Below are positions 1 to 46,825 of a stretch of DNA of 46,825 nucleotides, piece after piece (the first letter of the stretch is position 1; every line of letters begins with the position of its first letter). Origin of the DNA: an uncultured Verrucomicrobiota bacterium. Lineage in GTDB: Bacteria; Verrucomicrobiota; Verrucomicrobiia; Limisphaerales; AAA164-E04. The position numbers and the translations under genes are program-made. Below the pieces are notes generated by a model, which worked only from the letters and a program-made list of their open reading frames with translations, had not been told where the DNA came from and made no database searches. The stretch is from the NCBI GenBank assembly GCA_913061285.1, contig CAJXVR010000016.1:1-46825 (forward strand), written 5' to 3'.

Positions 1-41
1 TAGATCGCTCGTCGGCAGCGTCAGATGTGTATAAGAGACAG
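1..41 (+). other. Sequencing adapter: i5 index TAGATCGC + TCGTCGGCAGCGTC + 19-bp mosaic end AGATGTGTATAAGAGACAG
   Basis: Exact string match to the Nextera read-1 adapter; not genomic. Confidence 0.98.
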
Positions 42-1268
42 GACTTGAAACACTCTTTCGCTTACGAAACTGACGGTGCGGTCATCAAACTCAACCCGGT
101 AAAACTACGAGAGCGGATTGGATCGACCGCCAAAGCCCCCCGCTGGGCGATGGCTTTCAAATACGCCGCTGAGCAAGCCGAAACCAAACTCAAAAACATC
201 ACCATTCAAGTGGGACGAACGGGAGCACTGACCCCAGTCGCCGAATTAGAACCGGTCTTTGTCAGTGGGAGCACTGTCAGTCGCGCGACGCTCCACAACG
301 AAGAAGAACTCCAGAGGAAAGACATCCGTATTGGTGATACGGTTGTCATTGAGAAAGCGGGCGAGATTATCCCTGCCGTCGTCCGGGTGGTTGTCGGCAA
401 ACGAACGGGAGACGAAACGCCTTACGAATTCCCAAAAGAATGTCCCGAGTGCCAAACACCGGTCACGCGAGACAATGAAGAAAAAGCTGTGGGCGTTGTC
501 ATCCGCTGCAGTAATCCAAACTGTCCAGCCCAAGTCCGAGAACGACTCGAGCACTGGTGTTCTCGGGGGGCCATGGATATCGAAGGCGGCGGCCAAGTTC
601 TAGTCCAGAAACTCGTCGAAAAGGGACTCGCAATCAATGTCGCTGAACTCTACAAACTCACGCTCGAAGAAGTGTCAGCCCTCGAGCGGATGGCTGATAA
701 GTCCGCTCAAAACTTCTTGGACGGACTCGAAGCGAGCAAGACCCGTGACCTCTGGCGCTTGATCTTCGGCTTAGGCATTCTTCATGTCGGTGCCGGGGTC
801 GCAAAAACCTTGGGACGTCATTTTTCGGACCTCACCCACGTAATGGAAGCCAATGAAGAACAGCTCGTTGCTATCGACGAAATCGGTTCGGTCATTGCCC
901 ATAGCATTGCCACCTGGTTCGATGATCCAAGCAACCAAGCGCTTGTCGAGGCCCTAGAAAAAGCCGGGCTCAACTTCAACTCGGCCCTCCATGTTCCCGA
1001 GACCGAAGACCGCCCTTTCAAAGGCAAGACCTTCGTTCTTACCGGTTCCCTACCGAACCTGACTCGATCTGCGGCTAGCACAAAGATTGAGGAGGCCGGA
1101 GGTAAAGTAGTGAGCAGCGTCAGTAAAAAAACAAACTACGTCGTCGCCGGAGACGAAGCGGGATCAAAGCTCGAGAAGGCCCAACGTCTGGGACTAGAAA
1201 TCCTGACCGAAGACGCTTTCCTATCACTACTAGCAAGGCCCCAGGAAGGGGCAGACACGTCCGCGTAG
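42..1268 (+). CDS. ligA: NAD-dependent DNA ligase LigA, C-terminal part (5' truncated at adapter)
   Basis: GRTGALTPVAELEPVFVSGSTVSRATLHN, IRIGDTVVIEKAGEIIP, zinc finger CPECQTPV..CSNPNCPAQ, C-terminal BRCT GKTFVLTGSLPNLTRSAASTKIEEAGGKV; N-terminal MYKRQ is adapter-derived. Confidence 0.97.
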   Translation, partial: DLKHSFAYETDGAVIKLNPVKLRERIGSTAKAPRWAMAFKYAAEQAETKLKNITIQVGRTGALTPVAELEPVFVSGSTVSRATLHNEEELQRKDIRIGDTVVIEKAGEIIPAVVRVVVGKRTGDETPYEFPKECPECQTPVTRDNEEKAVGVVIRCSNPNCPAQVRERLEHWCSRGAMDIEGGGQVLVQKLVEKGLAINVAELYKLTLEEVSALERMADKSAQNFLDGLEASKTRDLWRLIFGLGILHVGAGVAKTLGRHFSDLTHVMEANEEQLVAIDEIGSVIAHSIATWFDDPSNQALVEALEKAGLNFNSALHVPETEDRPFKGKTFVLTGSLPNLTRSAASTKIEEAGGKVVSSVSKKTNYVVAGDEAGSKLEKAQRLGLEILTEDAFLSLLARPQEGADTSA

Positions 1269-1316
1269 CAAGGATTTATTCCTCCCTAATCAGAACCTCA
1301 AGGAGTTCACTCCAAA

Positions 1317-2885
1317 TCACTGAATCGACCGGCGCAATAGGTTATGGGTCATTTGCTGGACTCGTTCATCAGGTCCGTGGGGCCGTGACCAATGCGACCA
1401 AGGCAACATGTGGCCTGGCGGATGCGAAAGGCCCTGACACCAGAAAATAGTCGATGCATTAAAGACAAAATTACCCTGAGGCCCTGGATAGATTGTAGCC
1501 GCCCACTGCTGCGGATTATCTCCTCCCTGAAGCGCTGTGCCCTTAGCGACAATTTCCAGCCCAGTCATATCGCTCGGCGGATCCCCATGGTATTCCCAAC
1601 CGATAAGTCCAGGGATTCGGTCTCCCTTTTTGAGATCAGTATCCTGAAACATCCAGTGATCGGGCTGATCAACAATCCAATCACCACCACCATTGACGGG
1701 CTCAACATTGCGTGCCCCAATTAAATAGCCTTCATCAGGGCCGCGATGGGGAAACGGGCCGTTCAGACGTTCACGCAATTCTGCCCATTGATACTCACCT
1801 CCGTAGGGACCGCCCCGAAAGAGAATCCGCTTCTCAACCCCACTCGAGCTCTTCCTGAAAGGACTGACCCAACAAACCGAATTACCCGAGAAAAACATCA
1901 GATTCACGCCGGACTCCCGCAGTTTCAACGCAGTCTCATACTGACGGATATCCCAATATTCATCGTGCCCTACACTCAAGAAGGTCTTACAGCGTAGGGC
2001 TCGCTCTGGAGTGATCATATCACTATTGGAACAATAGCTCACATCGTATCCATGCTTCTCAAGCCAGTAGGCAAAGGGAAACTCAAAACAGAGCCACTCG
2101 CCCGATCCGACCGACTGCGGATTTTCATAGATCTGGGCATATTTGCCATAGGGCCGATCAAAACTCACGTCCGCCCACGGACCCTGGTTGCCTTTGGGAT
2201 GCGTGTAGACCGAGTAGTTGTCTGGCCAACGATTGTACGCTTGCCAGGTATTGTCACTACACTGAAAAAGAATATCCGCCGGACGTTCGTCTCGCACAAT
2301 AAAGATGACATAACTTTGCCAGGCCCCCTTCGAAACAGAATCTGGCACCAAGGATAGCCGTCCAAGATATACCCCACTCGGCCAATCCTCTGGGATTCGA
2401 ATCGTTGTCGTCGGCTCCCATCGACACTCTCGAAGATTCTTGGCACCGATCGGGGGCATCGCTTGCTTGCGCCCCTTAAACGGCCCCAGCGTCTTCATCA
2501 ATCGCGCCCCTCTACCGCCATAGTAGCCGGTCCGAAAGATCTCGATAACAAACGGTTCCTCGGGATCTGTCGATACCATCAAATCCAATGAATCGCCCGC
2601 CTCCACACTCTGCCGAGAACAAAAGCCCTCGATCCTTGGAGAACGAAATCCGTTCCGATGATCCAGTCGCACTCGAGTCAACTGCCAATCACGGGCCCCT
2701 GCCAGTCGGTTCTCACGATCAATCAGTTTGGGGTCAGCTAAGGCCCTTTGCTCTTGGCCAACCACAGGAATCGCACTAGCCAAAGCACTCCCCGCGACAA
2801 GGCTCGATTCCTTCAAGAAATTTCGTCTTGAGACTATCCGGTGGGATGGGTCAGATCGCTCTCTACTCTCGTTCATAACGGACAC
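1317..2885 (-). CDS. N,N-dimethylformamidase beta-subunit-like protein with Tat-type signal
   Basis: SRRNFLKESSLVAGSALASA leader; NTWQAYNRW, VSFDRPYGK, LSVGHDEYWD, FFSGNSVCWVSPF motifs shared with the ORF at 11661. Confidence 0.8.
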   Translation of the reverse strand: MSVMNESRERSDPSHRIVSRRNFLKESSLVAGSALASAIPVVGQEQRALADPKLIDRENRLAGARDWQLTRVRLDHRNGFRSPRIEGFCSRQSVEAGDSLDLMVSTDPEEPFVIEIFRTGYYGGRGARLMKTLGPFKGRKQAMPPIGAKNLRECRWEPTTTIRIPEDWPSGVYLGRLSLVPDSVSKGAWQSYVIFIVRDERPADILFQCSDNTWQAYNRWPDNYSVYTHPKGNQGPWADVSFDRPYGKYAQIYENPQSVGSGEWLCFEFPFAYWLEKHGYDVSYCSNSDMITPERALRCKTFLSVGHDEYWDIRQYETALKLRESGVNLMFFSGNSVCWVSPFRKSSSGVEKRILFRGGPYGGEYQWAELRERLNGPFPHRGPDEGYLIGARNVEPVNGGGDWIVDQPDHWMFQDTDLKKGDRIPGLIGWEYHGDPPSDMTGLEIVAKGTALQGGDNPQQWAATIYPGPQGNFVFNASTIFWCQGLSHPPGHMLPWSHWSRPHGPDERVQQMTHNLLRRSIQ

Positions 2886-2918
2886 ATTCTTTCTAACGGA
2901 TAGTGAAAACAGCGGCTT

Positions 2919-4580
2919 CTAACGCAAGGAAACAATTCGAGAGCTGGCATGGACATGCGACATGGGAGGTGCCGGACACAAAAACATCCACAATTTCTGT
3001 CTTGAGTGTTTTGCCAAGACAAGAAAATAGGCACTCATCAGGGCGGCGATCATAATGCTAATGAACAGTTCAACGAGATGAGGCGACGAAGCCACCTGGC
3101 GACCCATTCCAAACACCCCGGCCATCAACATAGCCATTCCAATCCATAGATACAGAACGAACGCAACAACCGTCACGATAAGAATCCACCCCAACGCACT
3201 GGTTAGAGTAGCGCTCCGAGCCCCACGCCAAAGAGCATACCAAAAGGCTCCATAGAACCAACAATATCCGGCGACGCCATCGATACAGAGCTCGATCAAT
3301 TTCAATCCAAAAACCTTCGAGACCTGAGACCAATTCCACTGAGACGACAATTGCTTTGTTAGCCCGGACAAGAGAGGCGCGGTTGAATCACTATTGATAG
3401 CTAAAGCAGCCTCTCCAACAAAAGCCACTAGTTTGAGAACAAACACCAGCATGACCGCATAGAAAGCAAAACGGCGGGAATATTGACCCAATTCATGGAG
3501 AACGTCCCTCAGACGAATCGGTGTTGTCAGAAGCAGCTCCAGGCAAGCTCGTCCCTCGTTGCCAACGAAAATCCGACTCCCTTCCCAAATAGCAAGACCG
3601 AACAAAAGCCAGGTACAAATGGCTTCAACACCGATCCGAAGAGGCGCCAAAGCAGCGGCAACAACACCTAAGAAAAGCACCAGAATCGCAAATCGTTTTC
3701 CGTATCTCAAAGAACTCCGTCGATTGAGCAACGATTCCAACGGATGCTTTTCTCCCACTTGCCGCACCATTGGTGGTAACAACCAGCGATGTTTGCCATC
3801 CGTAGCGTTCCTCGCAGACTCAGCCGCAGCGCCCCCCTCGATCTGCCATCGCTTTTCAAGCACAACGCCCGAGAGCAATCCCAACACGAAAACGACACTC
3901 CACAAGACAAGCAGTGAAATCCAGAATGTTGAGGAATCAAACTGAAACAAGCCATCGAACGAACCCGAGAACAGACTCCAAGGAGAAGGAAAGAAACTTC
4001 CCATCGCTTTCGAGGCGATCACCGAGGCAAGATTCCATATCAAAACCACTGCCAAGGAAGTCACAAGCGACCGACCGGCAAAACGAGACTGAGCCGAAAC
4101 GAACCCCCCAATGGCAAGCGCGACTCCCAAGCTTGAGACTAGGGCCACACATATTCTCAGATACTCATCAAAGGTCACACCTCCAAGCAGTATTAGCATA
4201 CCTAACACCGGAAGCGCCGCGACAAGATTGAAGGACGAACTGATCATTCCAGAGGACAACTTCCCCATCACTACTTGTCGCCCCCTCATCCGAGTCAAGA
4301 ACAGGAGACCGATGGTCCCCTCCCTTTTTTCACTACTGAGACAATCGGACGAGTTTCGAAGTCCTTCTACCAAGCAATACATCCACAAGAAATAGGCACA
4401 CAATTGAAAAACCGGGGTTCCAACCCGCACCGTCCCGGAACCGAACAACATCGGCAGTCCCTGGAAGACCGCAACAATCAGGATCGAGACAACTGCAGTT
4501 AATGGCCGCACCATATAGGTTGATCGACGACGAGAACGAACGAGAAACTCTCGATGCAGAATCGGCGGAATAATTTCCAT
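2919..4580 (-). CDS. ABC-2-type transporter permease-like multi-pass membrane protein
   Basis: N-terminal HREFLVRSRRRSTYMVRP, REGTIGLLFLTRMRGRQVVMGKL motif, multiple hydrophobic segments, second partial repeat GRACLELLLTTPIRLRDVLHE. Confidence 0.75.
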   Translation of the reverse strand: MEIIPPILHREFLVRSRRRSTYMVRPLTAVVSILIVAVFQGLPMLFGSGTVRVGTPVFQLCAYFLWMYCLVEGLRNSSDCLSSEKREGTIGLLFLTRMRGRQVVMGKLSSGMISSSFNLVAALPVLGMLILLGGVTFDEYLRICVALVSSLGVALAIGGFVSAQSRFAGRSLVTSLAVVLIWNLASVIASKAMGSFFPSPWSLFSGSFDGLFQFDSSTFWISLLVLWSVVFVLGLLSGVVLEKRWQIEGGAAAESARNATDGKHRWLLPPMVRQVGEKHPLESLLNRRSSLRYGKRFAILVLFLGVVAAALAPLRIGVEAICTWLLFGLAIWEGSRIFVGNEGRACLELLLTTPIRLRDVLHELGQYSRRFAFYAVMLVFVLKLVAFVGEAALAINSDSTAPLLSGLTKQLSSQWNWSQVSKVFGLKLIELCIDGVAGYCWFYGAFWYALWRGARSATLTSALGWILIVTVVAFVLYLWIGMAMLMAGVFGMGRQVASSPHLVELFISIMIAALMSAYFLVLAKHSRQKLWMFLCPAPPMSHVHASSRIVSLR

Positions 4581-4712
4581 GCTCTCTCAAGCCTGACGCT
4601 CCCCCAAATCAAAGTCGAGCCGATTCCCCAGGATCACGATTCCAGAATGGCTGTTTTTTCGTAATTTGACTTCATCAATAGACCGTCTACTTTAAGTGGC
4701 TAGACAAGAACT

Positions 4713-5159
4713 ATGGAATACTTCATTCGAGGAGATAATCACTCGCCTGTAACAGGCCCTTATACCGTAGCCCAACTGAGGACAAAATTAATCGAAGGCC
4801 ACATCACATCTCAATTTCTTGCCTCGAGCGACCTGGGAGAATCCACCGACCAACTAACCAAAGGACGTCTCTGTGACTGGTTTTCCGTTCGACAGATTCC
4901 CGGACTCCCTTTTCAACCAATCACCCATAAGGATGCATCCAAACCAAGCGCCCCTGCCGCCCGGAGAAGAATCGGTGAAGTAGTCTCGATTCTCGCCAGC
5001 GCAAGTGTCGGCACACTGATCGAGTCACCGGTACTTAGAACACTCTTTTGGGCACTCATTCTTCTCGGCCTCCTTGATACGCTTGGAGTCTTTCATCCCA
5101 TCAAGAGCCTCGCAAAGCGCTCCAAGCGGCCTGTCCTCCAACAATCCTCCAGGAAGTGA
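4713..5159 (+). CDS. GYF_2-domain protein with C-terminal transmembrane segment
   Basis: MEYFIRGDNHSPVTGPYTVAQLRTKLIEGHIT resembles GYF_2 domain; hydrophobic TLFWALILLGLLDTL near C-terminus. Confidence 0.65.
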   Translation: MEYFIRGDNHSPVTGPYTVAQLRTKLIEGHITSQFLASSDLGESTDQLTKGRLCDWFSVRQIPGLPFQPITHKDASKPSAPAARRRIGEVVSILASASVGTLIESPVLRTLFWALILLGLLDTLGVFHPIKSLAKRSKRPVLQQSSRK

Positions 5160-5175
5160 ACATCCTAAATTCGCA

Positions 5176-5409
5176 ATGAAATACGACTACATTGGTGTCG
5201 AGCTACTCAAGATCGCGGCCTTCCTCTATGTCGCTCGCTTCATCGCCGCTGCAATCTACATGGGTCCCGGCACCAAATCGTGGAGCGAAGCGTTGTTTTC
5301 AAACGCCTACCGCTACATCGGGAACGAGCTGACCGTCACCGCAAGCATAACCGGCCTCGTCGGCCTGATCAGCCTGATCGTTGCGGCCTCTAAAAACAGC
5401 AAAGCCTAG
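5176..5409 (+). CDS. Small membrane protein, unknown function
   Basis: ATG at 5176 (MKYDYIGVELLKIAAFLYVARF), two hydrophobic segments, downstream of the GYF_2 gene. Confidence 0.5.
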   Translation: MKYDYIGVELLKIAAFLYVARFIAAAIYMGPGTKSWSEALFSNAYRYIGNELTVTASITGLVGLISLIVAASKNSKA

Positions 5410-5714
5410 ACAGAATCGTTGGCACGTACGCTTCCAGCACACCGAGCATTCCCTTTCAATCGCTTCGGAAATAACCTCGCCGGATCGATGTCACGATCAT
5501 TTCCAGTATCTAGAATGGCTCCCATCTCGCGCAGCCCACACGAAAAAACCTCCTAAAAACGGCCACTCCCAACTCCGCTAACTACGGGTGCCAAAAATAG
5601 CAAATGTGCGTCGCTTTTTTGTTTAGTGGACGGATATTCCCCGCTAACCTTCGAGGCAGCTTTCTACGGGGAGCTGCATCCGGCTCACCGCATATTTCTG
5701 ATCTACTAAAGCCT

Positions 5715-8700
5715 ATGAGAAACCAACGTCCACAGCGTCAGCTCAATCCCAAGGGCCGTATCACGGTCCTGGCCTTGTTTCTTTCTGTTCTCCTCGGGAC
5801 CTTTGCTTCCATCGAGAAAGTCGCAGCTCAAACAATCATCGACACTGCGCTCGAGACCCCCAATCTTGACTGGCAGAGCAATGGATTGTGGACATTACAG
5901 ACCGACGTGGCGGCGGACAACGAAGACGCCCTGGCCAGCGGCCCGCTCGCCGACGAAGAGGCTGCCATTCTCGCCCTCACCCTTGAAGGCCCCTTGACGG
6001 GAAGCTTCTGGTGGAAGGTCTCGAGTGAAGCAGACTTCGATTACCTCTATTTTGCCATTGATGGGGAAATCATTGGCGAGATCTCCGGCGACGTCGATTG
6101 GGAACAAGCATCATTCGAACTCAGTGAGGGCGAACATGAACTTCAGTGGATTTACGAAAAAGATGAGGGGGGCGCAGACGGCGCGGATCGAGGCTGGCTT
6201 GATCGTTTAGAACTAAGTTTGCCTAATGTGCCTCTTAAGATCACCCAACAACCCAGCGATCAAACGGTCGTCGTAGGACAGAGTGTATCGTTTACCGTCG
6301 TGGTCGAAGGCTCAGGAAACATTGCCTACCAATGGTACTTCGGCGATGAACCGATTCCCGGAGCTGATACCCCCAGCATCGCGATCGAGACCGTGAGCGC
6401 AGACGATGCGGGCGACTATTCCGTCTACATCGAAAACGAGACTGAGGAGGCTGAAAGCACCGTGGCTCGATTGACCGTTACGGATGCCACTTCCCCGACG
6501 ACTCCATCCAATCCTGGGAATGGCAACACCAACAACGGCACTACCTGGACGATTCTCATCTACGGACATGGAGATCACAATCTTTCTACTAGCTTGGTAA
6601 GGGACATGTTAGAAATGGAGCAGTCCGGCAGCGCGGATGGCTTCAACATCGTCCTTCAAGCCGATTTCAACGCATCCGATAAAGACTTTGCCAGCTTCGC
6701 GATCGATTCAGGTATTCCCCGTGAACTCCACACCGGAATCACGCGTTATCTCGTCGGCAGTGATACCGATAGCGACCCAAACACATTCAACACGCAACCG
6801 ATTGGTAGGCTTCCTGAGTCCATGAACATGGATCTCTCCAGCACACTCAAAGACTTCCTCACTTGGGGAATTCAGACTTATCCAGCAGATCGCTATGGCA
6901 TCGTGTTTTGGAACCACGGCGGCCAATGGGAAGGCTTTGGTGGTGATACCCAAGACGGCGTCACCCATACCGACGGCCTGTCAACGGCAGTGATCCGCAA
7001 GGCGGTCAAGGAAACGATGGCTGAGCGATCCGTTTCCAAATTTGAATTCGTCGCTTTCGATACCTGTCTCATGGGTGGCGCAGAAGTGCTCATTGATTTC
7101 GTGGACATCTGTGATCTCTTCATTGCCAACGCCGAACTCGACTACGGTGATGGACTCGAGTACGGCGGCGAACTCAATATTCTGAAAAACAATCCTGGAA
7201 TTGATATCTTCGAATTCGGACGGCAGGAAGTGCCTGTTTGGGACGCCCATCACCAAACCCAAGTAGACAACGCTCTCAAGGTCCACGCTACCTTCGATCT
7301 CCGAAAATTCTCCGCGTTCTCACAGAGCCTCAATGCCTTTGCCAAAGAACTCAAAGGACTCTTGGAACAGAACAACCTCGTCATTCCAACACTTCAGCGC
7401 CAAACCGTTCACTATAACATTGCAAAGGTCAGTGAAATTAGTAAGCCGACCGACTATATCGACCTAGGTGAGTTCGCAGATAAGATCGCAAGCCACGGTT
7501 CGTCAAGTGCCCGCCTCAAATCGACGGCACAAGCCGTCAGCCAAAGCATCGACAATATGATTCTAGGTCTGACGGCAGGCACCAAACGTCAAGGGAAAGT
7601 TCATGGGCTTTCCATTTACTACCCGACAGCAGGGGTCAACGAACAGAACGTCTATCTTGACCTCGCCTTCAATGCACTCCCCGACGCGGCTTGGCAGGGA
7701 TTCCTTGGAGCCGTTTCGGAGCGGGTAAACGGTGATCAACAAGCCCCCGGTGTGAGTGTCGGATCAAGCGGCTCAGCCCGCCGCAGCGGCAACGATCGTG
7801 CCGGCGACTTCTTCTATGTGGGCTCCCTGGACGATCCCGCATCGCTCGTCTTTAATCTCGAAGAAGCGGACGACGCCTATGGATTCTACTCGGCACTGAT
7901 AAGCAACGGGGAAACTGGCGACCCTAACGAATACGTCTATCTCGGCGAAATCGCCAACGGACTCGCCGACGGCCCAGGAGAATACGAACTCCTTTGGGAC
8001 ACCACCATGCCAACAATCTCCGCCAGCGAAGACGACTCTCAACCCTATCTTGGGGGCTGGTTTCAAGAACCTGGTTCCGACATAATGGTGAGCTACGCCG
8101 ATTACACAGCACCCGGCGAAGAAGAACCCATCGAAGTTGTCTTGATCACCCAATTAGGGGAAGAGGCGGGCGAAATCATTCAAGTTCTTGATTCGGCCAA
8201 TGAAACCCTGTCAGCGGTTGCCGACGTGACGCTTGCGCCCGGAGGCAAATTGACCCCGGTCTATTACACCGAGCTTCGACAAGGAGAACCGGATACCTGG
8301 GACACTTATGAAATATTCTTTGAGGAAGATTTCATCATTATTCCTGAAGGCGGTATTAAAGATATTGCGGTGGACTACACGCCTGCCTTCCTTGGAGATT
8401 ACACGGTAGAAATCCTCGTCACAGACATCTTTGACAATGAAAGTGATATCCTCAACTTCCCCGTGCTCGTCGTCGATGACATCACTGACCTACCGAAGAA
8501 CCCCACGCTATCAATCGGACGTGGGGCCACCGGGGAGCTGCAGATCAGCTGGCCAGCAAGCGATGCGATTGGCTTTATTCTTCAATCCACCGCGAGTATC
8601 GGGACAACGTGGAGCGAGGTTCCCGCGGAACAAATCAACTATGACGAGGCAACCGATCAAGAATCCGTACTATTGACGAACGATTCAGAGGGTCAGTTCT

Positions 8701-8732
8701 TCCGCCTCTTCAAGCCGCAACCAACCCCGTGA
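5715..8732 (+). CDS. Secreted clostripain-like (C11) cysteine peptidase with Ig-like domain and C-terminal FFRL module
   Basis: TWTILIYGHGDHNL, FWNHGGQWEGFG (His) and FDTCLMGGAEV (Cys) match the C11 catalytic pattern; Ig-like ITQQPSDQTVVVGQSVSF...DDAGDYSV; signal peptide. Confidence 0.85.
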   Translation: MRNQRPQRQLNPKGRITVLALFLSVLLGTFASIEKVAAQTIIDTALETPNLDWQSNGLWTLQTDVAADNEDALASGPLADEEAAILALTLEGPLTGSFWWKVSSEADFDYLYFAIDGEIIGEISGDVDWEQASFELSEGEHELQWIYEKDEGGADGADRGWLDRLELSLPNVPLKITQQPSDQTVVVGQSVSFTVVVEGSGNIAYQWYFGDEPIPGADTPSIAIETVSADDAGDYSVYIENETEEAESTVARLTVTDATSPTTPSNPGNGNTNNGTTWTILIYGHGDHNLSTSLVRDMLEMEQSGSADGFNIVLQADFNASDKDFASFAIDSGIPRELHTGITRYLVGSDTDSDPNTFNTQPIGRLPESMNMDLSSTLKDFLTWGIQTYPADRYGIVFWNHGGQWEGFGGDTQDGVTHTDGLSTAVIRKAVKETMAERSVSKFEFVAFDTCLMGGAEVLIDFVDICDLFIANAELDYGDGLEYGGELNILKNNPGIDIFEFGRQEVPVWDAHHQTQVDNALKVHATFDLRKFSAFSQSLNAFAKELKGLLEQNNLVIPTLQRQTVHYNIAKVSEISKPTDYIDLGEFADKIASHGSSSARLKSTAQAVSQSIDNMILGLTAGTKRQGKVHGLSIYYPTAGVNEQNVYLDLAFNALPDAAWQGFLGAVSERVNGDQQAPGVSVGSSGSARRSGNDRAGDFFYVGSLDDPASLVFNLEEADDAYGFYSALISNGETGDPNEYVYLGEIANGLADGPGEYELLWDTTMPTISASEDDSQPYLGGWFQEPGSDIMVSYADYTAPGEEEPIEVVLITQLGEEAGEIIQVLDSANETLSAVADVTLAPGGKLTPVYYTELRQGEPDTWDTYEIFFEEDFIIIPEGGIKDIAVDYTPAFLGDYTVEILVTDIFDNESDILNFPVLVVDDITDLPKNPTLSIGRGATGELQISWPASDAIGFILQSTASIGTTWSEVPAEQINYDEATDQESVLLTNDSEGQFFRLFKPQPTP

Positions 8733-8764
8733 CAAAAGAACGAAAAGCGAGAACCAAAGCACGA

Positions 8765-9913
8765 ATGAACTCCTGGAAAACAGCGATGAAACTCTGGATA
8801 AGCACGCTACTACTGATCACTGTCCTCCCACTACTCAGCGCCGCACCGTTGGTCTATGAAGGCATTGAAGGCATTGGTAAGGGCAAACACATCGTGTTCG
8901 TTGCTAATGATCACGAATATCGCTCCGAACAGGCCTGCCCCTTAATGGCCAAGATCATGGCGAAGCATTTCGGTTTTCGATGCACCGTCTTGTTTGGCCT
9001 CGACGATCAAGGAGACATCATGGCTGGAGCAACGCGTCTTCCAGGCCTCGAGGCCCTGAAGGATGCGGATCTGCTTTTCTTCTTCACTCGATTCATGAAC
9101 CTTCAGGATTCCCAAGCAAGTCTCCTGGTGGATTACTTCGAACGAGGTGGCCCGGTTGTCGGCCTTCGAACGTCCACTCATTGTTTCAACGGTCAGAAGG
9201 GACGCTGGAGCAAGCTAAACTACAACTACAAGGGTGACGACTACTTTGGAGGCCTTGGCGAGCAAATCTTCGGCAACACCTGGAGACGGAATACCGGCCA
9301 ATCTCACTATGGTTCGAACCACCAGATGGGCAGCCGCATCACACCTGTCGCCAGTGCGCGTTCACATCCAATCAACCAAGGCGTGACACAAATCCACGCC
9401 TACTCAGGCGCCTACGCTTCCCCCTTGCCCGCTGGAGCCACATCGCTTCTCGAAGTACAGGTCTTGAATACCTTTCATCCTAGTAAGGATATCAACCAAA
9501 ATAAGCCGCTCGTCACAGCCGCCTGGACAAGACCCTCCTATGTTGCGCCCTCAGGAACCAAGAAAAACGCGCGCGTGGTTTACACCTCCTTCGGAGCGTC
9601 GGAAGATCTTCTGAGTGAGGATGGCCGGCGCTTTCTCACCAATGCCTGTCTTTGGGCCGGAGGATGGGAAGACAGCATTCAATCAGATCTGAACGTTAGC
9701 ATCGTAGGAACGTTCAAGCCAAGCGCCTACACCAGCGGACTCTATCATAGCGGCGTCAAGCCTGAGGATTTGAGCGGGTGGGATAGCCAAATCATGCCCC
9801 AGGGATCTAAGCTAAAAGGAGCCGACAATCCTAAATTCACGAAGCGTATGGCGCGGATTCTTAAACATCGCCCACAACTCCAAAAACAACTCTCAGAACC
9901 ATCTGGCGACTAG
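8765..9913 (+). CDS. Secreted ThuA-like domain protein
   Basis: Signal peptide, then GKHIVFVANDHEYRSEQACPLMAKIMAKHFGF..., LVDYFERGGPVVGLRTSTHCF; reading frame open from GTG at 8729, overlapping the upstream stop. Confidence 0.75.
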   Translation: MNSWKTAMKLWISTLLLITVLPLLSAAPLVYEGIEGIGKGKHIVFVANDHEYRSEQACPLMAKIMAKHFGFRCTVLFGLDDQGDIMAGATRLPGLEALKDADLLFFFTRFMNLQDSQASLLVDYFERGGPVVGLRTSTHCFNGQKGRWSKLNYNYKGDDYFGGLGEQIFGNTWRRNTGQSHYGSNHQMGSRITPVASARSHPINQGVTQIHAYSGAYASPLPAGATSLLEVQVLNTFHPSKDINQNKPLVTAAWTRPSYVAPSGTKKNARVVYTSFGASEDLLSEDGRRFLTNACLWAGGWEDSIQSDLNVSIVGTFKPSAYTSGLYHSGVKPEDLSGWDSQIMPQGSKLKGADNPKFTKRMARILKHRPQLQKQLSEPSGD

Positions 9914-9970
9914 TTCTCGCACCTGTTCGAGGAAATTGGAAAACACTGCTGAATCCCGTACTTAGTAACA

Positions 9971-10393
9971 ATGCACGGAGCAAGGGATAGCCTAAGCCGC
10001 TTCACTGAGGCTCAAGATTCGATCTATCCTCAAGTCCTGAGAGAGTTACGCGCTGGGGAGAAACGCTCCCATTGGATGTGGTTCGTCTTCCCCCAGCGGA
10101 GGGGCTTGGGTTCGAGCACCAACGCACACTTCTACGGACTGGCTTCGCTTTGTGAGGCGCAAGACTATTGGGCACACAGCATCCTCGGCCCTCGACTTAT
10201 CGAATGCACCGAACTCGTCTTAAACATCAACGAACGATCCGCCTTTGAAATTTTTTCGTCCCCAGACGACCTCAAATTTCAATCGTGCCTAACGCTGTTC
10301 CTACAGGTTGAACCCAAAGCCCCTTTATTCACCAAGGCCTTAAGCCACTACTTCAACGGTGTTCCCGACCAACGCACGCTCGATCTTCTTTAA
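9971..10393 (+). CDS. DUF1810 family protein
   Basis: FTEAQDSIYPQVLRELRAGEKRSHWMWFVFPQRRGLGSS...LGPRL.EC..LVL pattern. Confidence 0.9.
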   Translation: MHGARDSLSRFTEAQDSIYPQVLRELRAGEKRSHWMWFVFPQRRGLGSSTNAHFYGLASLCEAQDYWAHSILGPRLIECTELVLNINERSAFEIFSSPDDLKFQSCLTLFLQVEPKAPLFTKALSHYFNGVPDQRTLDLL

Positions 10394-10415
10394 CCAGTGA
10401 CGTCAAGCGTTGGAC

Positions 10416-11393
10416 CTAAGCCTTTCCCAAGCTCGCCGCCCTTAGCTCGCTTCCATCGAGCTTTGATTCCTTACTCGGCTTGGATGACTTTGCATTGACC
10501 AGAGCAATCATCAGCCCCCCACTCAGGGTTACGATCAAGCCAATCAATTGCGCCCCATTCACAGCCTCGCCCAGAAACCCCCAAGCCAAGAAAACCGTGG
10601 CTACCGGACCGATAGTACTCAAGACCGCAAATTGTTGAGCACCCGCTCGTCGTAGCCCTACTCCCAATAGAAAAGAGGGCACGACCGTCCCAAGGATCGC
10701 AAGGACTAGCGCATACTTATAAACGATCGCCTCCAACGTCGCCAATGTTTCGAAACGTCCCGTCATTCCATAGTGTACGAAGGTAAACAAACAGGACACG
10801 CAAAGCACGTTCGCCGTGAAGCGAATCGCCCCTAGACGTACGAGCAACTGACGCGAAAACAGAACAAAAAACGAATAGGTCATGGCACTCAACAGAATAA
10901 GCGCCGCGCCGAAGATGAGCCACCGGGTTTCCACCGTCGTGGCGACTTCTCCCGAGTATGCAATCACAATTCCCACATAGGTCAGCCCTACGGCAAACCA
11001 GGTACTTCGTGCGACTGTCTGCCGAAAGAAGACAAGACCTCCGACAACAACAAAGGTCGGATAGGTGTAGAGAATCATACGCTCGAGCCCGACACTCACA
11101 TATTGCAAGCCAGCAAAATTCACGAGTGGTGAAATGTAATAGCCAATAAATCCAAACCCGAGAATACTTATCCAGTCTCGTTTCGTCATCGACTCGTCAG
11201 CCTTCCAGTTCAGCACCAATGCACACACAAGAAACACAGGAAAGGCGAAGACCATTCGCAAGGCCAGCACCGTCAACGGATCCGCGTTCGCCAAAAAGGA
11301 CAGCTTGATCAGCACGCCCTTCGAGCAAAAACAGATCGAACACGCAGTAACGATAGCAAACGTTATTATGGGATTTTTATCTTTGGTTCTCAC
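10416..11393 (-). CDS. EamA/DMT-family transporter
   Basis: Ten hydrophobic segments; SICFCSKGVLIKLSFLANADPLTVLALRM, VPSFLLGVGLRRAGAQQFAVLSTIGPVATVFLAWGFLGEAV; GTG start. Confidence 0.85.
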   Translation of the reverse strand: MRTKDKNPIITFAIVTACSICFCSKGVLIKLSFLANADPLTVLALRMVFAFPVFLVCALVLNWKADESMTKRDWISILGFGFIGYYISPLVNFAGLQYVSVGLERMILYTYPTFVVVGGLVFFRQTVARSTWFAVGLTYVGIVIAYSGEVATTVETRWLIFGAALILLSAMTYSFFVLFSRQLLVRLGAIRFTANVLCVSCLFTFVHYGMTGRFETLATLEAIVYKYALVLAILGTVVPSFLLGVGLRRAGAQQFAVLSTIGPVATVFLAWGFLGEAVNGAQLIGLIVTLSGGLMIALVNAKSSKPSKESKLDGSELRAASLGKA

Positions 11394-11408
11394 ACAGCCG
11401 GTATAAAC

Positions 11409-11441
11409 AAAAAAAACCCGCTCCGGTTAAGGAGCGGGTTT
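11409..11441 (-). terminator. Intrinsic terminator upstream of the EamA gene (candidate attenuator)
   Basis: aaacccgctcc / ggagcgggttt 11-bp perfect stem (11414-11424 with 11431-11441), 6-nt loop; A-run 11409-11416 gives a U-tract on the minus strand. Confidence 0.85.
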
Positions 11442-11468
11442 AAGCTTTCTAATCCAATTAAAAGACAA

Positions 11469-11561
11469 TCAAGACCGACGCTGTACCACTCCACAAGACA
11501 CACTAAGCCACGACCAGAGGCCTCGCTTAATAATCGGAAGGAGTTGTTTTACAATCGTCAT
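11469..11561 (-). CDS. Putative leader peptide MTIVKQLLPIIKRGLWSWLSVSCGVVQRRS
   Basis: 30-codon ORF with W-S-W, ending 28 nt before the terminator stem on the same strand; weak SD (AGG adjacent to ATG). Confidence 0.4.
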   Translation of the reverse strand: MTIVKQLLPIIKRGLWSWLSVSCGVVQRRS

Positions 11562-11576
11562 CCTAATGCGCTTACG

Positions 11577-11604
11577 AATATACTCAGGTCCGTTCCCGAG
11601 GCAA
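11577..11604 (-). promoter_or_regulatory. Candidate sigma70-type promoter TTGCCT-N16-TATATT
   Basis: -35 at 11599-11604, -10 at 11577-11582 on the minus strand, directly upstream of the leader ORF. Confidence 0.35.
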
Positions 11605-11632
11605 CCCTAGAATTCAGAGATCAACCCTAGAA
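11602..11632. repeat. Two 11-bp direct repeats CAACCCTAGAA with 20-bp period
   Basis: caaccctagaa at 11602-11612 and 11622-11632 in the divergent intergenic region. Confidence 0.6.
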
Positions 11633-11660
11633 GCAACCCAAGTCTCTCAGCCATCAAACT

Positions 11661-13082
11661 ATGAAACCAACGATTCCCCTCACCGTTCTCGGATCGTTCC
11701 TACTCGCTGTCATCGCGTTCTCTCCCGTAACGGGAGCCGAAACAACGCCGCTCCACATCGAAGCCTATCCCGACCAACTTAGTTATCAGCCCGGCGATTC
11801 CGTTCAGCTCCACGTTTCAACCTCAGTCAAAGAATACGCCCTTTCAATTAGCAGACGAGGTGCGGAATCAACTCTTGTCACAACAGTCGATCGCATTAAG
11901 GGGGCGTCCTACCCCATACCAGAAAATGCTTCCTCCCACGGCTGTGACTGGCCTGTCGGCTACCGATTCGAGATCCCGTCAACATGGATATCTGGCTACT
12001 ACGAGATCACCCTCACCGCAAGCGATCAAGGAGGCCCCTATGTTCATCGGAACCATCGGACCGCCAGCACAAGACTCTTCTTCATTGTTCGCTCAGCAAA
12101 TCCTGGAAAACAGAGCCGCATACTCCTACAACTAGCAACCAACACCTACAACGCCTACAACAATTGGGGAGGCTCGAGTCTCTACGCCTATCATGGCCGA
12201 TCTAAGCTTCAAGGCCATCGTGTCTCCTTTGATCGCCCATTGACAGGATTCTTCAGCAAATGGGAACTTCCCTTTATCGCCTGGGCCGAAGAAAATGGCT
12301 ACCGACTCGACTACGCAGTCAATTCAGATTTGGAACACCGACCCGAGATTCTCAAGAACTACAATCTCATCCTCAGCGTAGGCCACGACGAATACTGGTC
12401 GACGCCAATGCGTGACCATCTCGAATCATTCATTCAAAATGGCGGCAATGTGGCCTTCTTCAGCGGAAACAGCGTTTGTTGGCAAGTCCGTAGCGAAGAT
12501 GATGGTCGAGCACTGACCTGCTGGAAACAATGGTACAATTGGGACCCTGAATATCGATCCACGGATCACAAAACACTCTCTACCCTCTGGAGCCATCATC
12601 TTCTGAATCGTCCCGAGAACACCCTCACTGGAGTCGGCTTCCTATGGGGCGGCTATCATCGTAGCCACGGCCAATTCATGGACGGCTCCGGGGCCTTCAC
12701 CGTACATCGCCCCCAGCATTGGCTTTTCGGAGGGACCCAGCTAAAGCGGGGAACCGAGTTTGGAGGCGAGCACACCATCGTAGGCTATGAATGCGACGGC
12801 TGTGAAATGCGCTGGGAAAACGGTCTCCCCTACCCTACCCACCGCGACGGCACCCCGCAGGGATTCGAAATCCTCGCAACAGCACCGGCAAAATGGCATC
12901 CAGGCGACAGTCATTGGTATGACCGATTCGAGAAAGACCGCATCGGAGCCGCAGTCGTCGGCACCTACACTCGAGGAGGCACCGTCGTCACGGTAGGCAC
13001 AACGGACTGGTCACACGGACTGGAAGGCGGCGATCCCACCGTCGAAAGAATCACCAAAAACATTCTAAACCGCCTTAAGTAA
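11661..13082 (+). CDS. Secreted N,N-dimethylformamidase beta-subunit-like protein (paralogue of 1317-2885)
   Basis: Signal peptide; NTYNAYNNWGG, HRVSFDRPL, LSVGHDEYWSTPM, FFSGNSVCWQV, C-terminal TTDWSHGLEGGDPTVERITKNIL. Confidence 0.8.
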   Translation: MKPTIPLTVLGSFLLAVIAFSPVTGAETTPLHIEAYPDQLSYQPGDSVQLHVSTSVKEYALSISRRGAESTLVTTVDRIKGASYPIPENASSHGCDWPVGYRFEIPSTWISGYYEITLTASDQGGPYVHRNHRTASTRLFFIVRSANPGKQSRILLQLATNTYNAYNNWGGSSLYAYHGRSKLQGHRVSFDRPLTGFFSKWELPFIAWAEENGYRLDYAVNSDLEHRPEILKNYNLILSVGHDEYWSTPMRDHLESFIQNGGNVAFFSGNSVCWQVRSEDDGRALTCWKQWYNWDPEYRSTDHKTLSTLWSHHLLNRPENTLTGVGFLWGGYHRSHGQFMDGSGAFTVHRPQHWLFGGTQLKRGTEFGGEHTIVGYECDGCEMRWENGLPYPTHRDGTPQGFEILATAPAKWHPGDSHWYDRFEKDRIGAAVVGTYTRGGTVVTVGTTDWSHGLEGGDPTVERITKNILNRLK

Positions 13083-13197
13083 CCGCCTCAAACTATCCCT
13101 CGACCCCTTTGCGCCGAAGGGCATGATTGACATTTCTGAACAGCCTTTCAATCTAGGGGACGTCGCGTAGAGGAATTAGCAAAAAGGAGATATCAAT

Positions 13198-13998
13198 ATG
13201 CCAGAAATGCACGAAGTTGATTACAAGATTTTCGGAGAAGAGATGCAGTTCGTTGAAGTCGAACTGGACCCCCAAGAGGCAGTTGTCGCCGAAGCCGGCG
13301 GGATGATGTACATGGAAGAAGGCATCGAAATGGAAACCATCTTCGGAGACGGTTCCCAACAGAATAGCGGATTCTTAGGAAGCCTCATGAGCGCCGGAAA
13401 ACGCTTGATCACCGGAGAGTCGCTCTTCATGACGGTCTTTCTGAATCGAGGCATGGGTAAGCAACGGGTTGCCTTTGGTGCTCCCTACCCTGGTAAAATC
13501 ATTGCGGTGCATCTCGCAGAACTCGGAGGAGAACTGATTGCCCAGAAAGATTCCTTTCTCTGTGCAGCCAAGGGCGTGAGCATTGGCATCGCCTTTCAGA
13601 AAAAGCTGGGGGCTGGTCTTTTTGGAGGTGAGGGATTCATCATGCAACACCTACAAGGGGACGGCTGGGCCTTCATTCACGCGGGAGGCACCCTCTATGA
13701 GAAGGAACTGGCTCCGGGCGAAACACTCCGCGTTGATACGGGTTGCGTCGTTGCCTACCAAGCGTCCGTCAACTTTGATATCAAGTATGTCGGCAAAATT
13801 AAGTCCGCATTGTTTGGTGGCGAAGGCCTCTTCTTTGCCACACTTCGAGGTCCCGGAAAGGTCTGGCTACAATCGCTACCACTAAGTCGTCTTGCAGGGC
13901 GCATCGTCGCATCGGCTCCTCAAACAGGCGGTGGCGGCAAAGGTGAGGGATCCATTCTCGGTGGGATCGGGAATCTCCTGGACGGCGACAACCATTAA
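13198..13998 (+). CDS. TIGR00266/AIM24 family protein
   Basis: [92 protein letters not shown] upstream. Confidence 0.9.
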
Positions 13999-14024
13999 TC
14001 AAGCGCTAGCCCATTGGCTCGATC

Positions 14025-14822
14025 ATGTTCGCCTCCATTTTCGGAGATCTCGCCCAACCACTAGCTATCCTTTGGTTTCTTTGTGTCGGGGCAACCGTTG
14101 GAGCGTTTCGCCGCAAGCAATGGCGAAGCGCTTTCACCTTTTTTTCCGTCTCCCTCGTCTTCTTTGCCGTGGGATCAACACCGATTCCTGCGTTGCTCGT
14201 TCAGCGACTTGAGAGCCCCTATATTCTCGCGGATTGGGAGGCTGTCCCTGAGGCGGATGCGATCGTCATCTTAGGCGCCGCCCTCACACCTTCCAAAGCA
14301 GATCTCAATCGATTCAACTTAAAACGTGAGACGGATCGAATCATCACCGGATTCGAACTCGCCAGACGAGGCAAAGCTAAGGCGATTGTCTTCGGCGGGG
14401 GTAAGGGAAAACCGAGTGAAGGAATCAAGTCTGAGGGAGAGAACATGCAATCATGGTTTGAATCTTGGAAGGTGGCAGCGACACCGTCCTACGTCCTTCC
14501 TCCAAGTCGTAATACCCGAGATGAAGCTCTCGGGACAAAGGCACTGATGGATGACCAAAAGTGGGAATCCATTCTCTTAGTCACCTCAGGAACTCACATG
14601 GCAAGAGCTGAAGCCGTCTTCGCAGCCAACGAAATCCAGGTCACTCCTGTCGCATGTGACTTTGAGGGATCCTCATACCTTGAGCGCATGGGTGGGTGGA
14701 GTATAGCTCCACAGCAAAGCAGTTTCTATCTGATGAAGGTCTATCTCCATGAGGTCATCGGATGGCCCTACTATCGGCTTCGTCGTTGGATCACAGACCC
14801 AAGACGTTTTATCGGTTGGTAA
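14025..14822 (+). CDS. YdcF/DUF218 (ElyC/SanA-like) family membrane protein
   Basis: ADAIVILGAALTP...RIITGFELARRGKAKAIVFGGGKG...TRDEALGTKALM...ILLVTSGTHMARAEAVF. Confidence 0.85.
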   Translation: MFASIFGDLAQPLAILWFLCVGATVGAFRRKQWRSAFTFFSVSLVFFAVGSTPIPALLVQRLESPYILADWEAVPEADAIVILGAALTPSKADLNRFNLKRETDRIITGFELARRGKAKAIVFGGGKGKPSEGIKSEGENMQSWFESWKVAATPSYVLPPSRNTRDEALGTKALMDDQKWESILLVTSGTHMARAEAVFAANEIQVTPVACDFEGSSYLERMGGWSIAPQQSSFYLMKVYLHEVIGWPYYRLRRWITDPRRFIGW

Positions 14823-14941
14823 CTTGAGCCGTCTGGGAACGGTTTTGTTTCAGAGGGAAAAAACTCGGCAGCAGATTTGGTGAATGTTCGATGAGGATCT
14901 TGCTTGGTGAGAAAAGATCATGAGGACATTCGCTCTACCAA

Positions 14942-15109
14942 TTACGGATCAAGAGCCGGAAGGGTCGCGTCTTCGACCACCTCTTCTCCAATAGTGTCTA
15001 AAGCGGCAAGCGCTGCTTGCCGAATACGAACATCAGGATCACCTATAACGCCTTTCAGTGGATCTATCGCCCGAGTTCCAAAGCGCACAAGCCCTCCAAC
15101 CAAGACTTC
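14942..15109 (-). pseudogene. HEAT-repeat protein remnant
   Basis: Minus-strand frame gives EVLVGGLVRFGTRAIDPLKGVIGDPDVRIRQAALAALDTIGEEVVEDATLPALDP*; stop codon immediately upstream and no ATG. Confidence 0.6.
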
Positions 15110-15343
15110 TTATGCTCTGAACTCATTCACTAGACAGAAGTGTTTAATGAATTAGCCCACAAACGGCCGACGATTATCAGTCACTAACAAATCTGTATAC
15201 TTCCTTTTAAAGGAATGGCAGTGTAGCCATCCAGTGTCAACCCAAACAACACCCTCAATGAAAAGCAAATAACGTCGAATAGGTCATTATCTAGGTGAGC
15301 ATAATAGCCGGAATGCAAGCCTGCTAGCCCCCATCGGAAGGAT

Positions 15344-16630
15344 CTACTCTCGAACCCAACGCTTCGCTTTCATTTCGAAACGAGGGAGCGAATCTCTTGG
15401 AGCGATTTCGACGGGGATTCGTAGCGCGAGACTACGCTGCAGTTCCTGAGCCAGTTGTTCAGCAACCGTTTCAGGATGAGATCTCGAATCGTCCACCTCA
15501 ATCACCAAACATAGTTCCGCAAGGCTCTGTTTCTCACTCAACCGCACTTGATATTCCTCGACTCCCCCAGTCCGCCGAACAATCTCATCGATTGCACTTG
15601 GATAGACATTCACGCCTCGAATGACAACCATGTCATCGACTCGACCAATAATCCCTCCAGGCAGCGCCGTATGAAAACGCCCACAGCCACACGTCCCAGA
15701 CTCAGCGAGTTCAACCAGATCACCGGTCCGATAACGAATCAATGGGGACCCAGTTCGCCGCAAGGTCGTCAGCACGAGTTCCCCTCGGGCGCCGCTTCTC
15801 ACCGGTTCCGCCGTCTCTCTGTCGAGGACTTCCGCAAGATAGGATGTGTCGTTGATATGTAGGGTTCCCGGACGCGACGGGCATTGAAACGAGACCGGGC
15901 CGGTCTCAGTCATTCCGTGATGATCAAAGACCGTCGCCGTCGGCCACAATTCCTTCAGTTCCTTTCGGACCGAAGGCAAACTGCCTCCCGGTTCTCCAGC
16001 CACAAGGATGCATCGTAAAGGCAGAGCTGAGACGTCAATGCCAAGTCGCTTTGCCGCTTCCCCCATCCGCATGGCGTAGGTTGGCGTGCAGGCTAAGACT
16101 GTGATTTCGTTCTTCACCATGGCTTGGATGCGAGTCTCGGTCGTCATCCCCCCTCCAGAAAGGCTAAAGCCGCCAAATTTCTGAGCGGCCTCGAATGCCG
16201 CCCAGAAACCGAGAAAGGGTCCAAAGGAGAACGCAAAGAAAAAACGATCTTCTTGGTGGAGTCCCGCGGCCCGCATCACTTCGATCCAGTCATCAAGAAT
16301 ACAATCCCAACTGGACGGAGTATCCAGCCAACGCATCGGTTTACCCGACGTGCCACTCGTCTGATGACACCTCGTGTATCGCTTCCGAGAGTAAGTCAGA
16401 TTGGTCCCATAGGGTGGGTGAGCCTCTTGGTCCGCCACCCATTCCGGCTTGGTGGTAAAGGGGACCGTCGATTGAAAAGCAGCGACCGAATCGAAGGGTC
16501 CGATTCGACCGTCAAACTTCGCCCGATAGAAGGGGTTCGAGTCCTCCAGCTCGGCAAGAAGCGCATTCAGCAAGCTCAGCTGACGTGTTTCCAGATCCTG
16601 CTGAGATGGAAAGAAGGTATCCATCCTCAC
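15344..16630 (-). CDS. PaaK-like AMP-binding ligase (phenylacetate-CoA ligase family)
   Basis: HQTSGTSGKPMRWLDT, GMTETGPVSFQC, ELVLTTLRRTGSPLIRYRTGDLV, GRVDDMVVIRGVNVYPSAIDEI. Confidence 0.92.
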   Translation of the reverse strand: MRMDTFFPSQQDLETRQLSLLNALLAELEDSNPFYRAKFDGRIGPFDSVAAFQSTVPFTTKPEWVADQEAHPPYGTNLTYSRKRYTRCHQTSGTSGKPMRWLDTPSSWDCILDDWIEVMRAAGLHQEDRFFFAFSFGPFLGFWAAFEAAQKFGGFSLSGGGMTTETRIQAMVKNEITVLACTPTYAMRMGEAAKRLGIDVSALPLRCILVAGEPGGSLPSVRKELKELWPTATVFDHHGMTETGPVSFQCPSRPGTLHINDTSYLAEVLDRETAEPVRSGARGELVLTTLRRTGSPLIRYRTGDLVELAESGTCGCGRFHTALPGGIIGRVDDMVVIRGVNVYPSAIDEIVRRTGGVEEYQVRLSEKQSLAELCLVIEVDDSRSHPETVAEQLAQELQRSLALRIPVEIAPRDSLPRFEMKAKRWVRE

Positions 16631-16651
16631 TCCGCATGCGGACTACGTCCG

Positions 16652-17218
16652 CTACTTTGCCTTATTGGCGTGGGCAGGGAAGGTATCGACCAAAACGACC
16701 GCTGGTTTCGCAGGCCCAGGGTTAGGTTTGAAAAGGGTCACCAGCATTCCACCCACCGCGGCCAGAATGATCCCTAAGAAGAACTGCGGACGAACAGAGC
16801 CCCAACCTCCAGCGGGGGGGTGAAGCATGATGGCAACCAACGCATTGATCACCGGGGCTCCAGCAAAAATGATCGACATGACTACGGCTGGCGTTCCCTT
16901 CGCCCCAAAGGCTAAGAGCACCCCAAACGCACCAATCGCACCAAGAATACCAGCGACCAAGGACCACCACATCCCCGCTCCCGTATAGCCACTAAAGGCG
17001 GCCCCTTTGTACATCAACAGCGCGAGTGGCGCTAACACAGCCGTCAGAAAATAAGCGATTCCAACAAAGAGAAAGGCCTTGTAACGTCCGTTCTCGGGAT
17101 CCGCCATCGTCACCTGCCCCTTGTGAAGCAGGATCCCATACAGTCCCCAACAGAAGACGGTTAGCAATGCGAAATAAAGCCAGGTCATACCAGGTCCAGA
17201 AGATGTTTCAGTGCCCAT
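16652..17218 (-). CDS. Half-size EamA/DMT-type membrane protein
   Basis: 188 aa, about five hydrophobic segments; FCWGLYGILLHKGQ, GAKGTPAVVMSIIFAGAPVINALVA. Confidence 0.7.
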   Translation of the reverse strand: MGTETSSGPGMTWLYFALLTVFCWGLYGILLHKGQVTMADPENGRYKAFLFVGIAYFLTAVLAPLALLMYKGAAFSGYTGAGMWWSLVAGILGAIGAFGVLLAFGAKGTPAVVMSIIFAGAPVINALVAIMLHPPAGGWGSVRPQFFLGIILAAVGGMLVTLFKPNPGPAKPAVVLVDTFPAHANKAK

Positions 17219-17320
17219 AAATCTTGTTCTGTTTCACGACTCAAAAAGTGATCCTAATCCACTCGCTGCGGGAAAACAATGTCGAAGGAAATTGAATCAG
17301 AGTGGCGCCCCGGACCATTT

Positions 17321-17752
17321 CTAGAAACCAGGTTCAGCCTCAATCTTTTCAGCCAATTCCCCAGGCAGCTCGTGAGAGGCCATCTTACCCTCGTGATCGC
17401 GACGTACACAGACGACCGTCATGGAACCTAGGGCCGCAACAAAGCGTTCAGGATCGCCGACTTTCCTTAGTTCAAACCCGTAGGTAAGCGACTTAGTCCG
17501 TTTTTCCCGAATGGTGAATTCTATCTCAATCTCATCCTCAAACCGAAAAGGACGCCGGAAGGACGCCTCTGCCTGTACCCGCGGCAACCCCAGAGCCGGA
17601 TCAATCTCATCCAAGGTCACCGAGTAGCCCAAACTGCGGAAGAAGGCGTGCTCAGCCGATTCCATAAAGCGGAAGATACTCGAAAAGTGCATGATCCCCG
17701 CCATATCGGTATCAGCAAATTCAACTCTACGAGTGTAGACAAATCGACTCAT
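17321..17752 (-). CDS. Hotdog-fold acyl-CoA thioesterase (4HBT type)
   Basis: YTRRVEFADTDMAGIMHFSSIFRFMESAEHAFFRSLG. Confidence 0.9.
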   Translation of the reverse strand: MSRFVYTRRVEFADTDMAGIMHFSSIFRFMESAEHAFFRSLGYSVTLDEIDPALGLPRVQAEASFRRPFRFEDEIEIEFTIREKRTKSLTYGFELRKVGDPERFVAALGSMTVVCVRRDHEGKMASHELPGELAEKIEAEPGF

Positions 17753-17772
17753 AATCTCCCCTCAAAACCCCA

Positions 17773-19065
17773 CTAGACCTGAGGCATAAGCTTCTGGTAG
17801 GCAGCAACGATATGCTCTGCCATGACATCTACATTGAAATGTTCCTGGACTTGGATGCGAGCGTGTTTCCCCATTTCTCGTGCCTTGCCAGGATTCGCAA
17901 GCAACGATTCGATGCCATCAGCCAAGCCAGCGGCACTGCCGGGTTCACACAAGACGCCCCCGCCCGTCGCCTCGAGAATCTCCGGAAAGGCCGCGTGACG
18001 CGGTTGCACAACAGGCACCCCAGCGGCCATGGCCTCGATCACATAAAGCCCAAAGGTTTCACCGTACAAAGCGGGAGCGGAGAAGACTGTTAGGTCTCTA
18101 AAGAACGCCACCTTTTCCTCCCGTGTCAAGTTAGGGCAAAACTCGACGGATTGGAGCAGCCCCTGCCTTTCCAAGCGCTCCTTGAGGCGCGCTACCAAGG
18201 GCTCATCACTAGGGCCCAAACCGCCTCCGACTTTCAAGCGAAGCGTCTTCGTCGCCTCGCGCTGCTTCAACAGCATGAAGCTTTCAACCAAGGTATCGAG
18301 TCCCTTGTCCTCACACATCCTTGCAAAATACCCGAGGACAGGGGGATCCGTCGGCGCACTCGAGAGAGTATATCCGTCCAGAGAAATCCCATTCGGAATC
18401 ACAGAAAGCTTGTCGGTGGCAAAGTTCATTCGGCGTTGCATCAAGTCGCCGAAGTACCGGCTCGGAGAGATAAACAGGTCGACATCTTGCGCACGCTCCT
18501 GCAGGACTTTCCAGGCTTCCTTAGAATTGTCTTCCGGCAGAGCATCGAGAAAAAAATCCTCACCTTGTAAGGTCGCAACGACAGGAATGTTCAATTCATT
18601 CTTCAGGCGCCTAACGAGACCGATCAACAAGACGTTGGAAATATTGATCACATCGGGTTTACCGTGAATTTCGAGCCAACGAAGTAACTCGTCCAACTCC
18701 CTTGCCTGATTGCCCTCTTCGCCCTTTAGCATCGACACGGTCAGCTCCCCAACATCCTCGGGGCGCGTTCGGCTGGCAAACTTGCCCGTCCACTTCAGTA
18801 AGCTTGGCGAGTCGAGCCAGTTCGTAAGAGCCCGCGGCAGGCGCCGGAACAAGGCAGATTTCTCCTCCAGATAAACATTGATTCCTCCAAACAAAATCGG
18901 TGCTCCCCGAGTTTGATCTGGCTCATCTAAGGTCATCGGAAGGTAGAGCGGCAGCAGGGTCGCCGAATGTCCCATTCGGCGAAAAGCCCCGACCAAGGCA
19001 TTGTCTCGAAAGCACGCTCCGCAATACATTCCACCGGCACCGGGGGTGATTTGCAGAATGTTCAT
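17773..19065 (-). CDS. Glycosyltransferase family 4 protein
   Basis: MNILQITPGAGGMYCGACFRDNALVGAFRRMGH, VIPNGISLDGY, ARMCEDKGLDTLVESF, LYGETFGLYVIEAMAAGVPVVQPRHAAFPEI. Confidence 0.92.
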   Translation of the reverse strand: MNILQITPGAGGMYCGACFRDNALVGAFRRMGHSATLLPLYLPMTLDEPDQTRGAPILFGGINVYLEEKSALFRRLPRALTNWLDSPSLLKWTGKFASRTRPEDVGELTVSMLKGEEGNQARELDELLRWLEIHGKPDVINISNVLLIGLVRRLKNELNIPVVATLQGEDFFLDALPEDNSKEAWKVLQERAQDVDLFISPSRYFGDLMQRRMNFATDKLSVIPNGISLDGYTLSSAPTDPPVLGYFARMCEDKGLDTLVESFMLLKQREATKTLRLKVGGGLGPSDEPLVARLKERLERQGLLQSVEFCPNLTREEKVAFFRDLTVFSAPALYGETFGLYVIEAMAAGVPVVQPRHAAFPEILEATGGGVLCEPGSAAGLADGIESLLANPGKAREMGKHARIQVQEHFNVDVMAEHIVAAYQKLMPQV

Positions 19066-19120
19066 ACGAGCTCCGTGCCTTGTTTCAAGTTTTGACTTTC
19101 CCTCTCAACTGCATCAAACG

Positions 19121-20398
19121 CTAGGCCGCTGACGCCCTCGCGGACTCGCTGTGAGGGACACCATAGGGCAGCTCATTGGGAAGCGGCGCAAAATCACGAA
19201 TGGCGTCCCAGAGCCGGGAGAAATCCTTGTTAACATCCCCAGACAAGCAATCGGTCACGTCCCCCGCAAGTTCTGGATGTTTCTCCGTCAAATCACGAAA
19301 ACTAAACTCGGGATTATAGAATGCATAGATTAGCTTCCGCATGTTCTCGGTTCCTTGAATCATCACCTCAGAATACGCCTTGAATTGAGACGGATTGAGG
19401 TTGTCTTCGGCCAGCGCACGGGCCACGTTTTCGCCAGCAGCAACACCCGATTTCAAAGCGAGCAACAAGCCAGAGGAAAAAACGGGGTCAAGAAACCCAA
19501 AGGCATCCCCAGCCAAGAGCAATCCTTCCTCAGCACAAAACTCGGATCGAAACGTGTATTCACTCGTAGCAAAATGCTTCCCTACTTGTTCCCCCGATTC
19601 CAAATGATCTTTGATCCAAAGATTCTGTTCGATCTCTCGTTCGAAAATCGTCTTAGGATCCTTCACTCCCTCCCGGGTCAAATACTTTCCTTCAGCCACA
19701 ACTCCAACGCTGACCATATCATCATGCTGAGGGATATACCAAAACCACCCCTTCTCCGGAACAAAGGCCACGGTCGTCGCTCCCGCGTCTATGCCCTCAT
19801 CCCGCTTGGCCCCTTTGTAGTAGGTCCACACGGCGATCTTGTTGAGGTAGGGATCGCGTTTGCGCCACTGTTTTCGGGAAGCCGCAAACGCTTCCTTCCC
19901 AGAGCAATCAATTGTCATTCGAGCCGATAGTTCCCGTTCCGTCCCATCCGCCAATTTAACCTGAACACCTCGCGTGACCGCACCATCCGAAAGCAGTCCT
20001 TTTACGGTGACCTCTTCAAAGACTGTCGCCCCCTTATCACGGGCATTATCCATCAGCATCTGATCAAATTCGTCCCTTCGAACCTGCCAGGTTTGCGACA
20101 CATCCTCATCGTAACGCGATGAGAAATAAAACGGTTGTGACGCCTTCCCTGAGGGGGCAACAAACTGAACACTGTATTTCTTAACAAAGGGGGAGGAGCG
20201 CATCTTATCGATCAGGCCAAGTCGCTTCAGGGGATGATAGGTGAAGGGAATCATCGACTCGCCCACCTTGTAACGAGGAAACTTTTCACGCTCCAAAACA
20301 AGCACCTCTCGCCCGGCCTCAGCCAAGACAGCCGCTGCACTACAACCGGCAGGACCGCCTCCAATCACAATCACATCGTAATGGCTTTTATCTTCCAT
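19121..20398 (-). CDS. FAD-dependent oxidoreductase, flavin-halogenase-like
   Basis: DVIVIGGGPAGCSAAAVLAEAGREVLVLEREKFPRYKVGESMIP; GWFWYIP; GDAFGFLDPVFSSGLLLALKSG; ATG at 20398 preferred over 20431. Confidence 0.85.
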   Translation of the reverse strand: MEDKSHYDVIVIGGGPAGCSAAAVLAEAGREVLVLEREKFPRYKVGESMIPFTYHPLKRLGLIDKMRSSPFVKKYSVQFVAPSGKASQPFYFSSRYDEDVSQTWQVRRDEFDQMLMDNARDKGATVFEEVTVKGLLSDGAVTRGVQVKLADGTERELSARMTIDCSGKEAFAASRKQWRKRDPYLNKIAVWTYYKGAKRDEGIDAGATTVAFVPEKGWFWYIPQHDDMVSVGVVAEGKYLTREGVKDPKTIFEREIEQNLWIKDHLESGEQVGKHFATSEYTFRSEFCAEEGLLLAGDAFGFLDPVFSSGLLLALKSGVAAGENVARALAEDNLNPSQFKAYSEVMIQGTENMRKLIYAFYNPEFSFRDLTEKHPELAGDVTDCLSGDVNKDFSRLWDAIRDFAPLPNELPYGVPHSESARASAA

Positions 20399-20433
20399 GC
20401 TGCACTCTGCCCTTTCAGGGTCGAAAATCAAAT

Positions 20434-21000
20434 CTAGACACCCGGCAAGATTTCCAAAACCTTCGCCAATAATTCCCCATTCGGTTTGGTCAAAGTATTG
20501 ACTCGGCCATAACGATTCGCAACGCCAGCATCCGCTAACAATTCGTCTAGATAAGGAACGGAGGGGATACAGAAGAATTCACTGGGCCGACTCACATAGG
20601 CCACACTGAAGTCATCGAGAATCTGACCGAGAGGTTTCTCCCCTGCCACGATAGCCTCCCTTGCTTGAGGCTCGAAGGGGGCAAGCATGATCCGGATCAC
20701 GCCGTACTCCACGGGCTTGGCTGAGCTTTCCTTGCACAAAACCACTTCGCGATCTAAGGCATCCGCACCCTGCTCGAGATGCAAACGCTTCAAGACCAAA
20801 GATCCGCCATGATACCGTTTCAGCGTCGACGTCATATCTGCGTCATGCACCAACAAGGTACGATAAGGCTCAGGAAGCTCAGCCGCGGCGACCGCGTTCA
20901 ATTCAGGCGCTTCCAATCCGTGACGAGAAAACGCCTCTCTCAAGAGATCTTGAGGCTGCCTCACAGAATGAGCAGTCCGAGTGACCGTATCCTCAAGCAT
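20434..21000 (-). CDS. Chorismate pyruvate-lyase (UbiC/DUF98)-like protein
   Basis: LLVHDADMTSTLKRYHGGSLVLKRLHLE...DREVVLCKESSAKPVEYGVIRIMLAPF...AREAIVAGEKPLGQIL pattern. Confidence 0.6.
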   Translation of the reverse strand: MLEDTVTRTAHSVRQPQDLLREAFSRHGLEAPELNAVAAAELPEPYRTLLVHDADMTSTLKRYHGGSLVLKRLHLEQGADALDREVVLCKESSAKPVEYGVIRIMLAPFEPQAREAIVAGEKPLGQILDDFSVAYVSRPSEFFCIPSVPYLDELLADAGVANRYGRVNTLTKPNGELLAKVLEILPGV

Positions 21001-22342
21001 ATCGGACGTTTCGATGTTCCGGCAAAAAGAACTCGTGCAAGAGCCGGTCTACCTGCAGAAGACCATCACGATTCAATCGAATCTCGTCACCTTCGACAGT
21101 CAGAAATCCCCAATCCTTGATCTGTTGTAATGGGGCCGCAAAGCGTTTGAGCACATCCGTGTTGAACTTCTCATTAAAGTACTGGCAGCTAGACCGGCCG
21201 AGCTTTAGTTGAAGAATGAACTCCCGTATCAATCGCTCGTCATCGCTTGGCGTCAGTCCACGATAGACGGGTAGTTTCCCATCCAAGAGATCGTTCACAT
21301 AGGGCTCAAAGTCATGCTGATTCTGGTAGTGAGTACCACCGATATGCCCAAAGGATGCAACGCCAAGCGCAAGAAGATCCGCCCCTGCCCAAAGTTGATC
21401 TCTGTAGATAAAACTTGTCTTCGTCTTGTCTTTGACTGCCGTGTAGGCACTTCCTATTGTGTAGCCTTCTGCCTCGAGCGCAGCGAATGCTTCTTTGACC
21501 CAGCGACGTTTTGTTTCCCAGTCTGCCACCGGAGCAACAAGCTTCCCAGCCTCTCTCATCTCTTTGTAAATGGTGGTGTTGTAGGGAACTTCCATCTGAT
21601 AAATCGTGACACTGTCAGGACTCAATTCCAGGGTCTTTTCGATACATCGTTTCCAGTTATCCTCGGTCTCTTCAACCATGCCAGCAATCAGATCAATATT
21701 GATCTGAGGAAACTCGAGTTCTCGCGCATATTCATAGGCACGACCAATCTCTTTGGTTCGATGAGCCCGACCGTTTATCTCAAGAATGTGATCGTCGAAA
21801 TTCTCAATACCCAAGCTCAATCGGGTCACCCCAATGTCTCGGATAGCCTTCAGTTTGTGGGGCGTTAGCGTCCCTGGCTCGCACTCGAAAGCGACCTCCC
21901 GGGCCTTGTCCCAAGGCAGGGTTCGCTTCAAGTCGTCAGTGAGCTGTGTCAACTGATCCACGGACAGATACGAGGGTGTGCCCCCTCCGAAGTAGATGAA
22001 ATCTAAATCTCGATCCCCGATGAAGGGTTGCTGCCGGTAGAGCTCTAACTCCTTGGCGGCCGCCTTGAGATAGCCGTTAATCGCAGCGGCATTCTTGTCA
22101 GTGTAGACTCGGAAGTAGCAAAAATGACAACGTTTGCGGCAAAAGGGAATATGAAGATACAAGCCGAGAGGCGTGTCAGGACTTGGAGGTCTTGCGATCG
22201 CTGCCTCAAACTCGTCTGCGCCCTCGTTCTTCCATGACGAAAAAGGCGGGTAGTTGGAAACAAAATAATTTCCAACGGTCGTGTCTTTCCCTTTCGAAGA
22301 AGTCTTAGCTTGCTCGATGGTGGTCTCTGTCTTTTCGCTCAT
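20993..22342 (-). CDS. Radical SAM protein, coproporphyrinogen III oxidase (HemN/HemW)-like family
   Basis: LGLYLHIPFCRKRCHFCYFRVYTDKN (CxxxCxxC), FIYFGGGTPSYL, FECEPGTLTPHKLKAIRDIGVTRLSLGIENFDDHILEINGRAH, NIDLIAGMVEET. Confidence 0.9.
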   Translation of the reverse strand: MSEKTETTIEQAKTSSKGKDTTVGNYFVSNYPPFSSWKNEGADEFEAAIARPPSPDTPLGLYLHIPFCRKRCHFCYFRVYTDKNAAAINGYLKAAAKELELYRQQPFIGDRDLDFIYFGGGTPSYLSVDQLTQLTDDLKRTLPWDKAREVAFECEPGTLTPHKLKAIRDIGVTRLSLGIENFDDHILEINGRAHRTKEIGRAYEYARELEFPQINIDLIAGMVEETEDNWKRCIEKTLELSPDSVTIYQMEVPYNTTIYKEMREAGKLVAPVADWETKRRWVKEAFAALEAEGYTIGSAYTAVKDKTKTSFIYRDQLWAGADLLALGVASFGHIGGTHYQNQHDFEPYVNDLLDGKLPVYRGLTPSDDERLIREFILQLKLGRSSCQYFNEKFNTDVLKRFAAPLQQIKDWGFLTVEGDEIRLNRDGLLQVDRLLHEFFLPEHRNVRYA

Positions 22343-22362
22343 TAGACTTCAATTCCGATTAA

Positions 22363-23517
22363 CTATTTCCCAAAGGCGTAAACCACGCCATCTTCCGCCC
22401 CAACAATGACCCATTGATCAATCACCGCCGGCGAAGCAATAATCGATTCCCCAATTTCATAGGACCAACGTTCCTTCCCATCACTCAAGGAGATGATATA
22501 GAGTCGTCCATCACTGGAACCAACCACCACCTCGTCCTGAGCAACGACGGGAGAACTGTCGACCTTTCCGCGAGTCGAAAACCTCCATTTCTCCTCGCCG
22601 GTTTCACGATTGATGCAGTGAAGCCGTTTGTCTCGGCCTCCAACGATAACCCAGTCATCGGTGATCGCCGGAGATGAATAGTAAGGAAAATTACGATCGC
22701 GATAGGTCCATTTCAACGCGCCTTCCTCAAGATCCACACAGAGAAACTCGCTCTCATAGTGGCCCACATAAACCCGGTTGCCATCCATCGCCGCTGACCC
22801 AGGGATATAGGCCCCCGCTTCAATCTCTTTCACCTTCTGGCCGTCGGCCAGTGAGATCACATGAAGTAAGGCATCACAGCCACCAAACACTGTCTTGCCA
22901 TCCGAAACCGCCGGTGCTCCATTGATGTAATTGCCCGTCTCATACTTCCAAATCTCCTTACCGGTCAATGCATCCACGCAGTGAAGAAAGTAATCGTAGC
23001 TTCCGGTAACGATCCAATTCGATTTGCCATCTGGAGACTTCACCCAATTTGGAGCGCCGAGGATTTGATCCATTGTCTCGTATTTCCAGACGGGCTCACC
23101 GGAACGTTTTTTGAACGCATAGAGAAATCCATCGCCAGACCCCACATACACGTAATCACCAAGGACCAGCGGAGAGGATTCGATCATTCCGTCCGTCACT
23201 TGCTTCCATTTCTCCTTACCGGTCTTAAGGTCGAGGGCATAGAGATAACCATTGTCGGCGCCCAGATAAACCGTGCCATCCTCGATCGCTGCCGAAGATT
23301 TAATCGGATCCCCCGCCTTAAACGACCACTTTAGAACTGGCTTTGCTGGAAGCTTTGCTGGGCTCACCCCGGTCAGGGCCGGCCCGCCACGGAACATCGG
23401 CCAAGACTCCAAGCTCGCCATCCCCTCGCCGAGCACGGATCGCCCTTGAAAGGCCGCCAACACAGCAATGAAAGTAATCGCTGTTTTCGAAAGTAATTTC
23501 ATCATCACCTTAGGCAT
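22363..23517 (-). CDS. Secreted PQQ-type beta-propeller repeat protein
   Basis: Repeated VYLGADNGYLYALDLKTGKEKWK / YVGSGDGFLYAFKKRSGEPVWKYE blades; signal peptide. Confidence 0.93.
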   Translation of the reverse strand: MPKVMMKLLSKTAITFIAVLAAFQGRSVLGEGMASLESWPMFRGGPALTGVSPAKLPAKPVLKWSFKAGDPIKSSAAIEDGTVYLGADNGYLYALDLKTGKEKWKQVTDGMIESSPLVLGDYVYVGSGDGFLYAFKKRSGEPVWKYETMDQILGAPNWVKSPDGKSNWIVTGSYDYFLHCVDALTGKEIWKYETGNYINGAPAVSDGKTVFGGCDALLHVISLADGQKVKEIEAGAYIPGSAAMDGNRVYVGHYESEFLCVDLEEGALKWTYRDRNFPYYSSPAITDDWVIVGGRDKRLHCINRETGEEKWRFSTRGKVDSSPVVAQDEVVVGSSDGRLYIISLSDGKERWSYEIGESIIASPAVIDQWVIVGAEDGVVYAFGK

Positions 23518-24116
23518 AAACTCTCACAACAGCCACTTTAGTTCTCGCATTCCGAACGAACTCGGAAACCGAATGCGCTATCCTGACCCCGGAAACTATT
23601 CCGCAACCCTCTCCCCAAAGCAACGAAATAATACCTACACGTATCAAATTCAGCAATTATTCCGCCCCATGCTCAGAGAAGCGGCACTGTGGAGGGTGAG
23701 GAAAACGGATGATGGTAGTCAAAACGCAAACGAGCACCGGATGATTAGCCCGATGCTCGTCTACAACCATAACAACCAAACCAATTCACGTAAGACGCGA
23801 TTGAGTAACTGTATCCTTAGGGACAGAGAACAATAATAACTACACAGACTCAGATCACCCCAAGCCAGATTTCGTTCAAACAAATGTCACATTGATGAGA
23901 AAAGTTCCCCCAAGCAGGAACGATCACTACGCAACAATTAACCTTTAACCTATTGACTATTAACTAGTTACAATTCAAACCTCACAAATCCCCGCAGCGC
24001 CATGAAGAAAGGCAAAATAGCGAACTTGGAGAACATTCATATTCGGAGCCAAGGAAAGTAGGAGTCACCGATCACATCACCCTCTTCCATACCCGACCAA
24101 GCTGGAAAAAAGGCTG

Positions 24117-24157
24117 AATCCAGATTGAAGCGCATTTCTTGACACTTAATCTGGATT
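24117..24157. repeat. Perfect 10-bp inverted repeat AATCCAGATT / AATCTGGATT
   Basis: Arms 24117-24126 and 24148-24157, 21-nt spacer, upstream of the MBL gene. Confidence 0.6.
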
Positions 24158-24294
24158 TGTCACTCAGAGAGCGATTAAATCGATCACCGACCGACACGGC
24201 TGCTCCCTCGAGCCACTGGTCCCGACCCGATCCGAATTTCCAATGATTCGAACCATGGCGTGGCCAGGGAGACTTCGGTCGGTCAAGACGTCTC

Positions 24295-25671
24295 ATGCGA
24301 ATTACGAATCTAAACCCACGTGAAGATATTGGTGCCAGCTCTTGGTACCTCGACCTTGAGGGCAACGGGCTCCTCATGGATGCGGGCGTCCACCCGAAGC
24401 TCTCCGGTCGCGAGAGCCTCCCCCGTTACGAGATCATTCGCGATAAACAGGTCGATACCATCGCTCTCACGCACTGCCACCACGATCACGTCGGATCATT
24501 ACCGGTAGCCGTCAGGCAGTTTCCAGACGCTCACGTGATGATGTCTGAACTCAGTTACTTTATTGTCGAGCGCGTCCTTCATAATTCCGTGAACGTGATG
24601 AAACGCCAGCGAGATGAGCTCGGCATTACGGAATACCCGTTTTATTCCCATCGCGAGCTCGATGAGATTGCCTACCTATTTCAAGGCTACAAATACAACC
24701 GAGAAATCGAATGGGCCTCACCGAAGCACGCGAAATTGGGCACCAACTCGCCGACGCTAGAATTCTGCGATGCCGGACATGCCTTGGGTTCGGCTGGAAT
24801 TATGGTGCGCGGAGAAAAGGAGACGATCTTCTATACAGGAGACGTCTGTTTCAGCGATCAAACGCTTCTCAAGGGAGCCCGATTCGAAGACATCAAGGCC
24901 GATGTTCTCATCTTAGAAACCACTCGAGGGAATCGGGAAATCCCGGAAGGCTTCTCTCGTCAAAAAGAAATGGAGCGCTTGGCTGGTGAGATCGAGAAAG
25001 TGATTCAACGCAAAGCCAACGTCCTCATCCCAACTTTTGCCCTTGGCCGTACTCAGGAGATTCTCGCCCTTCTGGCCCTCATGATGAAAGAGGGTAAGCT
25101 CCGGGAACAACCCATCTACATTGGAGGTCTCGGTCGAGTCTTCACCGAGATCTATGATCTTGAAGCGCATCGTGCGAATCGTAATCACAGCAGCCTGAGC
25201 CTCCACGAAAGCTTGAATCTCGTCGTGTTGGATCGAAAACGACAGGAAGCCATGAAAATGAAGGGTAGTCGCCTGTTCGTGCTCACGGCAGGCATGATGA
25301 CCGAGCAGACCCCTGCTCATGAACTCGCGATTCGAATGGTCGAAGACGAGAAGCAGGCCATTTTCTTTGTTGGCTACGCCGATCCTGACACTCCGGCCGG
25401 CCGACTGAGAGCAGCCAAACAAGGGGAGACCTTTCACTTCAGTCAATCCGGCGGCGAGCTCACTCGAAAATGTGATCTCCAGGAGTTCGACCTAACCGCC
25501 CATGCCAACCGCGGTGAACTCCTTGATTTCGTGGGCCAAGTCGACCCTCATACTGTCATCCTCGGACATGGTGATCCAGAATCGCGCCAATGGTTTGAAC
25601 AACAAATCAAGCTGCGGCATCCAAAGATGAAGGTCCTCCAGCCTGGTTCGGGTGAAACGGTAGAAGCCTAG
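24295..25671 (+). CDS. MBL-fold beta-CASP-type RNA-processing/exonuclease-like protein
   Basis: LTHCHHDHVGSLP, DAGHALGSAGIMV, FYTGDVCFSDQTLL, LIPTFALGRTQEILALL, ILGHGDPESRQWF. Confidence 0.88.
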   Translation: MRITNLNPREDIGASSWYLDLEGNGLLMDAGVHPKLSGRESLPRYEIIRDKQVDTIALTHCHHDHVGSLPVAVRQFPDAHVMMSELSYFIVERVLHNSVNVMKRQRDELGITEYPFYSHRELDEIAYLFQGYKYNREIEWASPKHAKLGTNSPTLEFCDAGHALGSAGIMVRGEKETIFYTGDVCFSDQTLLKGARFEDIKADVLILETTRGNREIPEGFSRQKEMERLAGEIEKVIQRKANVLIPTFALGRTQEILALLALMMKEGKLREQPIYIGGLGRVFTEIYDLEAHRANRNHSSLSLHESLNLVVLDRKRQEAMKMKGSRLFVLTAGMMTEQTPAHELAIRMVEDEKQAIFFVGYADPDTPAGRLRAAKQGETFHFSQSGGELTRKCDLQEFDLTAHANRGELLDFVGQVDPHTVILGHGDPESRQWFEQQIKLRHPKMKVLQPGSGETVEA

Positions 25672-25717
25672 CGTTTCAACAGCAGCCGCGGCTCCGCAAA
25701 CATTATTTGATACTCTT

Positions 25718-26344
25718 ATGCTTCGATTCAGAGTCTTTGGTTTTCCCGTTAGTGTCGAATGGTTCTTCTGGTTGATTTGTTTTATGCTCGGAGGCGGGAT
25801 CCGCATGAACTCGCTCAACGATTTACCGGGGATTCTCCTCTGGATGATTGCGGTCTTTTTCTCGATTCTCGTCCATGAGCTCGGCCACGCATTCGTCGGC
25901 CAACGCTATGGCGCCACGCCGGCCATCCATCTTCACGGAATGGGCGGCCTCACGATTCTTCCCGGAAACGCATTCACTCGAAAACAGAGTATCGCTGTGA
26001 GCGCAGCAGGACCCGCCGCAAGTTTGGCTCTTGGAATTGCTACCCTACTCTTCGTTCAAGTCCTGCCCCCTACCACTGCCGGAGGACGCTTACTTACAAA
26101 CTACATGCTCTGGATCAATTTCTTTTGGACCGTCATCAATCTGCTTCCCATTCTACCGCTCGATGGCGGGCAGATTCTACGCGATCTTCTTGGCCCCAAA
26201 CGGTCAGAAGTGACACGTTGGCTCGGAGTGATCTTCGCAGGGGCCGCTGCTTTCTGGGCATTCGATGTCGGCCAATTGTACTTGGGTCTCATGCTCGCCT
26301 ATCTTGGCTTCATGAACTACCAACAACAGCCCATGGGCCGCTAG
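25718..26344 (+). CDS. Site-2 protease-like (M50) membrane metalloprotease
   Basis: HELGH in FSILVHELGHAFVGQRYG; NLLPILPLDGGQILRDLL. Confidence 0.92.
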   Translation: MLRFRVFGFPVSVEWFFWLICFMLGGGIRMNSLNDLPGILLWMIAVFFSILVHELGHAFVGQRYGATPAIHLHGMGGLTILPGNAFTRKQSIAVSAAGPAASLALGIATLLFVQVLPPTTAGGRLLTNYMLWINFFWTVINLLPILPLDGGQILRDLLGPKRSEVTRWLGVIFAGAAAFWAFDVGQLYLGLMLAYLGFMNYQQQPMGR

Positions 26345-26383
26345 ATGTCCTGATTCTCCAAAGACTCCCCCTAGGACGTCTAG
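26341..26383. terminator. Inverted repeat spanning both stop codons of convergent genes
   Basis: ctagatgtcct (26341-26351) / aggacgtctag (26373-26383), 11 bp with one wobble-type mismatch. Confidence 0.4.
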
Positions 26384-27549
26384 CTGAGACCACGTTTTGC
26401 CAGTTCAGCAAGGGTCCAACGGTACTCATCGACCAGTTGGTCAACCACACTACGGCGTTTCATTTCCGCTGGTAGTACTTCCCAGGTATAGGTTTCCATT
26501 TCGAAGTGAGAACAGATCCCGGGATGCTGTTTGATATAGTCTAAGGTCCCCTCAATATGATCCGACGTCGTCTCAAAGAGCTCACTCGGCTTGGTATGGA
26601 GAGGAATATGGAAATGAATCCGCCACTCCTCTGGCAGATGAGGAACAGCTGATACGTCGGCATTCAAAGCATTCTCAAGATCACGGTAACGCTGTAGCTT
26701 GCCGTCTGAATTCCGCTCAACGACCTGGTGAAAATAGATATCATCCGTGTACGCTTTCAATGCCTCTCTGGCCTCCGCCGTAGGATGCACCTTCAAGGCT
26801 GAGCTCAAATGAATCTTGCTGATTCGGATCTTGTGCTGGCGCAATCGACCAAGCGCTTCCGCGGGATTCTCGAACTCAACAGCGAGATGGCAGCAGTCGT
26901 AATTCACCCCCAGATGATCTTCAATTCGAAGGTCGCCTGAACGGTCCTTTCTCATATCCTCAAAGAAGCGAACCGTCTCGTCGCTTGTCTCGAGGTAGCA
27001 AAGCGGTTCAGGCTCCAAGCCCAAATGTAACTTCTTCCCAGTGGCACGACTCAACTGCTCAATGTGATCCACACATTTCCAAAGATTCTTCCGAGCTTCG
27101 CGGACTTGGCGATCGCTATTGATCAGTTCTTTGTAAGAAACCGGCACCGTGCTCACACTGCCATCAACGCCATCGGGAACGAGTTGCGCTAGTATGTCGA
27201 ATAGCAAGTTGGTGTATTCAAGCCGCTCAGGGGTGGTCCAATCGGGTTGATAAACTAATTCCTTCACCCGCGTACCGTGGAAGGTTCCATAAGGAAAACC
27301 GTTGATGGTGAAAACATAGCAATTCTCTTTCTCCAACCACTTCTGAAACGCGCTAAGCGTTCCCCCGTGGCTCAACTCCTTGGCCGCATCGTAGCCAAGC
27401 CGCAACCCAATAGCATAGGGCTTGTCCGGACAGACCTGTTTCCTGACTTCCAGGGTGTAGCGTTTGAGAGTATCGAACGTTTGGCTCCAACTCTCTCCCC
27501 GATGAATGTTGGTACAATACGCCAAGTGAAGGCCGTGGCTCAGTTTCAT
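26380..27549 (-). CDS. eboE: EboE-like metabolite-traffic protein (xylose-isomerase-like TIM barrel)
   Basis: MKLSHGLHLAYCTNIHRGESWSQTFDTLKRYTLEVR, FTINGFPYGTFHGTRVKELVYQPDWTTPERLEYT, LGLEPEPLCYLE. Confidence 0.8.
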   Translation of the reverse strand: MKLSHGLHLAYCTNIHRGESWSQTFDTLKRYTLEVRKQVCPDKPYAIGLRLGYDAAKELSHGGTLSAFQKWLEKENCYVFTINGFPYGTFHGTRVKELVYQPDWTTPERLEYTNLLFDILAQLVPDGVDGSVSTVPVSYKELINSDRQVREARKNLWKCVDHIEQLSRATGKKLHLGLEPEPLCYLETSDETVRFFEDMRKDRSGDLRIEDHLGVNYDCCHLAVEFENPAEALGRLRQHKIRISKIHLSSALKVHPTAEAREALKAYTDDIYFHQVVERNSDGKLQRYRDLENALNADVSAVPHLPEEWRIHFHIPLHTKPSELFETTSDHIEGTLDYIKQHPGICSHFEMETYTWEVLPAEMKRRSVVDQLVDEYRWTLAELAKRGLS

Positions 27550-27615
27550 AAGGTCTTAAATCGATCGATTAATAGTCTTGAGAAGCCACCCTCTGGATTC
27601 TCCCCCAGCGGACCG

Positions 27616-28422
27616 CTATGCCGGAGCCTGAAATTTGGGTGACTGTTTCATGAACGAAATCGGATTCTGAAAGGATACCTTATCAATCCAGTCCTTTTCG
27701 TGTCCTCGTCGTCGCATTTCCATCATTGTATGGGGAACAGCCAGCGGAACGCTAATACCCCAGTCACAGGCGCTATTCATCCAAATCTTCTCCGAGCCAT
27801 AGATTTCCAGCATGTCAATGGCCCTTGCCGAACTGCACTTCGATTCCGGGTACAGCGTCATTCCTGCCCAGAACCCTTCATCAAGAACCATCTTGATGGT
27901 ATGTTCTTCCACATGATCGATGATACATCGTTCCGGGCTGATCCGAGAATCATTCTTCAGCACGTCCATAATCAATCGAGTCCCCTTCCGTTTGTCTTCG
28001 AGATGAGGCGTATGCACCAGAATCAGCTGGTCACGGCTTCCGGCAAGATCAACGTGCTTTTCTAAGACCTTGATTTCGTTTCGACTATTCTTGTTGAGAC
28101 CAATCTCACCAATACCAAGGACATTAGGGCGATCGATAAACTCGGGAATGATCGAGAGTACCTCCTCCGCCAAGCCTACATCCTCGGATTCTTTAGGATT
28201 GATACAAAGCCAGGTGTAGTGTGGCAAATTGAACTTTGCCGCCCGCTTCGGTTCATGCTCAGTCAGTTGACAGAAATAATCATAAAAGCCGTTCGCAGAA
28301 CTCCGATCGAAACCCGCCCAAAAGGCCGGTTCACAGACAGCTTCGCACCCAGCAGTCACCATCGCAACGTAATCATCGGTGGTGCGACTCACCATGTGCC
28401 CATGGGGCTCAATATACCTCAT
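27616..28422 (-). CDS. TatD-like hydrolase, EboB-like
   Basis: MRYIEPHGHMVSRTTDDY, GIGEIGLNK, ILVHTPH, CIIDHVEEHT, NSACDWG; adjacent to eboE-like gene. Confidence 0.75.
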   Translation of the reverse strand: MRYIEPHGHMVSRTTDDYVAMVTAGCEAVCEPAFWAGFDRSSANGFYDYFCQLTEHEPKRAAKFNLPHYTWLCINPKESEDVGLAEEVLSIIPEFIDRPNVLGIGEIGLNKNSRNEIKVLEKHVDLAGSRDQLILVHTPHLEDKRKGTRLIMDVLKNDSRISPERCIIDHVEEHTIKMVLDEGFWAGMTLYPESKCSSARAIDMLEIYGSEKIWMNSACDWGISVPLAVPHTMMEMRRRGHEKDWIDKVSFQNPISFMKQSPKFQAPA

Positions 28423-28442
28423 TGTCTCAAACGATTCTTAGA

Positions 28443-28721
28443 TTACTGGTTTGCTCCGGGCCAAGCTCCGCAGGCCGCTTTGGTGGTTGCGACCTCAATG
28501 GGCTCGTTCGTTGGATCCGAAAAGGCCTCAAGTACGGCAGCCGCTTTCCCGGGCTCGGCACTCGAAAGAACCTCTAGAGCCTTCCGAAACGCCTCGTAAC
28601 GGAAATCAGGCTCGCCTTCGCCGCGATCCACACGATCTAGGAACGCCGCGACATCAATCAGTTTGTGGCGGGCATCCATAAAGTACAAATCTAGAACCTG
28701 CTGTTGCGTCATATTAATCAC
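28443..28721 (-). CDS. Small conserved protein of the ebo-like cluster (possible EboA counterpart)
   Basis: 92 aa, 20-nt gap to the TatD-like gene on the same strand. Confidence 0.55.
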   Translation of the reverse strand: MINMTQQQVLDLYFMDARHKLIDVAAFLDRVDRGEGEPDFRYEAFRKALEVLSSAEPGKAAAVLEAFSDPTNEPIEVATTKAACGAWPGANQ

Positions 28722-28894
28722 TGATTCTAGATTCGAAGCGAATAATGCTTCAAGTCGTTTGACTGGGAAATCTTTCTAGGGAAAGATCCATCCGAACCCC
28801 GATTCGACCCAAAAGCACCGAAAATAAAGCCTGTAACGATTCCACAGGCACCTAGGTCTCTAGTAAAACCAAAATGGGTCACGGAAGAGAAACA

Positions 28895-30622
28895 ATGGGC
28901 AATATTAGCAATCGTTTAGAAAAACAATTCCTTCGAATCGGTTTGCCCGCATCTCTCTGCCTAGCCGTCGTCGCTTGCAAGACCTCATATTACCACGACA
29001 AAGCCGATAAAGAAGTTTACCAGATTATCGAGGAAGTTGAGAGTCAAGTTTTCGGCACCACCAATCAATTCTCGATCAACACCAAGTTCTCGGAGCGAAA
29101 AGCCAGCGAAATCGAGCCGAGTGAAATCATTGCGGACCGGCAAGAGCTCTCCAAACGCACGCTTGATCTGGATGCCACGCTCGATCTGGCAGTGAACAAC
29201 AGCCGTGAATATCAGACCGAGAAAGAACGCCTCTACCTGAGCGCTTTGAGTCTGACTGGTGAACGCTGGGAGTTCAGCCCACAATTTCTGGCACGCTCAA
29301 CCGCTTCTCGGGATCGCGCATCCAATGGGGATCAGACCGGAAGCGTTGGGAGCCGACTTTCGGTTGGACAAGCGCTGACCACCGGCGCCAGTATCGGCGC
29401 TACGGTCGCCAACGACCTCCTCCGCTTTTATACCGGGGACCCTCGCCGATCAGCTGTTAGCTCCCTTTCCCTGAACATCGTTCAACCCCTACTCCGAGGC
29501 GCCGGACGAACGATCGCTCGAGAAAATCTCAAGCAAGCCGAACGTAACGTCATCTATGCCGTCAGAGATTTTAGCCAGTTTCAGCGGGAGTTTTCGGTCG
29601 ATATCATTTCACAGTTTTTCAACCTCCTCCAACAGCGAGACATCGTTCGCAATCGCTTTACCGATTACCAAAGCAGAACGAATTCGACCGCCCGCCTAGA
29701 AGGACGGTTCGCTGCCGGACTGGAAACAGCGGTCGGTGTCGGCCTTGCCCGCCAAGCAGAGTTGACCTCTAGAAATGGCTACGTCAATACCGTTGCCAAC
29801 TACCAAACCCAGTTAGATCAATTCAAGATTCGCCTCGGAGTCCCACTCACGCATGAACTCCAGCTTGATGATACAGAACTCAAGACCCTCGAGGAAACCG
29901 GGCTCATCGAAACCTTTATTGACTCAAAAACTGCCTTCGAGCTCGCCGTCGCTAACCACCTACTCATCCTCAACGACATAGATCGCTTTGAGGATAGCCG
30001 CCGCCAAGTCAAGATCGTCGCCAATCGCCTACGCCCAGGCCTCGATTTCTTTGCGGACGCTTCTCTGGCCAGTGAACGACCCACAGACTACACCGAATTC
30101 GACATCGACGACCTTCGGGCCGGTGCAGGGTTCGAGATTGATCTTCCCGTGAATCGTTTCCGAGAGCGCAATCAATATCGCGCCGCTGTCGTCAATTTCG
30201 AACGAGCCATTCGAACTCTCGGACTCACCCTCGATCAAAAACGTAACCAGATCGAACGCGGCCTCCGAACGCTCTCCCAGCTTCGAGAGAACTATCGAAT
30301 TCAAACCCTGGCTGTAACACTAGCAGAAGAACGAGTCACCAGCGCTGATCTCAACATCCAAGCGGGACGAGCCGTCGTCCGCGATCTCGTCGAAGCACAG
30401 AATGAGCTACTCGCAGCCAAGAACTCCCGCTCAGCCGCTCTCGTTGACTATCTCTCAGCCCGCCTCCAGTTACTTCTCGACATCGGCATCCTGAATACGG
30501 ATATCGAACGATACTGGCTGGAGCCGAGCCCAACCACGGTCCCTCTTTCAAACGAACCAGCCTCCGCAGCAAAGGCTGAAACTGTCGGCGTCACTATCCC
30601 GAGCAAACTATTTGAGGAATAA
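28895..30622 (+). CDS. TolC-type outer-membrane efflux lipoprotein
   Basis: Lipobox LAVVAC; ARENLKQAERNVIYAVRDFSQFQREFSVDIISQFFNLLQQRD, repeated coiled-coil; followed by HlyD and MacB-like genes. Confidence 0.85.
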   Translation: MGNISNRLEKQFLRIGLPASLCLAVVACKTSYYHDKADKEVYQIIEEVESQVFGTTNQFSINTKFSERKASEIEPSEIIADRQELSKRTLDLDATLDLAVNNSREYQTEKERLYLSALSLTGERWEFSPQFLARSTASRDRASNGDQTGSVGSRLSVGQALTTGASIGATVANDLLRFYTGDPRRSAVSSLSLNIVQPLLRGAGRTIARENLKQAERNVIYAVRDFSQFQREFSVDIISQFFNLLQQRDIVRNRFTDYQSRTNSTARLEGRFAAGLETAVGVGLARQAELTSRNGYVNTVANYQTQLDQFKIRLGVPLTHELQLDDTELKTLEETGLIETFIDSKTAFELAVANHLLILNDIDRFEDSRRQVKIVANRLRPGLDFFADASLASERPTDYTEFDIDDLRAGAGFEIDLPVNRFRERNQYRAAVVNFERAIRTLGLTLDQKRNQIERGLRTLSQLRENYRIQTLAVTLAEERVTSADLNIQAGRAVVRDLVEAQNELLAAKNSRSAALVDYLSARLQLLLDIGILNTDIERYWLEPSPTTVPLSNEPASAAKAETVGVTIPSKLFEE

Positions 30623-30624
30623 TC

Positions 30625-32418
30625 ATGAGCAACGAAAACAATAACAAGGGATCTCAGGGAAGCGGACCCAATCGATCGATCCTGATCGGTGCCATCATCG
30701 CCGTTGTCGTCATCGGTGCCATCATCGCCATGTCCGGTGGAGACGGAGCTAAGTCAGACGCCAAATACTACACCGTCGAGAGGACCGATTTTTTGGTTTC
30801 GGTCACGGAAGGGGGAAATCTCGAGGCTGTGAACGAGGTCATCATTCGCAACGAAGTTGAGGGTAGTTCACGAATCGTCTACATCGTCCCCGAGGGCTCA
30901 CAGGTCAAAAAGGGCGACCTCCTCGTCGAACTCGACTCCGCCGACGCCGTTGAGAAACTCAACCAACAAGAAATCGCCTTCGCCCGAGCCAATGCGGATT
31001 ACATCCAAGCTGAAAACACCCTCGAGATCCAAAAAAGCACCATTCAAAGCGAAATCGATGCCGCCCAGCTCAATTTAGATTTTGCAATCATCGACCTCGA
31101 AAAATTTCGCGAGGGTGAGAGAGCGCAGCAAATTCGCGCCGCAGAAATCGCAATCCAGCAGACCGAAGAAGCCCTGCTCCTCGCAAAAGACGAACTCGAT
31201 TGGTCGGAAAAGCTCTATAAACAAGGTTTTGAAACGAAGAGCACCGTGGATCGCGGAAAGCTAACGGTCCTAAGGCAACAGCTTGACCTCGAGGAGGCGA
31301 AGACCTCTCAAAACGTTCTCACCTCCTTCGATATCCCCAAGATGGAACGCCAATACATCTCGAACGTTGAAGAAGCAAAGAAGGAGCTCCAACGAGTCAA
31401 GCAACAAGGCGAAAACAAACTGACCCAATATGAAACCGACCTGCTGACGGAAAAGAACACGCTCGATCTACAGAAGACAAAGTTAGAAAACGACCGCCGA
31501 CAACTAGACAACACAAAAATCTACGCGCCCCAAAACGGCTTCGTTGTCTACCAAGTGGCACGAAGCCGCTACAGTAGCGAATCGCTCATCGAAGAAGGAG
31601 CAACCGTTCGTAACCGCCAAGGATTGATCACCCTCCCCGACACCTCCCAAATGCAAGTAGAAGTGAAAGTCCACGAGACTCACATTCGAAAAGTACAACC
31701 AGGCCTCACCGCGTTCGTGGTCCTCGATTCCGCTCCCGACATCCGCTACAAGGCCGTCGTTGCGAAAGTGGCTGGGCTCCCTGATACACAGAGTCGCTGG
31801 GCAAACCCAAATCTCAACGTCTATAAGACCAAGGTCATTATTACTGACCCTCTCCCCCCTAATCTCAAGCCAGGAGTTTCAGCCAAAACGGAACTCATCA
31901 TTACGAATATCGCTCAGACCCTGACCGTTCCAATCCAATCCGTGACGACCCTCAAAGGAAAACAGATCGTCTATCTCGCGGAAAACGAGACGAAGCCAAT
32001 TCCGGTAACCGTCGGGATGTTCAACTCCAAGTTCATTGAAATTACAGACGGACTTAAGGAAGGCGACCGAGTCCTGCTATCGCCACCACTCGAAGCGGAC
32101 GGAAGTGACTTGGGAGACGCTGTCATCTCGGACGGTGAAGCCGTGAGCGCTGAGGACCTCAAACCAGACACCGAGGCTCTCAAGAAAATTCAAGAATCCA
32201 CCAAAGCGACGGCCGATTCCCCAGAGTCTAAAGGCGCTGGATTCAACCGAGAGGCACTCATGAAACAATTTGATAAGGATGGTGACGGCAAACTCAGCGA
32301 TGCGGAGAAAGCCGCCATGCGGAAACAATTCAGTGGCGGCGGCGGTGGTAATCGTGGCGGCGGCGGAAACCGCGGTGGTGGTGAAGGCAATCGCGGCGGC
32401 GGTGGTGGAAAGAAGTAG
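30625..32418 (+). CDS. HlyD/RND-type periplasmic adaptor with C-terminal EF-hand and Gly-rich tail
   Basis: N-terminal TM; long coiled coil; VQPGLTAFVVLDSAPDIRYKAVVAKVAGL; VTVGMFNSKFIEITDGLKEGDRVLLSPP; DKDGDGKLSDAE EF-hand loop. Confidence 0.88.
   Translation: MSNENNNKGSQGSGPNRSILIGAIIAVVVIGAIIAMSGGDGAKSDAKYYTVERTDFLVSVTEGGNLEAVNEVIIRNEVEGSSRIVYIVPEGSQVKKGDLLVELDSADAVEKLNQQEIAFARANADYIQAENTLEIQKSTIQSEIDAAQLNLDFAIIDLEKFREGERAQQIRAAEIAIQQTEEALLLAKDELDWSEKLYKQGFETKSTVDRGKLTVLRQQLDLEEAKTSQNVLTSFDIPKMERQYISNVEEAKKELQRVKQQGENKLTQYETDLLTEKNTLDLQKTKLENDRRQLDNTKIYAPQNGFVVYQVARSRYSSESLIEEGATVRNRQGLITLPDTSQMQVEVKVHETHIRKVQPGLTAFVVLDSAPDIRYKAVVAKVAGLPDTQSRWANPNLNVYKTKVIITDPLPPNLKPGVSAKTELIITNIAQTLTVPIQSVTTLKGKQIVYLAENETKPIPVTVGMFNSKFIEITDGLKEGDRVLLSPPLEADGSDLGDAVISDGEAVSAEDLKPDTEALKKIQESTKATADSPESKGAGFNREALMKQFDKDGDGKLSDAEKAAMRKQFSGGGGGNRGGGGNRGGGEGNRGGGGGKK
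32334..32412 (+). repeat. Gly-rich low-complexity coding repeat (GGGGN/RGGGG)
   Basis: ggcggcggcggtggtaatcgtggcggcggcgg... encoding GGGGGNRGGGGNRGGGEGNRGGGGG. Confidence 0.85.
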
Positions 32419-32454
32419 ACTCCAGCCCTTCTAGAATCGAACGACGCCACAGCC

Positions 32455-33165
32455 ATGCTCGACCCTAATGACATCATTAAGATCGAAGGAATACAAAAGA
32501 AGTATATCCTTGGAGGAGAGATCGAGGTGCTCGCCCTTCGTGGCGCCGATGTCACGATCAAAAAGGGGGAATACGTGGCAATCATGGGCCCCTCAGGCTC
32601 AGGCAAGTCGACCATGCTCAATATCCTCGGCTGTCTCGATCGCCCCACAGCCGGAGCCTATTTCCTCGGCGGAGATGACGTCGCCACCATGCCGGACGAT
32701 GAACTTTCTGAAGTCCGAGGTAAGCGAATCGGTTTCATCTTTCAGTCCTACAATCTGATTGCCCAGCTGACCGTCATCGAAAACATCCAAGTCCCTCTCT
32801 TTTATCAGGGCAAGGACTTGAGTGAAACCTATGACCGTTGCGTCGAGCTGGCGAATCTCGTCGGTCTCAATGAACGACTCGAGCACCGCCCCAATCAACT
32901 CTCCGGGGGACAGCAACAACGCGTCGCGATCGCTCGCTCGCTGGTGAACGATCCCTTGATGATCCTCGCCGATGAGCCAACAGGAAATCTCGATTCAGCA
33001 ACCGGTCTTGAAGTACTCGACATGATCGACCGGCTCAATGCCGATGGCAAAACCATCGTCCTTGTGACACATGACGACTATGTGGCCGAACGAGCCCATC
33101 GAGTTCTCCACATGAAAGACGGTCGCATTGATCGCGAGGTAATCAACAAACCTTCGCAAAACTGA
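32455..33165 (+). CDS. MacB/LolD-type ABC transporter ATP-binding protein
   Basis: Walker [10 protein letters not shown], signature [15 protein letters not shown], Walker [15 protein letters not shown]. Confidence 0.97.
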
Positions 33166-33194
33166 TCCGCTAAGCCCCCTCATCAAGCAGTATT

Positions 33195-34493
33195 ATGGCA
33201 ATGAAGGCCAGTCAGTTCATCAGCACCGTCAAGCTCGGCATCAAGAGCTTGCTGCTGCATAAACTCCGTTCAGGACTCACGATGCTTGGCATCATCTTCG
33301 GCGTGTGTTCGGTCATTGCGATGCTTGCCATCGGAGAGGGCGCGTCTTACGAGGCTCAAGAAGCAATTAAGAATCTCGGGAGCAACAACATCATTATCCG
33401 CAGTGTCAAACCCCCTGAAGACACCAATGACACTGGAGGCGGTCGCGGCATGGAGCTCGACTATGGTTTGACCTATGACGACGGAGCACGAATCTACTCG
33501 ACCATCCCCGGTGTCCGGCGCGTTCTTCCCATGCGTATTATTCGTGAGAACGTTCGTTTCAATGAGAACACCTTCCCCTGTCAAATCATCGGAACAACGC
33601 CTGTCTACCCTGAAATCGTCGGTGTGGACATTATCCGTGGGCGCTTCATTTGTGATACCGATGAATTGCATCAACAAAACGTTTGCGCGCTGACCACCGG
33701 ACTGGCAAACCGACTTTTTCCCTACCAAGACCCCCTCACTCAAGCCATCAAAGTGGCCGGCGTTTACTACCGCGTGGTTGGATTGGTTCGAGAGAAAAAC
33801 ACCAAGGAGCAACGGGCTCAATCTGGAGAAATGGAAGGCGAGCCCTTGGACAACAATGTCTACATCCCTATGTCGACAAGCCGATCTCGCATGGGCGAAC
33901 TCATCATCAAACGGCTCACGGGTGGAATGGGAATCGAAGCCGAACGGGTTGAGTTGCATCAAATCACCGTCCAAATGAACGATACCGATGCGGTCGAGGT
34001 CGCGGATCCCCAAATAAAAACATTGCTCGGTCGCTTTCACGAAAAGAACGACTACGAAACAATCGTCCCTCTCCAGCTCCTCCGTCAGGCTGAGGAGACC
34101 AAACGGATCTTCAACATCGTCCTCGGATCAATCGCCGCCATCTCGCTTCTTGTCGGAGGAATTGGAATCATGAATATCATGCTAGCAACCGTCACAGAGC
34201 GCACGCGGGAGATCGGTGTCCGGCGAGCCCTGGGGGCCAAGAAGCGGGACATCACCACCCAATTCCTGGTCGAAACAGTCGTTCTCTCCATTGGCGGCGG
34301 GCTTGTAGGCGTCATCGTTGGGGTCGCCACACCATTTATCGTTTCCCATCTGACGGAAATGAAAACGATCGTCACTCTTTGGTCAGTTCTGATCGCGTTC
34401 GGGATCTCAGGAGCGATTGGTATCGCCTTTGGGATTTATCCAGCATCAGCCGCCGCTGAGCTTGATCCCATTGAAGCTCTTCGCCACGAGTAG
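33195..34493 (+). CDS. MacB/FtsX-type ABC transporter permease
   Basis: LLLHKLRSGLTMLGIIFGVCSVIAMLAIGEGA, GGIGIMNIMLATVTERTREIGVRRALGAKKRDI, YPASAAAELDPIEALRHE. Confidence 0.96.
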   Translation: MAMKASQFISTVKLGIKSLLLHKLRSGLTMLGIIFGVCSVIAMLAIGEGASYEAQEAIKNLGSNNIIIRSVKPPEDTNDTGGGRGMELDYGLTYDDGARIYSTIPGVRRVLPMRIIRENVRFNENTFPCQIIGTTPVYPEIVGVDIIRGRFICDTDELHQQNVCALTTGLANRLFPYQDPLTQAIKVAGVYYRVVGLVREKNTKEQRAQSGEMEGEPLDNNVYIPMSTSRSRMGELIIKRLTGGMGIEAERVELHQITVQMNDTDAVEVADPQIKTLLGRFHEKNDYETIVPLQLLRQAEETKRIFNIVLGSIAAISLLVGGIGIMNIMLATVTERTREIGVRRALGAKKRDITTQFLVETVVLSIGGGLVGVIVGVATPFIVSHLTEMKTIVTLWSVLIAFGISGAIGIAFGIYPASAAAELDPIEALRHE

Positions 34494-34595
34494 AATCCGT
34501 CGGCTGCCCAAAGCTTCTCAACTCTTGGCTCCTTGAAGACGGGCAATTAATGTAAATGACGAAGACGGAGAAGGTTTTCCCCCACTCTGTCTCGG

Positions 34596-36092
34596 TTACT
34601 CGACTTTGGTTTCTGGCTTCAACTCAATGGGGAGCCCCCCAGTTCGTCCTTCGGTCCAGCGCATGAGGTTCTCCAATCGCATCTTGCCATGAAGATAGTA
34701 GGTCGGCCCAAGGGAATCCAGGTGCTTCTGATAGATCTCCTTTGTCGAATCGATTGGCGCTCGATTCAACCATCCCTCACCGGCAAAGACCTTTAGGATC
34801 TCACCCGCGATGAGTTGATGCCCACGAATCGAAGGATGCACGTGATCCACCAACAGATCACTTCCTAGGGTAAGAAAATCACTCTGATCTTCGAGAAAGG
34901 CGTGGAGATCAATCATCGGCACATTGAATCGATCCGCGAGCGCAGCCAACGATTCCCGCTCGGATTTCAGCATTCGGAGAGGACAGACATCATACTCTTT
35001 CGCTTGCAGAAAACTCGCACGGGCTTCTTGCCGCCGCCCCATCCCCTCAAGCATCGTCCCCAAAGCAAAATGGGTCTCAGCAAACTGCGGATCGATTCGA
35101 CGGGCTTTTCGCAACCATGAAACAGCTTTGTCCGGATCCCCGATGTAGTTCCTTCGCGCTTGTTCCAGACAGCGCTGCCACTCATCCAATTCTTGAGCGT
35201 CAAGATCGGCTCGGTGCTCTGACTTAAACGGCGGTGAACTTCTTAGATTCACGGGAGGAGACAGGATCAGCATCGGGACAGCCGCTTTCCGGCAAAGACG
35301 GATCATCCGTTCAATGTTGTGCTCGAAGTGGTTCCCTACCCCTCGTCGCCATCCCGGATCCCAGTGATAGGCCTCCAGCCCGTTTTCATAGTCGAGGAAG
35401 GCATCGACTTCAGAAGGCAGAATCGGGCGCACCGTCTGAAGACTCGATTCCCCATCGAGCCCTTCCCGCATTCGAATCAGATCCCAAGCACGATCGAGGA
35501 GATGATAAAGATGCCAAGAACCAAAATACCGCTGCCCCCACCGGACCCCTTTCGGCACCTCCTTGATCGCTCCATAGGTCCGCTCCTCTAAGTACTCATT
35601 CTGTCCGGTGCAAAGGACAATCAGGTCCGGCTGATAGTGATCGAGACATTCTTCCAGGATTGAAACAAGCCGATAGCTGGCATAGGAGATTCCACCACAG
35701 TTCACCATCTCCCAGTGATGACTTGGATCCGAAGCCTCGAGACTTAGCTGCATCCACTTCGGAAAGGCCGTATCGATGGCATAGGGGCGCCCTTGAACCG
35801 TGGATCCCCCTAAGAAGAACGCCCTGAAGGTCTCAGGGCGCTTCGCGACCACAAAACGATCCCTCACAAAATAGTTCGTTCGAGAGAGTGCGGTCTCATA
35901 GTGCTTCCCAACGTCGCTTCGTTCAAAAAGGGGGCGATCGCCGCTAAATCCTACGAAGGCATCCTCGGAAACCTCGGGACGAGCCATTCCAGAAAGACGG
36001 AGAACGCCTTCAACCAAGAGTACCAGTCCCAAGCCCAGAACGATTGCCCCGAGCCGAAACATAATTGATTTCCATACCAGACGTCGCGCCAT
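34596..36092 (-). CDS. SGNH/GDSL-hydrolase-like membrane-anchored protein with TPR-like insert
   Basis: N-terminal TM; FFLGGSTVQGRPYAIDTAFPKWMQLSLEA, IVLCTGQNEYLE, VDHVHPSIRGHQLIA; insert AVSWLRKARRIDPQFAETHFALGTMLEGMGRRQEARASF. Confidence 0.82.
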   Translation of the reverse strand: MARRLVWKSIMFRLGAIVLGLGLVLLVEGVLRLSGMARPEVSEDAFVGFSGDRPLFERSDVGKHYETALSRTNYFVRDRFVVAKRPETFRAFFLGGSTVQGRPYAIDTAFPKWMQLSLEASDPSHHWEMVNCGGISYASYRLVSILEECLDHYQPDLIVLCTGQNEYLEERTYGAIKEVPKGVRWGQRYFGSWHLYHLLDRAWDLIRMREGLDGESSLQTVRPILPSEVDAFLDYENGLEAYHWDPGWRRGVGNHFEHNIERMIRLCRKAAVPMLILSPPVNLRSSPPFKSEHRADLDAQELDEWQRCLEQARRNYIGDPDKAVSWLRKARRIDPQFAETHFALGTMLEGMGRRQEARASFLQAKEYDVCPLRMLKSERESLAALADRFNVPMIDLHAFLEDQSDFLTLGSDLLVDHVHPSIRGHQLIAGEILKVFAGEGWLNRAPIDSTKEIYQKHLDSLGPTYYLHGKMRLENLMRWTEGRTGGLPIELKPETKVE

Positions 36093-36273
36093 ACTTGATT
36101 TCTGTAGTCCACTTTCTTACCAGGCCCACCCCCTACTGACAAGAGCAGGCCCTCCTTCCAGCAAGGCCGTCGCCCCATAAAACCTCCAGCTTTTCCGAGA
36201 ATACTTTCAGATTGACCAAATCACCGGCAGCAGCCTAGATTCGCCTCATCCACCCAGTAGTAATACAGGCAAT

Positions 36274-39200
36274 ATGAAGACGTTAAAACTATGTCTCGTT
36301 GGTCTAGCCGCCGCTATATTCGGCGCTATTCCTCTCAATGCAGTCGTCAAAGACGCGGCCTTTCTGCAAGGTTCCAATCTTGCAGACGGATCCACGGAAT
36401 TGACCTCCGCAACACCCATCGCAATCAGCTGGACCGAAAGTTCCTCGATTGATCCGTCTACGTATGATCATTCATTCGCTGACGCTGGCAAACTAGTTGT
36501 TAAGAAAGCCGGCGACTATCTCGTGGCGGCGACCATGCCTGTCATCAGTATCAACACCGCTGACAATCGCCCCTCTCAAGCGATCGAAGTCTATGTCAAC
36601 GGCGAACCGGCTCCCGGAACCATCGGATCATCCGGTTACATTCGAAATCAGCCTCGTAATGTCAATATGCAGCAGGAAACCTCCGATCACGCTCATGCGC
36701 TCCTGACAGGACTAAGCGCAGGCGACGAGATTGAAGTACGGGCTTACAAAACAGCCCAAGCAGCGCTGGCAACCGGCATCCAGTCGGCCAGCCTCTACGT
36801 CGAGCTCGTTGATGACTCCCGAACGGCCTTTGCCGCCCTTTCTGACGACGACACCAACGCCGCCAATCTCAATCCAAGTTTCGAAGAAGATGGTGAAGAT
36901 CCCACGGAACTTTCCTGGAACTCTACCAGAAAAGACTCAGGCTTCTCTCATTCCGACGGTTCGAGCAATATCAGCCTTAGTGCTGGCACCTATCTAATCT
37001 TTGCAAACGTCCCAATGCAATCATCCGTCCAACGAGCAGCTCCAGGGCTGGAGTTGCTTCTAAATGGGAACATCGTTAAAGGGGGAACAGCGCGACAAGG
37101 ATACATTCGTAATGCGAGTGGGCACACCGTCGCATCGCTTCACTGGTCCGGTTTGGTCGAAGTGAGTGGCACACAAACCCTGACCCTACAGACCTTCCGT
37201 TTGGCCCAAGCCGGCGCGGCTACCATTCAAGATGGAAAGAATGCATCACTCTACATTGAAAAAATTGATGAGGGCAGCGGCGTTCATCTAACAAGTGCGG
37301 CTGAAGTCGACAATGACCTAGATCCAGCGAACTGGAATCCAGCCGAAAAATCAGCACTTCTCTGGGAAAGCGCCGATATCTCCGACAGTTCGACCTATAA
37401 CCAAGGGAACAATCAGATCGCCGTTCGCAAAGCCGGCAGCTATCTCCTCGTCTACCAGGACACCCTTCAAAGCACCGCACAACGGCCGAACCCACGAATC
37501 ACCGTTGAGGTGAACGGAAATGCAATTCCCGGTGCGGAGACAAAGAGTCACTACATCAGAACTCAGAACGGCCATAACGAAGCCTCAGGTTCACTCGTAT
37601 TCCTCTTGGAGAACCTAAACGCCAACGATGTTGTCACAGTCAGCACCCAACGTGAGGGACAAACCGGTGACGTGTTCATCGACGAGTTCCAAGACGTCGG
37701 AGCCATCTTGACGCTGATCAAGAAGGAAGATATCGACACAAGTTCCATTGCATCCGCTCCTCGGGTTGCTTTTTTTACCGGTGGACTAGAAGGGTTTGAA
37801 GTTCGTATTCAGAACTTCGCCAGCACAGTCAATGAGGGCTCGGTCGAAGCCACCCTCGACGGCTCGGTCGTCAGCACTGACGTGAGCACCGCCGGCGGAG
37901 TCACAACCATTGCCTACAGCTTTGCCGATGCGCCTGACTCACTCAGCGATCATACCGTCGATCTCAGTTACAGCGATTCAGACGGCACCAGCCATACCGC
38001 CTCATTCGCATTCACAATCACCACGATCTTCAATCGCGTTCCGCCTTCGTTTGCCGCCTCTGGCGTCGATACGAACCAGGCCGGTTTCGTTGCCAACATC
38101 ACCCAGATCAGCACGGCCCAATCGGGAGTGACACAGAGTCACAGCAACACACCAGAGGGAGCGAACGCTCAAATCGCTGGTGAGCTCGTTGACGCCGATG
38201 GCGTTGGTTTCATCAATGAAGCCGGTCCCATCAACGCCAACAGCTGGGAAGTTTCTCCCGTCGATATCGAAGGCGTGATCAACTTCGAACAGGACGCTGG
38301 CATCGCAGGTAACTTCAACGACAACAATGGATTCCTTGACGACTTTCTTCCTGGAATCCCTGGATTCGAAGACAGCACAGATGGGATCGCAGCTGAATTC
38401 CTAACCTACCTTGAATTCAGCAAGGGATTTCACTCTCTCGGCGTGAACAGTGACGACGGCTTCGAAGTCACCACTGGCCCCTCACTCAAGGATCAAGGCG
38501 CTGTCGTTCTCGGGCGATTCAGCGGTGGTCGTGGTTCAGCAGATAGTATCTTCAACATTCTCGTCGAAGAAGCAGGCATCTATCCCGTCCGACTCGTCTG
38601 GTACGAGGGAACCGGGGGAGCTAACGTGGAATTCTTCTCAGTTGCCGAAGACGGGGAAAAAATTCTTATCAATGACCGTAGCAACTCAAACGCGATCAAA
38701 GCCTACCGTTCCGGCAATAGCCGCCCATTCATTAGCAGTGTTTCCCCTCAAGGATCAGCCCTAACGGATACCCTTGAATATATCCTCAATGATGGCGACG
38801 TGGATATCGTCCAAGATTCGATCAGTCTTACCTTGAACGGTACAGCACTTAGCCCAAGCATCAGCAAGAGCGGCGCTGTCACTACCGTCAGCTATACCAA
38901 CCCAGACGGTTTCTTCCCAGGGGGCGCCCATGCGGCAGTCCTCAGCTACGACGAGGCAAGTGACCCGGTGGTGACTCGTGTGTTTGAACACAACTTCAGC
39001 AGTCCTAGCGGACAGTCTGTTGTTCTCTTGGACGATCCATTCGCCTATTGGCGGCTCGGTGAAACCGATGGCGACAAGGCCAACAATGAGATCAGCGATC
39101 TCCACGAGGGTACCTACAACGGGAACCCAGGCCTCGGTGCCGAGCGTCTCGTCGTCGGTGATTCATCACCTGCGGTGCTCTTCGATGCGAGTCAGCAGCA

Positions 39201-40149
39201 CTACATCGCAATCGCGAATCACAACGATATTAACAACCTAGCCGGCAACGCCGGTTGGGATAAGAAGACGATCGAATTCTGGTTCAAGTCACGCAACCTG
39301 CCAAACTCGGATCCCGCGATTCCAGATGCCACCATCTCGCAGCGCCAAGTGATTTACGAACAAGGCGGCGCGACTCGTGGAATGAATGTCTACCTCGAAG
39401 GAACCAAGCCAGGAGACAGCCCAGACGAAGCGGAACTCTGGTTCAACGTCCTCAACCGAGCTGAAGTCGTTTGGGGTGGCACGATCCCATTCAACGAGGA
39501 CCAAGGTCTCTCACCAAACGAAGAAGTGGTCGCGATCAGCACAACGATTAAAGCAAACACGCTTTACCACGTAGTACTCGTCATGGACACCTCTCGAGAC
39601 CCCGACGACTTCGATGGCGGACTCATTGGTTATATCAACGGAGAAAAATTCGGTGAAATCGCCGGAGGGAACCTTCTTCGCAATCATACCGATGGGATCG
39701 CAATTGGCCGACGTAACAACGAAGTATCGTTCCACGACTACATCGTCAATGGACCAAACGGCGCTGACCTCTTCAATTCAACGGAACAGTTCTACTTCGA
39801 TGGCTGGCTCGACGAGTTTGCCCTCTACAACGTGGCCCTAAGCGCCAGCCAAGCCAAGGCTCACTACGAAGCAGGTTTGACGGCTGTCCCTGCGGATTCC
39901 ACAGAACCCCCAGTGGTTGAACCTCCCGTCGTCCTGCCTCCAGTCGTTCTTCCTCCGATTCCTGGTGGAGGTGGCGGAGGCGGTATCAACTCGATCATTC
40001 GCAATGCGGACGGAACGCTAACGATTGCCTTCTCTGGGGCTCTCTCAGCCGGACCTACGGTTACCGGGCCATTCTTGGCGATTCCTGGCGCCACGTCACC
40101 ATTCGTCGTGTCACCCGAGAACGCGGCGCAATTCTACATCGCTCGTTAA
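36274..40149 (+). CDS. 1291-aa secreted protein: triplicated N-terminal repeat, PA14-like region, LamG-like domain, Pro/Gly linker, short C-terminal module
   Basis: Signal peptide; three related ~150-aa units; FSKGFHSLGVNSDDGFEVTTG; AYWRLGETDGDKANNEI...DGWLDEFALYNVALSASQAKAHY; PVVLPPVVLPPIPGGGGGGG; SPENAAQFYIAR. Confidence 0.85.
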   Translation: MKTLKLCLVGLAAAIFGAIPLNAVVKDAAFLQGSNLADGSTELTSATPIAISWTESSSIDPSTYDHSFADAGKLVVKKAGDYLVAATMPVISINTADNRPSQAIEVYVNGEPAPGTIGSSGYIRNQPRNVNMQQETSDHAHALLTGLSAGDEIEVRAYKTAQAALATGIQSASLYVELVDDSRTAFAALSDDDTNAANLNPSFEEDGEDPTELSWNSTRKDSGFSHSDGSSNISLSAGTYLIFANVPMQSSVQRAAPGLELLLNGNIVKGGTARQGYIRNASGHTVASLHWSGLVEVSGTQTLTLQTFRLAQAGAATIQDGKNASLYIEKIDEGSGVHLTSAAEVDNDLDPANWNPAEKSALLWESADISDSSTYNQGNNQIAVRKAGSYLLVYQDTLQSTAQRPNPRITVEVNGNAIPGAETKSHYIRTQNGHNEASGSLVFLLENLNANDVVTVSTQREGQTGDVFIDEFQDVGAILTLIKKEDIDTSSIASAPRVAFFTGGLEGFEVRIQNFASTVNEGSVEATLDGSVVSTDVSTAGGVTTIAYSFADAPDSLSDHTVDLSYSDSDGTSHTASFAFTITTIFNRVPPSFAASGVDTNQAGFVANITQISTAQSGVTQSHSNTPEGANAQIAGELVDADGVGFINEAGPINANSWEVSPVDIEGVINFEQDAGIAGNFNDNNGFLDDFLPGIPGFEDSTDGIAAEFLTYLEFSKGFHSLGVNSDDGFEVTTGPSLKDQGAVVLGRFSGGRGSADSIFNILVEEAGIYPVRLVWYEGTGGANVEFFSVAEDGEKILINDRSNSNAIKAYRSGNSRPFISSVSPQGSALTDTLEYILNDGDVDIVQDSISLTLNGTALSPSISKSGAVTTVSYTNPDGFFPGGAHAAVLSYDEASDPVVTRVFEHNFSSPSGQSVVLLDDPFAYWRLGETDGDKANNEISDLHEGTYNGNPGLGAERLVVGDSSPAVLFDASQQHYIAIANHNDINNLAGNAGWDKKTIEFWFKSRNLPNSDPAIPDATISQRQVIYEQGGATRGMNVYLEGTKPGDSPDEAELWFNVLNRAEVVWGGTIPFNEDQGLSPNEEVVAISTTIKANTLYHVVLVMDTSRDPDDFDGGLIGYINGEKFGEIAGGNLLRNHTDGIAIGRRNNEVSFHDYIVNGPNGADLFNSTEQFYFDGWLDEFALYNVALSASQAKAHYEAGLTAVPADSTEPPVVEPPVVLPPVVLPPIPGGGGGGGINSIIRNADGTLTIAFSGALSAGPTVTGPFLAIPGATSPFVVSPENAAQFYIAR

Positions 40150-40179
40150 GTTCAGACGGATAGTATAAATCCCCTCACC

Positions 40180-40211
40180 AAAGGGAGATCCAAAACGGAT
40201 CTCCCTTTTTT
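40180..40211 (+). terminator. Intrinsic terminator
   Basis: aaagggagatcc-aaaac-ggatctcccttttttt hairpin with T-run, 31 bp after the stop at 40149. Confidence 0.92.
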
Positions 40212-40307
40212 AGTCGTCCAAACCAATCAAAAACTTGGCTCCCTCAAAATTCCTCGAGAAAATTGTCACTTTTTCCCACTGAAAAGGGTATTCCTCAGGA
40301 AAGGCCT

Positions 40308-40907
40308 ATGGAACCCATCATCGAAACCTTGAAGAAAGGCACCGAAGAGCTCTCCCGAATCGCATCGGGCATGGGCGATTTAGAATCGATCCTGATCATG
40401 ATGGCTGGCGCGACCCTGCTCCTTTTCGGCCGCCGCCTTTATTGGGGCGTCATCGCTGCTGCAGGATTCGCTGCAGGATCGTACATCGGCCATGAAGTCT
40501 TTCCCCCGGAACCCAAGTGGCTCATCATCGCCGCTCCCGTTCTGGTTGGAATTGTTGCCGCTCTCCTCAGCATCTATTTACAAAAACTGGCACTTCGTCT
40601 GGCAGGAATGATCGCTGGAGGCTTCCTCGGTTACACCATTGCGGCCGCTCTCATCGCCAAACCCTGGCCCCTGCTTGGGCTGATCCTGGGATGTGTTATC
40701 GGCTTTTGGTCGGTGATGATCCTCTTTGATTGGGCCCTCATCATGCTCTCCTCGTTGTCAGGGACCGCGCTCATCGTGCAACGTGTGCCGCTGGAAAAAG
40801 AGCCTCAACTGATTCTGGCGGCCGTCCTGCTGTTTATTGGGATCGCCATCCAGGGAGCGATGCAGAAAAAGGCTCCCGCCGCCAAGAAACAACCCTCGCC
40901 CGCTTAA
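40308..40907 (+). CDS. DUF4203-like multi-pass membrane protein
   Basis: Repeated hydrophobic segments LLLFGRRLYWGVIAAAGFAAGSYIGHEV ... RLAGMIAGGFLGYTIAAAL; ATG at 40308 preferred. Confidence 0.55.
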   Translation: MEPIIETLKKGTEELSRIASGMGDLESILIMMAGATLLLFGRRLYWGVIAAAGFAAGSYIGHEVFPPEPKWLIIAAPVLVGIVAALLSIYLQKLALRLAGMIAGGFLGYTIAAALIAKPWPLLGLILGCVIGFWSVMILFDWALIMLSSLSGTALIVQRVPLEKEPQLILAAVLLFIGIAIQGAMQKKAPAAKKQPSPA

Positions 40908-40932
40908 GACTTAATTCACCTCGATACATCAC

Positions 40933-41214
40933 ATGGGACCAATCAGGGATATCATCGATTTCACACTGCGAATTTTCGCTCTAGGCCTTTTCGTCTCCGT
41001 CGTCTTGAATTGGATCCTCACCAGTCCAGCCAACGGTTTCCGAAAGCAGCTCGACAAATGCTACGAACCCTTTCTCAAACCAATCCGACGCTACATTAAA
41101 CCCATCAAACTCTCCCCAGGAGCTCCGGTGGGTATGGATCTCAGCCCGCTCGTCTTACTCATTGCCATCTGGTGGGCAGTCCACCCCTTCCTAATGTGGG
41201 TCTTCGGCGCCTAG
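40933..41214 (+). CDS. YggT family protein
   Basis: SVVLNWIL...CYEPFLKPIRRYIKPI...GMDLSPLVLLIAIWWA. Confidence 0.8.
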   Translation: MGPIRDIIDFTLRIFALGLFVSVVLNWILTSPANGFRKQLDKCYEPFLKPIRRYIKPIKLSPGAPVGMDLSPLVLLIAIWWAVHPFLMWVFGA

Positions 41215-41398
41215 TCCGCTTAGCCAAGCTCCCACCAGGGACATTTCTGCTCCCTTCTTTGACTCACACCGAGCACATTGCCCCGTGCTCGAGGTCGTGC
41301 CTGTCCGGGCTCACCATTCTATCGTGAATGAATATCTGTAGCCATCCGTCAAATCCCTGGTAGTATCAACAACAGAAGGTTGAACCCTATTTTCGGAC

Positions 41399-41608
41399 AT
41401 GGCAGAAGAGGAGAACGAGCAGCAACATCGTCGTAAAAAGCGGGAGCGCAAAAAGAAACGGCGGCGGCAGGGGGCCAGTTATCAGCCGATGCGGGATAGC
41501 GTGCTAATCTTCACAATCTTCATCGCCCTGGCAGGCGTGATCGTCTTCTGCTTTTGGACAATCGTCCCCGCCGCCCTCGCCTACTTTCGCGAGACACTCG
41601 GCTGGTGA
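41399..41608 (+). CDS. Small membrane protein with Lys/Arg-rich N-terminus
   Basis: MAEEENEQQHRRKKRERKKKRRRQG followed by one TM segment. Confidence 0.5.
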   Translation: MAEEENEQQHRRKKRERKKKRRRQGASYQPMRDSVLIFTIFIALAGVIVFCFWTIVPAALAYFRETLGW

Positions 41609-41614
41609 CAGTTC

Positions 41615-42934
41615 CTAGAGTGTGTCTTTCAGAAATCGCATGGCCGCATTCTGCATTTCATCACTGAAGACATGCCCAGCTTCGAACTCTCGCATCACTA
41701 GCTTGTCCGCATAGCCCGCTTTCTCATACGATTTCTTCAGCTTCTGATACCCCTCGATCACACCTTTGACATTGAATATTCCGTCCTGTTTGCCATTCAT
41801 GACCAGGAGAGGTTTGGGGGCATTCATCGCGGCAATATCGGGATAGTCTAGATAGCGATGCAATCCAGGAACGAGCATCGAATAGCCAATTGAAAACTTC
41901 ACATCCGACTTCAATTGGAAAGGGATCGAGGACATCCAGCCAGCGACAACGGAAGTCTTAACCCGATCGTCCAAAGCGCCTAGGTAACAGGAACGGATCC
42001 CTCCCAGGGAGAAACCAATCGATCCGATTCGATGGCGGTCCACCTCGGGCCGTGTCAACAGATAGTCGACCGTCCGTATATCATCCCAAAAAATGAGTCC
42101 CGGCCAAGTCAATCCAGCGGACATCAAGGTCCGGCTCAAGAGGGGTTCGAACTGGGAACAACGGACATTAAAGGCACTGACACGCCCGACGGGCAAATCA
42201 TTGGCCCGGGTACGCCAATCATCGGGATCATCGTCGAGAATCATCCGTCGTTCCCCCCAAAACATCAAATCAATCACGATGACTAAGAAACCCTGACGTA
42301 CCAGATCTGTAGCGACGCTCCGCCCTGAATAGTAACGCTGCTTGAACTCTCGGAGCACTGGATTCTCGTTCTCGTCCTCGATTAACTTTTCCTGCCCCCA
42401 AAGGTAAAAGCCGGAATGATCATGCAACGCGATCACGGCCGGCGTCGCGCGACGAGGGGCATCCTTGGGAACCAGCACCGAGGCCGGAATTCGAAAATGC
42501 GGCGAGGTATTGAACTGCACTTTCTCAAGAATATAATCGCCCTTATCAATCGTCTCCAGCGTCCGTCCCTTGGTAGGCCATTTCGGAGGCGTGTAGTGCA
42601 AGAGATCCAATACCTTCGAACGAGCGACTTTCTTCCAGTGATCGAGGCTGCGGAAATTTGATTGAGTGTATGCTAGGGGGGAAAAGGCTCTCGTCGCCAG
42701 TTTCTCCAGGAACGGCCATAAGGTCCCGATATCGGAACCGGTCTGGATTCTTGGCATGGAGGTCGTACTCGGCACGATGAACGGTGTAGTCCCGACCTGC
42801 GCCATGAGTGCCTCATCCATCAAAGCCTCGGCCCCAGCGCCCGCAAGGAGGAGCTTGAGAAAATCCCGACGTGGGCTCTCGTTTAGCTGAAGATTCTCTT
42901 CAGGGGACTCGTGATCTGGTTCTTGACTACTCAT
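41615..42934 (-). CDS. Exported alpha/beta hydrolase (esterase-like)
   Basis: PRRDFLKLLLAGAGAEALM leader; VIALHDHSGFYLWG; RIGSIGFSLGGIRSCYLGALDDRVK; PLLVMNGKQDGIF; ATG at 42934 preferred. Confidence 0.82.
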   Translation of the reverse strand: MSSQEPDHESPEENLQLNESPRRDFLKLLLAGAGAEALMDEALMAQVGTTPFIVPSTTSMPRIQTGSDIGTLWPFLEKLATRAFSPLAYTQSNFRSLDHWKKVARSKVLDLLHYTPPKWPTKGRTLETIDKGDYILEKVQFNTSPHFRIPASVLVPKDAPRRATPAVIALHDHSGFYLWGQEKLIEDENENPVLREFKQRYYSGRSVATDLVRQGFLVIVIDLMFWGERRMILDDDPDDWRTRANDLPVGRVSAFNVRCSQFEPLLSRTLMSAGLTWPGLIFWDDIRTVDYLLTRPEVDRHRIGSIGFSLGGIRSCYLGALDDRVKTSVVAGWMSSIPFQLKSDVKFSIGYSMLVPGLHRYLDYPDIAAMNAPKPLLVMNGKQDGIFNVKGVIEGYQKLKKSYEKAGYADKLVMREFEAGHVFSDEMQNAAMRFLKDTL

Positions 42935-43210
42935 TCCAATACAAATTCGTGTCCCCATGCTGAGGGACGCGACAACCGGGCCCGCACAGGACATTCACCA
43001 TGCTATAACCCTCGCTACGCTCGTTTCGATTCGTTGATCGATCATTCCTAGAAACCACCTGCCCGTCAATCCCCCCTGAGCAAACGATTAAAGCAGAGAA
43101 ATCTTAGAAACTTACCCTCAATTCTTCACGAATAGACATTCGACATTCGTTCCCTTGCCCAGGATAATCCCCTATCCTATCATTTCCAAACTGAGACCAC
43201 CGCGCTATTC

Positions 43211-44521
43211 ATGAAACCAAGATCTAACTCGACTCGAGACAGCCGCTTCAAGCCCCAGGGAGCCACGGGCTTCGTTCTGCTCCTCCTAGCCTTTGGCATG
43301 TTCAGCCCTAGCCTGACTCCTACCAGCCAAGCGGCGGAGGCTCGATGGTGGCGCGGAAATCTTCACACCCACTCACTCTGGAGCGACGGGAATGACTACC
43401 CGGAAATGATCGCGTCCTGGTACAAGGACAATGGATACCACTTTCTGGCGCTCTCGGATCATAATGTGTTCCAAACAGGCCAACGCTGGAGTGAAATTAA
43501 GAAAAATAGCGGCGGCGAAGCTGCCTTCGAACGATACCTACGCCATTTCGGCTCCGAGTGGGTAGAAACCAAGACAGAGGACGGCAAACAACTTGTGCGC
43601 TTGAAACCCTTTGCCGAATTCCGAACCTTGGTTGAGGAGAGGGATCAGTTTCTGATGATTCCGGGCGAAGAGATCACCGATCGGTATCTTTCCGCCCCCA
43701 TTCACATGAACTTCAGCAACATCTCTCAACCCATTCAGCCTCAAGGAGGCAAGAACATCGTGGACATCATGAAGCGCAACGTTGCCGCGGTGGCCAAACA
43801 ACGGGAAGAAACAGGCCAACCGATGATGATTCACCTGAACCATCCCAATTTTGGCTGGGGGATTACCGCCGAGGAACTGATGCAGGTGAGCGGAGAAAAA
43901 TTCTTCGAAGTCTACAATGGGCATCCCACCGTGAATGACCCAGGGGATGCCACCCACGCTAGCACAGAACGCGTTTGGGACATCATTCTCACTTGGCGAC
44001 TGGGCATCCTCAACACGGGCCCCATCTACGGCCTAGCCACGGATGACTCGCACGACTACCACGCCATCGCTCCGACCAAGAGCAATACGGGCCGCGGGTG
44101 GGTCATGGTCAAAACGCCCCATCTGACGGCAGAGAACATTATCCTCGCCTTGGAAGCCGGTGATTTCTATGCCTCCTCAGGGGTTGAACTCGCTGACATT
44201 CGACGAGAAGCGGGTGTCTTGACGGTCAAGATTGCCACAACACCCGGCGTTAGCTATCGAACGGAGTTCATCGGAACCAAGAAGGATTTCGATTCGGCCA
44301 ATCAGCCGGTCAAGAATCGCGCCGGTGAAAAACTTCGAGTAACCCACCGCTACAGCGACGAAGTCGGCGAAGTGCTGGCTACGGCGGAGGGTCACACAGC
44401 TGCCTACCGTTTCACTGGTGACGAGATCTACGTGCGCGCTAAGATCACCTCATCCAAGGCCAAAGCGAACGCAGTGCACAAGAACGAACGTGAGTCCGCC
44501 TGGACACAGCCCTTCTTCTAG
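43211..44521 (+). CDS. Secreted PHP-domain metallophosphoesterase-like protein
   Basis: WWRGNLHTHSLWSDGNDYPEMIASWYKDNGYHFLALSDHNVF; GLATDDSHDYH. Confidence 0.85.
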   Translation: MKPRSNSTRDSRFKPQGATGFVLLLLAFGMFSPSLTPTSQAAEARWWRGNLHTHSLWSDGNDYPEMIASWYKDNGYHFLALSDHNVFQTGQRWSEIKKNSGGEAAFERYLRHFGSEWVETKTEDGKQLVRLKPFAEFRTLVEERDQFLMIPGEEITDRYLSAPIHMNFSNISQPIQPQGGKNIVDIMKRNVAAVAKQREETGQPMMIHLNHPNFGWGITAEELMQVSGEKFFEVYNGHPTVNDPGDATHASTERVWDIILTWRLGILNTGPIYGLATDDSHDYHAIAPTKSNTGRGWVMVKTPHLTAENIILALEAGDFYASSGVELADIRREAGVLTVKIATTPGVSYRTEFIGTKKDFDSANQPVKNRAGEKLRVTHRYSDEVGEVLATAEGHTAAYRFTGDEIYVRAKITSSKAKANAVHKNERESAWTQPFF

Positions 44522-44643
44522 GGCAATTGTGACTTCGTAATCGTCCGTCCCCATTACCAATGTTTGCCCAAGAAAGCAGAACGCTCACTCGAAAAATTGG
44601 ACTTGTTTCCCAAGCCTCAGAATCGTCTACTGAAATCTCTCCT

Positions 44644-45582
44644 ATGAACACGCAACTTAGCAGACGTCACTTTATTCGTCAGACCGGAACGCTCGCCGCC
44701 TTGGCCGCAACAGGATCGAGCCTAACTCACGCAATCGAACCGTTCAAACGCCCAGGAACACCTCGACTCCTCACGAGTATCGCTGCCTATTCCTTCCGAG
44801 ATTACTTCGTCGATGCCTCGCATGAACGCAGCAAGAAGATAGCCGATGGCGATCGTATTTCCCTGTTCGATTTCATTGATTTCTGTGGCGCCCAAGGAAG
44901 CGCTGGAGCCGAACTTACCGGATACTATTTCCCAAAGACCGTCACCGACGACTTTCTCCTGAAAGTGAAACGCCATGCCTTCTTGCGCGGCGTGGCGATC
45001 AGCGGAACGGCCGTGGGGAACAGTTTCACCCATGCCCCTGGGGCGAAGCGCACCGAACAGCTCGACTACGTCAAACGCTGGATCGACTACGCTCAAGTCA
45101 TGGGCGCCCCTCACATTCGTGTTTTCGCTGGGAATCGAGGAGAGCTGGATCACAAAACTGCAGTGCGGAATTGTATCAAGGGCCTCGAGGAATGTGGCAA
45201 ATACGCAGCAGATCGGGGAGTTTTTCTAGGGATCGAAAATCATGGCGGCATCGTCGCAGAAGCAGACCCACTGCTTGAGATCGTCAAAGCAATCTCGAAT
45301 CCATGGATCGGAATCAACCTAGATACCGGAAATTTCCGCACCGATGATCCCTATGGAGATATCGAGAAATGCGCTCCATACGCTGTCAACGTTCAACTCA
45401 AGGTCGAGATTCAACCTCGGTCCCAAAAACGACGATCCAAGAGCGATCTTGGGCGTTTGATTCGTATTCTCAAGAAAGCGAACTATCAGGGCTACGTCGT
45501 TCTCGAGCACGAAGCGCCCGAAGATCCTTGGACCACAATTCCGGCCTACATCGCCGAGATGGATCACCTCATAAAGAGTTAA
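44644..45582 (+). CDS. Tat-exported sugar phosphate isomerase/epimerase-like protein
   Basis: SRRHFIRQTGTLAALAATGSS leader; APHIRVFAGNRG, LGIENHGGIVAEADPLLEIVKAISNPWIGINLDTGNF, YVVLEHEAPED. Confidence 0.87.
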   Translation: MNTQLSRRHFIRQTGTLAALAATGSSLTHAIEPFKRPGTPRLLTSIAAYSFRDYFVDASHERSKKIADGDRISLFDFIDFCGAQGSAGAELTGYYFPKTVTDDFLLKVKRHAFLRGVAISGTAVGNSFTHAPGAKRTEQLDYVKRWIDYAQVMGAPHIRVFAGNRGELDHKTAVRNCIKGLEECGKYAADRGVFLGIENHGGIVAEADPLLEIVKAISNPWIGINLDTGNFRTDDPYGDIEKCAPYAVNVQLKVEIQPRSQKRRSKSDLGRLIRILKKANYQGYVVLEHEAPEDPWTTIPAYIAEMDHLIKS

Positions 45583-45618
45583 GCCATTTCATTCGATTAC
45601 CCGCCTTCAAATTCCATG

Positions 45619-45659
45619 CGCAGCGATCGAGCCGTCTTGGTTACGGTTCGATCGCTGCG
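45619..45659. terminator. Long perfect-type hairpin (possible U-tract-less terminator)
   Basis: cgcagcgatcgagccgt / acggttcgatcgctgcg, 17 bp with one G-U, 7-nt loop, between the epimerase and prfC. Confidence 0.45.
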
Positions 45660-45748
45660 ATTCACTCGATCGGTAATGACCGAGATCATAGCCCTGAGAT
45701 GATTCTAGCTTGTCGAATCCCGATAGGCTGATAAGTTCGCGTGCCTTT

Positions 45749-46775
45749 GTGAGTCTAAGCAATCAAGTAAAGAAGCGGCGAACCTTCGCCATCATCTCCC
45801 ATCCGGATGCGGGAAAAACCACGCTAACGGAAAAACTGCTTCTCTATGGAGGTGCGGTCCAGCTCGCCGGGTCCGTCACCGCGCGGAAGAATCAACGCGC
45901 CTCCACATCTGATTGGATGGAACTCGAACGTAAACGGGGTATCTCGGTAAGTTCCACAGTCCTTCAATTCGAATACGAAGGATTCTCAATTAATCTTCTC
46001 GATACCCCCGGTCACAAAGATTTCTCTGAGGACACCTACCGGGTACTTACGGCGGTCGACGCTGTGGTGATGGTTGTCGATGCCGGTAAAGGAATCGAGA
46101 GTCAGACCAAAAAGCTATTCGAAGTCTGTCGGCAACGAGGGATTCCGATTTTCACCTTTATCAACAAGTGTGACCGTCCCGCTCGAGATCCACTTAGCCT
46201 GCTCGATGAACTGGAAAAAGTTCTCGGCATCCAATCGTACCCGGTCAATTGGCCTATCGGAACGGGAGTCGATTTCAAAGGCGTCTATGATCGCCTGTCG
46301 TCGAGCGTCAATCTCTTTGAGCGCACCGCCGGAGGCGTCTATCGAGCCCCGGTTTCAATCGGCAGTTTCTCGGATCCCTTTGTCAAAGAACGCCTCGACG
46401 AAGCCCTCTACGATTCGGTGAGTGAAGAACTGGAGATGCTCGAACTCGCTGGGGCTGAGTTTTCTGAGGAATCCGTTCTTGCCGGAGAAACAACCCCGGT
46501 TTTCTTCGGCAGTGCCATGAATAATTTCGGCGTCAAGCTACTCTTAGATGGCTTCTTGAAGTTCTCCCCACCTCCTCAGCCGCGCCAAAGTGAAGGGGAT
46601 CTTATTCTTCCGGATGACGAAAACTTCACGGCCTTCATCTTCAAGATCCAAGCCAACATGGATCCCCGCCACCGGGATCGTATCGCTTTCATCCGTATCT
46701 GCTCCGGGAAGTTCGAACGGGACATGAACATCATTCATCCTCATACCGGAAAGAAAGTTCGGCTTTCATCATCCC
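45749..46775 (+). CDS. prfC: Peptide chain release factor 3, N-terminal part (3' truncated at adapter)
   Basis: [98 protein letters not shown] start at 45749 likely. Confidence 0.95.
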
Positions 46776-46825
46776 CTGTCTCTTATACACATCTGACGCT
46801 GCCGACGAGCGATCTAGTGTAGATC
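46776..46825 (-). other. Sequencing adapter: reverse complement of the Nextera mosaic end, read-1 adapter, TAGATCGC index and GATCTACAC
   Basis: CTGTCTCTTATACACATCT GACGCTGCCGACGA GCGATCTA GTGTAGATC; not genomic. Confidence 0.98.

Follow-up and report, generated by a model that had tools for sequence, protein, structure and literature searches.

An EamA/DMT transporter gene of an uncultured Verrucomicrobiota bacterium is very probably regulated by ribosome-mediated transcription attenuation in response to charged tRNA-Trp. On the minus strand of the window (the whole stretch of 46,825 nucleotides that was analyzed), a promoter, a 30-codon ORF, a hairpin followed by a U-tract, and the transporter gene succeed one another in this order, and a leader ORF with Trp codons and a terminator precede the gene in every verrucomicrobial orthologue we examined whose transporter is intact. 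The reading as Trp attenuation, advanced in an earlier note on this DNA, is thus supported, and the elements named there were all found on the minus strand, correct to the base, by inspection of the sequence, ORF reading, and a terminator scan.

The sigma-70-like promoter TTGCCT-N16-TATATT (11604 to 11577; 9 of 12 matches in a consensus scan) lies immediately 5' of the leader ORF, and the predicted start of transcription is ca. 10 nt 5' of the leader ATG. With a promoter in this position the terminator would fall inside the transcript. The ORF (11561 to 11469) encodes the peptide MTIVKQLLPIIKRGLWSWLSVSCGVVQRRS and contains two Trp codons, Trp16 (11516 to 11514) and Trp18 (11510 to 11508). Downstream, the terminator is a perfect 11-bp stem with 7 G-C pairs, formed by AAACCCGCUCC (region 3, 11441 to 11431) and GGAGCGGGUUU (region 4, 11424 to 11414), and ends in a run of eight T residues (11416 to 11409); the scan of the locus found one terminator against 0.3 expected. 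The GTG start of the transporter (325 amino acids, 11393 to 10416) follows 15 nt beyond the T run. The protein matches PF00892 in two stretches (99.7 bits; E value, 2.1e-28), with both halves individually above the Pfam cut-off. As for the neighbors, both on the plus strand, a DUF1810 protein converges on the transporter (9971 to 10393) and a gene with an N,N-dimethylformamidase-like domain (DMFA2_C) diverges from it (11661 to 13082); neither gives a hint of a Trp pathway.

The leader RNA folds more stably than shuffled sequences (z = −4.9) and holds alternative pairings, among them those that had been pointed out. Region 1 consists of UUGUA (11554 to 11550) and ACUCC (11544 to 11540), which pair with UACAG (11485 to 11481) and GGAGU (11492 to 11488), respectively. 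Region 2 (GGAGUGG, 11492 to 11486, continuing to UACAG) lies inside the leader ORF and begins 15 nt past the second Trp codon, while the leader stop codon is positioned past it. In the antiterminator, GGAGUGG pairs with CCGCUCC (11437 to 11431) within region 3, and this 7-bp duplex, taken singly in the window, exceeds shuffles with a P value of 0.037. The resemblance to classical attenuation geometry holds for the leader ORF, the alternative pairings, and the terminator, but not for region 1, which occupies codons 3 to 8 of the ORF, upstream of the Trp codons instead of over them.

We examined the conservation of this arrangement in other members of the phylum, and the orthologues supplied the strong part of the evidence. 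A class-wide search retrieved orthologues in other families, most of them 43 to 50% identical; an alignment-based scan across named genomes assigned them to Chthoniobacterales, Verrucomicrobiales, Opitutales, and Puniceicoccaceae, whereas a scan of the genome contigs with a single protein gave no match. The upstream order is a short ORF of 23 to 30 codons, then an intrinsic terminator (25 to 33 nt further on in most, and present between leader and transporter in each), then the transporter start, with a gap from terminator to transporter of about 10 nt in G559. The leader peptides, which include MLKLGKATIWILRPRAGTWSIAV, MAKRIPLLIWLVGPLGPARRNFALA, MSARILKPVLWIVGPLGPARMLTVDA, MIRIASATLLNLLLWLRPVGRNVRAID, MANIRKTALTSNILWLGLWIIRRGAVSVM, MISTPQRLALTILWILLSRIRRGARVR, and MMAHPSRSLLWLALRSGRAVPAWAGEIMMQ, are otherwise dissimilar: Trp is the sole invariant residue, 11 to 20 codons before the stop, and several leaders carry two or three Trp codons at varying places. 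Thus, every intact orthologue examined has control codons for one and the same amino acid ahead of the transporter, and the comparison of orthologous leaders that the earlier note had proposed for the ORF, the Trp codons, and the stems came out positive. A leader ORF with Trp 33 to 66 nt before the stop was found in 13 of 13 nonduplicate verrucomicrobial loci against 1.1 expected from shuffles, a result that we call only strong despite a nominal P value of ca. 1e-15, as the limits were set after the data had been seen and the loci are related. In the ORFs of one close pair (L069 and L117), a count by eye gave five silent and three replacement changes and no indel. When 20 leaders (proteobacterial ones included) were aligned on a Trp residue, the next most conserved position was a Leu at −1, present in 15 of them and often seen as CTCTGG (11519 to 11514 in the window); we count this preference among the points against a Trp attenuator.

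The same comparison bears on two other readings. A TnaC-like arrest peptide, in which free Trp and a critical Trp of the nascent chain stall the ribosome near the stop codon and Trp induces a YddG-like Trp exporter, is in our judgment very unlikely. The fairly constant distance from Trp to stop (11 to 20 codons) would suit it, and EamA proteins such as YddG are described as exporters of aromatic amino acids. However, the TnaC motif has conserved residues from the Trp up to a terminal Pro, and in these leaders we saw no conservation at the C terminus, a terminal Pro was absent, and Trp was the one invariant residue; the multiple Trp codons at varying places and a region 2 placed for a stall at a Trp codon, not at the stop, also argue against arrest. 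In the other reading, the ORF and hairpin form a separate small gene or small RNA that has a terminator to itself, next to a transporter expressed from its own promoter or by constant read-through. Such a unit would present a similar ORF and terminator, but we consider it just as improbable: the pair stays directly 5' of one transporter clade through several families, the peptide varies at every position except Trp, and the transporter begins so soon afterwards (15 nt in the window and about 10 nt in G559) that many loci have no space for a promoter.

Support for the pairings of the Trp attenuator came from shuffled sequences across loci. The best duplex between the sequence that follows the first Trp codon and the 5' arm of the terminator gave a combined P value of 0.0012, with region 2 beginning 6 to 18 nt past a Trp codon; single loci ranged from 0.002 to 0.64, and several (G508, L066, and L071), taken singly, were no better than shuffles. 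For region 1:2, the combined P value was 0.0008. Against the model, energy minimization of the RNA in the stalled state favored the terminator in most loci, among them that of the window. A fixed rule recovered 13 of 14 orthologues and none of 22 other EamA loci (drawn from the genome of the window and its relatives) or 17 trpE loci; it was written after the positives had been seen, although the controls had no part in its tuning.

Within the order, a search of 320 genomes gave strong matches only in G001, of the same genus, plus a distant homologue in G095 with no comparable leader upstream. The G001 leader retains a promoter with the hexamer spacing of the window (TTGCCA-N16-TATAGG), ATGACGATTGYAAAAC, GGAGTGGTRCARCG, and a terminator, but its ORF, MTIAKRFLITVKPDIGGLAVL, is frame shifted and has no Trp codon. 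The transporter itself (L031, 400 to 1230; G001:C69) is a pseudogene with frameshifts and stops. The earlier note had held that orthologues keeping the terminator and lacking the Trp codons would refute attenuation, and G001 alone formally shows this combination. Since its transporter is a pseudogene and Trp is present in all intact orthologues examined, we did not count G001 as a counter-example and read the loss of the Trp codons as decay alongside the gene. Pairwise alignment with the window showed 21 of 21 pairs kept in region 1:2 and the terminator together, with three compensatory changes, one among the 10 of 10 pairs of region 1:2 and two in the terminator, while the 2:3 helix kept 6 of 7 pairs with none. 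The changes in the first two stems are suggestive only, as two sequences are compared and 57 of 500 shuffles were equally good. It was the protein route that located this leader, which a DNA similarity search in the family had missed; the extra hits of that search, as far as we inspected them, resembled coding or CRISPR sequence with no relation to the leader. A CRISPR-like array with the repeat GTCTTCATTGCCTTTCGGCATTTAGTTCATTCACGAC occurs at L040 and L048 (G001:C28).

The G001 comparison also touches on a T-box-like element, in which uncharged tRNA would bind GGAGUGGUACAGCG, a match in 11 of 14 letters to the T-box AGGGUGGNACCGCG with GCG:CGC in the window replaced (by eye) by ACG:CGU in G001; we rejected this reading as scarcely credible, since RF00230 misses the locus and stays below its cut-off of 93 bits throughout the genome (best, 15 bits elsewhere), the ~80 nt from the predicted start to the motif are too short for a typical Stem I and pair with region 2 instead, and the motif is not retained beyond the genus while the Trp codons are conserved in orthologues. 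What the locus has in common with the T-box riboswitch is a terminator/antiterminator switch that reads amino acid supply and, in the genus, a superficial UGGU motif; it differs in having a translated leader and neither a Stem I nor an RF00230 match. Other Rfam families gave as little: Trp_leader (RF00513) scored 17.1 bits at the locus against a cut-off of 41, weak hits such as Leu_leader, rnk_pseudo, and Trp_leader arose mostly through the terminator and were all far below their cut-offs, and no leader family hit the orthologues.

We propose that the Trp attenuator would work as follows. When Trp is plentiful, the ribosome would clear the UGG codons and cover region 2 during the synthesis of region 3, so that regions 3 and 4 would pair and transcription would end before the transporter. 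When Trp is scarce, the ribosome would stall at the UGG codons and leave region 2, ~15 nt downstream, free to pair with region 3, which would block the terminator and allow the transporter to be made. If the leader is not translated, region 1 would pair with region 2, and the terminator would form. Region 1 would be opened early in translation and not masked by the stalled ribosome. The position of the stop codon fits the design described by Elf and Ehrenberg (PMC1183508), in which a stop far downstream in region 2 delays ribosome release until the terminator decision.

Among known systems, E. coli trpL (RF00513) resembles the window in that a short leader ORF carries two Trp codons close together, the RNA has alternative 1:2, 2:3, and 3:4 pairings, and an intrinsic terminator stands ahead of the first structural gene. 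It differs in controlling trpEDCBA instead of a transporter and in belonging to a different phylum, and in the window region 1 precedes the Trp codons and the stop codon lies past region 2. Within the same superphylum (PVC), the trpRBA operon of Chlamydia has a predicted trpL attenuator with a Trp-rich leader peptide, for which experimental support has been called thin; in contrast to the window leader, it lies within a trp operon and has 59 residues in C. trachomatis (PMC6504234, PMC3937554). The openly accessible papers searched, supplements aside, held nothing relevant on an EamA gene with a Trp attenuator or on leader peptides in Verrucomicrobia, and the main text of Naville and Gautheret 2010 has no mention of EamA, Verrucomicrobia, or tryptophan. 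We regard the locus as a probable new case of classical ribosome-mediated Trp attenuation, with its priority not certain. It would extend this type of control to the Verrucomicrobiota and to a transporter gene instead of a biosynthetic operon.

As Trp starvation is what would switch the gene on, we lean slightly toward the view that the transporter imports Trp or a closely related compound. TrpE-type and TrpC domains were both present in each of the 11 genomes, among them G001, in which we looked for the two, so import would supplement synthesis. YddG and LicB belong to the same DMT superfamily; YddG is an EamA protein that exports aromatic amino acids, and LicB is described as an importer. 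Sequence and profile searches of solved structures returned no YddG or LicB chain at E values of up to 10 and only weak EmrE hits. The superfamily is very large and its substrates are mostly unknown. Given that the leader peptide names the signal, the attenuator provides a direct, testable substrate hypothesis for the whole transporter clade, and a leader ORF with Trp next to a terminator is a compact signature for annotation.

On a phylogeny built from 83 transporters, the presence of a leader needed 5 changes versus 21 in shuffles, and the 16 leader-bearing transporters of Verrucomicrobiota formed one clade (support, 100/99). Two further groups of homologues, from Proteobacteria, were preceded by short ORFs with Trp, mostly as (K/R)LW. 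We give about an even chance to the wider proposal of an EamA/DMT family of Trp or Trp-precursor importers, induced by Trp starvation, each with a Trp-codon attenuator to itself, distributed across Verrucomicrobiota and present too in Thiotrichaceae and Ferrovum-like Proteobacteria, with the tested verrucomicrobial trpE genes lacking such control. The Trp-containing leader ORFs of L075, L076, L080, L082, L107, L110, L121, and L140 lie ~250 nt upstream of the transporter; the peptide of Ferrovum myxofaciens, for instance, is MMINSNSFLLPNPKRLWLQNPDRVVSCTV. A TPP riboswitch (L140, 1393 to 1493, minus strand) occurs near a Thiotrichaceae homologue, with no evident link. Beside the gene start, the proteobacterial loci have apparent alternative hairpins, for example GCGGGUC..GACCCGC or GCGGGAAUC..GAUUCCCGC, and since these are mostly devoid of a clean U-tract, the output there may be translational.
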